Below the pieces are notes generated by a model. The model was not told the origin of the DNA. It saw nothing but the letters and a program-made list of their open reading frames with translations, and ran no database searches. From Brumimicrobium glaciale (GTDB lineage Bacteria; Bacteroidota; Bacteroidia; Flavobacteriales_D; Crocinitomicaceae), in contig NZ_SETE01000005.1 in assembly GCF_004152935.1 (NCBI RefSeq), forward strand, positions 124,001-188,000: a DNA stretch of 64,000 nt, given 5' to 3'. The position numbers and the translations under genes are program-made. Shown in pieces: positions 1-64,000 of this stretch. Each line of letters opens with the position of its first letter. The stretch's first letter is position 1.

Positions 1-1
1 T

Positions 2-1489
2 GGTGCATACAAAACAATCGTATCCAATAGAGATGATCCATCAGATGCTAGTCAAAGAACTGGGTTTATGTTATATTGCAGACCATCCTCTAACATTTGG
101 TCCTTCTGGACTGGTCAATTTGGCACATTTTGGAATACAATTAATGCATTTACAGTAACCGTTGGAAATTGGGCGGATCAACAAATTCATTATGACCATA
201 ACTCCACTATTAAGAAAAGACTATTTATCAATAATAGCTTAGAAGCTAGTTCATCTAGTAATTCGAATGTCAATACAAAAAAACCATACAGAGTTGGAGC
301 TGGTAGAAATGAAAGTACTCCTAGTTTTTTCTTTAATGGTGAAATTGGAGAAATAATAATGTTTGATAAAACAGTGAATAGTACTCAAAGAATAATTGTA
401 GCAAACTATTTATCAGCAAAGTATAATTACACTTTAAGTACAAATGATATTTACGTTCATGACAATAGTCCAAATGGTGATTTTGATCATGACGTTGCCG
501 GAATCGGAAGAGTAAATGCAGCAAACTTTCACGACGATTCTCAAGGAACTGGAATGGTGAGAATTCTAAATCCTAATAAATTAGAAGATAATGAATTTTT
601 ATTTTGGGGACACAATAACGGGATTAGAGAAGCTGTTGAAGAAACGGATGTACCACCAACAGTTGGTGCGCGTTTTGACAGAGTTTGGCGAGTAAGTGAA
701 GTCGACCAAAATGCCGATGCTGTGGATGTTGGAGCAATTGATATGCGATTTGACCTTACAGGCTTAGGACCGGTAACACCTTCAGATTTACGCTTATTGG
801 TGGATATTAATAATAATGGAAATTTCAATGATGATACTCCGATTACAGGAGCCACTTCAGTTGGAGGAAATATTTACCAGTTTGCAGGAGTTACAGCTAT
901 CGCAAATAACAGTAGATTTACATTAGGGACGATTAATGTAGCTCAAACACCACTTCCTATTGAATTAATTTATTTTGATGCAAAACCTTATCAAGATTAT
1001 AAAGTAAATTTAGATTGGCAAACTGCTTCGGAAAGAAATAATGATTATTTTACCATTGATAAATCTACAGATGGAATTCAATGGAAAAAGGTAAATAAAG
1101 TTGAAGGTGCTGGAAATTCAGCCAGCTTAATAAAATATTCTTCAATTGACGAGAGTCCATTCAAAGGAATCTCATACTATCGATTGAAGCAAACTGATTT
1201 TGATGGTAAGTTTACTTATTCTGCAACAAAAAGTGTAATTATTAAGGGACAGGAAAATTCGGAAATAGAAGTTTTTCCAAATCCTTCGGAAAGTCAACTC
1301 ACTTTAATTGGAAGTAAATTTGAGTTAGAAAATATTAGTATTTGCAATGTTCTTGGGCAAGATGTTACAAAATTTACCCTACAAAATAAATATTCTTCAA
1401 CAAAATGCACAATTGATTTATCTTTATTAAATGAAGGTATTTATTACATTAATACCAGTTCTCAAACCAAGAAAATAATTAAGCAGTAG
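2..1489 (+). CDS. T9SS-secreted LamG-like/DUF8202 surface protein, 5' end cut by window
   Basis: The reading frame is open from base 2, so the true start and signal peptide lie outside the window. The first part resembles a concanavalin/LamG-type domain, ending near NYLSAKYNY. Next comes a region beginning DIYVHDNSPNGDFDHDVAGI and containing FLFWGHNNG, which I associate with DUF8202-type flavobacterial surface proteins. The last ~75 residues, from EIEVFPNPSESQLTLIGS to KKIIKQ, form a type A T9SS C-terminal sorting domain. The protein should be exported by the Sec and type IX systems and anchored on or released from the cell surface. Ligand and role are unknown. The T9SS tail is clear; the N-terminal domain names are from family knowledge. 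Confidence 0.85.
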   Translation, partial: GAYKTIVSNRDDPSDASQRTGFMLYCRPSSNIWSFWTGQFGTFWNTINAFTVTVGNWADQQIHYDHNSTIKKRLFINNSLEASSSSNSNVNTKKPYRVGAGRNESTPSFFFNGEIGEIIMFDKTVNSTQRIIVANYLSAKYNYTLSTNDIYVHDNSPNGDFDHDVAGIGRVNAANFHDDSQGTGMVRILNPNKLEDNEFLFWGHNNGIREAVEETDVPPTVGARFDRVWRVSEVDQNADAVDVGAIDMRFDLTGLGPVTPSDLRLLVDINNNGNFNDDTPITGATSVGGNIYQFAGVTAIANNSRFTLGTINVAQTPLPIELIYFDAKPYQDYKVNLDWQTASERNNDYFTIDKSTDGIQWKKVNKVEGAGNSASLIKYSSIDESPFKGISYYRLKQTDFDGKFTYSATKSVIIKGQENSEIEVFPNPSESQLTLIGSKFELENISICNVLGQDVTKFTLQNKYSSTKCTIDLSLLNEGIYYINTSSQTKKIIKQ

Positions 1490-1671
1490 ACTAAGTTAAA
1501 AATTTAATTTCCAAAATATAAACCCATAATTACCCGCTTTTATTGCAGTTTTACTGAATTTGTCGCAGCATATGCGTCATCCGTGATCCAACATATCAAT
1601 GCCATCAGCTATTTATATACTATATCAATTAACCCAAAACCTTCTTTATTTAACAAATCCTAATTATCTTT

Positions 1672-2781
1672 ATGAACATGAAAATCGATAAGATGAATCC
1701 GAATGAAATAATTAGCAAATTCAAAAAGGATTTAGAAAACTTTAAGAATGCGAAAATCAAATGCGGAATCATTGGTCGCAGTGGAACGGGGAAATCATCA
1801 TTGATTAACGCCATTGCTGGTGAAGAAATTGCCGAAGTTGGTGAGATTGAAACTACGATGGACATCAATGAGCCGATTGAACTCAATGGATTACTTTTCT
1901 TTGATCTTCCGGGTTGTTCAACTACAAAATTTCCAAAGGAGAAATACATTGAAGAATTTGAAATTAAGGATTTTGATTGTGTAATTTTAGTTACATCCGA
2001 TAGATTCTATGAAGATGATTTGTATTTGATCCAGGAATTAATAAAAATCAAAAAACCTGTATTTGCGGTTAGAACAAAGATTGATTTTTCCATTGAAAGA
2101 GGATTAAAAAGAGGTATTTCCGCAGAAGAGACTTACAAAAAAGTTTATGATAACATTGCAGAGAATTTAAAAGGAAATAAAGTCAATGGAATCTATCTAA
2201 CTTCTGCTGATTATCCAAAAGAATACGATTTCAGCAAACTTTTGGAAGATATTTTTTTTTCTCTAAGTGATTTTAAAAAAGAAAGATTTATAGCGGATAT
2301 CAATATTACGAGCCAAAGAATTCTTGAAGAAAAAAGAAGAATTGCGGAGAAAATAGTCATGAGATATTCAGCTCTAGCTGCAGCGAATGGCATCAATCCA
2401 ATTCCTGGAGTTGATATAGGTCTTGACATCGCTTTAATGGTGAAAATGTCTCAAGAAGTTCAAACTATTTACGGTTTAAATAAAGAACAGCAAGAATTCA
2501 ATATTCAATTCTTGGATAAAAAGAGCGCAAAATTCATTGCATCCAAGGTACTTCAGTACACGTCAAGATATGGCGGAAGAGATGCGATTATGATCTTACT
2601 CAAAAAAGTCAGTACAACAATTGCCACAAAAACAGCTTCAAAATGGCTGCCATTTGTTGGTCAAGCAATAGCCGCTGGAATAGGTTTCAAAATGACATCC
2701 TGGATTGGAAAAGACATGATTAAAGAAGCAGAAGAAATTGCTGTGGAGACTTTTGAAGCTTTGAAGGTTTCTGGGAGTTGA
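1672..2781 (+). CDS. IRG/YcjF-like GTPase with C-terminal DUF697-type region
   Basis: A 369-residue P-loop GTPase. G1 is GRSGTGKSS (residues 35-43), G3 is DLPG (78-81) and G4 is TKID (135-138). The order and spacing resemble bacterial interferon-inducible-GTPase-like (IRG/IIGP) and YeeP/YfjP-type proteins. The C-terminal half (AAANGINPIPGVDIGLDIAL and the hydrophobic stretch near WLPFVGQAIAAGIGF) resembles DUF697/YcjF membrane-associated regions, so the protein probably works at the inner membrane. Such GTPases recur in accessory and predicted conflict islands, but the substrate is unknown. The ATG at 1672 is used; a second ATG lies two codons later. The last ~150 bp of the gene are partly duplicated at 3726-3810. 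Confidence 0.8.
   Translation: MNMKIDKMNPNEIISKFKKDLENFKNAKIKCGIIGRSGTGKSSLINAIAGEEIAEVGEIETTMDINEPIELNGLLFFDLPGCSTTKFPKEKYIEEFEIKDFDCVILVTSDRFYEDDLYLIQELIKIKKPVFAVRTKIDFSIERGLKRGISAEETYKKVYDNIAENLKGNKVNGIYLTSADYPKEYDFSKLLEDIFFSLSDFKKERFIADINITSQRILEEKRRIAEKIVMRYSALAAANGINPIPGVDIGLDIALMVKMSQEVQTIYGLNKEQQEFNIQFLDKKSAKFIASKVLQYTSRYGGRDAIMILLKKVSTTIATKTASKWLPFVGQAIAAGIGFKMTSWIGKDMIKEAEEIAVETFEALKVSGS
2628..2712 (+). repeat. 85-bp direct repeat, copy 1 (inside GTPase gene)
   Basis: This segment of the GTPase gene recurs at 3726-3810 with three mismatches that I can count. Copy 1 is in the intact gene and is followed by 69 more bases to the stop codon. Confidence 0.9.
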
Positions 2782-2827
2782 AAAAAAAATACTTATAAGA
2801 TTCGTCCAAATAGGAGATTTTTTATTG

Positions 2828-2835
2828 TATATTTG
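2828..2835 (+). promoter_or_regulatory. Possible Bacteroidota -7 element (TATATTTG)
   Basis: The sequence TATATTTG fits the TAnnTTTG consensus of Bacteroidota housekeeping promoters. It lies only 8 bp before the ATG at 2843, so the transcript would be nearly leaderless. No convincing -33 element was found. Confidence 0.3.
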
Positions 2836-2842
2836 GTATAAC

Positions 2843-3097
2843 ATGATAAAGGACAGAAAAAAAACATTAAGTATAAAATTCAGGAATGCTGGATCTTCAG
2901 GAAGAAAACTACACGTCATGTCCCGTAATGGATTTTGGGTAGTTTTCAGAGAAGGTTCTGAAAAGATAATTTCTGAATTTGATACGAAGAGAAATGCGAT
3001 ATTGAATGGGAAAAAATTACTTAGTTCTGAAGAAGCTAACGTTTTAGTAGTTCATAGAACTGATGGAAGTGTTGAAAAAATTCAAACAAGCAATTAA
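2843..3097 (+). CDS. DUF2188-domain small protein
   Basis: An 84-residue basic protein. I chose the ATG at 2843 (MIKDRKKTLSIKF); an upstream TTG at 2825 is possible but less likely. The C-terminal ~60 residues, with GFWVVFREGSEK, then a run ending NVLVVHRTDGSVEKIQ, match the DUF2188 pattern of a W-V-REG strand, an A-rich helix and a V-H-DG hairpin. DUF2188 has no proven function. It ends 5 bp before the next gene, so the two are probably cotranscribed. The pair lies between the intact GTPase gene and the partial copy of its tail, which suggests it arrived as a unit. Confidence 0.7.
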   Translation: MIKDRKKTLSIKFRNAGSSGRKLHVMSRNGFWVVFREGSEKIISEFDTKRNAILNGKKLLSSEEANVLVVHRTDGSVEKIQTSN

Positions 3098-3102
3098 ATC
3101 CT

Positions 3103-3723
3103 ATGGCTTTTGAAAATAATCTTTTCATAAACTGTCCATTCGATAAAGAATTCAAACCAATCCTAAAAATTTTAATATTCAGCTCCATATATTTAGGATA
3201 TAAACCTTTACTTTCTGAAACAACAAATTCCGCAGAAACAAGAGTTGATGGTATTCATGATTTAATTTCGAAAGCTAAATACAGTATTCATGATCTATCA
3301 CGAATGGAATCAACAAAAGAAAACGAGTTAGCTCGTTTTAATATGCCTTTTGAACTTGGGATTGACATTGGTTGTAAAAAATTCGGTAATACCCAGATGA
3401 ATAAAAAGTGTTTACTAATTTTCGATAAAACAAAATATCGTTATCAAAAATCCATTTCAGATTTATCAGGTAATGACATAGAAATTCATAATAATGACCC
3501 TGAAATAGCTTTAAGGAAATTTAGAAATTGGATATACAAAATAAAATCTACTAAGATTGATAGCGCAAATAAAATTTGGAGACTATATAATGAATTCAAT
3601 GGTGATTTCTTTGAAATTGCAAAAACTGATGAATTGAGTAAGGCTGATATTGAAGAAATGCCGTTAGAAGAAATTTGTCTTTACATCACAGAATGGAAAA
3701 AAGGAAGAGACCATTTTAAATAA
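3103..3723 (+). CDS. TIR/nucleoside deoxyribosyltransferase-like accessory protein
   Basis: A 206-residue protein starting MAFENNLFINCPFDKEF. The pattern FxNCPFD, then RVDGIHDLISKAKYSIHDLS, then RFNMPFELGIDIG, then KKCLLIFDKTKYRYQKSISD defines a family I recognise from many bacterial accessory regions. The strand-helix layout and the conserved E in MPFELG resemble the superfamily of TIR domains and nucleoside 2-deoxyribosyltransferases. If that is right, it could act on NAD+ or a nucleotide. That is inference; no catalytic activity can be shown from sequence. It follows the DUF2188 gene by 5 bp. Its stop codon abuts the duplicated GTPase fragment. Confidence 0.6.
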   Translation: MAFENNLFINCPFDKEFKPILKILIFSSIYLGYKPLLSETTNSAETRVDGIHDLISKAKYSIHDLSRMESTKENELARFNMPFELGIDIGCKKFGNTQMNKKCLLIFDKTKYRYQKSISDLSGNDIEIHNNDPEIALRKFRNWIYKIKSTKIDSANKIWRLYNEFNGDFFEIAKTDELSKADIEEMPLEEICLYITEWKKGRDHFK

Positions 3724-3725
3724 CA

Positions 3726-3816
3726 AAAAACAGCTTCAAAATGGCTGCCATTTGTTGGTCAAGCAATAGCCGCTGGAATAGGTTTTAAAATGACTTCTTG
3801 GATTGGAAAAAACTAA
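3726..3816 (+). pseudogene. Fragment of the IRG-like GTPase gene (85-bp repeat, copy 2)
   Basis: Bases 3726-3810 copy 2628-2712 with three mismatches and keep the same frame (KTASKWLPFVG...SWIGK), then run into a stop at 3814-3816. Nothing upstream of the fragment supplies a start in frame, so it is a dead remnant. It begins 3 bases after the preceding stop codon and ends inside what was a PIN toxin gene on the other strand. Confidence 0.85.
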
Positions 3817-3921
3817 AGTTATGTTTTTTCTTTCAATAAATTCATCAAGCTTTTGAAGTTTTTTAGTTATCAAAAAGCTAATTAACAGATTAGTATCAAG
3901 AATTAATTGCCTACTCTTCAT
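3811..3921 (-). pseudogene. Truncated PIN-domain toxin gene
   Basis: The minus strand from 3921 encodes MKSRQLILDTNLLISFLI followed by KLDEFIERKNITLVFS, the typical start of a PIN-domain (VapC-like) ribonuclease with the first catalytic Asp in LDTN. After about 37 codons the frame enters antisense of the duplicated GTPase fragment, so the remaining acidic residues of the PIN active site are gone. The start overlaps the end of the antitoxin gene by 11 bases, the usual arrangement of such pairs. The toxin should be inactive. Confidence 0.75.
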
Positions 3922-4123
3922 TTCTGAGCTTTCTTACAATCTCGACTTCCTTAGTTATTTCTTTTATTGAAATTTCATCTTCAGCTTTAGTCCTCAACTC
4001 TTTCAATAATGAAGAGAAGTTAAATTTTTTTTCACTAGTAATTTTAATTAGATTTAACTCAACTAAACTATTCAAAAGTTTCTTTGCTTTAGGATTCAAA
4101 ATCTCTATGCGAGTGGTTTCCAT
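3911..4123 (-). CDS. Antitoxin of a PIN-type toxin-antitoxin pair
   Basis: A 70-residue charged protein starting METTRIEILNPKAKKLLNSL. This opening is typical of small Bacteroidota antitoxins that precede PIN-domain toxins. It would bind and neutralise its toxin and probably repress its own promoter. The toxin gene that follows overlaps it by 11 bases and is truncated, so the antitoxin is now probably an orphan. The assignment rests on sequence style and gene order. Confidence 0.65.
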   Translation of the reverse strand: METTRIEILNPKAKKLLNSLVELNLIKITSEKKFNFSSLLKELRTKAEDEISIKEITKEVEIVRKLRNEE

Positions 4124-4321
4124 AATAATTGTATTTATTATAAATTTAAGAAATTAGTTTGAGTTACTAAAATCTTTACTCACATATTGTTTGATGTTTC
4201 AATATATGAAGTTCAGAGAATCTGATTATGGATTCATAAAGATTTTTAACTTTAGCTAAGACATTAACAATTTACTTGGGTTTTCAGATTTGGATGATAA
4301 AAATATTTAAAATAATATAAC

Positions 4322-5101
4322 TTGATAAATCTAAAGCTCATATTAATACTTGTACCAATTTTATTCTCTTGTGGGGAATTAAAAAACATTTTAAACCACT
4401 CAAGTCTGCAAGATGATAAAACGACAAACGAATCAGGAGTTGTGATAACTTTTGATGACAATACTGTTAATGATTGGCATGCTGTAAATGAAGTTTTAAG
4501 TTTTTATGATTGGAAAGCGACCTTTTTTGTTTCAAATTTCAACACACTTTTTGAAACCGAAATACTAAAACTTAAATCATTAAAGCGAGAAGGTCATGAG
4601 ATTGCTGGTCACGGTTTTCAACACGTCAATTAAGTAAACTATATTACTGAAAACGGAAAAGCTACTTACCTAAATGTAGAGATTTATCCAATGTTAAACT
4701 TGATGAGAGAAAATGGTTTACCAATAACTTCGTTTTCTTATCCTTTTGGTTCAAGAAATTCATCAGTGGATAGCATATTATTTAATGAATTTAAAATTTT
4801 AAGAAGTACGACTTATGGTAATCCAAAACCAAAGTCAGCTGAATGTTATTACGAAAAAGAAAGACTGGTTCGCGGTTTAGGATTAGATGGTTCATATGAG
4901 CATTCAAGCATTCCCTATTTCATTTCATTGTTAGCGTATGCTAAAAAACACAATAAAATAGTTGTCTTTTATGCACATAAACCCATTCCTACTCTTGAAA
5001 ACATTTATCAAGTGGAATATAAAACTTTAATCGAAATATGTAAATTCGTAAAAAGTAATAACATGACGTTTTATAACTTGTCTGAATTACATAATTTATA
5101 G
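4322..5101 (+). pseudogene. Polysaccharide deacetylase (NodB) lipoprotein gene with an in-frame stop
   Basis: Two reading-frame segments, 4322-4633 and 4634-5101, are in the same frame and separated only by a TAA at 4631-4633. The first part has a lipoprotein signal (ILFSC), the NodB motif TFDD and the metal-ligand region EIAGHGFQH. The second carries SFSYPFGSRN and a C-terminal region ending TFYNLSELHNL. Together they make a ~260-residue polysaccharide deacetylase. The stop falls right after the His-x-x-x-His metal site, so the short product would be inactive. A point mutation, readthrough or a base-call error would all explain it. The likely start is TTG at 4322; no in-frame ATG precedes the signal peptide. 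Confidence 0.75.
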
Positions 5102-5338
5102 ACGGTTGAATAATATATAATTCATTTTATGAAAAATATTCTTAAGTCTACCCTCGCGTTCCACCATGACCTCCCGCAACTATAATCAAAACCTTTAAAG
5201 ACAAAATAATGAATTTAAAGAATTGAATGATTGGGTTTCTCATAACAAAACGTTGGAAACCTGATATTTTAGCTGTCTCTGACATTTTTTCTAGTTTTAA
5301 ATTTATAAACGGATTGATTTGAATACTTCAACGGAATA

Positions 5339-6796
5339 CTACTCAGGGATTAGCCACCAAAATGGTTTCATTTTCGCTTTGTAGATAAAAGCATAATGTA
5401 AAGCCAGTTTTAACCAGTGTCCAGCTAAGCCGATTTCTCCAAAGGTTTTCCCTAATTGTCGTCCATGTGTATCAGGATATTTTTCGTAATCTGGAACAAT
5501 CGGATAAGTGGTAATACTCACTCCACTCCCACTGAAAGTTCCATATCCTGCCGAAGCGATACAAGCAGCTCCCATGTTCCCCATCGAACCTTTGTGCTTT
5601 AATGACGTCTTATTGCCTTTTATGGAATCGATGATGTTATCGGCTACTATTTTAGCTGTAATTCCAGATGGCATTCCTGTTCTTGGAGGTGCCGGAAAAA
5701 TTTCTGTTCCATTTGTACTTTTTCTCGGTTTCGAAATAGAATGTGGCGGAGCAAAAGCAATTCCTGGCGCAAAAATATTAGGATAAGAAGGATTTTGATA
5801 TGTTTCTGGCCAATCTTTAACCGACCATTCTTCATAAGGTTTTGCAGTATAATCTGCATCTACAATCATGAATCCTTTAAATAACTTTTCAGTAATTTCT
5901 TCTTGATTTTTATCATAAGCTTTAAAACCATGTCCAGAAAATGAAGGAATCAACATTGCGAAATCATATTTCTCTGATTTATATTCTCCTTCTAAATTTT
6001 CATAATGAGCTTCACCATCTTCAATTTTGGTTACTCCAGCTCCCAAAATCCATTTGATTCCACGGTCCTTAAAGATCATCTCTAACATTTCGTTAGATTC
6101 CATTGATTTCTTTCCATAACTCAACAACATCCCGTCCATTCCAAAATCTCCTAGTTGATATTCATTAGAAATCCAAGTAATTTCAGCCATGTCACGCACT
6201 TTATGTCTTCTTAGTTCTTGTTCAACGTTTAAAATGTATTCAAAAGCAGCACCTTGACAAGTTGCTTTGGCATGTCCAGTTCCAATTAAAATCTTCGCTT
6301 TCTTACCATTTTTCATTTCTTCAATTAGAGCTTTTAATCCGCCCCAAGCTTCATCAGCGTGAGTATACGTACAAACAGAATATGCTTTATTTGTTCCCGG
6401 TTTCAATCCTTCGGTAGCTTCAAAATTCAACTTTGGACCTGTTCCATTAATTAAATAATCGTAGCTCACTTTTTCTTGTTTTCCTTTCTCTGATCCGGTT
6501 ACATATTCAACCATCACATAAGGTTTAGTCTCAGTTGCATCACCTTCTGGGTGAAAAGACATCGCTTTAGCTTGTATAAATCCAATGTTCTTTTTCTTGT
6601 ACAAAGGTTTTAAAGGAAATAAGATTTGCTGAGATTTCATTCGACCAATTCCAACCCAAATATTGGATGGAATCCACTGATAATTACTATTTGGTGAAAC
6701 AACAACTACCTCATGTTCCTTCCCTAACTTTCTTCTTAAATGCGATGCTGCAACGTGACCTGATATTCCAGCTCCTAAAACGACTATTTTTGACAT
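5339..6796 (-). CDS. Sulfide:quinone oxidoreductase-like FAD protein
   Basis: A 485-residue flavoprotein. An N-terminal FAD-binding motif (VVLGAGISGHVAAS, GxGxxG at residues 8-13) is followed by the NYQWIPSNIWVGIG region typical of the type II NADH dehydrogenase/SQR family. Cys180 (KATCQG) and Cys412 (GAACIAS) are placed like the redox-active cysteines of sulfide:quinone reductases. Members oxidise sulfide and pass electrons to membrane quinone; the C-terminal aromatic and basic segment (KAKMKPFWWLIPE) could attach it to the membrane. It stands alone on the minus strand. A dyad resembling a Crp/Fnr site lies 58-75 bp upstream. Other FAD-dependent pyridine nucleotide-independent reductases are possible. 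Confidence 0.7.
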   Translation of the reverse strand: MSKIVVLGAGISGHVAASHLRRKLGKEHEVVVVSPNSNYQWIPSNIWVGIGRMKSQQILFPLKPLYKKKNIGFIQAKAMSFHPEGDATETKPYVMVEYVTGSEKGKQEKVSYDYLINGTGPKLNFEATEGLKPGTNKAYSVCTYTHADEAWGGLKALIEEMKNGKKAKILIGTGHAKATCQGAAFEYILNVEQELRRHKVRDMAEITWISNEYQLGDFGMDGMLLSYGKKSMESNEMLEMIFKDRGIKWILGAGVTKIEDGEAHYENLEGEYKSEKYDFAMLIPSFSGHGFKAYDKNQEEITEKLFKGFMIVDADYTAKPYEEWSVKDWPETYQNPSYPNIFAPGIAFAPPHSISKPRKSTNGTEIFPAPPRTGMPSGITAKIVADNIIDSIKGNKTSLKHKGSMGNMGAACIASAGYGTFSGSGVSITTYPIVPDYEKYPDTHGRQLGKTFGEIGLAGHWLKLALHYAFIYKAKMKPFWWLIPE

Positions 6797-6853
6797 CTTG
6801 ATTGGTTTAATTACTATAAACGTACAACTTCATTACAGTATTAAATGCTACTT

Positions 6854-6871
6854 TTGTTACATAAGTGACAA
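6854..6871. promoter_or_regulatory. Candidate Crp/Fnr-type operator upstream of the SQR-like gene
   Basis: TTGTTACATAAGTGACAA is an imperfect dyad whose halves agree at 14 of 18 positions. It resembles Crp/Fnr family operators. It lies 58-75 bp upstream of the ATG at 6796, a usual distance for activation. The assignment is by pattern only. Confidence 0.35.
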
Positions 6872-7139
6872 AAATTAAATGATTTAAAACAAAGGAAATA
6901 TATGCGCTTCTGGACATGTTGAATTCATTATAAATGTTTCAATTAACTAATCGATTTAATCATTGAAACTTTTAGATCTCTATGAAATACTGTGGGTAAT
7001 CAATTTTAATCCTTCGAAAAATTAATAGTTCTACTGCGAATTTAACTGTAACCTACATGAGTTGTATTTTAAAGTATTTATCAAAATTATCATTTCATTT
7101 TTACAAGCAAGCACATGGTGGTCTGTATTTCAATTGATT
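6872..7139. other. Non-coding gap upstream of the IS-like region
   Basis: Between the SQR-like gene and the IS4-type element I see no open frame with protein-like content and no RNA gene. The stretch is AT-rich. Confidence 0.5.
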
Positions 7140-7186
7140 AGTCCCGGCGGGACGGAATATTAATAGCCAAGGACGTAAGTCCTTGG
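7140..7186. repeat. REP-like double hairpin
   Basis: Two short palindromes follow one another: AGTCCCGGCGGGAC and CCAAGGACGTAAGTCCTTGG (8-bp perfect stem, 4-base loop, 7167-7186). Similar two-hairpin units are scattered in many Bacteroidota genomes. A degenerate inverted counterpart (CCCTCTGGGACT) occurs near 8809-8821, on the far side of the transposase gene. Confidence 0.5.
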
Positions 7187-7235
7187 TTTAAAACAAATAG
7201 ATATAATACAAAACCCCACATCCAGTCATCTAATA

Positions 7236-7424
7236 TCATTTTTTCAATATAGATTTTGATTTTTTCACTCTTTTCAAGACAAAAGTATCTCTATCCTCAA
7301 TAATCCATTCCATTTCTTCCCCTTTTTCTAATCCTATTGACTCTGCTATTGCAGCTGGAAAATTAACATAAAAAGATTTTGTCTTAGCTCTATCAACTTT
7401 TTGAATTTTAATTCTATATCCCAT
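7236..7424 (-). CDS. AbrB/MazE-like small DNA-binding protein paired with a transposase
   Basis: A 62-residue protein starting MGYRIKIQKVDRAKTKSFYV. The segment NFPAAIAESIGLEKGEEMEW fits the swapped-hairpin AbrB/SpoVT fold: a short strand, a helix ending IGL, then a KGEE turn. It is divergent from the IS4-type transposase gene with 70 bp between the start codons. I recognise the same arrangement from other IS4-like elements. It probably represses the shared promoter region and so limits transposition. Family assignment is moderately sure; function is inferred. Confidence 0.6.
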   Translation of the reverse strand: MGYRIKIQKVDRAKTKSFYVNFPAAIAESIGLEKGEEMEWIIEDRDTFVLKRVKKSKSILKK

Positions 7425-7494
7425 ATCGATTATTTATAACTTGTATTAATACTGCTTATAAAGATAGTATATATTAATTAATTTTGAAGTTAAA

Positions 7495-8796
7495 ATGGAA
7501 ATAAAACTTCATAAAATTCTCAATGAAATCGGGATAGACGACGATTTTTTAACAAAAATCGCATATGAGACAGCGTTAATTAAACGTCAACGACTTATTA
7601 AGCCAGCTGACATTCTATTTGCAACATGTTTTGAAGCCATAAATGGAACTGCAAGTTTTAATGACATAGCATCGAAAATTGATGCTATTGGTGGAGAATC
7701 TGTTAGTAGACAGGCTGTATGGAAAAAAGCGACAGAACCCTGTATTGATTTTTTTAAAAAAGTTTTAGAAAAATGTATGCTGAGTAAAATTGAAAAAGGA
7801 GGTTTCAAAAATAAGACAAAATACAAGCGAATATTAGTTCAAGATAGCACTATAGTGAAGCTTCCTTTTCGATTGTTTGAGATATTTTCGGGTGTTTCTA
7901 ATGGTCATTCTAAGGTGTGTAATGCACGTATTCAGGGAGTTTATGATTTGATTGCAGAGGAGTTTATTGAGTTTTCAATTGATCCATACAGTAAAAATGA
8001 TCTAAAAGTAGCAGCTAACTTGCCTATTCAAAAATACGATTTAACCTTGCGAGATCGAGGATACTTCACAGTAGATGAAATTGAAAGACATATTTATAAT
8101 CAAGCTGATTGTATTTTTAGATATAAACACAGAACGACTATATTAGATCCAGTCACTCACAATAACATTAACATACTAGATGTATTAAAGAAAGAAAACA
8201 GTCTAGACATGATGGTAAAACTAGGGCCAAAATCTAAAACTCCAGTACGCATAGTAGCATATCCTATAAGTGAAGAATTAGCAAACAATAGGAGGCACAA
8301 AGCTAAAAAAGAAAATAAATCCAAACCTTCTAAAGAATATCTTGAGCTTTTATCTTGGTCAATATACATAACTACAGTTCCAAAGGAAGAAGCTGAATAC
8401 GTAACTTTATATAAGTTATATTCATTAAGATGGCGCATTGAAATTATTTTCAAAAACTGGAAATCCAATATGGCTTTTGACAAAATACATAACGTGTCAA
8501 AAATACAGCTTGATATCTTAATGCTAGCTAGATTTATTATTATCATAATATTTTCGCAAATAATCTATAGCACAGCAAGGAAAATGGTGAAGGAGTACTC
8601 AAAAAAGGATTTGAGTATGATTAAACTAACTCACTATTTATGTCGTAATCCAGAACAAATCAATAAGCTAATTAATGAACTCGTGAAACAACCTAAAAGC
8701 ACCGCCAGTGTTATAGAATCGATAAGTAAATACTGTACTTATGAAAGACGAAAACGCACTAACTTTGTTGAACTAATGTATGAAATGATGGCTTAA
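7495..8796 (+). CDS. IS4-type DDE transposase
   Basis: A 433-residue transposase. The catalytic triad appears as Asp117 (VQDSTIVKL), Asp187 (LRDRGYF) and Glu316 (LRWRIEIIFKNWKSN). The last matches the IS4 signature Y-x2-R-x3-E-x6-K. The N-terminal part (ASKIDAIGGESVSRQAVWKK) is a plausible helix-turn-helix for end binding. There is no frameshift or stop, so it may be active. It is divergent from the AbrB-like gene. No passenger gene is present. Confidence 0.85.
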   Translation: MEIKLHKILNEIGIDDDFLTKIAYETALIKRQRLIKPADILFATCFEAINGTASFNDIASKIDAIGGESVSRQAVWKKATEPCIDFFKKVLEKCMLSKIEKGGFKNKTKYKRILVQDSTIVKLPFRLFEIFSGVSNGHSKVCNARIQGVYDLIAEEFIEFSIDPYSKNDLKVAANLPIQKYDLTLRDRGYFTVDEIERHIYNQADCIFRYKHRTTILDPVTHNNINILDVLKKENSLDMMVKLGPKSKTPVRIVAYPISEELANNRRHKAKKENKSKPSKEYLELLSWSIYITTVPKEEAEYVTLYKLYSLRWRIEIIFKNWKSNMAFDKIHNVSKIQLDILMLARFIIIIIFSQIIYSTARKMVKEYSKKDLSMIKLTHYLCRNPEQINKLINELVKQPKSTASVIESISKYCTYERRKRTNFVELMYEMMA

Positions 8797-9301
8797 GTTA
8801 ACGCGTATGCCCTCTGGGACTTCGAATAATAAATACTTAAATAACAGGGACTTATCAAATTAAGCGAATTAGATTTTTAATAGAACGTTTCCATTTAAAT
8901 AAAAGTAGAACCAAATTAACAATCGTTTAGCTTCAATTAAAACCATAGATTTTAAAACTACCCACACAAAATCATATAGAACCAAACTTTTTTTAACTTG
9001 CCCTTGGAGAAAAAAAGCTTTATAGGAAATGATCGTTTGATTTTAATAACCATTAAGATATTTAGATGTTAGATGTTAGACACTAGATAATTAGATATTA
9101 GACAAAAGACAAAAATGTCTAACAACAAAAATCTATTATTTGATATAAAACTTTTTAGGCGCTAAAGCTAGATACATTATAGTGCATAGTTTTAAGTGTT
9201 TTTGAGATCAATAAACTTAGGACAGTGAGCGCTTTACACGTAATTTGATTAAGATTAATAAACAAAGTTTAAAATTAGAAAATCGCATAACTTTCTAGCA
9301 T
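8797..9301. other. Non-coding gap after the transposase
   Basis: No protein-like frame seen. It contains a degenerate palindrome CCCTCTGGGACT near 8809-8821 and a run of short TTAGATGTTAGA-type repeats at about 9060-9120. Confidence 0.5.
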
Positions 9302-9451
9302 CTACAACCCATCGTAACATAGTTCATCAAGCAATTCATAGCGTGCTTCCGTCCTCGCATTCTCTTTTGCCATGAACGATGGTTCATCTGTTACGTTAAT
9401 AACTGCTGAGTCTACAAATCTTTTCAACTTATGCTTTTTTTTGGCTTGAGT
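9302..9451 (-). pseudogene. Gene fragment or very small protein, unknown
   Basis: The minus strand from 9451 to 9302 reads protein-like without a stop for 49 codons, including KRFVDSAVINVTDEPSFMA and ENARTEARYELLDELCYDGL at the C-terminus. A stop lies directly upstream. The piece looks like the C-terminal end of a larger gene, or a ~41-residue protein from a TTG start. No family was recognised. Confidence 0.35.
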
Positions 9452-9611
9452 CTATATAGAATTTCGTTTTTCAAAAATAATGAATCTATTATTTAAGAAA
9501 GCTTCCCATGTTAATAATTGCTTGCTCTAATTTTCATTTGAAAAACGTTCGAAGTTTTAAACCAAAGTTCAATTCACTTTTTGTGTGTTTTTATTAAACT
9601 CTATCCCTTGC

Positions 9612-9955
9612 TCAATATTCTTCTCTTTCTATACTTCCATTTTCCAAATCAACAATTATTGAACTAAAGTGAAATTCAAACCATTCAGTAAACAATTTCC
9701 AAGTGAGTTTAGATGGCCATTCCTTATCGTCCATACATACACCCATTAAATAATCTTCGAAGATAAATTTCCAATACTTCTTCAACGCTTTTTTCGGGTC
9801 GTTGTAAACTTGGAATTCTTTTAACAAATAGCTATTGCATTCTCGGAATTTGTAATAAATGTCTCATCTGGGAAAATATTATTCGCCCTTTCGTAAGCAG
9901 GTTCTTTTGGAATAATAATTACTAAACCTCCATTTATTGTTTGTGGATCATTCAT
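9612..9955 (-). pseudogene. Frameshifted small gene coupled to the phosphoesterase
   Basis: From the ATG at 9955 the frame reads MNDPQTINGGLVIIIPKEPA up to a stop near 9825. The next frame continues as YLLKEFQVYNDPKKALKKYW to the end at 9612 (REEY). Both halves are protein-like and the breakpoint sits in ATTTGTTAAAAG, so one base has probably been lost or gained in a ~113-residue protein. Its ATG overlaps the TGA of the upstream phosphoesterase (ATGA), showing translational coupling. The family is unknown; the N-terminus resembles a small antitoxin-like segment, but that is weak. Confidence 0.55.
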
Positions 9956-10710
9956 GATTTTATTATTTTTTCTTGATTAAAATCTTTGTTCTCTCCCATC
10001 TCTACATATCCCAATTGATTAGTTAACATTGTTGTTTCATGAATCTTAAATTCAGGAATATTCTCATGGTGATGTCCATAAATCCAATAATTTGGTTTGT
10101 ACTCTACAATCAAGTCAGTCAACTCGACAGCAAAGGCTTCATTTAGAATACTTCCTCTGTATTGTTGTGGATAATTCTGGAATGTTGGAACATGATGCGT
10201 TACAACAATGCTGTTTTTCAACTTACTCTCTTTCAGTGCTTTATTTAAAAACAGCAAGTTTTCTAAATGTAAATCATTGAATCTGTCTGTGGTAAAGCGA
10301 AACCTACCATATCGAATAGCTCGAAAATCATTCATTCCCCTTTCAATTTGCCATTGATGTGCAGGGTTTATTTTTGTCCAAAGTGTTGTAAAAATTAATT
10401 GTGTATCCCCTATTTGGATTGATGTATTGTTTAATAAATGAACATTAGACTTTATTTTCTCATGAAAGGCTCCGCTTTTTTGGGTAATATCAAATCCGTA
10501 GTATTCGTGATTTCCTGCAATCCAATAAGTTTCCTTGAAATTATCCGAGCAGAATTTAAAGAAATCGTTGTGCTTATCCATTATACTGAATGGAACAATA
10601 TCTCCAGCTAAAATCAGAATGTCTCCAGTGGGTATAATTGGATTTTCTTTTAAAAACTTCTTGTTTTTAGGAAATTCGATATGAAGGTCTGAACAATATT
10701 GAATGGTCAT
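9952..10710 (-). CDS. Calcineurin-like metallophosphoesterase
   Basis: A 252-residue cytosolic protein with all the metallophosphoesterase motifs in order: SDLHIEF (D-x-H), LAGDIV (GD), IAGNHEYYG (GNHE), VVTHHVPT and YGHHHEN (GHxH). Two metal ions in this fold hydrolyse phosphomonoesters or diesters; the substrate cannot be told from sequence. The following small gene overlaps its stop by ATGA, so the two form a unit. The second gene is broken by a frameshift. Confidence 0.85.
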   Translation of the reverse strand: MTIQYCSDLHIEFPKNKKFLKENPIIPTGDILILAGDIVPFSIMDKHNDFFKFCSDNFKETYWIAGNHEYYGFDITQKSGAFHEKIKSNVHLLNNTSIQIGDTQLIFTTLWTKINPAHQWQIERGMNDFRAIRYGRFRFTTDRFNDLHLENLLFLNKALKESKLKNSIVVTHHVPTFQNYPQQYRGSILNEAFAVELTDLIVEYKPNYWIYGHHHENIPEFKIHETTMLTNQLGYVEMGENKDFNQEKIIKS

Positions 10711-10901
10711 TGGAGATATTTTTCATGAAGCTCAAAAAAGCCATAACTAATTTAATTCTATTTTTTTGAATGTTGACAATTCGTGGTTATTTTTTTTCAA
10801 TTAGAATTAACAACTCTACTAATTATGGGAATCTTTGTTTTCTATAGTTTCATAAATTTAATTGAATCTCTTGAATATATTCGTTCATCAACTTTTAAAA
10901 A
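10711..10901. other. Non-coding leader region before the tandem repeats
   Basis: AT-rich with no protein-like frame. Together with the following repeats it makes a gene-free stretch of about 740 bp between the phosphoesterase and the GIY-YIG remnant. Confidence 0.45.
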
Positions 10902-11335
10902 CGGCTATTGTGATTGATATCAAGGCTTAGAGGTTCGTAGTAAATTCCTCAAAATTATGTAGAAGCGGTTCAACATCAAGAATCTTAAACGTTTATAACC
11001 GTTATAAATATAATCGGCTATCGTGAGTGATAACAAGAGATTAAGATTTGTAATATAATCTTCAAATCTCATTGGAAGCTGCTTAAACTAGAGAATCGTA
11101 AAAATAATTAACCGTTATAAATGGCTATCGTGAGTGATGCCAAGAAATTGAAATTTAAAATAGATTCTTCAAAATTCTTTGGAGGAGCTCAATATCAAAA
11201 AACCGAAACGTTAATTAGCGTTGATAAACGACTATTGTGATCCATATCATGGGATTGAAATATAGAAAACCATCAAATTAAAAACCAGGCATTTTGATTT
11301 CCTAACTTATCGTTGAATTAATAAAAATATAGAAG
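10902..11335. repeat. Degenerate ~110-bp tandem repeat, four units
   Basis: A start block of type CGGCTATYGTGAKTGAT recurs at 10902, 11015, 11122 and 11229, giving periods of 113, 107 and 107 bp. Each unit then has a CAAG-rich block, a TTCTTCAAAATTCTTTGGA-like block and, in units 1-3, an AACGTTTATAACCGTTATAAAT-like tail. The last unit fades out near 11335. No frame stays open through the units. Confidence 0.7.
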
Positions 11336-11428
11336 TGTGATTTTGAGCAATTTGTATAAATAAAAAAACAGAGGATAAACTAAGCTTTCGCTATGTTTAT
11401 CTACCGATAAATATCGGTACTGTTTTTT

Positions 11429-11442
11429 GTACCTGGAGCGGG
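11429..11442. repeat. Near-copy of the tRNA-Leu 3' end
   Basis: GTACCTGGAGCGGG matches 11830-11843 (GTACCCGGAGCGGG), the 3' end of tRNA-Leu, at 13 of 14 bases in the same orientation. The GIY-YIG remnant lies between the two copies, as expected for a small element that entered at the tRNA 3' end. Confidence 0.55.
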
Positions 11443-11452
11443 TGCCGATCTA

Positions 11453-11749
11453 TCAGCATGGATCCGCACTGTATCTTTCTAGCAACTTCTTCATTATTTC
11501 GTCGTGTTTTTTAAGATTCTTCAAATAAACTCTAGATTTCATTCTTTTTATATGCTTTTCAATCATTCTAGCTTTTTCGTATTCTAAATTATCACACTGA
11601 TAAAATACAACCCAATCTGTGGTGATTTTAGTATAAGAATCTTCAAAATATCCTGAATTATGTTATATCAACCTGTCTTTTAAATCAACACAACTTCCAA
11701 TATAAAATCTATCTATAATTTTTGAATATAAAATATACACAGTCGCCAT
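11453..11749 (-). pseudogene. GIY-YIG endonuclease-like gene with an in-frame stop
   Basis: The minus strand from ATG 11749 reads MATVYILYSKIIDRFYIGSC, the GIY (VYI) and YIG motifs of the URI-type GIY-YIG nuclease family. It then continues through TDWVVFYQCDNLEYEKARMI and EKHIKRMKSRVYL to the end at 11453, 98 codons in all. Codon 29 (11663-11665) is TAA, right after VDLKDRLI, where the family normally has a Glu or Gln. The product would be cut before most of the fold. These small genes often sit next to tRNAs in Bacteroidota; here tRNA-Leu is 81 bp upstream. Confidence 0.75.
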
Positions 11750-11792
11750 TTTTTTGGTTTTTATATTAAATATAATCAAAACCTCTTAAACG

Positions 11793-11829
11793 AAAAAATC
11801 CTTGCAGTTAAAAACTACAAGGATTTTTA
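11793..11829 (-). terminator. Rho-independent terminator of the tRNA operon
   Basis: On the minus strand AAAATCCTTG pairs with CAAGGATTTT around a short inner hairpin and is followed by a T run. It lies directly after the 3' end of tRNA-Leu. Confidence 0.8.
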
Positions 11830-11830
11830 G

Positions 11831-11915
11831 TACCCGGAGCGGGACTTGAACCCGCACGCCCCAAAGAGCACAGGATTTTAAGTCCGGCGTGTCTACCAAT
11901 TCCACCATCCGGGCA
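11831..11915 (-). tRNA. tRNA-Leu (anticodon UAA)
   Basis: The minus strand folds as an 85-nt class II tRNA: acceptor TGCCCGG with CCGGGTA, D arm TGGTAGACACG, anticodon loop ACTTAAAATC with anticodon TAA, a variable arm, and T arm GCGGGTTCAAGTCCCGC. CCA is not encoded. The anticodon TAA reads UUA/UUG. Confidence 0.95.
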
Positions 11916-11958
11916 GGATAGTATTTTATTCGATTAATCGAAGTTAACGATATATCGA

Positions 11959-12030
11959 GCGGGAGACGGGATTCGAACCCGCGACCCCAACCTTGGCAAG
12001 GTTGTGCTCTACCAGCTGAGCTACTCTCGC
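11959..12030 (-). tRNA. tRNA-Gly (anticodon GCC)
   Basis: A 72-nt cloverleaf on the minus strand: acceptor GCGAGAG with the 3' CTCCCGC side, D arm AGCTCAGCTGGTAGAGC, anticodon stem-loop ACCTTGCCAAGGT with anticodon GCC, and T arm GCGGGTTCGAATCCCGT. It precedes tRNA-Leu by 43 bp in the same direction, so the two are probably one transcript. Confidence 0.95.
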
Positions 12031-12495
12031 TTATATCGAGGTAACTTTCTAATCTAAATTAGATAAGTTAGCATCGTTTATATTGTTGTAATCTTGTCAA
12101 TTTTTAGCTAAGAATCGTTATCCTTTTGCGGGGACAAATATAAGTGTTTTTTATTTCTTAACGTCAATAAAATATGGATTAATTTCAAAAAAATAAACAT
12201 TTAATTTCAACTGCATAATAACTAGTAGATTGTATACAAAATAATTCTGTATTATTTTAACACCGAAATTGAATATTAGATTGATCTTCTAGCAAATCTA
12301 AACAACATCAATCTTCATGCTTTCACCAACAAATCGCGTTCCGGATAAAAAAAAACGAGATTATTACAATAGCTATGTACGCTACGATTTAAATTTTTGA
12401 TGAAATTATTCGATTATAATTTCCACTCAGACATAAAAAGAGTGAAAATGATTGTGTGGAAGTTGGAAATACTTTTCCCTACTAATTTTGAAATC
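12031..12495. other. Non-coding gap upstream of the tRNA pair
   Basis: The gap must hold the tRNA promoter. Otherwise it is AT-rich, with no protein-like frame, no further tRNA and no clear terminator for the operon ending at 12496. Confidence 0.5.
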
Positions 12496-13332
12496 TTAAA
12501 TTTGATTTTGTCTTTTTCGCTGAATTCTCATGATTTCCTCAACCAACTCCTCCCCTTGCATCTTCGTTTCTTCACTTGGCAAAATTTCACAATTGTCCCA
12601 ACGTCCATCAACGATTGTTTTTACATATTCTATAGGAAGATTCTTTTGGATCATTTCTTCGCTGGCTTTTTTGAAATCATACTCCAATGAATGTATCGAA
12701 AAGGAACTCGTTTTAGAATTATAAACAACATACCAAACCCGAGTTGTCCCATCGTTGGCCGGCATTCCAATTACGCCTGGATTAATCCAATATGATTTAT
12801 CAAGTTGTTGCATAAATGGAATTCCGCAATGTCCTGCGACAATAACATCAACATTCAGTTGCTTGATAATTTCTTCCTTTATTACTGAAGGAGTGCTTTT
12901 AAATATAAACTCAGAAATGTTGTCAATTCCACCGTGGATAATTCCAATTCGTAAACCATTTACTTCAATTACTTGATGATTTTTCAGTGTTTTCATCCAT
13001 TCAATGTTGGATTGCGTCACTTGCATCTGAGCATACGGATACCATAAATTTGAAAAATCGGCACATCTTGAACCTTCGTCAAAATTACAACCACAGTTCT
13101 CTTCTCCTTCACGAAGTTGAACTTCAACATTTCCAGCAATGACATTGATTCCCCAATCTCTGACCGCATTTACCGTCTCGTTTGGTGATGCACAATACCC
13201 AACAACATCACCGGTATGGTAAATATTTGCCGCTGGAATTTGAAGTTTTTCGGCTTCTTCCTTTAATGCTTCTAGCGCATGAATATTACTGTAAGATCCT
13301 CCAAAAAAGAGGTGCAAATGAGAAGATTCCAT
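12496..13332 (-). CDS. Degenerate-motif metallophosphoesterase-family protein
   Basis: A 278-residue protein of the YfcE-like phosphoesterase fold. It keeps TGDVVGY (GD), VIAGNVEVQL (GN-x-E) and IIHGG. The first metal motif, normally SDxHGN, is GGSYSN (residues 11-16), and the GHxH motif is GHCG. Three usual metal ligands are therefore changed, yet the gene is intact. I recall proteins in other phyla with the same GDVV-YC and GHCGIPF motifs, so this looks like a conserved subfamily, not decay. It is the last gene of the DUF2064-SusC-SusD-symporter operon, 6 bp after the symporter, suggesting a role in processing or sensing the imported compound. Confidence 0.7.
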   Translation of the reverse strand: MESSHLHLFFGGSYSNIHALEALKEEAEKLQIPAANIYHTGDVVGYCASPNETVNAVRDWGINVIAGNVEVQLREGEENCGCNFDEGSRCADFSNLWYPYAQMQVTQSNIEWMKTLKNHQVIEVNGLRIGIIHGGIDNISEFIFKSTPSVIKEEIIKQLNVDVIVAGHCGIPFMQQLDKSYWINPGVIGMPANDGTTRVWYVVYNSKTSSFSIHSLEYDFKKASEEMIQKNLPIEYVKTIVDGRWDNCEILPSEETKMQGEELVEEIMRIQRKRQNQI

Positions 13333-13338
13333 TTTATA

Positions 13339-14679
13339 CTATTTGAATTTTAACCATTTGGGAACAAAGTAAACAATAAAACACATCAATAATGCAAATA
13401 AAGTAATCCAAAGTAAGTCATTATAAGGACCGCTAGTGAAGAACATTTGTTCTGGAAAAAGATCTAACGCTGTCATAATTCCAAAAACAATTCCAACTGT
13501 TACGCTTAAAAAGAAGCTTATTTTAGGAGCAGGAATTTTCCAAAAAAGAAAAATTGGTGTTAAACCAATTACCATAACCCCGCTAATTGTAGTGGCTGAA
13601 AGAATTTTTGGATCAAAGAACAAAGGAATAGAACCCGCTATTGCAAATATAAGCATTGACCAACGCCCTACTTTTAAAGTTGCTCCTCTTTTTAAATCAA
13701 CTGCAATTAATTTTGAAGCCGAAGAAAACGAAGAATCTAATGTAGAAGATGCTGAAACAATCATAATAAAATTGATCAGCAATAACATTACAGGCCCAAA
13801 GAGCGTTCCGAATGTTGTTAAATTACTAGATGTAGCACCATTTAATCGACCGTAAATACCAACAAGACTGAACAAGAAAATTAATGCTCCTCCAATTATT
13901 CCAGCAAAAATAAAACTCCATAAAGTAGTTTTTGGTTTACTGATAAATCCGCGGTCTGTCATTACTGGATCATGGAATGGATAAGAAAAACTGTGTAATA
14001 ATCCAACCAAAATTAAATTGATTCCATTGTCGAATGAAAAATCTCCTTCTGTTACTACTTCTCCAAATGTTGATTGACTTTGACCATTAAAAATGACTAA
14101 AATAGAAATCAATAAAATTCCGAATAATGCGATTTGAATTAAATCAGAAAAAATGGAACTGCTTAATCCTCCTTTTAAGGAATAAATCAATGTCAATACT
14201 GTAAAAACAATCACTGAAGAGTAAAATGGAACGCTGCCATATTCTCCAAAATAATAACCAATAACCATTGTATTTGACCACACTTCATTGAATAATCGAA
14301 TAGCAATTACAACTGAAAATAGCCGTAATGCTTGTCGACCAAATTTTTCTCTTAAAAAAGAGTGAATACTTGTGATTCCTCCTTTCGTTCGCATGCGATA
14401 AATAATAACTCCGGCTACCAAAAATGAAGCATAGTAAGATGCATAAGCTAAACCTCCAGTAAAACCGTGCTCAAACCCAAGATCTGAAGCAACGGCAATT
14501 GATTTAGCGAAAACCCAGGAAATAACTAAGCTTCCTGTAAGCATTCCAAAATTGGGCGATTTCCCTTTTGAATTCGCCGCAAAAAACTGTTTCGAATCCT
14601 TTGCCCATGGAGAGAAAACAATCAGCAGGAGACTGGTTACAATAACCAGCATCCATTGCCAAAATTTAAAATTATCCAT
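13339..14679 (-). CDS. Sodium:solute symporter (SSF family)
   Basis: About 446 residues with roughly 12 hydrophobic segments, the layout of the SSF sodium/solute symporters of the inner membrane. I chose the ATG at 14679, which overlaps the SusD stop (TAATG); an in-frame ATG at 14694 lies inside the susD end. The substrate is unknown. In its operon the outer-membrane SusC/D pair would bring a compound into the periplasm and this carrier would take it across the inner membrane with sodium. The C-terminus (VYFVPKWLKFK) ends in a basic tail. Confidence 0.8.
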   Translation of the reverse strand: MDNFKFWQWMLVIVTSLLLIVFSPWAKDSKQFFAANSKGKSPNFGMLTGSLVISWVFAKSIAVASDLGFEHGFTGGLAYASYYASFLVAGVIIYRMRTKGGITSIHSFLREKFGRQALRLFSVVIAIRLFNEVWSNTMVIGYYFGEYGSVPFYSSVIVFTVLTLIYSLKGGLSSSIFSDLIQIALFGILLISILVIFNGQSQSTFGEVVTEGDFSFDNGINLILVGLLHSFSYPFHDPVMTDRGFISKPKTTLWSFIFAGIIGGALIFLFSLVGIYGRLNGATSSNLTTFGTLFGPVMLLLINFIMIVSASSTLDSSFSSASKLIAVDLKRGATLKVGRWSMLIFAIAGSIPLFFDPKILSATTISGVMVIGLTPIFLFWKIPAPKISFFLSVTVGIVFGIMTALDLFPEQMFFTSGPYNDLLWITLFALLMCFIVYFVPKWLKFK

Positions 14680-16097
14680 TATTGCTCCCACCATCCTTTA
14701 CTGTTGTAATTGTCACCTCCAATAGCTCCAACAGCTGACGAATAATTTAATCCATTCACTGCTTGTTCAGTTGAAGGATAAGCATATCTCACTGGAAATA
14801 CATCGTTATTCAAATTGTCTTGAGGTATCGTTAAAACCGGAAAACCTGTTCTTCGGAAATCAAACCAAGCTTCGTAACCATTCATAAATGAAGCAATCCA
14901 TTTCTGCGTCATGATTTGTTCTAAATCTGTGCCGCTTCCCAATGGAACTGAAACTTGTGATAAATATCCGCTTGGCATGGTTAATCCTAAATGATTAAAT
15001 GAAGCCTGAATTCCGTTTTGATAATAAGTAGACGCCATTCCTGAAATAATTCCTTTATGTGCTGCTTCTGCTAAACAAAATTGCAGTTCAGCATACGTCA
15101 TAAATGCAGCTTTTACAGCATCTGGCTCATCCCGAAGATAGCTTCCTAATAATGAAACATCACTTAAATTATAACTGTTTTGATTCTGTCTGCTCAATCC
15201 GTTCGGAATTCCATTGTACTCTTCATTGGTTGGAGTCGAATTCACGGTCGGCTTATAATAATGTTTCAATCGCGGATCGTTTAATGGAGCAAAAATATCT
15301 TCTGCTGTTTTACTCATTCTCACATCAACAAAACGGCCTTCTCGTTCTGTGAAAATAACCCATTGATTTGGAGAAGCAGATAAATAAGGAACTACAGCTT
15401 CTTGCATTCCACTTTGGAAAATTGCTCCATTGTCAACAATACTTTGCATTTCAGCGGACACATCAACTTTTCCACTGATACGTAACAAATATCGTACACG
15501 TAAACTATTGGCAAAAGCAATCCATTGATTCAAATTCCCTTGATACATGATGTCGCCATCGATCTTCTCAGTCGTTGATTGAAGCGTAATTACTGCTTTT
15601 TTAAGTAAATCAAGAATTCCACCTTCTGCTGTATAAATTAATTCTTGCTGATCAAAAGCTGGAGTAAAATTCGCTTCACTTTGACCTTTTAAGGCATCAA
15701 AATAAGGAACATTTGTCCAAAGATCTGTCAACAAACTGGCTTGATGAGCAGTGAGAATATCGGCCACAGCAGAATATGCATCATTTCCTTGTTCACTATC
15801 TTTAATGTCTTTTAAATCTTTCATTAAACGATAGGTTTCGGTCCATAAACCTTCATTGGATCCTAAATTATATCGGTCCACCGGCAAAAACTCCAAATTA
15901 GAAGAATGTTGAGCCAATAAACTTCCTGCGTGCCAACCCCAATACGCTTGATTGTTTGAACCTTCTGCAAGTACATTCGACAATAAAAATTGCGGATTTA
16001 CATTTTCAGGTGCGTTTTGATTGATATTGGCTTGATCGAATTTCTTACACCCTATAAATAGGAAAGAAATAAGTGAGTATAATAATATTTTTTTCAT
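14679..16097 (-). CDS. SusD/RagB-family outer-membrane lipoprotein
   Basis: A ~472-residue lipoprotein. The ATG at 16097 (MKKILLYSLISFLFIGC) gives a clean signal peptide and lipobox with Cys17, and starts 4 bp after the susC stop; the longer frame from 16130 overlaps susC. The sequence (NINQNAPENVNPQFLLSNVL, then WTETYRLMKDLKDI) fits the SusD-like 2 group. The protein sits over the SusC barrel on the outer surface and captures ligand. Such SusD proteins often serve peptide or small-molecule uptake as well as glycans, and no glycoside hydrolase is nearby. The stop overlaps the symporter start by one base. Confidence 0.9.
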   Translation of the reverse strand: MKKILLYSLISFLFIGCKKFDQANINQNAPENVNPQFLLSNVLAEGSNNQAYWGWHAGSLLAQHSSNLEFLPVDRYNLGSNEGLWTETYRLMKDLKDIKDSEQGNDAYSAVADILTAHQASLLTDLWTNVPYFDALKGQSEANFTPAFDQQELIYTAEGGILDLLKKAVITLQSTTEKIDGDIMYQGNLNQWIAFANSLRVRYLLRISGKVDVSAEMQSIVDNGAIFQSGMQEAVVPYLSASPNQWVIFTEREGRFVDVRMSKTAEDIFAPLNDPRLKHYYKPTVNSTPTNEEYNGIPNGLSRQNQNSYNLSDVSLLGSYLRDEPDAVKAAFMTYAELQFCLAEAAHKGIISGMASTYYQNGIQASFNHLGLTMPSGYLSQVSVPLGSGTDLEQIMTQKWIASFMNGYEAWFDFRRTGFPVLTIPQDNLNNDVFPVRYAYPSTEQAVNGLNYSSAVGAIGGDNYNSKGWWEQ

Positions 16098-16101
16098 CGT
16101 C

Positions 16102-19100
16102 TTAAAATTTAAATTTAACTTGAATTCCATAACTTCTTGAGGATGGATAAGACAAGTCTTCTACTCCATAAATTTGAGAAGTTCCTTGCATAGCGCTTAG
16201 TTCTGGATCAAAATGCGGATTTTCTGTCCATGTAAATAAGTTACTTGCTACAATTCCAATTTTGAATTCCTGAATATTGAATTTGGAAACCCAGCTGTTT
16301 GGAAATGTATATGAAAGTCCGATTTCTCTGATTTTCAAATAAGAAGCATCGTATACAGAACTTTCTTCGTTTGCTCTATTATAGAATTGATTGTAATATT
16401 CTGCTGCCGAAACGGATGTTGTGTTTTCTTCATAAACAGGATTACTTTCTGTTCCAACATTTACTACACCATCACCTATAATTCCTTCTTCACGTCCATC
16501 AATAGTCTCCGCAAGTACTCCTGATGTTGAACCAACAGCCTTTGTTCTTGAGATTATTTCACCACCTTGACGCCAATCTAAAAGGATATTCAGTTCAAAA
16601 CCTTTGTACTTAAATCTATTTCCAAATCCTACGATAAAGTCTGGATTGTAATTCCCTAAGTAACGCAATTCATTGTCACGAATAGGCAATCCATTCGCTC
16701 CGTAAATAACACGACCTTCATCAGTTTTCATAAATCCTGTTCCATACATGTCACCAATTCGTCCGCCATTTTCAGCATCTGCTATGTAAAAAACAGTGTT
16801 TTCAGCTGTAGTATATAAGCGCGCAAAACCTGTTGTGTATTGATCAATTCCTTCTGGCAATTCAGTTACATAACTTGCGCCTTTACTAAAGTTAGCGAAA
16901 GCAGTCCAACTAAAGTTTTGACGTTTAACAACAGTTCCTGTTAACATGATTTCAATTCCTTTACTTTGAATTTCTCCTCCATTGATCACCTGTCCAGAAT
17001 ATCCACTTGCAGAAGATGTTGGCAATGTGATAATTTGATCTTTTGCTGTGTTTTGATAAACTGTCACATCTACTCCTAATCGTTCTTTGAAGAAATACAA
17101 TTCAACGCCTGTTTCCAAAGCATTAATTCGCTCGGGCTTTAAGTTTTCATTCAATAAAGTCGAACTATTTGTTAACAGCGGATAACTTCCATAATTTTGA
17201 TTGAAAGAATAAGTATTTCTCAGTTGAAATGGACCTGTGTCAGAACCTACACTTGAAGTACTGGCTCTTAATTTTCCATAAGAAAACCATTTTGGTAATT
17301 CTATTTTTTCTGAAAACACAAAAGCTCCATTCACAGAATAATAAGCGAATGAGTTACTTTCACTCGGCAAAGTTGTTGACCAATCATTTCTTACTGTAAG
17401 GTCTAAGAATAAAAATCTATCAAAGCCAATTCCTGTTAATCCGTAAACTGAATTTATTTGTTTTTGAGCGTTAAATTGTGAGGCCTTCAATGCCACTTTT
17501 GAATTTTCAAAATTGTAAACACCAGGAACAGATAATTGTCCGGCCAATAAGCTTTTATACTTTGTTTCTTGCGTGAAATTATTAGCTCCAATTGCTGCAT
17601 TAAAACTCCATTTTTCTCCGAAAGTGTTATCATATCCTAACATTAAATCGGTGTTTAATTCTGAAAAAGTCACATTGTCTTCTCTGTAAGCACCATTTTT
17701 AAAACGTTGTGTGCTAAAAGCTCTTTGTGAAGTTCTTAAATCCGCATAAGTGTCAATTCCTGATCTAAAACGAATATTCCAATGCTCTGAAATCTCATAT
17801 TTCAAAATAGCATTTCCTAATAAACGATTTTTCTCAAATCCATTGCGATTTTCAAAGACATTAAAGTATGGATTATCTAGCCATTGTGTATTGTAATTGA
17901 ACTGACGGAATCCTTCTTGACCTGACTGCCAATAATCTTCCGCTGCTTCTAAATCAACCTGTCTTCCCATCCAAAGGAAAGAATACATCACATTTTCACT
18001 TCCATATCCTAGACCTGGTCTGTGAGTAGAGGAAGAATTAATGAACGTTGCATGTGTTCGAATACTGAGTCTTTCAGAAAAATTATAGGTACTTGTAAAA
18101 GCCACATTATTTCTCTTAAAATCGGAATTTGGGAGCGTTCCTTGGTTATCTAATCGTGTGTATGACAAACGGAAACTTCCACTCTCGTTGGCTCCAGATA
18201 AAGCTATATTTTGCTGACTTGTAACTCCAGTGTTAAAAAAGGCTCTCACATTATCAGGATTTTCTGTCCACGGTGTTGCCGTAATTGGATTTCCTTTTCT
18301 AGCAATCACATCACCACCGCGCAATGGATTTCCGTTCTCATCAAAAGAAGCTCCATCATATTGTGTGATTAATTGACCGTTTAAAGCTGGACCAAAACTA
18401 ACCAATCCACCATCACCGATTCCACCTCCAAGTCCATCTTCGTAGGCAAACTTCCCTCCAGATCCTTGTCCATAAGTATTTTGGAATTCTGGTAAAAAAG
18501 CAATTTGTTCGAAAGTGACACTAGAATTGATACTCACACCGATTCCATCGCTTCGTTTTCCTTCCTTTGTTTCAATAATAATAACACCTCCAGCAGCTCG
18601 AGAGCCATACAGTGCAGCTGCACTAGGTCCTTTCAACACATTAATGGATTCAATGTCATCAGCACTAAAGTCTCCAATTCCATTTCCATAATCTACTTCA
18701 TGAAAACCAGATTCTAGATTCTCAGTATTATTAGCAATGAATTCATTACTCACCGGAACTCCATCCACAACAAAAAGTGGTTGATTATTTCCAGAAAGCG
18801 AAGTTTCTCCACGAATGATTATTCTAGATGAAGAACCAACTCCAGAAGAACCGCTTGTTGTTTGAACTCCCGCAACTCTTCCTGCTAGTGAGTTTACTAA
18901 ATTGGGATGACGAACTTCTGTGATTTCTTCACCTTTCAAAGATTGAATTGCATAACCTAAATCTCTTTTACTGCGTTTTAAACCAAGCGCTGTAATAACG
19001 ACCTCATCCAGTTCATTTACAGAAGAGACAAGTGTAATTGTCCAATCTATCTTGCTTTGTACCGAAAACCCTTGACTTTTATACCCAACTGCTGAAAACT

Positions 19101-19299
19101 GAATAGAGTCTGTGGCATTAACAACAAGTTGAAAAGCACCTTTTTCATCAGTTTCAGCACCTTGGTTTTCACCAATTATTTTTACTTTGACGTAAGGAAT
19201 AGCTTCATTTTTTTCATTGAATACCACACCTTGTATTGTTTTTTGAGACAATACAGTTAAACCAACCATCAGCATGACGGTCGTTATGAAAAACTTCAT
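16102..19299 (-). CDS. SusC/RagA-family TonB-dependent outer-membrane transporter
   Basis: A 1065-residue protein. In order it has a signal peptide (MKFFITTVMLMVGLTVLSQ), a carboxypeptidase-regulatory-like domain (GVVFNEKNEAIPYVKVKI), the plug with VTALGLKR and the SusC signature region LFVVDGVPVSN, then a long beta-barrel ending in aromatic VKFKF. It imports a ligand across the outer membrane with TonB energy, together with SusD. It follows the DUF2064 gene by 64 bp. No anti-sigma or hybrid two-component regulator is beside it, unlike most polysaccharide loci, so the substrate may be small and the locus constitutively expressed. Confidence 0.93.
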   Translation of the reverse strand: MKFFITTVMLMVGLTVLSQKTIQGVVFNEKNEAIPYVKVKIIGENQGAETDEKGAFQLVVNATDSIQFSAVGYKSQGFSVQSKIDWTITLVSSVNELDEVVITALGLKRSKRDLGYAIQSLKGEEITEVRHPNLVNSLAGRVAGVQTTSGSSGVGSSSRIIIRGETSLSGNNQPLFVVDGVPVSNEFIANNTENLESGFHEVDYGNGIGDFSADDIESINVLKGPSAAALYGSRAAGGVIIIETKEGKRSDGIGVSINSSVTFEQIAFLPEFQNTYGQGSGGKFAYEDGLGGGIGDGGLVSFGPALNGQLITQYDGASFDENGNPLRGGDVIARKGNPITATPWTENPDNVRAFFNTGVTSQQNIALSGANESGSFRLSYTRLDNQGTLPNSDFKRNNVAFTSTYNFSERLSIRTHATFINSSSTHRPGLGYGSENVMYSFLWMGRQVDLEAAEDYWQSGQEGFRQFNYNTQWLDNPYFNVFENRNGFEKNRLLGNAILKYEISEHWNIRFRSGIDTYADLRTSQRAFSTQRFKNGAYREDNVTFSELNTDLMLGYDNTFGEKWSFNAAIGANNFTQETKYKSLLAGQLSVPGVYNFENSKVALKASQFNAQKQINSVYGLTGIGFDRFLFLDLTVRNDWSTTLPSESNSFAYYSVNGAFVFSEKIELPKWFSYGKLRASTSSVGSDTGPFQLRNTYSFNQNYGSYPLLTNSSTLLNENLKPERINALETGVELYFFKERLGVDVTVYQNTAKDQIITLPTSSASGYSGQVINGGEIQSKGIEIMLTGTVVKRQNFSWTAFANFSKGASYVTELPEGIDQYTTGFARLYTTAENTVFYIADAENGGRIGDMYGTGFMKTDEGRVIYGANGLPIRDNELRYLGNYNPDFIVGFGNRFKYKGFELNILLDWRQGGEIISRTKAVGSTSGVLAETIDGREEGIIGDGVVNVGTESNPVYEENTTSVSAAEYYNQFYNRANEESSVYDASYLKIREIGLSYTFPNSWVSKFNIQEFKIGIVASNLFTWTENPHFDPELSAMQGTSQIYGVEDLSYPSSRSYGIQVKFKF

Positions 19300-19363
19300 T
19301 TCGAATTTGTTTTAGTTAAAATATTTTGAATTAGATTCCGATAATTTTCGGAGAGTATTGCTT

Positions 19364-20068
19364 TTAAGCAGCCGGTGAACCTCTAATTTCAGTAACGCCA
19401 ATTTGAAGGGCGTTCATTTTTAACTGTCGATAATTATAGTGGTGTTTTATAGGTCGAATTAAGCCCAAGAAGAAATAATCTTCAATTAGGCATATTTCTT
19501 TTTCAATTAATTGTTGAATGAAGAGTTTTAAATCAGAATGAGTACTCAATTCAGTGTAAACAGTTTCCAATTGAAAATAACTACTTCCCTGGAAAATAGC
19601 GCGTTTTTCAATAGATTCCACAACTCGACTTGTACTCCAATCAACTGACTCAAAAGAACATTTTGAAAATGCGTATTTCGTTAAACCAATTGTATAAGCG
19701 CCGCCTAAATTTGTTTTGCCAACAACAACATCATGATTTTCAAAACAATGAACAACGTCGTGCAAAGTTTGACTCGATACTTGAGGTGTGTCATTTCCTA
19801 AACTAATAACGGCATCATAACCTTTTTCAAAAATAGATTTAAAGGCGTGTTTGAACCGTTCAGCGAAGGTATTTCCATGTTGATGAGATGAATCAATGAT
19901 GAAATAATCGAAATCCGTCTGCTTTACGGTATTGACAATTCGCTTATTAAGATACTTAAACAAATGTACGTTCTTACTGCTCTCCCCTTTTACGAGTTGC
20001 TTGAGCTTGGATTCTTCGTAAGCATTTCGCACGAAAAGTAAAACCGCTATTTTATTTATATCTCTCAA
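19364..20068 (-). CDS. DUF2064 (TIGR04282-type) glycosyltransferase-like protein
   Basis: A 234-residue protein of the DUF2064 family, a GT-A-like nucleotidyl/glycosyl transferase fold. Markers are the RNAYEESKLKQLVKG opening, NTFAERFKHAF, ISLGNDTPQVSS and GKTNLGGAYTIGLTKYAF. The start is TTG at 20068, preceded directly by a stop codon, so no upstream ATG exists. Databases sometimes call the family an arsenosugar transferase; there is no arsenic gene here and I do not adopt that label. It is the first gene of the SusCD operon. A family 2 relative of TIGR04283 type lies at 33440. Confidence 0.75.
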   Translation of the reverse strand: MRDINKIAVLLFVRNAYEESKLKQLVKGESSKNVHLFKYLNKRIVNTVKQTDFDYFIIDSSHQHGNTFAERFKHAFKSIFEKGYDAVISLGNDTPQVSSQTLHDVVHCFENHDVVVGKTNLGGAYTIGLTKYAFSKCSFESVDWSTSRVVESIEKRAIFQGSSYFQLETVYTELSTHSDLKLFIQQLIEKEICLIEDYFFLGLIRPIKHHYNYRQLKMNALQIGVTEIRGSPAA

Positions 20069-20221
20069 TTATGATTCTTATTCTACACCGTAATATAAGT
20101 GAATATCAGTATTATTATTTCATTAGAACAAAAAGATCAAGAAAAGGTTTAAAAATATTGGGGTATCTTTTTAGATATAAATTGAGAGTTACATTTTTTA
20201 ATTCGAAATTGTTCCCCATGC

Positions 20222-20341
20222 ATTTATGACGATATAGGTAAATTGGTTTACGAATCTAAACATATTAAAGGCTTGAATAAAACAGAGCTAGATTTAGAGT
20301 ATCTTGCTACTAATGTCAATTTTCTAAAAAAAATGATCTAA
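20222..20341 (+). pseudogene. C-terminal gene fragment, unknown family
   Basis: A 39-codon stretch reads IYDDIGKLVYESKHIKGLNK then TELDLEYLATNVNFLKKMI before a stop. It looks like real protein, but no start or N-terminus is present. It lies about 80 bp upstream of the first hairpin of the ATPase unit. Confidence 0.35.
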
Positions 20342-20423
20342 AAAATGATATGCACAAAATAGTTATTGGTTAACAAAACAAACATATCAACATCATTTTA
20401 AAGCATTTATAGAAAAACACTAT

Positions 20424-20477
20424 TTCTATACCCAGCCAAAAGTCATGAATAAACCCTACATTTGGCTAAGTATAGAA
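20424..20477. repeat. Hairpin flanking the ATPase gene, upstream copy
   Basis: The left arm TTCTATACCCAGCCAAAAGT (20424-20443) pairs with ACATTTGGCTAAGTATAGAA (20458-20477) with three mismatches around a 14-base loop. The ATG of the ATPase gene begins 5 bases after the right arm. The left arm is identical to that of the downstream hairpin at 21898. Confidence 0.85.
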
Positions 20478-20481
20478 TTTT

Positions 20482-21894
20482 ATGAGAAAGATAATTGGAA
20501 GAGATAATGAACTTAAAACCTTGCAGCGAGCTATTGATTCCGACAGTTCTGAGCTTATTGCCATCTATGGTAGAAGGAGAATCGGAAAGACATTTTTAAT
20601 TCGTGAAGCTTATAAAAAAGAAATAGTTTTTGAAGTATCTGGAATTCCTGATGGAACTTATAAACAGCAGATTTCTAATTTCCATAACAAAATTCTAAAG
20701 AGCTCTAAGAGATTCAAAAAAAGTAAAGAACCTAAAGACTGGCTTGAAGCTTTTTCTTTATTGGAAGAATATATTTCGGGGATTAAAAGCAAGAAAAAGA
20801 AAGTTATCTTTATTGATGAATTGCCTTGGATTCACACTCCTAAATCAAATTTCATTTCCTTATTTGCACATTTTTGGAATGACTACTGCACAAAAAGAGA
20901 CGATTTAGTTGTTGTTATATGTGGTTCTGCAGCTTCCTTTATGATTAACAAAGTTATTAAGGACAAAAAGGGCTTACACAATCGAATCACTTACCCAATC
21001 AGATTATTGCCTTTCAATCTTCATGAAACAGAATTATTCTTGAAGTCTAAAAAAGTTAATTTGAGTAGGTATGATTATTTACAAATCTATATGGCTATTG
21101 GAGGAATTCCACATTATCTCGACAAGATAATTTCAGGTGATAGCGTCGCAACAGCTATTAATAGATTGTGTTTTAAATCCGGTGGAATTTTGGTAGATGA
21201 ATTTGACATCGTTCTTTCCTCTTTATTCGATAATTCATCCAATCATGAGAAAATTGTAGAAGCTTTATCAAAATCAAAAAACGGATTAACAAGAGCAGAA
21301 ATTGTTGCTAATACAAGTCTTAGTTCTGGAGGTACATTGACACGAACAATCAGCGAATTAACTGAATCAGGATTTATTTCAGAATACAAACCATTTGACA
21401 AAGTTTTAAAAGAAACATTGTATCGCTTGTCTGATGAGTATTCTTTGTTTTATTTGAAGTACATAAAAAACAATTCCGATGACAGTTGGACTGCCTTATT
21501 TAACTCACGCAGTTATATTTCTTGGGGTGGATTTGCATTTGAAGCGATATGTTTAAAACATACTCCTCAAATAAAAAAAGCATTAGGAATTGGAGGAATT
21601 AGCTCGAATAGTTCGAGTTGGAAAAATAAGAATGCTCAAATTGATTTGGTAATTGATAGAAGTGACAACTGCATTAATTTATGTGAAATTAAGTTCTCAA
21701 CCTCAGAATACGCAATTAGTAAACAATACAAAGTTTCATTACTCAACAAGAAAAGTGAATTCATAAAAGAACTAACCACTAGAAAAAATATTTTCACCAC
21801 TATGATCACCACTTTTGGAGTAAAAAACAATCAAAATAGCAACAATTCAATCGACAATCAAATCGCTATGGATTGTCTTTTTGAAAAGATTTAA
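20482..21894 (+). CDS. ATPase_2/DUF234 protein: STAND-like ATPase with PD-(D/E)XK-like C-terminus
   Basis: A 470-residue protein. The N-terminal ATPase has Walker A GRRRIGKT (residues 30-37) and Walker B VIFIDELPW, typical of the archaeal-type ATPase family (PF01637). A winged-helix-like region follows (SKSKNGLTRAEIVANTSLSS). The C-terminal DUF234 region ends in AQIDLVIDRSD...CEIKFS; Asp388, Glu402 and Lys404 match the D...ExK core of PD-(D/E)XK nucleases. It may therefore be an ATP-driven nuclease or DNA-binding switch. Two near-identical hairpins lie 4 bp before the start and 3 bp after the stop, which points to a mobile, selfish or self-controlling unit. No partner gene is present. Confidence 0.8.
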   Translation: MRKIIGRDNELKTLQRAIDSDSSELIAIYGRRRIGKTFLIREAYKKEIVFEVSGIPDGTYKQQISNFHNKILKSSKRFKKSKEPKDWLEAFSLLEEYISGIKSKKKKVIFIDELPWIHTPKSNFISLFAHFWNDYCTKRDDLVVVICGSAASFMINKVIKDKKGLHNRITYPIRLLPFNLHETELFLKSKKVNLSRYDYLQIYMAIGGIPHYLDKIISGDSVATAINRLCFKSGGILVDEFDIVLSSLFDNSSNHEKIVEALSKSKNGLTRAEIVANTSLSSGGTLTRTISELTESGFISEYKPFDKVLKETLYRLSDEYSLFYLKYIKNNSDDSWTALFNSRSYISWGGFAFEAICLKHTPQIKKALGIGGISSNSSSWKNKNAQIDLVIDRSDNCINLCEIKFSTSEYAISKQYKVSLLNKKSEFIKELTTRKNIFTTMITTFGVKNNQNSNNSIDNQIAMDCLFEKI

Positions 21895-21897
21895 AAA

Positions 21898-21951
21898 TTC
21901 TATACCCAGCCAAAAGTGATGTTTAAACTATACTTTTGGCTGGATATAGAA
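21898..21951. repeat. Hairpin flanking the ATPase gene, downstream copy
   Basis: The left arm TTCTATACCCAGCCAAAAGT (21898-21917) pairs with ACTTTTGGCTGGATATAGAA (21932-21951) with one mismatch around a 14-base loop. It begins 3 bases after the ATPase stop codon. Without a strong T run it is a weak terminator candidate; the match to the upstream copy suggests another role. Confidence 0.88.
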
Positions 21952-22044
21952 ATCAATGTAGAATAAAGAATCTCCAATGAAAACAAAGTCAATAAACTAT
22001 AAATCAATGTATTGAAACATTAAAAAGATTTAAAAAACTCCTAT

Positions 22045-23814
22045 CTACATAATAACCAACGAATGAACCTCTACTCTTTTATTCGAAACTATTCGAACAG
22101 AATAAGTTCCCTGAGCATATTTATTTGCATCAATAAAATGATTCTTTTCGCCTTGTGGAAACTTCCCTTCATATATAAGCTCCACTCTTCTTCCCATTCC
22201 ATCCACTAATTCTATTAAACCTTCTTCATTTGCATTCGCTTTAACTGGAATTACAGTAATTGCAGAAGCTGGATTTGGATAAACTTCAAGTGATTCTATT
22301 TCTTCATTTTCAAGACTTGCAGCGGCAGCATCAAAAACAGTAAACTTCCAATATCCAGCAGGTGCTGGCATCGGACGTGCAATTGTTTTTCCGGAATTTG
22401 AAGTGGCTTCAATATAATAATGTACATCAACTTCTCCAATTTGAGCAGGAATGAACGCTTGCCAATCCTCATTTCCTATGTCTGTCATTGCAATTGATTG
22501 ATAAGTTCCAGACACTCCTATTTTGTAATAAAGCGTTGCCGACGAAATTCCTGAACGATGAGAAATATAAGCAGTCGCTTGATAAGCATTGAGATTATCA
22601 TACGTATCTCTCAAACGTTGGTGAGAAATCATCAATGGATTTTGAACACCAACAGAATGCGTAATACAATGAATTGCTCCTCCTGATGCAATTAAAGTTT
22701 CCCCAGAATCATAATCTACATTCACACCAACAATGTTATATCCAGGCATTGCTTCTTCCAAAATACGTTGTGCGATGGTGTCATATTCTTCTCTGTAAAA
22801 AGGAACAATTACCGTATTATTGACAAATAGTTGATTCGCATAAGTGCGGTAATGTCCATTATTATCGGGATAAGAACCACTTGTTGAAGGTGGCGCAGGA
22901 ATTCTAATTACACGATAAGGTGTTCCATAAACGGAAGTAAAATTACTCAAGAGGTATTGGAGATTCGCTTCTATTTGTGGTCCATCAGCAACTCCTGCCG
23001 GATATTCACTTACCAAAAGTGTTTCCTCATCTATGAACTTTATCTGCATGTCAATGTGATCAATAGCGTCATAAGGCAAGCGTTCAACTTTTAGGTAACT
23101 CTCAATTCCCATAAAATCATTAAAAATAGCATTGAGATCTTGATCCGTTTTCGGAGTAACTCCATAGTTATTTGAAGCAGCATTTTCATCGAGAATTAAC
23201 TTCGAAGAAACACTTGTTCCAAATCCATCGGTCATATAATTTCCTCCTGTCGCAATCACGTCAGTGGGAGAAGAAGTCATTTGATAAATAGGAATATTTA
23301 AGAAATTAGCATAAGCTTCAGGAGCTTGATTGTCTAACGGTCGTGGACGATTATAAATCCAATCGACTAAAATTAATGAATCGTTCCAATCTTTGTAAAC
23401 TGAGTTGGCTGCATAATCTCGTAACCATATTGAGTTGAAATTATAATCTAGAAAAACCACATTGGTCATAGCAACACCAGCATTTTGCAAAATTGAAGTA
23501 ACGCTATTTTCATTCGGAGTTAGAATCAAAACCTTACATTCGTTTACCGCTGCTGCCACAATTCCTGTCAAAGTTGTTGGATAGTTTTGATCCCAAGCCA
23601 CCAATAAATATTCAATTTCTTCCCACTCAGCCATGGTACGTAAATTCCCAACTGGAGGAGTTGTTGAACCTCGCTCTGGAGAATAATCACTAAATTGATA
23701 GGTTGACATTTGAGCTTTTTCCGCATCAGTTAACCAACGTGGCAAAGATTCCTCTTGTGCTTTAAGTCCATAAAGTGAACAGCAAAGTAAGGCAAGTAAA
23801 ATTAAGTATTTCAT
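22045..23814 (-). CDS. T9SS-secreted peptidyl-arginine/agmatine deiminase-family protein
   Basis: A 589-residue protein with signal peptide MKYLILLALLCCSLYGLKAQ, a PAD_porph-type deiminase domain, a small beta domain and a type A T9SS tail (SLEVYPNPASAITVIPV to the end). The family motifs are present: WLRDYA, GGNYMTDG, AIDHIDMQIKF with the catalytic His, and GGAIHCITHS with Cys383 as nucleophile. The family hydrolyses agmatine to N-carbamoylputrescine or converts protein arginine to citrulline. A secreted form resembles Porphyromonas PPAD in layout. Substrate preference cannot be told. The gene is monocistronic. Confidence 0.9.
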   Translation of the reverse strand: MKYLILLALLCCSLYGLKAQEESLPRWLTDAEKAQMSTYQFSDYSPERGSTTPPVGNLRTMAEWEEIEYLLVAWDQNYPTTLTGIVAAAVNECKVLILTPNENSVTSILQNAGVAMTNVVFLDYNFNSIWLRDYAANSVYKDWNDSLILVDWIYNRPRPLDNQAPEAYANFLNIPIYQMTSSPTDVIATGGNYMTDGFGTSVSSKLILDENAASNNYGVTPKTDQDLNAIFNDFMGIESYLKVERLPYDAIDHIDMQIKFIDEETLLVSEYPAGVADGPQIEANLQYLLSNFTSVYGTPYRVIRIPAPPSTSGSYPDNNGHYRTYANQLFVNNTVIVPFYREEYDTIAQRILEEAMPGYNIVGVNVDYDSGETLIASGGAIHCITHSVGVQNPLMISHQRLRDTYDNLNAYQATAYISHRSGISSATLYYKIGVSGTYQSIAMTDIGNEDWQAFIPAQIGEVDVHYYIEATSNSGKTIARPMPAPAGYWKFTVFDAAAASLENEEIESLEVYPNPASAITVIPVKANANEEGLIELVDGMGRRVELIYEGKFPQGEKNHFIDANKYAQGTYSVRIVSNKRVEVHSLVIM

Positions 23815-23903
23815 AAAATGTTGAATTTCATCTAAAACTACAAAAAAATAATTATTAATTAATGTTTAACGGATTGTTGATTACAACAATAAGATTTTAA
23901 CCA

Positions 23904-23911
23904 TATATTTG
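23904..23911 (+). promoter_or_regulatory. Bacteroidota -7 element for the CoiA-like gene
   Basis: TATATTTG fits TAnnTTTG and lies 8 bp before the ATG at 23919, implying a short leader. A TTG about 24 bp upstream could act as the -33 element. Confidence 0.45.
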
Positions 23912-23918
23912 AATTTAA

Positions 23919-24875
23919 ATGGAAGATGACAACCTTATAAACGAAAAACACTTTACAAAAGCTCTAAAAAATGGTGTACTCATAGATATTCTAGATGTTG
24001 AAAATGGTTTAAATTGTGATTGTGTCTGTCCTAGTTGTGAAACCCCAGTAGTAGCTTATAATAATCCAAAAAACAAAAACGCTCATCACTTTAAACATCA
24101 CAATAAAAGAGATTGCCGTTTTTACTACGAGACTATGCTACACTATATGGCAAAGGAAATTATAGCTAAAGAACTAAAGTTAAAAGTACCTAAACATGAA
24201 TTTTCTCTTTCAGATTCAGCAAGAGATTATCAATATAATTCAAATAGAATAGCTATTCCATATGAGTCAACTAGCATCTATGAAGTGAATTTTGATACTA
24301 TAGAAGTAGAAAAATATCAAGACGGGATAAAACCAGATTTAATAGGAAAAATAAAAAATAAGGAATTACATATTGAAGTTGCGGTTACTCATTTCATAGA
24401 TGATGAAAAGTTAAGTAAAATAGAGAGAAATGGAGTAACAAGTATAGAAATAGATTTATCTAAATTTGATCGAGAGATTCACGAAAAACAGCTTAAAATT
24501 GCCTTAGATGGAAATATAAAATTAATGAAATGGATAAATAACCAATATATTCAAGACAAAAAGCAACTGGCAGAAGAGAAGAAAATTAAAATTAGAGACT
24601 TTATCTACTCAAAAACCAAAGAAAAACCTGTTTATGGCAGGCAAAACATAATCTATAAATGCCCCTTAACAAAAAGTAAAGAAATATCGAAAAGTAATTG
24701 CTTGTCATGCAGGTTTATGTCTTACGAAAAAGAAACACTGCAAGTCATAAACTGGGAAGATCGTAAAATATATGAAAATAGTTTTATAGGATGCATAGGA
24801 CATGTCAAAAAAGAATTTGATACGATACTTAAATTCAACGGAGTGAAAATAGGTGAAAATAATGCCTTTAATTAA
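23919..24875 (+). CDS. CoiA-like competence/nuclease-family protein
   Basis: A 318-residue protein. A zinc-type CPSCETPVVAYNN motif is followed by AHHFKHH and CRFYYETMLHYMAKEII, as in CoiA-like proteins. The middle has KPDLIGK then ELHIEVAVTHF, resembling the D...E-x-V/K core of a PD-(D/E)XK fold. A second cysteine cluster (CPLTKSKEISKSNCLSC) lies near the C-terminus. CoiA in Gram-positives helps process transforming DNA, but in Bacteroidota many relatives have no link to competence. No competence gene is nearby, so the role is open. Confidence 0.65.
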   Translation: MEDDNLINEKHFTKALKNGVLIDILDVENGLNCDCVCPSCETPVVAYNNPKNKNAHHFKHHNKRDCRFYYETMLHYMAKEIIAKELKLKVPKHEFSLSDSARDYQYNSNRIAIPYESTSIYEVNFDTIEVEKYQDGIKPDLIGKIKNKELHIEVAVTHFIDDEKLSKIERNGVTSIEIDLSKFDREIHEKQLKIALDGNIKLMKWINNQYIQDKKQLAEEKKIKIRDFIYSKTKEKPVYGRQNIIYKCPLTKSKEISKSNCLSCRFMSYEKETLQVINWEDRKIYENSFIGCIGHVKKEFDTILKFNGVKIGENNAFN

Positions 24876-24949
24876 ATAAAATCTACTTAAAACAGAACTA
24901 TTGATTTGACAAGCTAAAAAAAACCATCAACCCGTCAATCGATCCATCA

Positions 24950-25013
24950 AATTCGTAATTTCTAATTCGTAATTAATCCCCACGAATTCATAATTCAACA
25001 TTCATAATTCATA
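24950..25013. repeat. Short AATTCGTAATT / AATTCATAATT repeat cluster
   Basis: AATTCGTAATT and AATTCATAATT-type words recur four to five times between the CoiA-like gene and mutS. Simple clusters of this kind are common between Bacteroidota genes. No function is evident. Confidence 0.5.
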
Positions 25014-25014
25014 A

Positions 25015-27681
25015 TTACTTCCCGCTTCCCACCTTCTTCTTAATCTCATTTAATTTAAAAAGCGCCTCAACCGGTGTTAAAGTATCGATATCCATATTGG
25101 CCACCTCATCTCGAATACTTACCAAAATAGGATCGTCCAATTGGAAAAAGCTCAATTGCATGTCGGCAGAATTACCCGCTTCTTTGACTTTTTCTCTGTC
25201 TGAACCTCGGTTTGAAGCTTCCAATTCTTTTAACATTTTTGTTGCGCGTTCAATTACTGGATTTGGCATTCCAGCAAGCTTTGCAACGTGAATTCCGAAA
25301 CTGTGCTCACTTCCTCCTTCAATCAATTTACGCAAGAACAAGATTTTCGTACCGACTTCCTTTACTGAAACTGTATAGTTTTTAATGCGAGGAAATTTAT
25401 TTGTCATTTCGTTTAACTCATGGTAATGCGTTGCGAATAACGTTTTACATTTTGCTTGCGGATATTGGTGAATATATTCCGCAATTGCCCAAGCGATAGA
25501 GATTCCGTCATAAGTGCTTGTTCCACGACCAATCTCGTCCAAGAGCACTAAACTCCTTGGAGAAAGGTTGTTCAAAATACTGGCAGTTTCGTTCATTTCT
25601 ACCATGAAAGTAGATTCACCCGAAGAAATGTTATCTGAAGCTCCAACTCTTGTAAATACTTTATCCACCAAGCCGAGTTTGGCAGTTTTCGCTGGAACAA
25701 AGCATCCCATTTGCGCCATGAGTGAAATCAAAGCAGTTTGACGAAGAATTGCACTTTTACCCGACATGTTTGGTCCAGTAATCATAATGATTTGCTGCGT
25801 GTCATTGTCTAAATAAACATCATTCGCAATGTAGTCTTCACCTACTGCCATTTGCTTTTCAATCACAGGATGGCGACCATCTTTAATGTCGATTGCGTAG
25901 CCTTCATTGAGTTCTGGACGATTGTAATTGTGTGTTTTCGAAACTTTCGCAAACGAATGGAAACAATCCAATTGACCTATTAAAAAAGCGTTGAACTGAA
26001 TTGGCGTGATATATTCTGCCATTGACAAAGTCAGATCAAGAAAAAGTCTTCTTTCAATCAAATCAATTTTATCTTCTGCTCCTAGAATTTTTGTTTCGTA
26101 AATCTTTAATTCTTCAGTGATATAACGTTCTGCATTCACCAAAGTCTGCTTGCGAATCCATTCTTCTGGAACTTTATCTTTATGTGTATTTCGAACTTCT
26201 AAATAATACCCAAACACATTATTGAAAGCAACTTTTAAACTTGGGATTCCTGTTCGCTCCGCTTCTCTCTTTTGTAAATCTTCTAAGAAAGACCGTCCAG
26301 AATTAGAAAGTTTACGCAATTCATCTAATTCTTCATTAAAACCATCAGCAATAACTTTTCCTTTTCCAATTTGAATTGCAGCATCATCATCCAATTGCTC
26401 ATTGATTAAAGCAATCAATTGTTCGCAAGGATTCATCCGATCTGCAATACTTAATAATGCTTTAGCATCTGTGCTTTTAAGAATATTTTGAATCGGCTCA
26501 ATTTCTAATAAAGTATTCTTGAGTTGGTTCACCTCTTTCGGGTTCACTTTTCCTACTGCGATTTTAGAAGCCAAGCGTTCTAAATCATAGATATTACTCA
26601 AGCGCTGACTCAATTCAAAAGCAACCTCATCATTGGCGAGTAGAGCATCCACAGCATCCAATCTCGCTTCAATTGCTTTTAAATCTTTCAATGGCAAAAC
26701 CATCCATCTTTTCATCATTCGACCACCCATCGGAGTAATCGTTTTATCCAAAACAGACAATAAAGTCGCGCCATTTTCATGCGGAGAATTAATCAACTCT
26801 AGGTTTCTCGTTGTAAAACGGTCTAACCACACATATTTATCTTCCTCAATCCTGCTGATTTTAGAAATATGTCCCAATTGTTTGTGCTGCGCTTCTGAAA
26901 TATATTGTAGAATCGAACCCGCTGCTATTATTCCTTCTGTTAATTCCTCTACGCCAAATCCTTTAAGATTTTTGGTTTGAAAATGTTTATTTAATGATTC
27001 ACGACCAAAATCTTCTGAGAAAACCCAGTCTTCTTGTCGGAATGTATAAAATCTTTCACCGAATAATTCTTTAAACTTTTGATCTTGTTGACGCGAATAA
27101 AGCACTTCACTAGGTTCAAAACCTTGCATCAATTTATCGATGTATTCTGAATTTCCTTGAGCGATTAAAAACTCTCCAGTTGAAATATCCAAGAACGCAA
27201 CTCCATGTTCTTTCTTTCCGAGGAAAATAGAAGCTAGGAAATTGTTTTTGTTGTGTTCCAAAACCTGATCATTCATAGCCACTCCAGGAGTTACCAATTC
27301 TGTAACACCTCGCTTAACAATAGTTTTTGTCAATTTTGGATCTTCCAACTGATCACAAATTGCAACACGCTCTCCTGCACGAACTAATTTTGGTAGATAA
27401 GTATTTAAAGAATGATGTGGAAATCCAGCTAATTCGATATGCTGAGCAACTCCATTTTTTCTTTTGGTAAGCACAATTCCTAAAATACGAGAAGCCTTAA
27501 TTGCGTCTTCTCCAAAGGTTTCATAAAAATCTCCAACACGAAATAACAATAATGCCGTCGGATGTTTAGACTTAATCTGATTGTATTGTTTCATCAGAGG
27601 AGTTTCTGCTGGTTTATTTTCTTTCTTTGTATTCGCCAAAATGAAATTGTTTGTGTTTATTTGCAATCTGTAAACATACAA
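25015..27681 (-). CDS. mutS: DNA mismatch repair protein MutS
   Basis: An 888-residue full-length MutS. The N-terminal mismatch-binding motif is [17 protein letters not shown], with the Phe-x-Glu that contacts the mismatch. The clamp and lever regions follow, then the ATPase with Walker A GPNMSGKS (residues 636-643) and Walker B/signature [14 protein letters not shown], and a C-terminal helical tail. It recognises mismatches and recruits MutL. The ATG at 27681 adds about 14 residues; a TTG at 27639 before [20 protein letters not shown] is closer to the family's usual start. It is divergent from the methyltransferase gene at 27730. Confidence 0.97.
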
Positions 27682-27729
27682 GTTTCGTTGGAAAGTCCAA
27701 TGGTTACACCGTTCCAGTTATTAATACTT

Positions 27730-28263
27730 ATGAACAGAAAGTTAAAACTTTGGGAGTTAAATCGCCCGACAGTAGAGGAGTTTAAAGAGAAAGAGAAATT
27801 TCCATTAGTGGTTGTTCTTGATAATATTAGAAGTTTAGCAAATGTGGGAACGTTTTTCCGAACGGCTGATGCATTTAATGTGTCGAAAATTATTCTTGGA
27901 GGAATTACTGCTCAACCGCCTCACCGTGAGATTCAAAAAACTGCCTTGGGAGCAACGGAATCTATTGATTGGGAACACTATGAAAACTTGGTTGATTTGT
28001 TAAAACAGTATCAAGCCGATGGATATATCGTTTATGCTGTTGAACAAGCGGAAAAAACGCAAATGTTGCACGAACTAGAGATTAAAACTGAAGAAAAGCA
28101 CGTTTTGGTATTTGGAAATGAAGTGGATGGTGTGCAGCAGGAAATTATTGACATTGCTGATGTGGTGTTGGAAATTCCACAGTTTGGAACGAAGCATAGT
28201 TTGAATGTTTCTGTTTGTGCTGGAGTGGTGCTTTGGGAGTTTGTGAGAACGATAGGGAAGTAA
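27730..28263 (+). CDS. TrmH-family (SPOUT) RNA 2'-O-methyltransferase
   Basis: A 177-residue SpoU/TrmH methyltransferase. Motif 1 is DNIRSLANVGTFFRTADAF, motif 2 is VFGNEVDGV, and motif 3 is SLNVSVCAGVVLWEF, which form the trefoil-knot AdoMet site. It methylates ribose 2'-OH in tRNA or rRNA; the target nucleotide is not predictable. I start at the ATG at 27730 (MNRKLKLWELNR); the frame upstream overlaps mutS and looks non-coding. Confidence 0.9.
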   Translation: MNRKLKLWELNRPTVEEFKEKEKFPLVVVLDNIRSLANVGTFFRTADAFNVSKIILGGITAQPPHREIQKTALGATESIDWEHYENLVDLLKQYQADGYIVYAVEQAEKTQMLHELEIKTEEKHVLVFGNEVDGVQQEIIDIADVVLEIPQFGTKHSLNVSVCAGVVLWEFVRTIGK

Positions 28264-28708
28264 AAAAGAATTACGCGGAGTTTCGCAGAGGAGCAGAGTC
28301 CCTTACAACTGTCGGGACGCAGAGAAAAAAGAAGAGTGACGTGGAGATACGCACAGCAGAGATTTGCAAAGAGCGCCTGCGGCACTTAATTTTTACACAG
28401 AGATAAAGGCGTTGCACTGAGCCTGCCGAATGTGAGGTTTTTCACAGAGATTCACGGAGAAGAAAAAAAGAGACAAGTGATTTTGGAATTTCAGGTTCAA
28501 ATTTAGAGTTAGGTGATTAATTCGAAGATAATATCTGTCTCCCTCTTTGGAGAGGAATTAAGGGAGAGGACATTTTATCAGTATAAATGACTCCTTAAAA
28601 CCTTTACTTCCTTTGCGACTTCTTGGTGTTCATATCGGAATAATAGTTCGGGTTAAGCAATTCTCTAAACTATGTAACGTTAAAAATCTTACTCTATTAA
28701 TTCGAGTA
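28264..28708. other. Gene-free stretch with degenerate CGCAGAG-type repeats
   Basis: No protein-like frame. From about 28275 to 28475 words such as ACGCGGAG, TTCGCAGAGG, GACGCAGAGAAAA and CACAGAGATTCACGGAGA recur in irregular tandem. Similar strings appear at 30255-30350 (CGCAAAG, TAGCGG). Such repeats are common intergenic litter in Bacteroidota. Confidence 0.6.
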
Positions 28709-30043
28709 CTAAATTTTAATCAGTTTTGAATGTCCAATCGAGTTTTCTGTAGCTACTTTCACCACATAGTTTCCTTTAGGAAACGAACTGATGTCTATAG
28801 TTGTTGTTTTTGAATTAACTTTCTGACTAGAAATTATCTTTCCGTCCATTGAAAATACTACCAACTCACGAATTAATTCACTCGATACAATATTAACTTT
28901 ATTTTCTGATGGATTAGGGTATAATTCAAATGACAAGTTTGGATTTTCTTCAACTAGATTTGCTGTGATTTGATTGGTTAAAACTTGCGCTCCGTTTACC
29001 CCTCCACCATTAGTGGTTTTCCATAAATGCCAGTCATAGGTTATCAAGTTTTGAGAAACTAAAAAACCAACTGAATCATTTACAAACTCCATGAAACGAA
29101 CATTCTCATTGATATTTCCGTTGAATGCATCGACATCATAAAATGTTTCTCCACCATCACAACTGCGCACATACCTCCCATCCAAAACCATGTGAATACA
29201 TGAATTTGTAATTGCAATATCTGCAAGATTATACCTCTGAGGAAAATGAATGGCATTTTGTGCTCCAAGTGGCAAAACATCCATATTCAATGATGCGAAG
29301 TTACCGTTGTAGGGTGGTCCAAAGTCCTGGCCATTCGAAGCACGCAAAACAGAATACAATATATCGTTATGAAATTCAACTTGATAAACAAAACCATCGC
29401 AAAAACGTTCGAAGGGCTGTGATTGCCTATCACCTGAAATTGGGTCGTAAGTATATAAATTTAAACCGTTATGATAAACAAATCGATCATCCAACAAACC
29501 AAGACTATTGGGGTAAATGGTATCAACGTGCTGCCAGTTCTGACCGTAATCATTGGTGAAATACATGCCTTGTTGGTAGAAAAACATGCCTGTACTGTCG
29601 TTGATAAATGACAGTGACCTCTCTTTATTAAACCCTTGAATTGAATCAATGGTTTTTTCTGTCCAAGTAAGACCATTATCCAAAGACGAATGCAGTACTT
29701 TTCTTTGATAGGTTGGTGGATTAGTTGTTGAATACACATTGATTAGTGTGGAAAAGTACAAGTTCCCCCCTTCGGTTACAAAAGCATTATCGCGCATTAT
29801 AGTTTGATTGAGAAAAAGTGTGGAATCCCAAGATTGTCCAAAATCGGTGCTATTATACACCATTGCGTTAATTGACGACCCTCCGTTGTAGGGTTCAGTA
29901 ATAATCATCATGTCGCCGTTGTCGTTCATTTCGAAGACCTTTATATCAAACATACTATAATTACTCGGAATTTCAAAAACTGGGGTGAATTGAGCTTCAC
30001 CCAAAGTTGCGAACAAACAAAAAAGAAATGTTAATCGAATCAT
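28709..30043 (-). CDS. T9SS-secreted BNR/sialidase-like repeat protein
   Basis: A 444-residue secreted protein with signal peptide MIRLTFLFCLFATLGEAQ. Repeated motifs of the type YSSLDNGLTWTEK, FTNDYGQNWQHVD and RSCDGGETFYDVD are Asp-box/BNR-like beta-propeller turns. A type A T9SS tail follows (SFELYPNPSENKVNIVSSEL to HSKLIKI). No catalytic residues for a sialidase were recognised, so it is probably a binding or structural surface propeller. Its ATG overlaps the stop of a remnant T9SS tail immediately upstream (ATGA), showing that a paralogous gene once preceded it. Confidence 0.85.
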   Translation of the reverse strand: MIRLTFLFCLFATLGEAQFTPVFEIPSNYSMFDIKVFEMNDNGDMMIITEPYNGGSSINAMVYNSTDFGQSWDSTLFLNQTIMRDNAFVTEGGNLYFSTLINVYSTTNPPTYQRKVLHSSLDNGLTWTEKTIDSIQGFNKERSLSFINDSTGMFFYQQGMYFTNDYGQNWQHVDTIYPNSLGLLDDRFVYHNGLNLYTYDPISGDRQSQPFERFCDGFVYQVEFHNDILYSVLRASNGQDFGPPYNGNFASLNMDVLPLGAQNAIHFPQRYNLADIAITNSCIHMVLDGRYVRSCDGGETFYDVDAFNGNINENVRFMEFVNDSVGFLVSQNLITYDWHLWKTTNGGGVNGAQVLTNQITANLVEENPNLSFELYPNPSENKVNIVSSELIRELVVFSMDGKIISSQKVNSKTTTIDISSFPKGNYVVKVATENSIGHSKLIKI

Positions 30044-30165
30044 ATCTTAACTATTTTTGAATGTCCAATTGAGTTTTCTGTAGCTACTTTAATAACATAG
30101 TTTCCTTTTGGAAAAGAACTGATGTCTATAGTTGTTGTTTTTAATTGAGCTTTTTTCAGAATAGT
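30040..30165 (-). pseudogene. Remnant of a paralogous T9SS cargo gene (C-terminal tail only)
   Basis: The frame KTTTIDISSFPKGNYVIKVA...IGHSKIVKI and stop repeats the last ~35 codons of the next gene with only a few changes. Nothing upstream continues as coding. The TGA overlaps the ATG of the downstream gene. The rest of the paralogue appears to have been deleted. Confidence 0.8.
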
Positions 30166-30340
30166 AAATGTTTAATTTCGATTAAGTTACGAATAATTTA
30201 TTAACTTTCAAAGCATTTATTTTAAGGAGAATTTGTGAGGGTTTTAGGAAGGTAACCGCAAAGATAGCGGAGGTTTACGCAAAGGTCGCTAAGAAAAAAG
30301 TGAAAAAGATTGAGTATTACAACTTTGCGAACTCCGCGCC

Positions 30341-31270
30341 TCAGCGGTTAAAACTTGGAAATCTACGTTTAAAATCCTCCAACTTCTTTTCCCGCTCAAC
30401 TTCAAACTGCTTAGCTGCTTTTGATTCCGGATGCAAGGATTTATGTTCAAACAACATTCTGATTTTCTCGTATTCCTGAGAAATCATATTTGTTTCTGAT
30501 GTAAAATAAGTTGATTTGAAACGATTCCATATCTCATCAACCGCAATTTCATTAGGATGAACTCCGTCTTTTCCATAAAATCCATAATCGCGCATTTCAT
30601 CCGTCATCAATTCATACGCTGGGAAATAATCAACATTAGCATATTTGTCATTCAATTCGTGAACGGCATTTAATAATACAGCTTTGCTTCTAGAATTCTC
30701 CACTATTCCATCTTTTGTATGACGAACTGGACTTACAGTAAAAATAATTTTCGTTTCACTTTCAGACTTTAACCGCTCAATTACTTCACTCCATTTTTCA
30801 GTAATTTCTTCAATGGAAAGCAAACGTTTTTCGAAATCAGTATTCGGGGCTTTATGGCAATTGGCAACTATTTGATGAGTTGAAGTTTTTTCATAAACCC
30901 AAGCTGTTCCAAAAGTCACAAATAGAACTTTCGCAGTTGATAGATTCTTTAAGTATTCATTTCTTAAATCAACAAGTTTAGTTTTTAATTCATCTTGATT
31001 ATAAGCAAAGCAAGTACTATTCGCTAACCATGAAAGTGAAACTCCATCTCTTTCGAAAACTGAATCTTTTAAAAATTCATCATTTTCCAAAAGTATTTCA
31101 GCCAAGGAAATTGGATTAAAAACAACTCCAAATGGATTCGCTTGAACATTAAAGCCAGAACCCGTCATTTTTTGAGACAAATGCTCAGAAAAACAACTTC
31201 CTAAGAATAGAAAATTAGATTGATAATCAATTAAATGATGCTGCGGAATTTCAACTTTAGTTTTGCGCAT
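30341..31270 (-). CDS. GSCFA-domain protein
   Basis: A 309-residue protein of the GSCFA family (PF08885), named for the motif here written LFLGSCFSEHL. Further family markers are NPFGVVFNPISLAEILL, LFVTFGTAWVYE, and FTVSPVRHTKDG, an SGNH-like hydrolase layout with GSC as the nucleophile block. Function is unproven; members accompany cell-envelope polysaccharide genes. It follows the deacetylase-like gene by 3 bp on the same strand, so the two are an operon, perhaps removing O- or N-acyl groups from a polymer. Confidence 0.85.
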   Translation of the reverse strand: MRKTKVEIPQHHLIDYQSNFLFLGSCFSEHLSQKMTGSGFNVQANPFGVVFNPISLAEILLENDEFLKDSVFERDGVSLSWLANSTCFAYNQDELKTKLVDLRNEYLKNLSTAKVLFVTFGTAWVYEKTSTHQIVANCHKAPNTDFEKRLLSIEEITEKWSEVIERLKSESETKIIFTVSPVRHTKDGIVENSRSKAVLLNAVHELNDKYANVDYFPAYELMTDEMRDYGFYGKDGVHPNEIAVDEIWNRFKSTYFTSETNMISQEYEKIRMLFEHKSLHPESKAAKQFEVEREKKLEDFKRRFPSFNR

Positions 31271-31273
31271 AAT

Positions 31274-32560
31274 TTAATCATTGGTAAGCGTTTCTTCTAA
31301 TACTCTGCTCCAATTTTTCCATTTTCCATAATCTCCAATGGTTTCATTGTGCCAAAGTGCTACAAAGTTTCCTCCATAAATTCGCACCTCTTTTTTGAGT
31401 TTTTTGACAGTTTTAATCGCTTCATCTACATTTAATTCCATATACTCATTCAACGTTCCATCCATATATGAGATAGGATGAAGCCTTAACTTTGATGGTC
31501 TATTTTCTTTTAAATTATACCAAATAAATGGTCGCGCTATTCCAGCTCTAAATCCTATTTGATCAGCATATCCCAATGAATAATCATCGGTAAAACCAAC
31601 TTTCTCTAAATCTGCAAAAGTATAAGGTAATCTAACTTTCAAAAAGTGCTGACGTGTATTGGTAACTTCTTTAGTTAGAATTTCTTCTATCCTTGCTTTC
31701 TCGTCACGCAAAATAACTTTAGAAGTATTTGATTGATAACTTGGATGCAAGCCAACATCAGCATATTCATTCACTTCATTTATTAATCTGCGGTGATGAA
31801 GATTATCATAATCAACATTTCGGTCATAAGTATTGTAATCTCCTAGTAACCAGAAAACCTTTACATCAAATCCTCTTTTGGCTATTCCTTCGATTATATC
31901 GTAAGTGTCGTAAGGATCTTTCTTTAATCCAGCCAAAACTTCTTGGCGTTCTTTTAAACGAAATCGGTCATATTTCAGAAGATCTTTGGCAATACTCATG
32001 TATTTTCTCCAACCTTTTTTCAATCGATAAGCATATACATTATCAATATCAAAAGATGGAATCACTTCGAAAGGAATTTTATTTGCATTGAGAGAACATC
32101 CATTTTGCGACTCAACAAAAGAAATAAACAGCTCAGACCAACGCTCAACAACCAACTTATTAAGCCAATTCATTTTAAACAAAAGTGATTTAGCACCGAC
32201 ATTTCTGTCGTGTTCATCAGTTTCTTCATTCAAATAATCGTCGTATAATGAAATAACATAGAAAATGCTTCCTAAAACATCCGGAACACCATCAATACTG
32301 AGTAATTCTTGGTTATTCCATTCAGATTTAAGCACAATATGCTTTAATATCTCCTCTTCAAATAAGATAGTGGAAGGATAAATAGTCGCGTCTTCTTCAA
32401 ATACTCTGTCCTCAGAATAAGCCAATTTAGGAAAAGGCGCATCCTTAAAGCTTTTGACATCATTCACCAATCGGTATTCGATATTTCTATCATCGAAAAT
32501 TACCGACAAAGTGTAGGTCAAGCGTCTAGAAATTTGATCTGCATAGATTGTGAGCATCAT
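31274..32560 (-). CDS. Polysaccharide deacetylase-family protein
   Basis: A 428-residue protein with an N-terminal region of unknown fold (LTIYADQISRRLTYTLSVIF) and a deacetylase-like part. FEVIPSFDIDNVYAYR carries the D-x-D metal motif, GLHPSYQSN the next His, and GGNFVALWHNETIG a late His. It is typical of large cytosolic Bacteroidota deacetylase-like proteins (DUF7033 type). The substrate would be a sugar N- or O-acetyl group. The start ATGATG at 32560 or 32557 is ambiguous by one codon. A perfect palindrome at 32612-32655 separates it from the DUF547 gene upstream. Confidence 0.8.
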   Translation of the reverse strand: MMLTIYADQISRRLTYTLSVIFDDRNIEYRLVNDVKSFKDAPFPKLAYSEDRVFEEDATIYPSTILFEEEILKHIVLKSEWNNQELLSIDGVPDVLGSIFYVISLYDDYLNEETDEHDRNVGAKSLLFKMNWLNKLVVERWSELFISFVESQNGCSLNANKIPFEVIPSFDIDNVYAYRLKKGWRKYMSIAKDLLKYDRFRLKERQEVLAGLKKDPYDTYDIIEGIAKRGFDVKVFWLLGDYNTYDRNVDYDNLHHRRLINEVNEYADVGLHPSYQSNTSKVILRDEKARIEEILTKEVTNTRQHFLKVRLPYTFADLEKVGFTDDYSLGYADQIGFRAGIARPFIWYNLKENRPSKLRLHPISYMDGTLNEYMELNVDEAIKTVKKLKKEVRIYGGNFVALWHNETIGDYGKWKNWSRVLEETLTND

Positions 32561-32611
32561 ATTATGCTAATCTACTTATTTTTTGAAATATTTCGGATTT
32601 TTGGGTTGATA

Positions 32612-32655
32612 TTTTTTTTGTAGAGGCACAATGCATTGTGCCTCTACAAAAAAAA
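32612..32655. terminator. Perfect 44-bp palindrome, bidirectional terminator
   Basis: Eight T, then GTAGAGGCACAATG, then its exact reverse complement, then eight A. It is symmetric about 32633/32634 and would end transcription of the DUF547 gene on the minus strand. The core CACAATGCATTGTG recurs at 56401-56414, so it may also belong to a dispersed palindrome family. Confidence 0.85.
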
Positions 32656-32663
32656 CATCCTAT

Positions 32664-33416
32664 CTATTTCGCTTCATTCAAACTCCAATCATAATCTTGG
32701 TAAGTAATTTCAGCACCTGGCTTGATTTTTACTTTCGAATACTTATTGATGTAAGCAATTACTGAAGGAGCATTATTTTTGAAATCTCCTGAGAACCATT
32801 TAAACAGAGAAGAAACATCTGCTTTATCTTCTGCAATGGTATTTTTAGTTTTGTCATTGATGAAACTTTTCATTTGTTCATCCATCTGCTCCTCAACTTT
32901 ATCTCCTGTAAAAGCTCCTTTACGCAAAGCTGGACAAGAAACTGAAGCACAATTTACAACTGCATGAACTCTGGCATCATCCCAATCTTTTCTTAAGATA
33001 TTGTGTTCGATGTTGTTCAAATCATAAGTCTCATCACCCAAATGAATGAATTTTATGTCCCATGATGTGTTCACACGATAAACAGAACCACCCAAATCTT
33101 TAATGGATTTAACTGGATAATTTCGAATAATCAATTGAATGGTAAATGCATTATAAGCGTTAATCCAATAAGCTTTTTTCTGACCAGATGTCCATTTCTC
33201 ATTAGGATGATTATCAGCCAATTGCTTTAGGTAGGAATTCAATTTTGTAGAATCTTTTGTAAACCCTTTATAGTTTACAAAACCATCATCTGTGACATAT
33301 TTCTTGGTGAGCTGATCCCACTTTTCATGCTTATGCACTGATTCATCGGTTTGTGCAAAAGATTGCGTTGCGATAGAAAGTAAAAAGAAATAAGGTAAAA
33401 TTTTCAATATAAACAT
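32664..33416 (-). CDS. DUF547 exported protein
   Basis: A 250-residue protein with signal peptide MFILKILPYFFLLSIATQSFAQ, so periplasmic or surface-exposed. The DUF547 core is clear: KKAYWINAYNAFTIQLII and HAVVNCASVSCPALRKGAF. The invariant NxYNA, the NC and the SCP cysteine are the family's marked residues; some authors relate the fold to papain/transglutaminase-like hydrolases. The role is unknown. It is divergent from the glycosyltransferase gene, with 23 bp between the starts. Confidence 0.85.
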   Translation of the reverse strand: MFILKILPYFFLLSIATQSFAQTDESVHKHEKWDQLTKKYVTDDGFVNYKGFTKDSTKLNSYLKQLADNHPNEKWTSGQKKAYWINAYNAFTIQLIIRNYPVKSIKDLGGSVYRVNTSWDIKFIHLGDETYDLNNIEHNILRKDWDDARVHAVVNCASVSCPALRKGAFTGDKVEEQMDEQMKSFINDKTKNTIAEDKADVSSLFKWFSGDFKNNAPSVIAYINKYSKVKIKPGAEITYQDYDWSLNEAK

Positions 33417-33426
33417 ATAAGTATTT

Positions 33427-33434
33427 TAAATTTG
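33427..33434 (+). promoter_or_regulatory. Bacteroidota -7 element for the GT2 gene
   Basis: TAAATTTG fits TAnnTTTG and lies 5 bp before the ATG at 33440. If active, transcription would start at or near the A of the ATG, giving a leaderless mRNA. The divergent DUF547 start is only 10 bp to the left. Confidence 0.4.
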
Positions 33435-33439
33435 TACTA

Positions 33440-34132
33440 ATGAAACATTCAATAATCATTCCAACGCTTAACGAAGAAGAGAAGATTTCTCAACTTTTAA
33501 GCTTCCTTTCGGCAAATGCCTTATCCAATACAGAAATTGTTGTGGTGGACGGTGGAAGTAAAGATAAAACAATCGAATTGGTAAAAAGGTTTAGCAATGT
33601 TAATTTAATAGAAACCAAAAAGGCTTCCAGAGCATTTCAGTTAAATGAAGGCGCACGTCAGGCAAAAGGAGAAATTTTATACTTTGTTCATGCTGATGTG
33701 CTTCCTCCTGAGACATTTGAAGAGGATATAAAACATTCTATTACCTCTGGAAATGATTTTGGCTGCTATAGATTTGTTTTTGACAAGAACGCTTTAATGC
33801 TGAAATTTAATGCTTGGTGGACACGCTTCGACTTTATGTTTTGCAGAGGCGGAGATCAAACTTTATTCGTAACAAAAGACGTATTTCAAAAGTTGAACGG
33901 TTTCGATGAAAACTTCGTTATCATGGAAGACTTTGACTTTATTCTAAGGGCCAGAAAGCAATTTAAATTCCGAATTGTACCCAAAGATGTAGTCGTTTCG
34001 GCACGTAAATACAAACTAAACTCCTATTTCAAAGTCAATATGGTTAACTTGTATAGCTATTGGTGTTTTATGTTTGGAAAATCACCTGAAAAAATCAGAG
34101 ATAATTATAAGAATTGGTTGACTTTTGATTGA
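33440..34132 (+). CDS. Family 2 glycosyltransferase (TIGR04283 type)
   Basis: A 230-residue GT2 enzyme of GT-A fold. It starts HSIIPTLNEEEKI, has VVDGGSKDKTIELV and FVHADVLPPETF (the DxD-equivalent HAD), and the group-specific FCRGGDQTLFV. The TIGR04283 group is often paired with DUF2064 proteins; a DUF2064 gene is present 13 kb away at 19364. Membership by sequence is good; the acceptor is unknown. No transmembrane segment. It is preceded by a short, probably leaderless promoter. Confidence 0.85.
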   Translation: MKHSIIIPTLNEEEKISQLLSFLSANALSNTEIVVVDGGSKDKTIELVKRFSNVNLIETKKASRAFQLNEGARQAKGEILYFVHADVLPPETFEEDIKHSITSGNDFGCYRFVFDKNALMLKFNAWWTRFDFMFCRGGDQTLFVTKDVFQKLNGFDENFVIMEDFDFILRARKQFKFRIVPKDVVVSARKYKLNSYFKVNMVNLYSYWCFMFGKSPEKIRDNYKNWLTFD

Positions 34133-34179
34133 TTGAATTGGTTGACTTTTCAAATCAAATGATGCTTTGATAATGAAAA

Positions 34180-34223
34180 GGACGATTTGCAAATCGTCCC
34201 TACATTGTATCTTCGTACAATGT
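34180..34223. repeat. Dispersed palindrome pair between GT2 and wecB
   Basis: GGACGATTTGCAAATCGTCC (34180-34199) is a perfect 20-bp palindrome. A second hairpin ACATTGTA...TACAATGT with a 6-base loop follows at 34202-34223. Both genes converge here, so the pair may end both transcripts. A near relative lies at 40251. Confidence 0.7.
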
Positions 34224-34261
34224 GTATCCAATTGAATTCTTGAATTCTTGAATTTCCCAAT

Positions 34262-35410
34262 CTAACACCATTCCAAAATCTCTCCAGCAATAAACTCAGC
34301 TGCTTTTCCATCTCCATATAAACTTGGAAACTCTGCTCCTTTTTGACCCATCATACTTTTTACACCTTCAACAATTCTATTTTTATCAGCATCAGTAATC
34401 ACAGCAACGCCTTGTTCAACGATTTCAACCCATTCTGTTTCTGGACGTAAAATCACACATGGCTTTTTGAAGAAATAAGCTTCCTTTTGTAATCCTCCAC
34501 TGTCTGTAATAATCAATTGACAATTCTTTTCTAATGAGATTATCGTTAAAAATGAAACTGGAGGTATAATCTTAAATTGCTTACATTCTTTAATTTTCCG
34601 ATGAAATTCATCTGAGAAATGTGATTCCATACATTTATGAGTACGCGGATGCAAAGGCAAAACAATCAAATGACTTGGATAAGTTTCTATGATTTCTAAA
34701 AAAGCTTCAAAAATAGCTTTCAACTTCTTTGGATCATCAGTATTCGCACCTCTGTGAACAGTTGCCAAGAAGTAAGGTTTATGATGTAAATCCAATTCTT
34801 GATGAGTCGTCAAATTCTCCGCAGCAATTTCAGAAAAGTACAAGCTGTTGTCATACATGATATCGCCACTGTGATAAACTTTAGGATTATCAGCATTGAA
34901 CGGCGCAACATTATCTAATTTAAAACCTTCATTCTTTAAATGTGAAACTCCTGTTTTCGTTGGTGAAAACAACAAGGTCGAAACATGGTCACACATAATT
35001 CTATTGATTTCCTCAGGCATAGATTTATTGAAACTTCTCAAACCTGCTTCTATATGAACAATTGGAATTCCCATTTTGGAACCTGCAATTGCGCCTGCTA
35101 AAGTTGAATTTGTATCACCATAAACAACAATCGCATCTGGTTTTTCTTTAGTGAACAACTCTTCTAAACCGGTAATCATCTCAGCAGTTTGAGCGCCATG
35201 AGATCCTGAACCGATATTCAAATTATAGTCAGGTTTTGACAAGCCCAATTCTGCAAAAAACACCTCCGACATTTTTTCATCATAATGCTGACCTGTATGC
35301 ACTAAAACTTCTGTCAACTGATCTGCATACATAGTTTTAATCGCTCTAGATAAAGCTGCAGATTTGATAATCTGTGGTCGTGCGCCTATAATTGTGATGA
35401 TTTTTTTCAT
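34262..35410 (-). CDS. wecB: UDP-N-acetylglucosamine 2-epimerase (non-hydrolysing)
   Basis: A 382-residue GT-B-fold epimerase. Family motifs run GARPQIIKSAALSRAI, VYGDTNSTLAGAIAG, VHIEAGLRSFNKSMPEEINR, ATVHRGANTDDP and ITDSGGLQKEAYF. It interconverts UDP-GlcNAc and UDP-ManNAc for surface polysaccharide. The Asp, Glu and His around the active site are present. It stands alone, with no other aminosugar gene adjacent. Confidence 0.92.
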   Translation of the reverse strand: MKKIITIIGARPQIIKSAALSRAIKTMYADQLTEVLVHTGQHYDEKMSEVFFAELGLSKPDYNLNIGSGSHGAQTAEMITGLEELFTKEKPDAIVVYGDTNSTLAGAIAGSKMGIPIVHIEAGLRSFNKSMPEEINRIMCDHVSTLLFSPTKTGVSHLKNEGFKLDNVAPFNADNPKVYHSGDIMYDNSLYFSEIAAENLTTHQELDLHHKPYFLATVHRGANTDDPKKLKAIFEAFLEIIETYPSHLIVLPLHPRTHKCMESHFSDEFHRKIKECKQFKIIPPVSFLTIISLEKNCQLIITDSGGLQKEAYFFKKPCVILRPETEWVEIVEQGVAVITDADKNRIVEGVKSMMGQKGAEFPSLYGDGKAAEFIAGEILEWC

Positions 35411-35561
35411 TCGGTGTCATTTGATTGGCGAAAATAATCATTTTGTTTGGGATTTATGGAAAACATTGTAACGCCACAATGTATTGTGTCGATACATATT
35501 TCCATAATACCCTAAACTCGGTATCCCAAAACCAATAAATTTTCAACACTTTTGCACTACA

Positions 35562-37628
35562 ATGGGGAATAAGAAGAAAATTGCATTGGTTGGGAACCCA
35601 AATTCGGGAAAAACATCGTTGTTTAATCAATTGACGGGGTTAAATCAAAGAGTTGGGAATTATCCTGGAGTTACTGTTGACAAGCGTTCGGGAACAATTA
35701 AGTTACCAAATAATGAAGTTTGTGAATTAATTGACTTACCGGGAACTTATAGTTTGTCGTCAAAAAATGATGACGAAAAAGTTGTTCAAGATATTCTTTT
35801 GAATCCAAAATCAGCTGCTTTTCCTGATTTAATCATCATTGTGCTTGATGGAACTAATCTTGCCCGAAATCTATTTTTAGCTTCTCAGGTTTTGGAATTA
35901 GGAATTCCTTCGATAATGGCCATTAACATGGTTGACATTGTTGAGAAATCTGGAGATCAATTGAAAATTAGAGAAATTTCAGAATTTTTTGATGTTCCAA
36001 CGACTGCAATCTCTGCAAGAAAAAATAAAGGGATTAAAGAATTGTTGGAATTAGCTACTGCTGAAATAATACCTTCGACTAAATCCCTTTTCAAAAAAGA
36101 CAAATACGCGAATTTATTGGCAGATTCAAAACATTTATTTGAATCGACAACGCCCTATATGTTGTATAAGCAAATCAATAATGCCAAAACCTTATTGCCT
36201 GAAAAAGGATTAGAAGAATTAAATGAGATTGTTAAAAAGAACAACTTTGAACCATTAAAAGAAGAAATTCTTGAAATTAGTGACCGTGTTTCAGTGGTAA
36301 ATAATGCAAGCACAACATTTTACATCAAGAAATCTAAAGAGAAGAAAAGAACAATTACCGATAAAATTGATAAGTATGTAACACATCCATTTTGGGGATT
36401 CTTTATCTTCTTAGCCGTGTTTTTTGTGCTCTTCCAAGCCATATTTACATTCGCATCTTATCCAATGGATTTAATCAATGATGGAATTGTAGATTTAGGA
36501 ATTTGGGTTGGTAATCTCCTCCCCGACTCTTGGTTTGCTGACTTTATCGCTGATGGAATTTTCGCAGGATTAGCTGGAGTTCTGGTTTTCGTTCCGCAAA
36601 TTATGATTCTCTTTGGATTAATCGCGATTTTGGAAGACACTGGATATTTGTCGAGAGTAAGTTTCATGACAGACGGTTTACTAAAACGCTTCGGAATGAA
36701 TGGAAAATCCGTTATTCCATTGGTTGGAGGATTCGCATGTTCTATTCCTGCAATCATGGCAGCACGTTCTATTGAAAACAAAAGAGAACGTTTTATAACC
36801 ATTTTCATTATTCCATTGATGGCGTGTTCTGCGCGTTTGCCTGTTTATGTTTTCTTGGTTTCATTCATTGCTCCCGACGAATATGTTTGGGGCTTTATTA
36901 GCGTTCAAGGGTTATACATGATGGGACTTTATCTACTTGGATTCGCTGTTGCCTTAATGGTAGCCATGGTGATTAACATTTTCACTAAAAGAGACAGTGA
37001 CGGAAGTTTTATTTTAGAATTGCCAAATTACAAAATGCCGAGTTTGAGAAACGCATTGAATGCAATGATCAACAAAGGGAAAATCTTTGTTTTACAAGCA
37101 GGTAAAGTGATTCTAATTGCTTCGATTATTCTATGGGTACTTTCATATTTTGGTCCAGGAGATCGTTTTGAGAAAATCGAAGATAAATACACAACATTAA
37201 TTGCAGAAAATGATGTGTATGCGGATTCATTGTACACGAAAATGAGCAGTGAAAAGTTAGAAAATTCTTACTTGGGAATAATGGGAAAAACCATAGAACC
37301 AGTTATTCAACCATTAGGCTTTGATTGGAAAATTGGAATTGCAATCGTCGCGTCTTTTGCAGCACGTGAGGTATTTGTTGGAACAATGTCTACGATTTAC
37401 AGTGTCGAAGGCGGTGAAGAAAATGAGAAAGGTTTAAGAGCCATTAAATTCTCCTACGCTACCGCATTTTCATTATTAATATTCTATGTTTTTGCATTGC
37501 AATGTATGAGTACAATCGCTATTGTAAAACAAGAAACGGGGAGCTGGGGAGTTGCAGCAATACAATTTTCAGTGTTCACAGGAATTGCTTATCTTGCTTC
37601 ATGGTTAACATTTACTTTACTGGGATAA
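35562..37628 (+). CDS. feoB: Ferrous iron transporter FeoB
   Basis: A 688-residue inner-membrane Fe(II) carrier. The cytosolic G domain has G1 GNPNSGKTS (residues 11-19), G2 in RVGNYPGVTVDKR, G3 DLPGTYSL and G4 AINMVD. The transmembrane part has the two gate regions (LVGGFACSIPAIMAARSI and its later counterpart with FAAREVFVGTMSTIYSVE). The length is typical. No feoA is visible on either side, though many Bacteroidota carry FeoA elsewhere or fused; here it is not fused. It ends 42 bp before the CHAT-protein gene on the same strand. Confidence 0.95.
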   Translation: MGNKKKIALVGNPNSGKTSLFNQLTGLNQRVGNYPGVTVDKRSGTIKLPNNEVCELIDLPGTYSLSSKNDDEKVVQDILLNPKSAAFPDLIIIVLDGTNLARNLFLASQVLELGIPSIMAINMVDIVEKSGDQLKIREISEFFDVPTTAISARKNKGIKELLELATAEIIPSTKSLFKKDKYANLLADSKHLFESTTPYMLYKQINNAKTLLPEKGLEELNEIVKKNNFEPLKEEILEISDRVSVVNNASTTFYIKKSKEKKRTITDKIDKYVTHPFWGFFIFLAVFFVLFQAIFTFASYPMDLINDGIVDLGIWVGNLLPDSWFADFIADGIFAGLAGVLVFVPQIMILFGLIAILEDTGYLSRVSFMTDGLLKRFGMNGKSVIPLVGGFACSIPAIMAARSIENKRERFITIFIIPLMACSARLPVYVFLVSFIAPDEYVWGFISVQGLYMMGLYLLGFAVALMVAMVINIFTKRDSDGSFILELPNYKMPSLRNALNAMINKGKIFVLQAGKVILIASIILWVLSYFGPGDRFEKIEDKYTTLIAENDVYADSLYTKMSSEKLENSYLGIMGKTIEPVIQPLGFDWKIGIAIVASFAAREVFVGTMSTIYSVEGGEENEKGLRAIKFSYATAFSLLIFYVFALQCMSTIAIVKQETGSWGVAAIQFSVFTGIAYLASWLTFTLLG

Positions 37629-37670
37629 ATAGCTTTATGCAATGATAAATTGGTAGATTAATAAGAAATA

Positions 37671-40082
37671 TTGGGGAGGATTTTTTACATATTATTCGTT
37701 TTAATTAGCTTAAATAGTTTAAGTCAATCAAAAACAGAAACGAAAAAGAACGAAATCCATACTGACATACAAGTCAAATCATTAGCATCAGAAATCAACA
37801 ATCCAACTAATGAATCCAATATTTTAAAAGCAAAACATTTCAAAGAAAAGGGAGATATTGCTGTTCGACAAGGAGATATTGATTACGCACATGAATGTTG
37901 GGAGAAAAGCAATATTTACCGTTCAAAGGCTTATCCATTAGGAGATTATCATTTGGTTTGGAACACTGCTCAATTGACAATTTATCATCACTTAAATAAG
38001 AACTACGCAAAATCTATAGCATTAGCCGATGAGACAGTTGAGCTTATTTCTGGACTAACTGTAGAACAACAGAATGAGATAGAAATTTACAAAATCTGGA
38101 ACATTCTAGGTCAGACCTATAAACAAGCTAAAAAAGATCTATCGTTTACAGAAACTCAAAAGCTTTACGAAAGAGTTACCGCTTATTATTTAAACTCTGT
38201 TCAATTTATTCAAGAACATAAAATAGACGACACAGAACTTGCTGGAACCTATAGATTATTGGGGAATTCTTACACAGATTTAATTTTCAGAGCCTTACAA
38301 AATGACAAGGAAATTGCATTGGATTATTACAATAAAGCGACTAATTATTATGACAAATCTATCGCCATAGCGAAATTGCTTTTAGATGATGAACATTATC
38401 AATTATCGAAGAATTATTTCGTTCAAGGTTTGCTTAACTATTATGTGAAAGATCAGCTTGATATAAATTCTTCTGAACGTTCAATTCACTATTACGAATT
38501 GGCTGTTGAAGCTTACGGAATTGACATTAATAAGCCGTTAAAAAAGGATTTAGAACCGATAGTAAGTAAAAATACTTTCTTAATGCTGCTTAAACATCTA
38601 ACGCTGGCTTATCTCGTAGAGTTCAAAAAGGATCAATCCTTAACATGGTTAGAAAAGGCTGAAAAAGTCAATCAGATTGCCATAGATGCTTGGTCGGCAA
38701 TTCATAATCAATACATGAGTAATAACATTAATCAAACCTTATCTGTTTATGAATTAGTTCCTTTTATTGAAACTATTTCTATTGAATTATTCAAGCAAAA
38801 ATCAAAACTAAATTATGATATAAATGTCATTTTCAAAGCCAATCAAAAGCTAAAATATTATGACCTTTTGAAATTGGATAAAAACAATAAAAGTCTGGTT
38901 TCTGATATCAGTATTCACCAACTTCAGGAAAAATTAAAAGAGAATGAAGTATTTTTAGACTTTCATATTTCGGAAGAGGCTAAACGAGTAATTGCGTTGA
39001 GATTTACTTCTACAACTGCTGAATTAATAACACTTCCATATCTTAAGAGAGAGATATTTGAAGAAACAATTGAAGGATTTTTAAACGCTATAAAAACTTT
39101 TGACTTTAACTCATACACGAGTTCCGCTCATACAATTTATGAATCTTGGATGAAGCCTTGTAAAATAGATGATAGCGATTTAATTCTTTGTTTAGATGGT
39201 GTTTTGAATAACCTTCCTTTTGAAGCGTTATTGACCTCAAAAAACAATTGGGACAAGAAAGATTATCGTGAATTGGATTACTTGATCAAAAAGAATCAAG
39301 TTCAATATGTGTTGAATCCACAAATGTTTCGAGATAAGCAAAGTGATACTAAGAGCAAGAAACAATTTAATCTACAAGCGTTTATTCCTGAAAACGTAAA
39401 CTTCAGCTCACTCCCATTTAGTCTGAAACTGGGTGAAAATTTAGAAAGAAATTCAAAAGCGCAATTATTTGCCTCAGATAAGGCTACAAAAAGCAGCTTT
39501 ATCAAACTGAACAGTTCTATTGTTCACTTAAGCGGTCACGGCGTTATTTCAGATCAAAATGTTATGGATAACCATTTGGTATTTAGTGATTCTTTGCTCT
39601 ATTTGAACGAGTTAATGAACATTGAAAACATCCCTTCTTTGGTGATTTTAAACACTTGTAATTCAGCAATTGGAAGGATTTATTCAGGTGATGGAATAAA
39701 TGGATTTGTTAGAATGCTAAGCAGAATGGGGGCTGAATCCGTAATGAGTAACTTATGGGAAGTCGATGATCAAGCATCAAATGCCTTATTGCATGATTTT
39801 TACGAAGAATTGATTAAAGGAACGGTAACAACTCATTCATTAACAAAAGCTCAACTAGAACTTATCCAGAATGCAAACAGTTCAAAAAGTGCAGCTCCAT
39901 ACTATTGGGCTGCACATAGATTGGTGGGTAATGAACTTTCTTTTAATAAAATTGAAACAAACCAGAGCTCTAGTTCCACTAGACTCTGGCTTATTTCAGC
40001 ATCAGTATTACTGATTTCCTTAGGTGTGTTAGGTAAATATTTTTATCGAAAATCGAAAAAATCTACTGCTCATCGCTTTTGA
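37671..40082 (+). CDS. TPR-CHAT protease-like protein with C-terminal membrane segment
   Basis: An 803-residue protein. The start is TTG at 37671; a stop 9 bp upstream excludes a longer form. The N-terminus (MGRIFYILFVLISLNSLSQS) is a signal peptide or anchor. Residues ~50-360 are TPR-like helices. The C-terminal CHAT domain has the caspase-like dyad His623 (HLSGHG) and Cys663 (ILNTCNSA). A hydrophobic segment (LWLISASVLLISLGVLGKYF) and a basic tail close the protein. It would be a periplasmic or membrane-bound peptidase-like effector. The ECF sigma/TPR pair at 40447-41726 converges on it and may share its pathway, as such genes often lie together. Confidence 0.85.
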   Translation: MGRIFYILFVLISLNSLSQSKTETKKNEIHTDIQVKSLASEINNPTNESNILKAKHFKEKGDIAVRQGDIDYAHECWEKSNIYRSKAYPLGDYHLVWNTAQLTIYHHLNKNYAKSIALADETVELISGLTVEQQNEIEIYKIWNILGQTYKQAKKDLSFTETQKLYERVTAYYLNSVQFIQEHKIDDTELAGTYRLLGNSYTDLIFRALQNDKEIALDYYNKATNYYDKSIAIAKLLLDDEHYQLSKNYFVQGLLNYYVKDQLDINSSERSIHYYELAVEAYGIDINKPLKKDLEPIVSKNTFLMLLKHLTLAYLVEFKKDQSLTWLEKAEKVNQIAIDAWSAIHNQYMSNNINQTLSVYELVPFIETISIELFKQKSKLNYDINVIFKANQKLKYYDLLKLDKNNKSLVSDISIHQLQEKLKENEVFLDFHISEEAKRVIALRFTSTTAELITLPYLKREIFEETIEGFLNAIKTFDFNSYTSSAHTIYESWMKPCKIDDSDLILCLDGVLNNLPFEALLTSKNNWDKKDYRELDYLIKKNQVQYVLNPQMFRDKQSDTKSKKQFNLQAFIPENVNFSSLPFSLKLGENLERNSKAQLFASDKATKSSFIKLNSSIVHLSGHGVISDQNVMDNHLVFSDSLLYLNELMNIENIPSLVILNTCNSAIGRIYSGDGINGFVRMLSRMGAESVMSNLWEVDDQASNALLHDFYEELIKGTVTTHSLTKAQLELIQNANSSKSAAPYYWAAHRLVGNELSFNKIETNQSSSSTRLWLISASVLLISLGVLGKYFYRKSKKSTAHRF

Positions 40083-40250
40083 TCATTGGATTTCACTAAG
40101 TGTTAAATCAACCGCAATTCTCTTCTTAATAAATCTAAAAAGTAAAAGGTAAGTGAGAAAGTGAAATTCTTTTTTAAAAATAAATTTAGGAGAGAAAAAT
40201 AGATTTTAATATTGATGCATCTTATCAGCAATTAGTAATTATTTCCTGCG
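40083..40250. other. AT-rich gap after the CHAT gene
   Basis: No protein-like frame. This and the two following features fill a 364-bp gap between the convergent CHAT and TPR genes. Confidence 0.45.
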
Positions 40251-40278
40251 GTAGGGACGGTTTGCAAACCGTCCGTAC
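40251..40278. repeat. Dispersed palindrome, copy with GACGGTTTGCAAACCGTC core
   Basis: The stretch reads GTAGGGACGGTTTGCAAACC then GTCCGTAC; all but one pair are complementary. It is related to the palindrome at 34180 by the TTTGCAAA centre and GGACG arms. It lies between convergent genes. Confidence 0.65.
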
Positions 40279-40313
40279 ATGAAATTATTTAAATTGAGAT
40301 AAGATTATTTTGA

Positions 40314-40415
40314 ATAAAGATTTTTAAGAATCCTTTTCTTGGAGATGAAATCGCAATTAAAGACGAGCAGGGGAGAATTTTCTTTGGAGAAAAAAAATAC
40401 TTTAAAAAGGCTTAA
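40314..40415 (+). pseudogene. Small gene fragment, unknown family
   Basis: Thirty-three codons from 40314 read IKIFKNPFLGDEIAIKDEQG then RIFFGEKKYFKKA before a stop, with protein-like composition. The frame starts right after a stop and has no ATG, so it is probably a remnant. Family not recognised. Confidence 0.3.
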
Positions 40416-40446
40416 AAATGTTCGCAATCAGTTTTGAGTAAAAACC

Positions 40447-41160
40447 CTACTTCAACGCTTCCAAAATCAAATTAGCCTCATCAGAAAAAGCACTCTTCAC
40501 CTCCACTTGATTTTTCAGAATAACTTTAGCCGAAGTCAAGTCCTCTTTTAATATGGAAATCAAAGCCAATCTAAATTGTGCTTCCTCATAGAACGAGGAA
40601 TTAGTGTCTATTTCATTAAAGTATTCTAACGATGAGGAATAGTCTTTTCGTTCATAATTTACCACTCCCAAATAGTAATGAGCAGTATCTGACTCAATCG
40701 GTTTCAATAACTTTTCTGCTTTATCCCATTCTTCGAGTTTGAAAGCATTCATCGCTTCATCATACTTTCTTTTTTCGCTCATTTTCACTGGTAAGCCTGC
40801 TTCATAAGGCCAATACTGAGCTACTAGATCTAATGAATTAGTATTGTGATTGTTGAAAACAAATAGTCCGAAAATAATGATCGCTGCAGCTCCAGAAATT
40901 AACCACCATTTAATGGAAAGAACTTTACCTTTCATTTTCGAATCATCTAAGCGTTCATCAATTTCTGAAAGTTTAGATTTCATTTCAGCTCTAAAATGTT
41001 TTTTCAAACCTGATCTTACAGATTGGTATTGTTCAAACTCAATTTTAAAATTAGCATCACCATTTAATCTTTCTTCAAAAACAGAAAGTTCCTCAGTGGA
41101 AAGATTTTCCTTTAGGTAATTTTCAAATAAATCGATATTTTCATTTTCTGGATTCATCAC
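40447..41160 (-). CDS. Probable anti-sigma factor with TPR C-terminus
   Basis: A 237-residue membrane protein. An N-terminal cytosolic helical region (IDLFENYLKENLSTEELSVF) fits the anti-sigma style, one membrane helix follows (WWLISGAAAIIIFGLFVF), and the periplasmic part has three TPR-like repeats. Its ATG overlaps the sigma-factor stop (ATGA), so the two are coupled. It probably holds the sigma factor at the membrane; the TPRs could sense a partner, possibly the CHAT protein that converges on it. Confidence 0.65.
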   Translation of the reverse strand: MMNPENENIDLFENYLKENLSTEELSVFEERLNGDANFKIEFEQYQSVRSGLKKHFRAEMKSKLSEIDERLDDSKMKGKVLSIKWWLISGAAAIIIFGLFVFNNHNTNSLDLVAQYWPYEAGLPVKMSEKRKYDEAMNAFKLEEWDKAEKLLKPIESDTAHYYLGVVNYERKDYSSSLEYFNEIDTNSSFYEEAQFRLALISILKEDLTSAKVILKNQVEVKSAFSDEANLILEALK

Positions 41161-41726
41161 AGATACATTTTCTCTTTTAGTTCATTTAATTTCGAAATCA
41201 ACTTTTTCATACAAAGTGACTTCTTAGATTTTGCAGTATTAGCGTTTTTATAATTCATCTCTACTGCTATGCTTTCCATATCATATTCGTTAAAGTAGTA
41301 CAACTTCAACACCTTCTGACAGTCGGCAGCCATTTCCGAAATTATTGATTGAATTTGTTCTTGCGTAAAAGCTGCTTCATCTTCCTCAACAAAACTTTCA
41401 TACTCCTGCCCTTTAATCAATTGAAGATCCTCTAGGTAAGTGAGTCGCTGTTCTTTTTTTAAGATATTAAGTACTTTGTTCCTTCCAATTTGAAATAAAT
41501 AGGTTTTTGCTGAGGAAGTTAATTCTACAAGTTTTCCTGTTATGATATTCTGATAAAAGTCCAGTATTGCCTCCTGGAAGGCGTCTTTTGATTGTTCGTT
41601 TTGGGTATTGAAATTCTTAGCTGAAAAAGCAATAAACTCATTGCGGTATTGTTCATACAAGCTATTGAGAATATCATCGTTTCCTGACTTTATTTCCTGA
41701 ATGATATTTTGAAAATTTTCTCCCAA
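41157..41726 (-). CDS. ECF RNA polymerase sigma factor
   Basis: A 189-residue ECF sigma-70 protein. Region 2 (NSLYEQYRNEFIAFSAKNFN to AFQEAILDFYQNI) binds RNA polymerase and the -10 element. Region 4 (AADCQKVLKLYYFNEYDMES to AKSKKSLCMKKL) is the helix-turn-helix for the -35. The coupled downstream gene is its likely anti-sigma. The target regulon is unknown, but the convergent TPR-CHAT gene is a candidate. Confidence 0.85.
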   Translation of the reverse strand: MGENFQNIIQEIKSGNDDILNSLYEQYRNEFIAFSAKNFNTQNEQSKDAFQEAILDFYQNIITGKLVELTSSAKTYLFQIGRNKVLNILKKEQRLTYLEDLQLIKGQEYESFVEEDEAAFTQEQIQSIISEMAADCQKVLKLYYFNEYDMESIAVEMNYKNANTAKSKKSLCMKKLISKLNELKEKMYL

Positions 41727-41791
41727 CGCAACCTATCTTTAAATCTAAAGTAATCAACTTAATAAATTCCCTACGTATGTGTAGCTAAAAA

Positions 41792-42277
41792 CTATTGAGT
41801 CGGTGAAGTCAATAAACAAACCACATAAGCTTTCAATGCTTTCCGCGTTCCAAAGGAATCTACTTTTTCGTGTGTTGTTGCTTTAATTGAAACATTGTCG
41901 ATATCCGTTTCCAAAAGTTCTGCTATCTTTTTTTGCATTGCTGGAATATGCGGATTCAATTTTGGCTGTTCAAGTATAACAGTAGCATCTAGATTCCCTA
42001 AAACGAATCCTTTCTCTTTGACTAATTTATAAGTGTCCTTCAAAAGAATCGATGAATCTATGTTCTTGTATTTTGGGTCTTGATCTGAAAAGTGGAAACC
42101 TATATCTCGTAGATTTAAAGCTCCTAACATAGCATCGCAAATAGAGTGTAAAAGTACATCAGCATCAGAATGTCCTAAAGCGCCTAGATCAGAGGGGATT
42201 TTAACTCCGCCAACAATTAAATCACGACCAGTAACCAATTGATGTACATCAACTCCAAAACCAATTTTAATTTTCAT
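41792..42277 (-). CDS. ispF: 2-C-methyl-D-erythritol 2,4-cyclodiphosphate synthase IspF
   Basis: A 161-residue protein of the usual IspF length. Asp10 and His12 (GFGVDVHQL) and the next metal His in GHSDADVLLHSICDAML are the zinc ligands; the C-terminal ATTHEKVDSFG loop is also conserved. It makes the cyclic diphosphate in the non-mevalonate isoprenoid pathway. It overlaps the porV stop by one base (TAATG), so it is cotranscribed with the secretion genes, an arrangement seen in other flavobacteria. Confidence 0.95.
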   Translation of the reverse strand: MKIKIGFGVDVHQLVTGRDLIVGGVKIPSDLGALGHSDADVLLHSICDAMLGALNLRDIGFHFSDQDPKYKNIDSSILLKDTYKLVKEKGFVLGNLDATVILEQPKLNPHIPAMQKKIAELLETDIDNVSIKATTHEKVDSFGTRKALKAYVVCLLTSPTQ

Positions 42278-43551
42278 TATTGAGGTTTTACAGATCCCTT
42301 ACTTGCAGATTTATTATTATTTGATAAATGCAATCTTAAAGTAAAACGAATTGTATTTTGAAGAGGATTATTTCTTCTCAATGAAGTTAAATAAGAGAAA
42401 TCAATTCCAAAAAGTTTATATTTCAATCCAACTCCAAATGTCAAGTGCTGACGGGCTCCTTTATTTAAGTTCTCATAAAAATAACCCGCTCTAGCAGCAA
42501 ATAAGTCATTATACCAATATTCTATACCAGTACCAATCATGATTTCTGTTAATTCCTCTTTAAACTTTGTTCCGTCAACAACTTTATAAGATCCATCAGC
42601 ATTCTGAATAAACTCACCGTTTTCATCTTCCGCTAAAACTCCTGGCGCATCATAAAATGATTGCAACATTCCTGGAACAACTCCTACATTTGGGTCATAA
42701 CCTGACATGACATCACCTGTAGCACTGCTTCTAATTGGAGAAGTTGGTACTAATAATTTTGAAACATCAACAGCCCATGTAACACTATTATAAGCATCAA
42801 GGTCAAAGGTCATTGCTGATCCTAATTTCAAGTTTGTTGGTAAAAAGTCACGATCGTCATCTATAGTGTACGACACTTTATTACCTACATTATTTAAAGT
42901 CACTCCAAATGCCAAAGAACCTGGTGTTCCACCATATCGGATAGCATCATTATAATAAGAGAATGAAACATCAGCTGCACCAGCCAAACCAGCTTTACTT
43001 GATGAACCTTCAACAGAAGCTCCAGCAGTTAAGTCAGAAAAAATGAATTTACCGTTTAATCCTAAAGAGAATTTATCGTTTAATTGGAAAGAATAACCAG
43101 CCAAAAGCTCAAGTTCTGAAGGTGAATGAACCTGTGTTTTATTTCCGTTGTTGTCAGTAAAAACAATTTCTCCTAAACTGAAGAAACGCAAAGAACCACC
43201 AATCACATTTCGGTCATTTAGACGAATAAATCCGGCCAAGTGAGAAAGGTCAATATCATTTGCTATATTTTTTAACCATGGTGAGTAAGACAATGAAATC
43301 TCGGAATCTTCCTCTGTAAAAGCAAGCATTGAAGTATTCCAAAAAAATGAATTTGAAGTAGGACTCAAAGCTGTTCCTGCATCTCCCAAAGCTCCTGAAC
43401 GAGAGTCTGGTGTAATTTGCAAGAACGGAACCGCCGTTGTAATAGTATTTAACTGAAGATCAGAAGCATCTTTAGCTCCATTTCCTGTTTGACCAATTAC
43501 GGCTGCTGACATTAAGGTAGTTATACCGGCAAAAAAATATTTTTTTATCAT
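42277..43551 (-). CDS. porV: T9SS outer-membrane protein PorV (LptO)
   Basis: A 424-residue outer-membrane barrel with signal peptide MIKKYFFAGITTLMSAAVIG. Markers include PFLQITPDSRSGALGDAGTA, SNSFFWNTSMLAF and a C-terminal barrel ending in RFTLRLHLSN. PorV receives T9SS cargo from the translocon and hands it to PorU for tail cleavage. It follows porU by 130 bp and overlaps ispF. Confidence 0.93.
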   Translation of the reverse strand: MIKKYFFAGITTLMSAAVIGQTGNGAKDASDLQLNTITTAVPFLQITPDSRSGALGDAGTALSPTSNSFFWNTSMLAFTEEDSEISLSYSPWLKNIANDIDLSHLAGFIRLNDRNVIGGSLRFFSLGEIVFTDNNGNKTQVHSPSELELLAGYSFQLNDKFSLGLNGKFIFSDLTAGASVEGSSSKAGLAGAADVSFSYYNDAIRYGGTPGSLAFGVTLNNVGNKVSYTIDDDRDFLPTNLKLGSAMTFDLDAYNSVTWAVDVSKLLVPTSPIRSSATGDVMSGYDPNVGVVPGMLQSFYDAPGVLAEDENGEFIQNADGSYKVVDGTKFKEELTEIMIGTGIEYWYNDLFAARAGYFYENLNKGARQHLTFGVGLKYKLFGIDFSYLTSLRRNNPLQNTIRFTLRLHLSNNNKSASKGSVKPQ

Positions 43552-43681
43552 TTATAATGTTGTTATTCGACTTTTATTGAACTGATTTTTTAATATTAAA
43601 ATCAAGAACTAAAACTTTAAACAAATATGAATCTACAAATATACGTAAACAAAGAAAATTTATTGTCTTTTACTATTAAAG

Positions 43682-46600
43682 TTACTTCAAAAGATAAAGT
43701 TTTTGCATTTCCTGAGTTTTTTGTCCATCAGGGTTTTTAATTGTAACACGATAAACATAAACTCCTTTGGCTAACTGATCACCAAAATCATCTCTTCCAT
43801 CCCATACAATCCCTTCTGTTCTAAATCCTCTTGTTTCAACAGTTTCATTAATTGTTTTTATCAATCTTCCTGTTACTGTAAAGATCTCAATTTGTGTTTC
43901 CAAAGCAGCACATACTTGATTGTGCTCAAAGAAAAATTCTGTATGCGTTGTGAATGGATTTGGATAATTAAGTACGTGATCTAAAGCAATATCTTTTTCC
44001 TCATGTACAGTAAACTCAACCACTTTTTCACTTGAATTATTATTGACATCCCAAGCCTTGAAAGTTAAAGTATGTAAACCAGACTCTAATTTATCCATTT
44101 GAAATTTCAAACTTCCACTTTTATAGGTGTCTAAATCTGACTCATAAAATGAGTTTAATACTTTAGCTTTACTTGTTTCATCATCTAAAATGAGTGTAAT
44201 GTCATGTCCAATTCCATTTCCTACCGTGTTGATTCCACTTTCATCATAAAGTTTCGCAATTAAAATAGGCGTTTCATTTGAGATTCCACCATTCACAAAA
44301 CTGTCATCATTTAAGAAAATTTCAATCTCTGGACCTTCTAAGTCATTTAAACCTGTAGTATCGATTCCTCCAATGAAAAAATCTTCTGAATAACCGCCTG
44401 CATTAATATCCGCTTTACTCCAAGAATAAAAACTAGCTTTTCCTTTTCCATAAGAATAATTGATGTCTTTTGGAACAATAAACTCAAAATCGAAATATCC
44501 ATTTGTCACTGTTGCTTTTCCCTTAAATAATATATTTTCTTGTTGTTGAAAGTTCTCAACAGGAGAATCTGCATCCTGTCCTAAGGTAGCTCGATTTGCA
44601 GGCTTGTCATAAATAGAGGGCTGAATTACACCATTGAATCCTGTTAATACATTTCCAAATTGATCTTCAATATGTCCAGACAATTTTGCTTTTGATAAAG
44701 CGCGCAATGTATCACTTGTTGAGATAATCGACAAATTATTAACGCTGTCCAAAACCACTTTTTCAAAAGGTAAAGCGATTCTTAATGCAGGATCACCCAA
44801 CAGCATAAAGCTTCTTCTATCAGCTCCTCCTCCAAGTGTATTTTTAGTGTCTATCATTATGTCACCAAAAGTTCTGGGTTCATTATTTGGACCTCGCTTA
44901 AAAACATTCTTAAAAAACGCACCTGTTACAGCTGAATTTGTCCCAATGTATACAGCCCTAGTGGTTGTCATTAAGGCGATTGCTCCCCCCACTTCATTCA
45001 ACGCCATCAATTCACCTATTGAAACCATTCTGTTATCATCTATTCTAGCAAATTCACAAGTTGCAGAAACAAACAAGGTCAGTTTGTCAATGTTTTTATA
45101 ATCTACTACATCACCAATGGTCATTATCCTCTCTTGTGCCGCACCTTTAGAACCACCATGTCCAACATAACAGGTTACTAAAGATCCTGATTCGATGCTT
45201 CTATTTATTTCATTATTCACATCAGGATAACGCTCTCCTCCAGCCGTTGTAATTTGAACATAAGCATCAGAATAAATCTTTTTTACATTCATTTCAGGAT
45301 GATTATTCTTTACATAAGTTGCGAAATTTTCATGATCTATCACAAATTGTCCGCCATTCTCATCATCAGCAATTGCAATGTACTTCTGTCTCCAATCACC
45401 ATGCGTAGAAATATAGCCATCTTCACCACAAGCTAAATTGCTTGAAGCATAAAGAGAAGAACCATTTTTCATATAATGTTCTACTTTATTTACCAATGTT
45501 TTTGCATGTAAAGGAGTTGTTGCAACAAATCTACCTACAGCAATATCCATAAGATCATTGGTTCCAAACTCTTCAGTATCGTCTAGCAACCCAAAATAAT
45601 CATCGGTGACTAAAGACCCAGTATAACTTTCAGATTCAACAGTTTCATATACTGGAATCATATAATTGTTATTTTCCAAGCGATCCAAAGGATCATAAGT
45701 TCCATCACCAAAAAGCATTAAATATTTAGGTTGTTTACTCAGGTCTCCTTCAGCACGATCGTAAAACATTTTTGCAAAATAACGTATAGCGGTTGGGTCT
45801 TGTGTACCTCCTGAAAACTCGTTGTAAACCTGTTCCATTGTAACTACATGTACTGAAAGTCCATTGTTTTTATGAAGATTAGCCAAACGATTTGCTTGGG
45901 AGGTAAAAGTTGGGTGAGTAACAATTAAATAATCTGCTTCAGCTAAAGCATGAAGATTTTGATGTTGAACTCTTTTTAAAAAAGTAGGTACTTTATAATT
46001 TGATCCTTTAAACGTAACAAACTCTCGTAAACTATCTGCATTAACTTTAAAGTCAAATATTCCGCCACTGTTATTACCTGCTATATTTTTAGGCTGAGTT
46101 GGAGAAGTAATTTCCCAAACAACTCCATTACTTGGAAAGCTTGAAATCTGCATTTCAGCGACATTTCCAATACCCACAGAGTTCAAATCACGAAAAGTCA
46201 TTCCATCAAAATACTTCATTTGACTTCTTGCGTTAACTTCAATAAAATCTAAATAACCGATATTAGCAGGAGAGATTCTATTGAATTTTACGTTAAAAGT
46301 TATATTACTAGAAGTAGGATTAAAAACTCCAGGAGCAGTCACAAAGCCTCCACGAGAATAACTATCATCGTTAGACCATCCCATATCTGCAACTCCAACT
46401 GTAGAATTATTATAAGTGACTGTAAAATTAGTATTCCCGTTAGTGTCTCCACTCTTACTCCCCATAAATGCACGAACTCTAGCTTCTCCAGAAGGATTAA
46501 TATTAGGAATAAACATTGAAAATGATTGACTTAGATTTGCATCAAACTGTTCGCCATACCATCTTTGTCCACCTTTCAATAAACTCAATAATTCTTGTTC

Positions 46601-47545
46601 ATGAAAAGTATATGAATCATAATCGGATACAACATGAGTAGTGGGTTGATTTGATAGCGCTGCATTTGAAATTCTCGCTGGCGTTCCTGAAGAATTTATA
46701 TTAATAAAATAAGCAGTCTCATTAGAGTAAATATTCAGATTTCTATTGAAAACACCATTTACCTCCTCCCACTTATGTGGTCCTTTTCCATAAAACAGAA
46801 TATAGTCATTTTGATCAAAAGAACCATCTGCTTCACCAACAACCAAAATATCATTCTTTAAAAGGTCATCAGGTCGGTATTCACTATTCAATTCTGGTAA
46901 GCGACCAAATGAATTACCATATATATTCAAATCACTGGGATTTAAATTACCAACATCAATACCGGCGTTTTGTAAAAAACTATAATCTAATTTATAAATA
47001 CCATCTCCCGAAACCGTGATTTTGTACCATTCTCCACTTCCACTTCTTAACACAGACTCCGGAACAAAAGGCATTCCTTTAGTATAGTTAATAGTTTTAG
47101 ATGTTTGTTGAAAAACTATAGATTCAATTTTCCTTATTTCACCATTAATTCTAACAAAAGGAACTAAAGAAAGGATAGCTCTTGGACTTCCTTTTTCTTT
47201 GTTGTTCTTTAAACTAAAAACTGGAACTGTTTCAACTTTAATTTTGTATGTATTGATGAAGTTTTTTGTTACTTGATCAACTGGAGAAGATTGATAACTT
47301 AATAAATCAAAATTCCATTCTGAGCTCGCAGAAAGACGCTTAAACTTATGTAAGTAAAGAAACTCTTTTTCATCCACAAAAGAATTTTCAAGTGTTGGAA
47401 ATTCAAATGATGAACTAGGAAGAGTCATTTCTGAAGGCGTTGTGTCCCAGTTTAAATCGATGGATATTTCATTTTGCCCGACAGTTAAAAATGAGGTCAT
47501 TAAAACACCCAAACTTAAAACCAATTGATTTATTATTTTGCTCAT
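43682..47545 (-). CDS. porU: T9SS signal peptidase/sortase PorU
   Basis: A 1287-residue surface protease of family C25 (gingipain-like). The catalytic His796 (CYVGHGGSK) and Cys830 (VSATCEFAR) are both present. An N-terminal signal region precedes a beta-rich pre-domain. The C-terminal part is FlgD/CTD-like (LNYPNPFTTHTEFFFEHN; GIVWDGRDDFGDQLAKGVYV). It removes the C-terminal sorting domain of T9SS cargo and joins the protein to lipopolysaccharide. The gene leads the porU-porV-ispF operon and is divergent from porP/sprF with 175 bp between starts. Confidence 0.95.
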   Translation of the reverse strand: MSKIINQLVLSLGVLMTSFLTVGQNEISIDLNWDTTPSEMTLPSSSFEFPTLENSFVDEKEFLYLHKFKRLSASSEWNFDLLSYQSSPVDQVTKNFINTYKIKVETVPVFSLKNNKEKGSPRAILSLVPFVRINGEIRKIESIVFQQTSKTINYTKGMPFVPESVLRSGSGEWYKITVSGDGIYKLDYSFLQNAGIDVGNLNPSDLNIYGNSFGRLPELNSEYRPDDLLKNDILVVGEADGSFDQNDYILFYGKGPHKWEEVNGVFNRNLNIYSNETAYFININSSGTPARISNAALSNQPTTHVVSDYDSYTFHEQELLSLLKGGQRWYGEQFDANLSQSFSMFIPNINPSGEARVRAFMGSKSGDTNGNTNFTVTYNNSTVGVADMGWSNDDSYSRGGFVTAPGVFNPTSSNITFNVKFNRISPANIGYLDFIEVNARSQMKYFDGMTFRDLNSVGIGNVAEMQISSFPSNGVVWEITSPTQPKNIAGNNSGGIFDFKVNADSLREFVTFKGSNYKVPTFLKRVQHQNLHALAEADYLIVTHPTFTSQANRLANLHKNNGLSVHVVTMEQVYNEFSGGTQDPTAIRYFAKMFYDRAEGDLSKQPKYLMLFGDGTYDPLDRLENNNYMIPVYETVESESYTGSLVTDDYFGLLDDTEEFGTNDLMDIAVGRFVATTPLHAKTLVNKVEHYMKNGSSLYASSNLACGEDGYISTHGDWRQKYIAIADDENGGQFVIDHENFATYVKNNHPEMNVKKIYSDAYVQITTAGGERYPDVNNEINRSIESGSLVTCYVGHGGSKGAAQERIMTIGDVVDYKNIDKLTLFVSATCEFARIDDNRMVSIGELMALNEVGGAIALMTTTRAVYIGTNSAVTGAFFKNVFKRGPNNEPRTFGDIMIDTKNTLGGGADRRSFMLLGDPALRIALPFEKVVLDSVNNLSIISTSDTLRALSKAKLSGHIEDQFGNVLTGFNGVIQPSIYDKPANRATLGQDADSPVENFQQQENILFKGKATVTNGYFDFEFIVPKDINYSYGKGKASFYSWSKADINAGGYSEDFFIGGIDTTGLNDLEGPEIEIFLNDDSFVNGGISNETPILIAKLYDESGINTVGNGIGHDITLILDDETSKAKVLNSFYESDLDTYKSGSLKFQMDKLESGLHTLTFKAWDVNNNSSEKVVEFTVHEEKDIALDHVLNYPNPFTTHTEFFFEHNQVCAALETQIEIFTVTGRLIKTINETVETRGFRTEGIVWDGRDDFGDQLAKGVYVYRVTIKNPDGQKTQEMQKLYLLK

Positions 47546-47720
47546 TTCTTAATTGTAGTTTAAAATCGCCAAGTTCTAAAAAAGATTTAATTGTAGCGCT
47601 AATTTTATTAGTAAACGCTAAGTTATTCAACATATTTCAAAAGAACTTTCTTTTATTTGTAACTAAGACCTTTTTTTTTCGTAAAATTGACGTTGTTTAT
47701 GTTATATGTAAAGTTAAACT

Positions 47721-48704
47721 ATGCTGAAAAATAATTTTATTACAATATTTACACTGACTATACTACTAATTGTCAGTGCACTTAACAGTAAGACATACGC
47801 CCAAGATCCACAGTTTTCGCAGTTCTATGCGAATCCTATTTATTTGAATCCTGCATTTGCGGGTAGTCATGGTTGTCCAAGATTTGCTGTAAACTACAGA
47901 AATCAATGGCCAGCACTTTCAGGTTCTTTTGTGACTTACTCTGCGTCTTATGACCAATATTTTAAAGGAATCAATGGTGGACTTGGTGTTATAATGACAC
48001 ATGACCAACAAGGAAAAGGAACAATTAACCATACCACCTTGAGTTTAATTTACAATTACCATTTAAAGGTTAACCGTAAATTCACAATGATGTTTGCAGG
48101 TAAAGCAACTTGGAATCAGAAATTTTTGGATTGGGACAGACTAACATTTGGCGATATGATTGATCCAAGAAGAGGATTTATTTATGCAACAGGTGATGTT
48201 CCAAGAGGAGGTTCACGTGGTTTCTTTGATGTTTCTGCTGGAATGGTAGGATTTACAGAGAAGTTTTTCTTTGGAGTTTCCGCTCATCATTTAAACATGC
48301 CTGATGAATCTGTAATTGTTGGAAATAGTCCAATGCCTATTCGTTTAACAGGACATGCAGGAGCAAAACTTGCTTTAGGAGGAAAATCTCAATACAATAC
48401 TGATATTTCAATTATGCCAAATATGATATACCAATATCAACAAGGCTTTATGGAATTATTATTAGGAACTTATGTTCAATATGGAGCATTTACCGCTGGA
48501 GTTTGGTTCCGTTCTAGAGATGCATTTATTTTATCAGCAGGAATAAATACAGGAACAATAAAAGTTGGATACAGTTATGATGTTACGGTATCAAAACTAA
48601 ACAACGGTGTTACAGGCGGTTCACATGAAATATCATTAGGATTTGATTTGAATTGCAAGACAAAGAAACCAAGTTTTAGAACTATTTCTTGTCCTTCTTT
48701 TTAA
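47721..48704 (+). CDS. PorP/SprF-family T9SS outer-membrane protein
   Basis: A 327-residue protein with a signal peptide ending TYAQ. The family start QDPQFSQFYANPIYLNPAFA is unmistakable. It is a barrel of the PorP/SprF family, which helps secrete particular T9SS cargo (SprF with the adhesin SprB). It lies 59 bp upstream of gldJ, as in other gliding bacteria, and is divergent from porU. Many paralogues exist in such genomes, so a specific symbol is not assigned. Confidence 0.9.
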   Translation: MLKNNFITIFTLTILLIVSALNSKTYAQDPQFSQFYANPIYLNPAFAGSHGCPRFAVNYRNQWPALSGSFVTYSASYDQYFKGINGGLGVIMTHDQQGKGTINHTTLSLIYNYHLKVNRKFTMMFAGKATWNQKFLDWDRLTFGDMIDPRRGFIYATGDVPRGGSRGFFDVSAGMVGFTEKFFFGVSAHHLNMPDESVIVGNSPMPIRLTGHAGAKLALGGKSQYNTDISIMPNMIYQYQQGFMELLLGTYVQYGAFTAGVWFRSRDAFILSAGINTGTIKVGYSYDVTVSKLNNGVTGGSHEISLGFDLNCKTKKPSFRTISCPSF

Positions 48705-48763
48705 GAAGTTTGTAACTAAAGATAAAAAAGACGTTATTTGTATATAAGTTGAAGAGTTAAATT

Positions 48764-50806
48764 ATGAAAACAAAGACCAAAAATATGAAAAGACTAACAC
48801 AGTGGCTAATAGCATTCAGTGCTATCGCAATCGTTTCTTCTTGTTCTAGGGAGACCTCAAACACTACAGGTTGGGATTATAACAATCCAGGATTGGGAGG
48901 GTTTCAAAAGGTTCCTTTTATGGATCAAGAAACTGGACCAGGTTTGGTTTTAGTTGAAGGGGGTACTTTCACGATGGGACGTGTTGAAGATGATGTTATG
49001 TACGATTGGAATAATAGACCACGTAGATTAACAGTTTCTTCTTTCTACATGGATCAAACGGAAGTTTCGAACTTTCACTGGAATGAATATCTTTATTGGT
49101 TAAGTAGAGCCTATGACGGAACTTACCCAATGGTATATAAAAATGCTTTACCTGATACATTGGTATGGCGTTCACAATTAGGATTCAACGAGAAATATGT
49201 TGAATATTATTTACGTCACCCTGCATACAGAGATTATCCTGTAGTTGGTGTTTCTTGGTTACAAGCTAATGATTATTGTAAATGGAGAACAGACAGAGTA
49301 AATGAATACCTATTAATTCGTGAAGGGGTATTAGATTTCAACATCAACCAGATGGATGAAACTACTTTTAACACAGAAGCATATTTGAATGGAAAAGGTG
49401 ACGAAAGTGTTCGTCAAAACCTTACTGATTTAAATCCTTCTAAACTAACAGGAAAAAGAGGTAGAACACTTGGTGAACGTCAAGTAAGGATGTCTGATGG
49501 AATTTTACTTCCAAGATACCGTCTACCAACTGAAGCTGAATGGGAATTTGCATACTACGGATTGATTGGTAACATGAACGGAGACGATTCAGAAGTTATA
49601 AGTAGCAGAAGAATTTATCCATGGGATGGACACTATGTTCGTCAAGATAACGAAGAATTTCAAGGTGAGATCCGTGCCAACTTTAGACGTGGTCGAGGTG
49701 ATTACATGGGAGTTGCAGGTAACTTAAACGATGGTGCCGATGTAACTGCTCCAGTTGACCACTACTGGCCCAATGACAATGGACTTTACAACATGGCTGG
49801 TAACGTTGCAGAATGGGTACTTGATGTTTACAGACCTTTATCTTCTGAAGATGTGGATGATTTCAGACCATTTAGAGGTAACGTTTTCCAAACAAAAGTT
49901 TTGAATTACGAAGGAGCTATTGATGAGAAAAACTTCCAGGTTGAATATGATGTTCATGGAATGAAAGAATACCTGAATGAGTTTGAAAGAATTCGTTTCC
50001 AAAGAGTATCTGCAGAAAAACACGATCCAGATGATCAAGTAATTACGAAAGGAATTATGAAGACCAATGAATCTAAAAACCCTGTTTCTAGAGGGTATGC
50101 TCCAGATCCTTACTATGTTTCTCATAACAGTGAAAAAGATGTTCAAGAACTGCGTATTTTGAAGGAAATCAATGCGATTTTAGACAAAGCTGTTGAATAC
50201 AAAAACGACAAATTAGATACTGAGGCATCCATGTATGTTCAAGAAAATCTTTTCGAAGGAATATTTGTTGATGAATTTAGAGAAGGTGATCTAGGTGGTG
50301 AGTATGCTTACGAAATCATCTCAATTCTTAGAAACGGATTCTCTGATTTTATGATAGAAACACCAGGTAAATTGAAATACAGAAATGTAACTGAAGAAGA
50401 AAATATTGGACGTCTGAATTACAGAAGAGCAGATTACATTGACTATGTTGATGGTGATATTGAATCTTCAATTCATTATGACAACACAAAACGTAAGAAC
50501 GATATTAATCAAGCGAAACGTGATCCAGACTTAGTTATGTACCAAAACAAACATGAAGAGTATGACTTGAAAGGTACTGGAATTCAACCAGGAGGTGATA
50601 ATCGTACTGCATGGCCTACAACTTTAGTTTCAAATAAATCTAGAGTTTACAAAGGTGGTTCTTGGAAAGATAGAGCTTACTGGATGGTAGGTGGAAACAG
50701 AAGATTCCTTGATGAAGACAAAGCAACCGATTACATTGGATTCAGATGTGCAATGGACAGAATTGGTAGTCCAGGTGGAATGAATCAAAAGAAAAATAGA
50801 AAATAA
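48764..50806 (+). CDS. gldJ: Gliding motility/T9SS lipoprotein GldJ
   Basis: A 680-residue lipoprotein; the lipobox is VSSC in the signal WLIAFSAIAIVSSC. It then has the GldJ marker GWDYNNPGLGGFQKVPF, followed by a formylglycine-generating-enzyme-like domain split by a long insertion (LVEGGTFTMGRVEDDV ... YRLPTEAEWEFAYYG ... GGSWKDRAYWM). GldJ is an outer-membrane lipoprotein needed for the T9SS/gliding machine. The ATG at 48785 would also fit as start. A strong terminator follows. Confidence 0.95.
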   Translation: MKTKTKNMKRLTQWLIAFSAIAIVSSCSRETSNTTGWDYNNPGLGGFQKVPFMDQETGPGLVLVEGGTFTMGRVEDDVMYDWNNRPRRLTVSSFYMDQTEVSNFHWNEYLYWLSRAYDGTYPMVYKNALPDTLVWRSQLGFNEKYVEYYLRHPAYRDYPVVGVSWLQANDYCKWRTDRVNEYLLIREGVLDFNINQMDETTFNTEAYLNGKGDESVRQNLTDLNPSKLTGKRGRTLGERQVRMSDGILLPRYRLPTEAEWEFAYYGLIGNMNGDDSEVISSRRIYPWDGHYVRQDNEEFQGEIRANFRRGRGDYMGVAGNLNDGADVTAPVDHYWPNDNGLYNMAGNVAEWVLDVYRPLSSEDVDDFRPFRGNVFQTKVLNYEGAIDEKNFQVEYDVHGMKEYLNEFERIRFQRVSAEKHDPDDQVITKGIMKTNESKNPVSRGYAPDPYYVSHNSEKDVQELRILKEINAILDKAVEYKNDKLDTEASMYVQENLFEGIFVDEFREGDLGGEYAYEIISILRNGFSDFMIETPGKLKYRNVTEEENIGRLNYRRADYIDYVDGDIESSIHYDNTKRKNDINQAKRDPDLVMYQNKHEEYDLKGTGIQPGGDNRTAWPTTLVSNKSRVYKGGSWKDRAYWMVGGNRRFLDEDKATDYIGFRCAMDRIGSPGGMNQKKNRK

Positions 50807-50827
50807 AAAATACTTTTTATTATATTT

Positions 50828-50858
50828 AAGCCCTGACGTTATTGTCAGGGCTTTTTTA
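50828..50858 (+). terminator. Rho-independent terminator after gldJ
   Basis: AAGCCCTGAC pairs perfectly with GTCAGGGCTT around a 6-base loop and runs into TTTTATT. It ends gldJ transcription and excludes the upstream TTG at 50842 as the murF start. Confidence 0.93.
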
Positions 50859-50871
50859 TTTACGCAATTTT

Positions 50872-52158
50872 ATGGAAGAATTATTTCAATTGTTTTATGC
50901 ATGTTCTGAAGTATCAACCGATACAAGAAAAATAAGTGAAAATGCTTTATTTATTGCTTTGAAAGGCGATAATTTTGATGGTAATAAATATGCAAAAGCA
51001 GCTATAGAAAAAGGAGCTAAATATGCAATTGTTGATGACAAAACAGTTGCTGATGAAAAAACTACTTTCTATGTGAAGGATAGCTTAATCTTCTTACAAA
51101 AATTGGCTTCTTACCATAGAAACTCTTTCGACATTCCTGTTATCGCTATTACGGGTACAAATGGAAAAACAACTACCAAAGAGTTAGTCGCTGCGGTATT
51201 GATCAAGAAATACAATGTTCTATTTACAAAAGGAAACCTGAACAATCATATTGGTGTGCCACTTACGCTACTCCAATTGAATAAGGAACATGATATGGCA
51301 ATCATTGAAATGGGTGCAAGCAAACTAGGTGACATCAAAGAACTAACCGACATAGCTCATCCTACTCATGGAATAATTACGAATATTGGTCATGCACATA
51401 TTGAAGGGTTTGGTAGTCCTGAAAACATTATCAAGACCAAAACAGAGTTATATAAAGCAATACAAGAAAATAAAGGTCAATTGTTTTACAATGCAGATGA
51501 TGATGTGCTTAAAAATAAACTACCTCATTCCTGCCCTACTTCAACTTATGGAACGACAGAAGAAGCTGATGTAAGCGGAGAAATTATTGATCTTTCTCCG
51601 ATGTTGAGTTTCAAATGGAAAAGTAAAGACTATTCTTCCCCTTCAGTGAATACACAAATTATAGGAAAATACAACTTCTATAATATGTTAGCGGCAATCT
51701 GCATCGGAAGTCATTTTGAAGTAGATGGAAATGAAATAAATTCCGCTTTGGTAGAATACAAACCAAGTAATAATAGATCGCAATTAGAAAAGACCAGTTA
51801 CAATACTGTAATTTTAGATGCTTACAATGCGAATCCCACAAGTGTAAAATCAGCATTGGAAAACTTTGCTGAAATTTCATCAGAAAACAAGATGTTTGTA
51901 TTGGGAGACATGTTAGAATTAGGTGAGAATACAAATCAATATCACCTAGAAGCTATTCAGTTAAGTAAAGGTTTAAAACTCCAAGGAATGTTTGTAGGAA
52001 GTATTTTCTCTGGTCTTGCCAAGGAAAACGATATTCTTGCTTTTGAGTCAACAACAAAAGCAATGGAGTTTTTGTCTACGGCACTTCCAAAAGACAACCT
52101 TATTTTATTGAAAGGTTCACGAGGAATTGGATTAGAGAAATTGATTGAGATATTGTAA
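50872..52158 (+). CDS. murF: UDP-N-acetylmuramoyl-tripeptide--D-alanyl-D-alanine ligase MurF
   Basis: A 428-residue Mur ligase. STDTRKI opens the UDP-binding domain; the ATP-binding motif is AITGTNGKTTTKELV; the central domain has MAIIEMGASKLGDIKEL and NIGHAHIEGFGS; DAYNANPTSVKSAL marks the C-terminal domain. It adds D-Ala-D-Ala to UDP-MurNAc-tripeptide in peptidoglycan synthesis. The ATG at 50872 is right after the gldJ terminator, so it must have its own promoter within or after that hairpin. Confidence 0.93.
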   Translation: MEELFQLFYACSEVSTDTRKISENALFIALKGDNFDGNKYAKAAIEKGAKYAIVDDKTVADEKTTFYVKDSLIFLQKLASYHRNSFDIPVIAITGTNGKTTTKELVAAVLIKKYNVLFTKGNLNNHIGVPLTLLQLNKEHDMAIIEMGASKLGDIKELTDIAHPTHGIITNIGHAHIEGFGSPENIIKTKTELYKAIQENKGQLFYNADDDVLKNKLPHSCPTSTYGTTEEADVSGEIIDLSPMLSFKWKSKDYSSPSVNTQIIGKYNFYNMLAAICIGSHFEVDGNEINSALVEYKPSNNRSQLEKTSYNTVILDAYNANPTSVKSALENFAEISSENKMFVLGDMLELGENTNQYHLEAIQLSKGLKLQGMFVGSIFSGLAKENDILAFESTTKAMEFLSTALPKDNLILLKGSRGIGLEKLIEIL

Positions 52159-52505
52159 ATTATATTTTCAGATTACAAACACTATTAAGGTATACCAATT
52201 TGCTCTAAGCTAAATAATCCGTGAATAATCCGCGTCTGAACAATCAGCGTCATTCCGATTAAAATGTGGGACAAGATTAAGCATTCCAATGATTAGCACT
52301 CAGCTCCGCGCCAAAGACTTGCGTACTTCTTTAAATTAACGTTAAGGTCAAGCGTAAACATCTATCAACCTACTGCTAGAAAATTAAAATTCTCCTTATA
52401 ATGGCGACTTAAACTTTTGCAGTCCTGTAGCTTTCGTATAAAATAAGGCTAAAAACCTTAAACATTTATCTTTTCATATTGTTATAAATAGAAACAAAAT
52501 ACAAT
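52159..52505. other. Non-coding gap upstream of the SDR operon
   Basis: No protein-like frame or tRNA. It should hold the promoter of the SDR-TetR-kinase operon; no clear TAnnTTTG box was found. Confidence 0.45.
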
Positions 52506-53204
52506 ATGAAAAACTACTTAATCGTTGGCGGATCTTCTGGAATTGGAGCTGCTATAACAGAGCTTCTAGCAGAAAACAACAATACAGTTTTCGCTACTTA
52601 TAATTCAAACTCATCAAATTCTGATACCGATAAAGTTACTTATCATCATTTAGATGTTTTAGATTCTGAATTTGATTTTGATTACTTACCTGAAACTTTA
52701 GATGGATTAGTTTATTGTCCGGGGAGTATAAACCTAAAACCCTTTGCTCGAATTAAGCCAGAAGATTTTTTAGCAGACTTTAACTTACAAGTAAATGGTG
52801 CTATTTCAATCATTCAAAAAGTACTGCCTAGACTTAAAAAATCAGAGCTTTCAAGTGTAGTTATGTTCTCCACAGTAGCAGTGCAAAACGGATTCAATTT
52901 CCATTCACAAGTCGCTGCATCAAAGGGAGCAATTGAAGGATTAACTAGATCTTTGGCTGCTGAATTTGCTCCAAAAATTAGATTTAATGCAGTTGCACCA
53001 TCGCTAACAGATACAAACTTGGCAAGTAAGTTATTGAGTTCAGATGAGAAGAAAGAAGCCAATGCACAGCGTCACCCAATGAAAAAAATTGGAAGTGCTA
53101 GGGATATTGCTGAAATGGCTGTATTTTTATTATCTGACAAAGCAAATTGGATAACAGGTCAGATTATGCATGTAGATGGAGGAATGTCATCAATAAAAAA
53201 TTAA
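52506..53204 (+). CDS. SDR-family oxidoreductase-like protein lacking the catalytic Tyr
   Basis: A 232-residue Rossmann protein. The NAD(P) motif is IVGGSSGIGAAITELL, the NxAG equivalent is LVYCPGSIN, and the C-terminal dinucleotide end is NWITGQIMHVDGGMSS. The usual Y-x-x-x-K is changed: Lys140 is in VAASKGAIEGL but position 136 is Val, so the catalytic Tyr is missing. A subgroup of SDRs shares this VAA-KGA pattern, to my knowledge. It is the first gene of an operon with a TetR-type regulator (3-bp gap) and an ABC1 kinase. Confidence 0.8.
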   Translation: MKNYLIVGGSSGIGAAITELLAENNNTVFATYNSNSSNSDTDKVTYHHLDVLDSEFDFDYLPETLDGLVYCPGSINLKPFARIKPEDFLADFNLQVNGAISIIQKVLPRLKKSELSSVVMFSTVAVQNGFNFHSQVAASKGAIEGLTRSLAAEFAPKIRFNAVAPSLTDTNLASKLLSSDEKKEANAQRHPMKKIGSARDIAEMAVFLLSDKANWITGQIMHVDGGMSSIKN

Positions 53205-53207
53205 ATC

Positions 53208-53864
53208 ATGGAAGTACAGAAAATTAATACCCGAGATGTAATTTTAGAAAATTACACGAACTATGTTTTAACCCACAACGAAAAGCCGAAAAGTGTTTAT
53301 GCATTTGCTGCCGAAAGTAAAATGGAGGAAGCTGAATTCTATGAATATTTCAATTCGTTCAAAGCAATTGATTCAGCAGTATTTGTTGATTTATTTAAAA
53401 ACACACATACTCTTTTATCTGATAACGAAGAATTTCAAGAAGGAGATGCAAAACATAAGCTATTAAGTTTCTATTTTACATTTTTTGAAATGCTAACAGC
53501 AAACAGAAGTTTGGTAATGTACATTTTGAAAGAGAATGAAAACAAGATGAAGACGCTTAAAACCTTAGATGGTTTAAAAGAAGAATACACAAACTTTGTA
53601 GAATCCTTGGACATAAAGTCAATTGATATGATCATTGATAATGTTGCCAGCATAGTTGACAAAGGAGTTGCAAAGGTTTCTTATGGTCAGCTATTATTTA
53701 CCCTGAAATTTTGGATGAATGACACCTCCCCTTCTTTTGAAAAAACAGATGTATTAATTGAAAAATCAATGCATGCAGGATTTGAAGTACTTAACACAAA
53801 ACCCTTAAATACTTTTGTAAGTTTAGGTAAGTTTTTGTGGAAAGAAAGAATGGGTAAAAACTAA
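53208..53864 (+). CDS. TetR-family transcriptional regulator-like protein
   Basis: A 218-residue all-helical protein. The N-terminal ~60 residues (TRDVILENYTNYVLTHNEKP; SVYAFAAESKMEEAEFYEYF) fit the TetR helix-turn-helix, and the rest (FYFTFFEMLTANRSLVMYIL and on) resembles a TetR ligand/dimer domain. The DNA-recognition helix is poor in basic residues, so binding is not certain. It sits between the SDR and ABC1-kinase genes (3 and 10 bp gaps), a triple seen in other Bacteroidota. Confidence 0.7.
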   Translation: MEVQKINTRDVILENYTNYVLTHNEKPKSVYAFAAESKMEEAEFYEYFNSFKAIDSAVFVDLFKNTHTLLSDNEEFQEGDAKHKLLSFYFTFFEMLTANRSLVMYILKENENKMKTLKTLDGLKEEYTNFVESLDIKSIDMIIDNVASIVDKGVAKVSYGQLLFTLKFWMNDTSPSFEKTDVLIEKSMHAGFEVLNTKPLNTFVSLGKFLWKERMGKN

Positions 53865-53874
53865 ATAAAAAGAA

Positions 53875-55191
53875 ATGAAATCGATTGATAAAATACCAAC
53901 TTCTAAGATTCAGAGGGCGTCAAAAATGGTGTCAACTGGAGCAAAGATTGGTGTCAATTATTTAAAATATTACGGTGAAAAACTGGTTGGTTCTGAAGAA
54001 AAAGCAAAAGCTAAATTGGACGAAAACAATGCAACCGATATTTACGACAGTTTAAAAAGCATGAAAGGAAGTGCCTTAAAAATGGCACAAATGATGAGCA
54101 TGGATAAAACTATGCTTCCTCAAGCTTATGTTGAAAAGTTTTCTCTATCACAATTCTCTGTTCCTCCTTTATCTGCTCCTTTAGTTAGAAAAACTTTTAA
54201 ACGTTACTTTGGAAAAGATACCGAAGAATTGTTTGATAAGTTTAATTATGAAGCTATTAATGCCGCCAGTATTGGTCAAGTTCATCAGGCAGAAAAGGAT
54301 GGTAAGAAACTCGCTGTAAAGATTCAATATCCAGGCGTTGCTGATAGTATTGGAAGTGATTTAGCAATGGTGAAACCAATCGCCTTACGCATGTTAAACA
54401 TAAAAGGTAAAGACGCAGATCGCTATTTTCAAGAAGTTGAAGAAAAGTTAATGGAAGAAACAGATTATGCTTTGGAATTACAACAAAGTAAAGCCGTTTC
54501 AGATGTTTGTCGACACATTCCAAATCTACTTTTCCCTTATTACTATGAAGAGTTGTCTAATGACAAAATCCTAACAATGGATTGGATGGAAGGAATTCAA
54601 ATTTCTACTTTCGCAAAAGAAAATACTTCTCCTGAAAGAGCGAACAAAGTTGGTCAAGCACTTTGGGATTTTTATATGTACCAAATCCATGTAGTAAGAA
54701 AAGTACACGCAGATCCACATCCAGGGAACTTTATGGTCTCAAAAGATGATGAATTAATTGCAATCGATTTTGGTTGTATGAAAGAAATACCAGAAGACTT
54801 TTACTTCCCTTATTTCGAATTAACAAAACCTGAGATTCTAAATGATCCAATAGCTTTCGAGAAACAATTATATGCATTAGAGATTTTAAAAGATACAGAT
54901 ACCAAAGAAGAAACAGTTTTCTTTTCTAAAATATTTAAAGAACTGTTAGGCTTATTTGCATTGCCGTTTTATGAAAAAGAGTTTGATTTTTCAAATCCAG
55001 CGTTTTTTGATCAAATTGCAAACATGGCTGCGAAATATTCAAAAGATGATTCATTAAGAAAAGCAGATGCTGGAAGAGGTTCCACGCATTTTATATATAT
55101 CAATAGAGCATTTTTTGGATTGTATAGTTTGATGAATGAACTGCAGTCTGATAAGATTGTGGTGAATAACTATTTGTCAATTGATAATTGA
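53875..55191 (+). CDS. ABC1/UbiB-family atypical kinase
   Basis: A 438-residue protein of the ADCK/UbiB family. KGSALKMAQMMSMD is the family's A-rich/KxGQ-like region, INAASIGQVHQAEKDGKKLA plus VKIQYPG holds the ATP-binding Lys, and VHADPHPGNFMV and IAIDFGCMKEI are the catalytic and metal loops. UbiB-type proteins are linked to quinone biosynthesis and lipid handling; here the neighbours give no direct quinone link. It is the last gene of the operon, followed by a palindromic terminator. Confidence 0.9.
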   Translation: MKSIDKIPTSKIQRASKMVSTGAKIGVNYLKYYGEKLVGSEEKAKAKLDENNATDIYDSLKSMKGSALKMAQMMSMDKTMLPQAYVEKFSLSQFSVPPLSAPLVRKTFKRYFGKDTEELFDKFNYEAINAASIGQVHQAEKDGKKLAVKIQYPGVADSIGSDLAMVKPIALRMLNIKGKDADRYFQEVEEKLMEETDYALELQQSKAVSDVCRHIPNLLFPYYYEELSNDKILTMDWMEGIQISTFAKENTSPERANKVGQALWDFYMYQIHVVRKVHADPHPGNFMVSKDDELIAIDFGCMKEIPEDFYFPYFELTKPEILNDPIAFEKQLYALEILKDTDTKEETVFFSKIFKELLGLFALPFYEKEFDFSNPAFFDQIANMAAKYSKDDSLRKADAGRGSTHFIYINRAFFGLYSLMNELQSDKIVVNNYLSIDN

Positions 55192-55307
55192 TAATTATTT
55201 GGTGATATTCGTAAGTTTGGCTTCGGCTTCGCTCAGTCAACCTTTCTGGACACGTTGAAAAATCAATTAATGCGGAAATCAATTTCTCGCTGAATAATAT
55301 TTAAAGC

Positions 55308-55339
55308 AAAAAGGCGAAATCAATTGATTTCGCCTTTTT
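55308..55339. terminator. Perfect 32-bp palindrome between convergent genes
   Basis: AAAAAGGCGAAATCA followed by its reverse complement TGATTTCGCCTTTTT. It has A and T tracts on both sides and lies between the convergent kinase and dioxygenase genes, so it should stop transcription both ways. Confidence 0.9.
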
Positions 55340-55369
55340 AATTATCCATTGTCAATTGATAATTATCAA

Positions 55370-56329
55370 TTATTTTATCAATCCTATTTCTCGTAATCTT
55401 TCCATCAAATATTCACCTCCGGTGATATCTTCATAAGCTTTTGGATTCTCTTCATCGATGCATGAAGGCAAACAATTCAAAGGCATTTCTGATCTTGGGT
55501 GCAAGAAGAAAGGCACAGAATATCTGCTAGTTCCTAATTGTTCCTTTGGCGGATTAATAACACGGTGTGTTGTAGATTTCAGTTTGTTGTTTGTCAAACG
55601 TTGCAACATATCTCCAACATTCACTACAATATGATCTTGAATTGCTGTTACAGAAATCCATTCATTTTGCTTGTTCAATACTTGTAGTCCATCTGCTGAT
55701 GCTCCAACTAAAAGTGTAATCAAGTTAATGTCTTCATGTTCTCCTGCACGAACTGCTCCTTCTTCAATTTCTCCAAGAATTGGTGGATAATGAATTGGAC
55801 GTAAAATGCTATTTCCGTTATGTATATGCTCGTTAAAATAGGTTTCTTCTAATCCCAAATGCAAAGCTATCGCGCGCAACAAATGTCTTCCAGTGTCTTC
55901 GAAAGCTTTATATGATTGCTTACCTACTTTTAAAAATTCAGGTTGTTCTTCAACATTTACATTGTCTGGATATTGTTTTTTAATTGGATCATTGTCTTCA
56001 ACGAACTGACCAAAATGCCAAAATTCTTTTAAATCTCCAGCTGTTTTTCCTTTGGCGTGTTCTGTTCCAAAAGGAGTATAACCTCGCTGACCTCCTATTC
56101 CAGCGATATTGTATTTGTTTTTCACTTCCTCTTTTTGTCCAAAAAACTCTTTCATTTGAGCATAAAGATGATCGATAAGTTCTTTTGAAATTCCGTGATT
56201 TTTAACGGCTACAAAACCAATATCTTCGTATGCAGAACCAAGTTTATTTATAAAATTCTGTTGCTGTTTTTCATCTCCTGATAAAAACTCAGATAAATCA
56301 ACAGACGGTATACCTTGTGGATTACTCAT
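55370..56329 (-). CDS. 2-oxoglutarate/Fe(II) dioxygenase, isopenicillin N synthase-like
   Basis: A 319-residue cytosolic oxygenase. The N-terminal IPNS-like region is IPSVDLSEFLSGDEKQQQNF. The iron ligands are His and Asp in AGEHEDINLITLL and His in STTHRVINPPK. RYSVPFF gives the R-x-S that binds 2-oxoglutarate carboxylate. The substrate is unknown; no beta-lactam or antibiotic gene is nearby. It is transcribed alone. Short ATTATCAATT repeats flank it on both sides. Confidence 0.9.
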   Translation of the reverse strand: MSNPQGIPSVDLSEFLSGDEKQQQNFINKLGSAYEDIGFVAVKNHGISKELIDHLYAQMKEFFGQKEEVKNKYNIAGIGGQRGYTPFGTEHAKGKTAGDLKEFWHFGQFVEDNDPIKKQYPDNVNVEEQPEFLKVGKQSYKAFEDTGRHLLRAIALHLGLEETYFNEHIHNGNSILRPIHYPPILGEIEEGAVRAGEHEDINLITLLVGASADGLQVLNKQNEWISVTAIQDHIVVNVGDMLQRLTNNKLKSTTHRVINPPKEQLGTSRYSVPFFLHPRSEMPLNCLPSCIDEENPKAYEDITGGEYLMERLREIGLIK

Positions 56330-56390
56330 AATAACATTGTTTTAAACAAAAATAGCATTAATTATTTAAAATAGTGTAGAGACAAAATAT

Positions 56391-56424
56391 ATAGTAGAGA
56401 CACAATGCATTGTGTCCCTACTAT
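56391..56424. repeat. Dispersed palindrome upstream of dnaE
   Basis: ATAGTAGAGACACAATG followed by its near reverse complement CATTGTGTCCCTACTAT (one mismatch). The core CACAATGCATTGTG is the same as in 32612-32655. It lies between divergent genes, so a terminator role is unlikely. Confidence 0.7.
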
Positions 56425-56490
56425 ATTTTAACCATTTACATTGTTCACAATTATCAATTGACAATTATCAATTATCAATTATCAATTTTG

Positions 56491-56498
56491 TACCTTTG
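56491..56498 (+). promoter_or_regulatory. Bacteroidota -7 element for dnaE
   Basis: TACCTTTG fits TAnnTTTG and lies 20 bp before the ATG at 56519. The region before it is a run of ATTATCA repeats (56461-56490) with no clear -33 element. Confidence 0.5.
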
Positions 56499-56518
56499 AA
56501 ACGTAAAAATCCGCTCCC

Positions 56519-59500
56519 ATGTATATAGTTTTTGATACTGAAACAACAGGTTTACCAAAGAATTGGAACCTTCCTTACACTGACACAGACAACTGGCCAA
56601 GGTGTATTCAAATTGCTTGGCAACTGCACGATGACAAAGGTCAATTGGTTGAATCTAAAGACTTTTTAATTCGTCCAGATGGTTTTGATATTCCTTACGA
56701 TTCTGAACGTATTCACGGGATTTCTACACTTTTAGCGGAAACAGAAGGTGTTCCTCTCATTGAAATGATGGAGGAATTCAACAAGGACTTGGAGCGTTCT
56801 CAGTTTATCGTTGGACAAAACGTTGGATTCGATATCAACGTAATGGGTTCGGAATTTGTGCGTTTAAACATGGAAACACCAATGCACGATATGCCAATTT
56901 TGGATACGTGTACCGAAACTACTGCACAATTGTGTCGTATTCCTGGTGGACGTGGAGGAAAATTCAAATTGCCAACTTTAACGGAACTACACAAACATTT
57001 ATTTGATGTTCCTTTTGGTGAAGCACACAACGCAACTGCCGATGTGGAAGCAACTGCTCGTTCTTTCTTCGAGTTAGTAAGAAGAAGAATTTTCACTGCT
57101 GAAGAACTTCATGCGGATGAAAGTTATATCGAGGATTATTTAGATGCCAATCCTGATGTGATTCAACCCGTTGGCTTAACACATTTAAATCTTAAGAAAA
57201 AGAGTGAAGAGTTAAAAGCGCAACATGAAACGAAAGAAGAAGTTTCAAAAGAGGAAATTGAAGAAGGTCTTGAAATATTAGCCGAAACTTCATTTGTCCA
57301 TTTACATAACCATTCACAGTTCTCTGTTTTACAGTCTACGAGTAGCATCAAGGATTTAATTAAAAAAACAGCGCTCTACAATATGCCAGCAGTCGCGTTA
57401 ACCGACACTGGAAATATGATGGCAGCTTTTCATTTCGAAAAGCACATTACAGCTTTCAATAAAGGAGTTAAAAAAGAGCGCGAAGCAGCTGAAAAAGAAG
57501 GGAAATCATATAATCAAAAAGAAATTACTCCAATTATAGGATGTGAATTCAATATTTGTGAAGACCACCTTAATAAAACGGTGAAAGACAATGGTTATCA
57601 AGTTGTATTATTAGCGAAAAATAAAAAAGGATACCATAATGTTGCGAAAATGTCATCTATTGCCTTTACAGAAGGTAAATATTACGTTCCGCGAATTGAT
57701 AAAAAAATAGTTGAAAAGTATAAAGAACACATCATCGTACTTTCTGGAAATATGTATGGAGAGATTCCATCTAAAATTCTGAACGTTGGTGAAAAACAAG
57801 CTGAAGAGGCAGTAATTTGGTGGAAAGAACAATTCGGAGATGATTTCTACTTAGAATTGATGCGTCACGACCAGGAAGATGAACGCCGTGTAAATGAAGT
57901 TTTATTGCGCTTTGCAAAAACACACAATATTAAACTTGTTGCGACGAATAACACTTACTACCTCAATAAAAATGATGCTTCTGTGCATGATATTTTATTG
58001 TGTATTAAGGACGGAGAAATGGTGGAAACACCTAAAGGAAGAGGTCGTGGTTTCCGTTATGGATTACCAAATGACAACTACTACTTCAAGTCTCCAGATG
58101 AAATGAAGGAATTGTTTGCGGATCTTCCACAAGCGATTGAAAACACAATGGAAATCGCTAACAAATGTGAGAAATACACATTGGCAAGTGATATTTTACT
58201 TCCTGCCTTCGATATCCCAGAAGAGTTTACAGATCCACTAGACAAGGAAGACGGCGGAAAACGCGGTGAAAATAATTACTTGCGTCACCTGACTTACGAG
58301 GGAGCAAAAACACGTTATCCAGATTTAAATGATGAAGTACGTGAACGACTCGATTTTGAATTGTCGGTAATTGAAAACACTGGTTATCCTGGATATTTCT
58401 TAATTGTTCAGGATTTCTGTCACGCAGCCCGAGGCATGGGAATCATTGTTGGTCCTGGAAGGGGTTCTGCTGCCGGTTCTGCTGTTGCTTATTGTAACGG
58501 AATTACCAACGTCGATCCAATTGCTTATGACTTACTTTTTGAGCGTTTCCTAAATCCTGACCGTGTATCGATGCCCGATATTGATATTGACTTTGACGAT
58601 GAAGGTCGTGGAAGAATTATTCAATGGGTAATTGATAAATACGGAGCCAATCAAGTAGCACAAATTATCACTTACGGTACGATGGCTGCGAAATCATCGA
58701 TTAGAGATACTTCTCGTGTTTTAAATCTTCCACTTTTCGAAGCGGACAGATTAGCGAAGTTAATTCCTGATATTTCATTGGCTAAGATTTTCGGTTTAGA
58801 TGCAGCTGATTTATCCGAAAAACTGAAAAACAATCAAGAAAGCATCAACATGGCGAATCAATTGATTGAAATATCAAAAGGTTCAGATTTACCTGCTAGA
58901 GTTTTAGGAAATGCCAGACGATTAGAAGGAAATGTTAGAAATACTGGAATTCACGCCTGTGGTGTAATTATTACGCCAAGCGATATTACGGAGTATGTGC
59001 CTGTGGCATTGGCGAAAGATTCCGAAATGTATTGTACGCAATACGATAACTCGGTGGTTGAAGAAGCTGGACTTTTGAAGATGGACTTCTTGGGACTGAA
59101 AACCTTAACGCTAATTAAAGATGCTGTTGCTTTCGTAAAGGATATTCATGATATAGATTTAGTTCCTGATGATTTTCCATTAGATGATTTGAAAACCTAC
59201 GAACTTTTCCAGAAAGGAGAAACTGTAGGAGTTTTCCAATATGAATCTCCTGGAATGCAGAAATACATGAGGGAATTAAAACCTTCAGTTTTTGCCGATT
59301 TAATTGCCATGAATGCCTTGTATCGTCCGGGACCGTTAGAATATATTCCTGACTTTATTAAACGTAAAAATGGAGAACAAGAAATTGTTTATGACATTGA
59401 AGCTTCAAAAGAATTTCTAGAAGAAACCTACGGAATTACAGTCTACCAAGAGCAGGTGATGCTTTTATCTCAAAAGTTAGGTGGATTTACGAAAGGTGAA

Positions 59501-60883
59501 GCCGATACCTTGCGTAAGGCGATGGGGAAAAAGTCATTTGATTTATTGGCGCAATTGAAGCCGAAATTTTTAAATCAAGGAGCTGAACTTGGACATAATA
59601 AAGGAAAGTTAGAAAAAATTTGGCATGACTGGGAGGCCTTTGCGTCTTATGCATTTAACAAATCTCACTCGACTTGTTATGCTTGGATTGCCTACCAAAC
59701 AGCATACCTTAAAGCCAATTATCCTGCTGAATATATGGCGTCTGTGTTGAGTAATAACATGAATGACATCAAGCAAGTTACTTTCTTTATGGAAGAATGT
59801 AAACGCATGGGATTAGATGTTTTAGGGCCAGATGTAAATGAATCTAACTTCAAATTCACCGTTAATAAAAAAGGAGCAGTTCGTTTTGGACTAGGCGCCA
59901 TAAAAGGTGTTGGAGGTGGTCCAGTTGATGCAATTGTAGAAGAAAGAAAAGAAAACGGACATTTTAGAGATATTTTTGACATTACAAAACGTGTCAATTT
60001 AAGAAAATGTAATAAAAAAGCATTCGAAGGTTTAGCCTTATCAGGAGCTTTAGATTCTTTTTCGAATGTTCACAGAGCACAATATTTTGTAGAAGAAAAC
60101 AACCGTACGTTTTTAGCAAATGCTATTAAATTTGGAAGTAATCACCAAGAAAGTGCTAATTCGAATCAAGTAAGCATGTTTGGTGAAGATTCAGGAGTAG
60201 AAACACCGGCTCCAAAAATCCCATTGGTTGCAGAATGGTCTTCTATTCAAAAATTGAATAAGGAGAAAGAAGTTGTTGGAATTTATATTTCTGGTCACCC
60301 ACTTGATGACTACAGAATCGACATTGATTCTTTCTGTAATGGAAGTGTAGAATTTATAAACAACGTTGATGAATACAAAAACTTAGAGTTTACACTAGCT
60401 GCTATAATCACAGAGGTTGAACACCGCCATACTAGAAAAGGAGATCCATTTGGAACAGTTTTGATTGAAGACTATAATGATTCAACAAAGTTATTCTTGT
60501 TCCAGGAAGATTATGGAAAATTCAGAGATTATATGGTTGAAGGATCCTTTATATTCATGACAGGAAAAGTAATGCCTAAACGATTTAATCGAAATGAATT
60601 CGAATTCAAGATTCAAAAGATTGATTTCCTATCAAATCTAAGAGATCAAAAAGCAAGTGCATTAGAATTATCTATTCCATTAAACGAAGTTAGCCATACA
60701 TTTATAGAGGATATTGATTCTATTTTCAAAGAAAATGAAGGGAAGTTTCAGGTGAAGTTTAAAATTTTTGACACAGCAAATAAACTTGAAATCGAAATGC
60801 CTTCTCGTTCTTTGAAGGTTGACATTAATGATAATGTTTTGAAGACGCTGAATTCGAAGAATATTGAGTATAAATTGATTTGA
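56519..60883 (+). CDS. dnaE: DNA polymerase III alpha subunit fused to a DEDDh exonuclease
   Basis: A 1454-residue replicative polymerase. Residues 1-~195 are a DEDDh 3'-5' exonuclease: Asp6 and Glu8 in VFDTETTG, GQNVGFDINVM, and HNATADVEAT. A PHP domain starts near residue 260 (FVHLHNHSQFSVL), followed by the C-family polymerase with the acidic triad in PDIDIDFDDEGRG (Asp687, 689, 691), then beta-binding/OB regions near EFTLAAIITEVEHRHTRKGD. The exonuclease fusion gives proofreading in one chain, as I know from other Bacteroidota DnaE. It has a -7 element and no operon partner. Confidence 0.96.
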   Translation: MYIVFDTETTGLPKNWNLPYTDTDNWPRCIQIAWQLHDDKGQLVESKDFLIRPDGFDIPYDSERIHGISTLLAETEGVPLIEMMEEFNKDLERSQFIVGQNVGFDINVMGSEFVRLNMETPMHDMPILDTCTETTAQLCRIPGGRGGKFKLPTLTELHKHLFDVPFGEAHNATADVEATARSFFELVRRRIFTAEELHADESYIEDYLDANPDVIQPVGLTHLNLKKKSEELKAQHETKEEVSKEEIEEGLEILAETSFVHLHNHSQFSVLQSTSSIKDLIKKTALYNMPAVALTDTGNMMAAFHFEKHITAFNKGVKKEREAAEKEGKSYNQKEITPIIGCEFNICEDHLNKTVKDNGYQVVLLAKNKKGYHNVAKMSSIAFTEGKYYVPRIDKKIVEKYKEHIIVLSGNMYGEIPSKILNVGEKQAEEAVIWWKEQFGDDFYLELMRHDQEDERRVNEVLLRFAKTHNIKLVATNNTYYLNKNDASVHDILLCIKDGEMVETPKGRGRGFRYGLPNDNYYFKSPDEMKELFADLPQAIENTMEIANKCEKYTLASDILLPAFDIPEEFTDPLDKEDGGKRGENNYLRHLTYEGAKTRYPDLNDEVRERLDFELSVIENTGYPGYFLIVQDFCHAARGMGIIVGPGRGSAAGSAVAYCNGITNVDPIAYDLLFERFLNPDRVSMPDIDIDFDDEGRGRIIQWVIDKYGANQVAQIITYGTMAAKSSIRDTSRVLNLPLFEADRLAKLIPDISLAKIFGLDAADLSEKLKNNQESINMANQLIEISKGSDLPARVLGNARRLEGNVRNTGIHACGVIITPSDITEYVPVALAKDSEMYCTQYDNSVVEEAGLLKMDFLGLKTLTLIKDAVAFVKDIHDIDLVPDDFPLDDLKTYELFQKGETVGVFQYESPGMQKYMRELKPSVFADLIAMNALYRPGPLEYIPDFIKRKNGEQEIVYDIEASKEFLEETYGITVYQEQVMLLSQKLGGFTKGEADTLRKAMGKKSFDLLAQLKPKFLNQGAELGHNKGKLEKIWHDWEAFASYAFNKSHSTCYAWIAYQTAYLKANYPAEYMASVLSNNMNDIKQVTFFMEECKRMGLDVLGPDVNESNFKFTVNKKGAVRFGLGAIKGVGGGPVDAIVEERKENGHFRDIFDITKRVNLRKCNKKAFEGLALSGALDSFSNVHRAQYFVEENNRTFLANAIKFGSNHQESANSNQVSMFGEDSGVETPAPKIPLVAEWSSIQKLNKEKEVVGIYISGHPLDDYRIDIDSFCNGSVEFINNVDEYKNLEFTLAAIITEVEHRHTRKGDPFGTVLIEDYNDSTKLFLFQEDYGKFRDYMVEGSFIFMTGKVMPKRFNRNEFEFKIQKIDFLSNLRDQKASALELSIPLNEVSHTFIEDIDSIFKENEGKFQVKFKIFDTANKLEIEMPSRSLKVDINDNVLKTLNSKNIEYKLI

Positions 60884-60980
60884 TGTTTTTGGACAGTTTG
60901 TGTTTTAATAGATAGGGAATAAAATATACGCAGACCACGAGATAAAACCTCTTGACAACTACCTATTAGGTGTTTAGGTT
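60884..60980. other. Start of a 427-bp gap after dnaE
   Basis: Non-coding. The rest of the gap is filled by the nested inverted repeat and a terminator listed below. Confidence 0.45.
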
Positions 60981-61146
60981 CAAAAAAGAGATTCCTCAAT
61001 GCTTAGCATTTTCGGAATGACAATCAATTGGTTGGTTTAGTGGGATAAAGTTGCTGAAGCTTCGCTTCAGCAACTTTATCCCACCCCGAGACACATAACA
61101 ACTGTCATTTCGATGGAGTAAAACGACTGAGAAATCTCTTTTTTGT
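60981..61146. repeat. Nested inverted repeat: 21-bp perfect hairpin inside outer arms
   Basis: The inner hairpin is GTGGGATAAAGTTGCTGAAG plus C (61040-61060), loop TTC, and its exact complement to 61084. The outer arms are 60981-61021 (AAAAAAGAGATTCCTCAATG to GGAATGACA) and 61103-61145 (TGTCATTTCGATGGAGT to GAGAAATCTCTTTTTT), roughly inverted copies. The outer arm resembles GAGATTTCTC-type repeats common in flavobacterial genomes. Confidence 0.8.
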
Positions 61147-61233
61147 GTTACATATTCACAGTTAAAATGATTTAAATTTTATAAGCAATTATTTTAGCTG
61201 TATTAATAAAAAGAACCTTTGAATTTAGGATTA

Positions 61234-61271
61234 AAAAACAGCTACCACTAGATAAAATTTCGCGGTAGCTC
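61234..61271 (-). terminator. Rho-independent terminator after the UPF0175 gene
   Basis: On the minus strand AGCTACCGC pairs with GTGGTAGCT (one wobble) around a 13-base loop, followed by GTTTTTT. It lies ~40 bp after the UPF0175 stop. Confidence 0.75.
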
Positions 61272-61310
61272 TTTATTGGTGGGGGTGTTCAAAAAAGAGC
61301 TATAATAACC

Positions 61311-61538
61311 CTAGGCATTCTCGATATCTAAAGATAAATCTGAGGCGGGATAGTTAAAAATAGAAACACCATACTTACCAAGAATTTCAGCAAACGCTCG
61401 TTTAGAAAAACCAGCCAACTCAGCAGCTTGTCCAAGTGATAGTTTACCTTTTTCGTAAAGTGTTGAAGCAACTATCATAGTGATATCGATATCATCAAGA
61501 TCTACAGAATCTGGTATTTTAAAATTTATTGTTCTCAT
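61311..61538 (-). CDS. UPF0175-family antitoxin-like protein
   Basis: A 75-residue protein of the UPF0175 family (PF03683). The ATG at 61538 (MRTINFKIPDSVDLDDID) is preferred over an ATG six codons upstream. The helix-turn-helix-like core is YEKGKLSLGQAAELAGFSKR followed by AFAEILGKYGVSIFNYPASD. UPF0175 proteins are usually antitoxins to a PIN-type toxin encoded just downstream. Here a terminator follows and no toxin frame exists, so it is an orphan. Confidence 0.8.
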   Translation of the reverse strand: MRTINFKIPDSVDLDDIDITMIVASTLYEKGKLSLGQAAELAGFSKRAFAEILGKYGVSIFNYPASDLSLDIENA

Positions 61539-61568
61539 ACTAACAAATATAGTCAATGAAGAAACCCA

Positions 61569-64000
61569 TCACCTCATCAAATACATCTTCCCCCAATTCT
61601 TAGTAAAATGTTGATCGGCGCCAGATTCTCGGTGTTTGATATCTTCTCCGTTAATTTTGGCTTTCATTCTGTATAAATAAACTCCATTTGCTAAAGGATC
61701 ACCAAATTCATCTCTTCCATCCCAGGCATATTCTGTGATGTTTCTTCCAATTCTGATTAGCCCCAATTCGCCTTCAGTAATTTCTCTAACTATTCTTCCA
61801 GTTACTGTCATGATTTGAATTATCATATCTTCTGGCACTTCAGATCCTGTTAAAGTAAATACAAACCTGGTTGATGTGGAGAATGGATTTGGGAAATTCA
61901 TTAAGTGAGTAATTGTAGATTCTAAAACCACCTCGAACTGAATTCGATATTCTTTATTTCCTGATAAATTTCCTGAGTTATCAGAACCTTGAACCATTAA
62001 TTCATAAATTCCAGATTTCTCAAACTCTGCATTATAGATAATTTCAAATCTTAAATCAGAACCATCTGCTGGAATCCATGTTAAAATTTGATTTCCTTTT
62101 CCATCAATAAAAGGAATTCGTTTTTGCTCTCCTGATGGATTTGTTAAGAAAATACCAAAGTTAGTTGTATCAGCATCCTTATCCATAATTAAGAAAGGAT
62201 TTTCATCTTTTAAGCTTATCACAACTTCAGATCGTGGGTTAACTATATCGCCATTCAAAATGTGCTGTCCATCAAAAGTTACATCTAGAATTGGATTAAT
62301 ATCATCTTGTTTTAAACGAAAAGGAATCTGTAGCAAATTATTGAAATGCGCCAACTCAGGCTGATCCTTAAATTGATTGTTGATTCCTTTATTATAAGGA
62401 TTCACTTCCATCCATAGCGTATTGTTTCCAGATAAACCTTGCGTTAAAAATTTAACTGTGTCTCTTAAAACTTGTCCCGGTCTTAAAGAATCTTGACGCA
62501 CATAATCAATAGGATGTTTCACTTGATTTTTATCAGTAATCCAATAATTTACAAGTAAAGAATCCATAGATAAATCACTGATGTTTTTAACATCTATTGC
62601 AAATGACATTTCAATTCCTTCTTGCAAAGAATCACCTTGATCGGGTAAAAATGCATAACCATTAGAACCATCAATCGCAGCTTCGGGCAAGGGTTGATAT
62701 AATACGTGCCACCTGTCAATTTGAGCTGGAGTTAAAGTCGCTTGATCATAATAATTCGCTTGTAATTGCAAGTATGGATAATCACTTGCAGAAAGAATTG
62801 AATTGAAATTGATAATCGAATCATTTGATGTAAAAACAGTATCTATTTGAATTTGAAACTGTTTGTTGTGGTCAAAACCTCTTATTACCAAACGAGTTGA
62901 ATCATTTGTAGGCAATTCCATAGAATTTTGTTTCCAGTAAACAGTATTCCATTCTGCTGCTGGACCAATTAAAGTTGACGTCTCAAAACCACTACCAGCG
63001 GAACCTGTTAAAGCATTAGATAAATTGATAAATTCACCAGAGTTTTGAGCGTGCACAATTGCCGCAGAACTAGGATTCCCTTTTTCATAAATCAAAATAA
63101 ATGCACGTTCAGGTGAAGTTGGACTCATCCCAGTTGCTCCAGCATTCTGAAATGTAGCAAATAAACTCGGGTAAAGCGATTGCCATTGACTATAAAGCGC
63201 TCGCATGGTTGTATAAACAACAATATAATGCCCATCTGGCACTTCATTTTCAATCATGTTCTCGAAAGCCTGAAGTTGTGAAGCAGAGTTTTGTCTGAAA
63301 ATAAAGTAATTTTCTACACGGTTTCTACATCCAGATCCATTGTTCACATTTCCATATTGATGGTTAGCATTAACTCCATTATAAAAAGATCCCCAAGGAC
63401 TTTGAGTCGCTGGATCAACAACTCCAACATGAAATGAAGGTGTTGTAAAGCATAATCCATATTCTGCATCTTGCCCATTTACGCTCCACAAAGTTGTATT
63501 GAACGTATATTGAGAACTAGAATTGTCATGCACCTGAGCAGACAACTCAACAAATAGTGGCTCAAACTCTCGTTCTCTTGAACTTCTCTCATAAGAAACA
63601 CCGTTGAAATTTCCATTCTTAAATTGAAAGAAATGATCTTGCCCCCAACCCGATTTATTAGGAATATATTGAAATGAATGCTCTGTCCAATTCAAAATAC
63701 TTGAATCTATGGCCACTCTCCAAAAGTATGCAACACTGTCTTCTAAAACCAAAGGTGAAATTGCATTATTTGATGATCTTTTCCATTCATTTGGAAAGAC
63801 TTCTTTAACTCCTCCTAGCCCAGTTTTCACAGCATATTTACGGAAAGGACTATTAAACAAATCTGTGGTATCAATTTCAAAACGATAAGAATTGAATGTA
63901 GCAATTGGGTTAATTGTAGATGCTTTTAAAACCACGGAATCATTTGGAACTACAGCATAATTATAAGGTAAAACAGGCGCTATTCCATCAATATTTATAA
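61569..64000 (-). CDS. PorU2-type T9SS protein, 5' end beyond window
   Basis: The minus-strand frame is open to base 64000, giving at least 810 residues of the C-terminal part. The first complete codon is near INIDGIAPVLPYNYAVV. Features that I associate with the PorU2-type family are LKASTINPIATFNSYRFEID, WGQDHFFQF, ISLKDENPFLIMD and the FlgD/CTD-like end (MNFPNPFSTSTRFVFTL; EYAWDGRDEFGDPLANGVYL). The peptidase C25 domain, if present, lies upstream of the window. PorU2 is a second, PorU-like protein in some T9SS bacteria. It ends 13 bp before the UPF0175 frame region. Confidence 0.8.
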   Translation of the reverse strand, partial: INIDGIAPVLPYNYAVVPNDSVVLKASTINPIATFNSYRFEIDTTDLFNSPFRKYAVKTGLGGVKEVFPNEWKRSSNNAISPLVLEDSVAYFWRVAIDSSILNWTEHSFQYIPNKSGWGQDHFFQFKNGNFNGVSYERSSREREFEPLFVELSAQVHDNSSSQYTFNTTLWSVNGQDAEYGLCFTTPSFHVGVVDPATQSPWGSFYNGVNANHQYGNVNNGSGCRNRVENYFIFRQNSASQLQAFENMIENEVPDGHYIVVYTTMRALYSQWQSLYPSLFATFQNAGATGMSPTSPERAFILIYEKGNPSSAAIVHAQNSGEFINLSNALTGSAGSGFETSTLIGPAAEWNTVYWKQNSMELPTNDSTRLVIRGFDHNKQFQIQIDTVFTSNDSIINFNSILSASDYPYLQLQANYYDQATLTPAQIDRWHVLYQPLPEAAIDGSNGYAFLPDQGDSLQEGIEMSFAIDVKNISDLSMDSLLVNYWITDKNQVKHPIDYVRQDSLRPGQVLRDTVKFLTQGLSGNNTLWMEVNPYNKGINNQFKDQPELAHFNNLLQIPFRLKQDDINPILDVTFDGQHILNGDIVNPRSEVVISLKDENPFLIMDKDADTTNFGIFLTNPSGEQKRIPFIDGKGNQILTWIPADGSDLRFEIIYNAEFEKSGIYELMVQGSDNSGNLSGNKEYRIQFEVVLESTITHLMNFPNPFSTSTRFVFTLTGSEVPEDMIIQIMTVTGRIVREITEGELGLIRIGRNITEYAWDGRDEFGDPLANGVYLYRMKAKINGEDIKHRESGADQHFTKNWGKMYLMR

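Follow-up and report, generated by a model that had tools for sequence, protein, structure and literature searches.

A predicted ATPase-nuclease gene of Brumimicrobium glaciale is framed by two palindromes; the arrangement is real, and palindromes of this kind are widespread in the family to which the protein belongs, PDC-S27. Judging from the sequences, it is most likely that the palindromes are read by the product of the gene that they frame, and that the gene is autoregulated. Autoregulation as such is already known, and what appears to be new is that the gene of a candidate defence nuclease carries a bracket which its product would read, an arrangement not found in the searches made. The gene lies in a stretch of 64,000 nucleotides, the whole of which we refer to as the window.

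The bracketed gene and its predicted product

In the preliminary description of this DNA, two hairpins with identical 20-nt left arms and 14-nt loops had been placed around a DUF234 ATPase gene, and all of the measurements hold (Table 1). The shared left arm, TTCTATACCCAGCCAAAAGT, occurs at 20424-20443 and 21898-21917, and the right arms, which had been said to differ by a few bases, are mismatched at 4 of 20 positions. Between the upstream palindrome and the ATG at 20482 lie 4 nt, and the downstream palindrome starts 3 nt after the TAA codon (21892-21894). As single-stranded DNA, both fold far better than shuffled sequences (-10.1 kcal/mol and z -6.1 upstream; -15.8 kcal/mol and z -8.9 downstream), with none of 200 shuffles folding as well as either. 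A search of the whole 4.27-Mb genome for the 20-nt arm with up to three mismatches returned the four half-sites of the window palindromes only, and the reversed control returned nothing. Given that the arm has no further genomic match at this threshold, a dispersed repeat or REP/MITE was excluded.

Table 1. Positions in the window of the two palindromes, the gene and the features within it
Feature	Position	Strand	Remarks
Upstream palindrome (putative proximal operator)	20424..20477		54 nt; arms 20424-20443 and 20458-20477; 14-nt loop
TACATTTG, fits TAnnTTTG	20457..20464	+	within right half of upstream palindrome
ATPase_2/DUF234 gene, PDC-S27 family	20482..21894	+	470 aa
Walker A GRRRIGKT, residues 30-37	20569..20592	+	invariant positions in relatives
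Winged helix domain (predicted), residues 253-316	21238..21429	+	AlphaFold2 model
Putative specificity residues S282, T285, R288	21325..21345	+	covariation; just before or in N-terminal part of recognition helix
PD-(D/E)XK catalytic residues D388, E402, K404	21643..21693	+	conservation
Downstream palindrome	21898..21951		54 nt; 14-nt loop; same orientation as upstream palindrome (direct repeat)

The protein matches the Pfam families ATPase_2 (E 1.7e-21) and DUF234 (E 1e-4, barely past the cut-off); an NCBIfam search with the 470-aa sequence returned no match. By its whole-length match to the PADLOC profile of PDC-S27, a single-gene candidate defence system (E 3.6e-190; residues 1-467 on positions 1-473 of 474), it belongs to that family. 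PMC12988326 describes PDC-S27 as an ATPase fused to PD-(D/E)XK and counts 3503 archaeal and 4562 bacterial systems, and this same fusion is what Pfam, residue conservation and the structural model give for the window protein.

The Walker motifs are near-invariant in an alignment of 124 relatives, with G30, R31-R33, G35, K36 and T37 of Walker A each present in all 124, and the catalytic residues are found in 122 (D388), 124 (E402) and 123 (K404) of them. An AlphaFold2 model built from 11 input sequences (mean pLDDT 90.1, pTM 0.88) comprises an AAA+ domain, a winged helix (helices 253-263, 271-278 and 284-295, strands 299-302 and 313-316, of which 284-295 is the recognition helix) and a C-terminal alpha/beta domain bearing the catalytic residues, the predicted fold being an AAA+ ATPase followed by a winged helix and a PD-(D/E)XK nuclease. 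Foldseek matched the model to STAND/Orc-type ATPases, namely 2qen, a MalT complex, NRC resistosomes, Cdc6/Orc1 and Avs3, and a Phmmer search of solved structures with the single protein as query gave no matches. Pfam, the near-invariant residues, the model and Foldseek thus agree on the Walker ATPase coupled to a D388/E402-x-K404 nuclease-like core that had been read from the letters. The PDC-S27 label suggests that the nuclease has a role in defence.

Adjoining the cassette, at 22045-23814, is a gene for a secreted protein with a Porphyromonas-type peptidyl-arginine deiminase domain, whose orthologues in three congeners are 77-83% identical. At 23919-24875 the window encodes a 318-aa protein with no Pfam or PADLOC match.

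Private palindromes and the residues that would read them

The family is sporadic. Matches at an E-value of at most 1e-3, distant members included, were found in 14 of 59 genomes of relatives, 58 of 395 from the class, 39 of 299 from the order and 38 of 395 from the phylum, the four sets overlapping one another. From 148 non-identical loci that were collected, 126 were kept (at least 33% identity and nearly full length), 5 duplicate proteins were dropped, and the alignment of 124 proteins is made up of the 126 loci minus two with internal stops.

Palindromes were scored as matches minus twice the mismatches. An upstream palindrome scoring at least 11 is located at -200 to +20 in 92 of the 126 relatives (1.8 expected from shuffles), and one scoring at least 13 in 70 of the 126 (none in shuffles), whilst a downstream palindrome is found in 36 of 123 (1.2 expected); palindromes inside the gene were found in none of the 126. 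Because of the excess over shuffles on both flanks, we regard the arrangement as a family trait. Orthologues without flanking palindromes, which the preliminary description had allowed for, are not what close orthologues turned out to be, as these do have them.

The downstream copy is not general in the family; it is frequent in the window's own clade alone. A downstream copy that matches the upstream palindrome of its own locus (score at least 16) is present at 33 of 114 loci, and about three quarters are without one. Such copies occur at 3 of 6 loci that are at least 60% identical to the window, 15 of 21 at 50-60%, 7 of 41 at 45-50% and 8 of 55 at lower identity. At loci at least 50% identical, the count is 18 of 27 by score and 23 of 27 if copies called by eye at L007, L012, L033, L108 and L127 are added. 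The two copies are in direct orientation at 24 of the 33 matched loci and inverted at nine, two of which are ties.

Members on plasmids, phages and viral contigs, which include one from Butyrivibrio (Bacillota), have an upstream palindrome scoring at least 11 in 11 of 17 cases, a count taken without a shuffle control and with two near-duplicates of other members among the 17. Viral scans with single proteins gave no matches and a scan with an alignment as query gave 10 loci; at one of the viral loci, L224, GAGCTATAA palindromes stand on both flanks. The Wolbachia phage WO member (L217) is situated among head genes, with tandem CCGCGG-containing repeats just upstream of position 1489. On contig 3 of the window's genome there is a 45% identical paralogue (L166), upstream of which are several ATAAATACA palindromes, its downstream flank having none; the congener G005 also has this gene (L020, L028), with similar palindromes but broken into two reading frames. 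A distant member is present twice on one contig (L168 and L169), the copies lying 4.8 kb apart with 95% identity over 2060 bases, which is by their sequence a recent tandem duplication. Other long upstream palindromes, for example TTATCGTAAC...GTTACGATAA, are found at the distant members L023, L029 and L031 (22-27% identity), and private palindromes may therefore reach beyond PDC-S27 proper.

Stem letters vary between loci and are concordant within one locus. The score of at least 16 between downstream and upstream copies, seen at the 33 loci above, is reached in 6% of shuffled pairings, and a score of at least 30 is reached at 15 of the 114 loci and in 0.09% of shuffled pairings. The base before GCCAAA is constant in 44 of 45 loci with several such half-sites, and upstream and downstream copies agree in the base before GC at 25 of 26 loci and in the base after GC at all 26.

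These two bases vary together with residues of the winged helix region. In a table of 87 loci with a symmetric GC (37 of the 124 have none and were left out; 11 of the 87 are ambiguous), residue 282 is associated with the base after GC (S or T with C in 51 of 58, N with T in 11 of 12, D or E with G in 10 of 13), and residue 285 with the base before it (T with A in 18 of 21, D with C in 11 of 12, R with G in 6 of 9, and G or N with mixed bases). Over all alignment columns, information is highest at 285 for the base before GC and at 282 for the base after. In the nearest relative, L007 (79% identical), residue 285 is G, and both palindromes carry G where the window has A before GC. Three members from plasmids and viruses were scored, by eye; those from Emticicia (ADGG with GCGG) and Segatella (TSGG with GCC) fit the code and the viral L224 (E before NG, GCT) deviates from it.

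For a phylogenetic null, a tree was built without residues 255-305, the base was simulated along it 300 times, and the columns were ranked. For the base before GC the top two columns are 288 and 285, in that order, for the base after it the top column is 282, and none of the 300 simulations attains the observed values. Residue 282 is above the column-wide 95% limit (z 6.19 versus 5.76), and 285 (z 4.58) and 288 (z 5.34) are under theirs (5.69). Close, non-overlapping pairs with different bases (43 and 27 pairs) were also compared with distance-matched pairs: residue 285 is changed in 79% versus 51%, 288 in 77% versus 52%, and 282 in 78% versus 32%, with the poorly aligned last residue, 470, in top rank and 285, 288 and 282 directly behind it. 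A coevolution test with a 25-residue sliding window gave a weak signal that does not single out the winged helix (best at 46-75, r 0.135, permutation 95% limit 0.118; r 0.083 at 271-295), and the column tests were used in its place. In the model, residues 282, 285 and 288 fall within the opening turns of the recognition helix or immediately precede it. Since residues 282 and 285/288 covary with the bases that flank GC, the gene's own protein very probably reads its palindromes, which gives support to the recognition by its own product that had been surmised from this one locus.

Promoter overlap and probable autorepression

The right half of the upstream palindrome contains a match to TAnnTTTG, which we take to be the consensus of the Bacteroidota -7 box, and the downstream palindrome also contains TACTTTTG, at 21931-21938. 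TAnnTTTG is found at -70 to -5 in 99 of the 124 relatives, with 7.6 expected. It lies +9 to +11 from the dyad in 42 of 86 proximal palindromes on the gene strand and 4 of 86 on the other strand; at distal upstream copies the corresponding counts for the two strands are 5 and 4 of 87, and at downstream copies there is no strand bias (8 of 30 versus 7 of 30). Neighbouring upstream dyads frequently lie 52-54 bp from one another. On sequence grounds, this is the geometry of a promoter-covering operator, and the overlap with the -7 box at a fixed offset points to autorepression. As the palindromes also appear to be read by the gene's own protein, the gene probably controls itself. Autorepression alone leaves the copy after the stop codon unexplained.

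With the -7 box in its right half, only the right arm of the upstream palindrome would be contained in the RNA. "Hairpin" is thus probably the wrong word for this copy, and the evidence better fits a double-stranded operator palindrome. The "autoregulated conflict module" of the preliminary description stands in its first part, in that covariation and the -7 box overlap make the unit look autoregulated; the conflict role is taken from the family label.

We consider it probable that an autorepressing ATPase-nuclease is bound to its own operators and that the nuclease is a conflict effector, which as a whole is the best explanation of the data. What the sequence gives directly is the palindromes, the likeness of those at one locus to each other, the covarying residues and bases, the promoter motif overlapped by the proximal copy and the conserved catalytic residues; from these we infer binding, repression, looping, a trigger, a nuclease target and a defence role. 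The product would be an AAA+ ATPase of STAND/Orc-like type that also carries a winged helix and a PD-(D/E)XK nuclease, and the winged helix would bind, as a symmetric oligomer, to palindromic operators private to this gene. Since the proximal operator overlaps the -7 box, protein bound there would silence its own promoter. Extra upstream copies, often at the spacing given above, and the downstream copy would raise the affinity, with oligomerisation or looping across the gene as the probable means, and these additional sites, one of them behind the gene in the window's clade, may strengthen or sense repression. The nuclease, probably a phage-defence or other conflict effector, would be kept at its own locus until ATP-dependent switching sets it free.

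If so, each PDC-S27 member gains a defined DNA target and a promoter by way of a private operator that can be read from sequence, and such operators predict which protein binds which palindrome. A natural recognition code, comprising three helix positions and two base positions, is on offer, and the system suits the question of whether STAND-like nucleases are restrained by binding to their own gene.

Other readings and known systems

A bolder reading, which we think unlikely, is that of a self-bracketing immune cassette. The nuclease would be silent whilst on both of its own palindromes, which serve as a self tag, and would be freed to cut DNA if the locus were damaged, replaced or titrated during infection. 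The tags would mark a unit that is gained or lost whole, orphan palindromes would be traces of departed units, and the helix code would let paralogues run without crosstalk. With regard to crosstalk, half-site similarity in 50 within-genome pairs is slightly below that of matched pairs and the difference is not significant (P 0.12).

Gain and loss as a unit is allowed by three observations. The first is an empty site in the congener G004, in which the same neighbours (82% and 77% identity) are separated by 228 bp and both gene and palindrome are absent. For the comparison of empty and filled sites that had been proposed, the flanks are too diverged to give an exact join, and a target-site duplication was not seen there. 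Second, nucleotide similarity between the window and L008, a locus in a different context, extends from 20422 to 21949, that is, from palindrome to palindrome. Third, there are orphan palindromes. A scan for C-type palindromes returned 11 sites, spread over 9 of 150 genomes, as opposed to 3 for the reversed control; three are at gene loci, four are gene-less with 18-19 bp stems (two in the window's genome and one each in G023 and G524), and the other four look like chance. A scan for A-type palindromes also returned 11 sites, these spread over 11 of 199 genomes, as opposed to 4 for the control; two are at gene loci, and none of the other nine is convincing, several being terminator-like.

The two orphans of the window's genome are CCGCCAAAACT palindromes of another subtype on contig 3 (L185, 4763-4803 and 7068-7116). 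They lie 2.3 kb apart, enclose three genes, one patatin-like and two short, without an ATPase relic, and would suit a D285-type protein, of which there is none among the two family members found in that genome; an orthologue of the neighbouring gene is absent from the other nine congeners. In two congeners without the gene, G023 and G524, one orphan palindrome occupies the same place (L186, 5153-5203; L187, 4776-4826), close to an ATPase gene of the DUF4143 (PDC-S01-like) type; the gene adjoining the G023 site is present in only 2 of the 5 genomes of its genus. A gene relic was found neither around the orphan palindromes nor at the empty site of G004.

The same observations bear on a minimal mobile element, in which the palindromes would be the ends of a transposable cassette that the ATPase-nuclease, by analogy with TnsC and TnsA, cuts or moves. 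The empty site, the edges of the L008 similarity, the orphans, the members on plasmids and viral contigs, and the resemblance of the ATPase profile to TnsC (E 9.2e-5) all speak in its favour. However, a matching downstream copy is present at a minority of loci only, and the L008 edge may merely reflect constraint, as the two loci are 73% identical. Near-identical copies within a genome were not found among the 50 pairs, which in most searches were drawn from the best four to five matches per genome; the highest protein identity was 60%, which amongst these matches argues against recent copying. No transposase was seen within the bracket, and the site in G004 does not give an exact join. The cassettes are sporadic and in varied genomic contexts, but these observations fall short of demonstrating transposition, and we regard the mobile or selfish unit first suggested as quite unlikely.

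Alternatively, the nuclease could cut its own palindromes, which would then be homing or self-excision sites and not operators. The almost invariant catalytic residues, the reading of both flanks by the same protein and the predominance of direct repeats at matched loci are compatible with this. A nuclease that constitutively cut its own locus would be lethal unless it had a switch, upstream sites alone are present at most loci, and the G004 empty site offers no palindrome for homing, so that such self-targeting is very unlikely.

We attach still less weight to terminators, attenuators or other RNA hairpins, although the palindromes would be very stable as RNA (-15.8 kcal/mol upstream and -26.2 kcal/mol downstream) and the downstream copy begins 3 nt past the stop codon. 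A search for GC-rich stems with a T run behind them gave no terminator-like site at 19900-22500, and the single Rfam match scores 24.3 where the gathering score is 90; the RNA element was dropped as a candidate on these grounds. In addition, the stem letters track the recognition helix of the protein, and the promoter box lies within the upstream copy. Plain terminators were the other outcome that had been considered for these repeats, and the search of 19900-22500 speaks against it. Finally, a replication-initiator-like module, with an Orc1/Cdc6-like winged helix protein and origin-like boxes beside its gene, is highly improbable, since the fold similarity to Cdc6/Orc1 on origin DNA (E 2.4e-8) comes with low TM-scores and is equalled or exceeded by STAND proteins and the archaeal ATPase 2qen, and since the window copy, for all the 52-54 bp spacing of the upstream box arrays, is in a 430-kb contig of the 4.27-Mb genome with ordinary genes adjoining.

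The preferred reading, autorepression through private operators, is not part of the published account of the family in so far as the main text of PMC12988326 goes: palindrom, inverted repeat, autoregulat, operator, hairpin and winged have no occurrences in it, and palindromes such as those at the window locus are not mentioned. In passages of PMC13356809, "palindromic" appears solely within the CRISPR name. Our literature search, which had most subscription papers and preprints outside its reach, found no paper on palindromes at this family, and no described system with such a layout was found, in keeping with the preliminary description.

The window protein resembles known systems in its parts. 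The fold matches to STAND/Orc AAA+ ATPases (2qen, the MalT complex 8bob, Avs3 8dgc, the plant NRC resistosomes and Cdc6/Orc1 2qby) have E-values of 1.6e-13 to 1e-7 at TM-scores of about 0.3-0.5, and to such ATPases the window protein adds a C-terminal PD-(D/E)XK domain and gene-private palindromes. TnsA is the PD-(D/E)XK nuclease partner of TnsC in Tn7-like transposons, which share with the window protein the pairing of an AAA+ ATPase with such a nuclease; a transposase, target-selection gene or end structure, however, was not found at the window locus. In the RAYT transposases with their REP palindromes, and in IS200/IS605, a single gene is placed between palindromes that its product recognises, as would be the case here, but the window palindromes are not dispersed in the genome, and the window protein has no Pfam family of HUH tyrosine transposases.

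Autoregulatory repressors of the MarR/PadR type have a winged helix that binds a palindromic operator over their own promoter. The likeness lies in the winged helix and in the palindrome over the gene's own promoter, the latter a putative one identified by its TAnnTTTG motif, with recognition of the site indicated by sequence covariation; profile matches to MarR/PadR-type structures are not significant (E 0.14-0.68). Unlike these repressors, the window family has its reader fused to an AAA+ ATPase and a nuclease, its operator specificity differs from locus to locus, and, where present, a further copy of the operator follows the gene.
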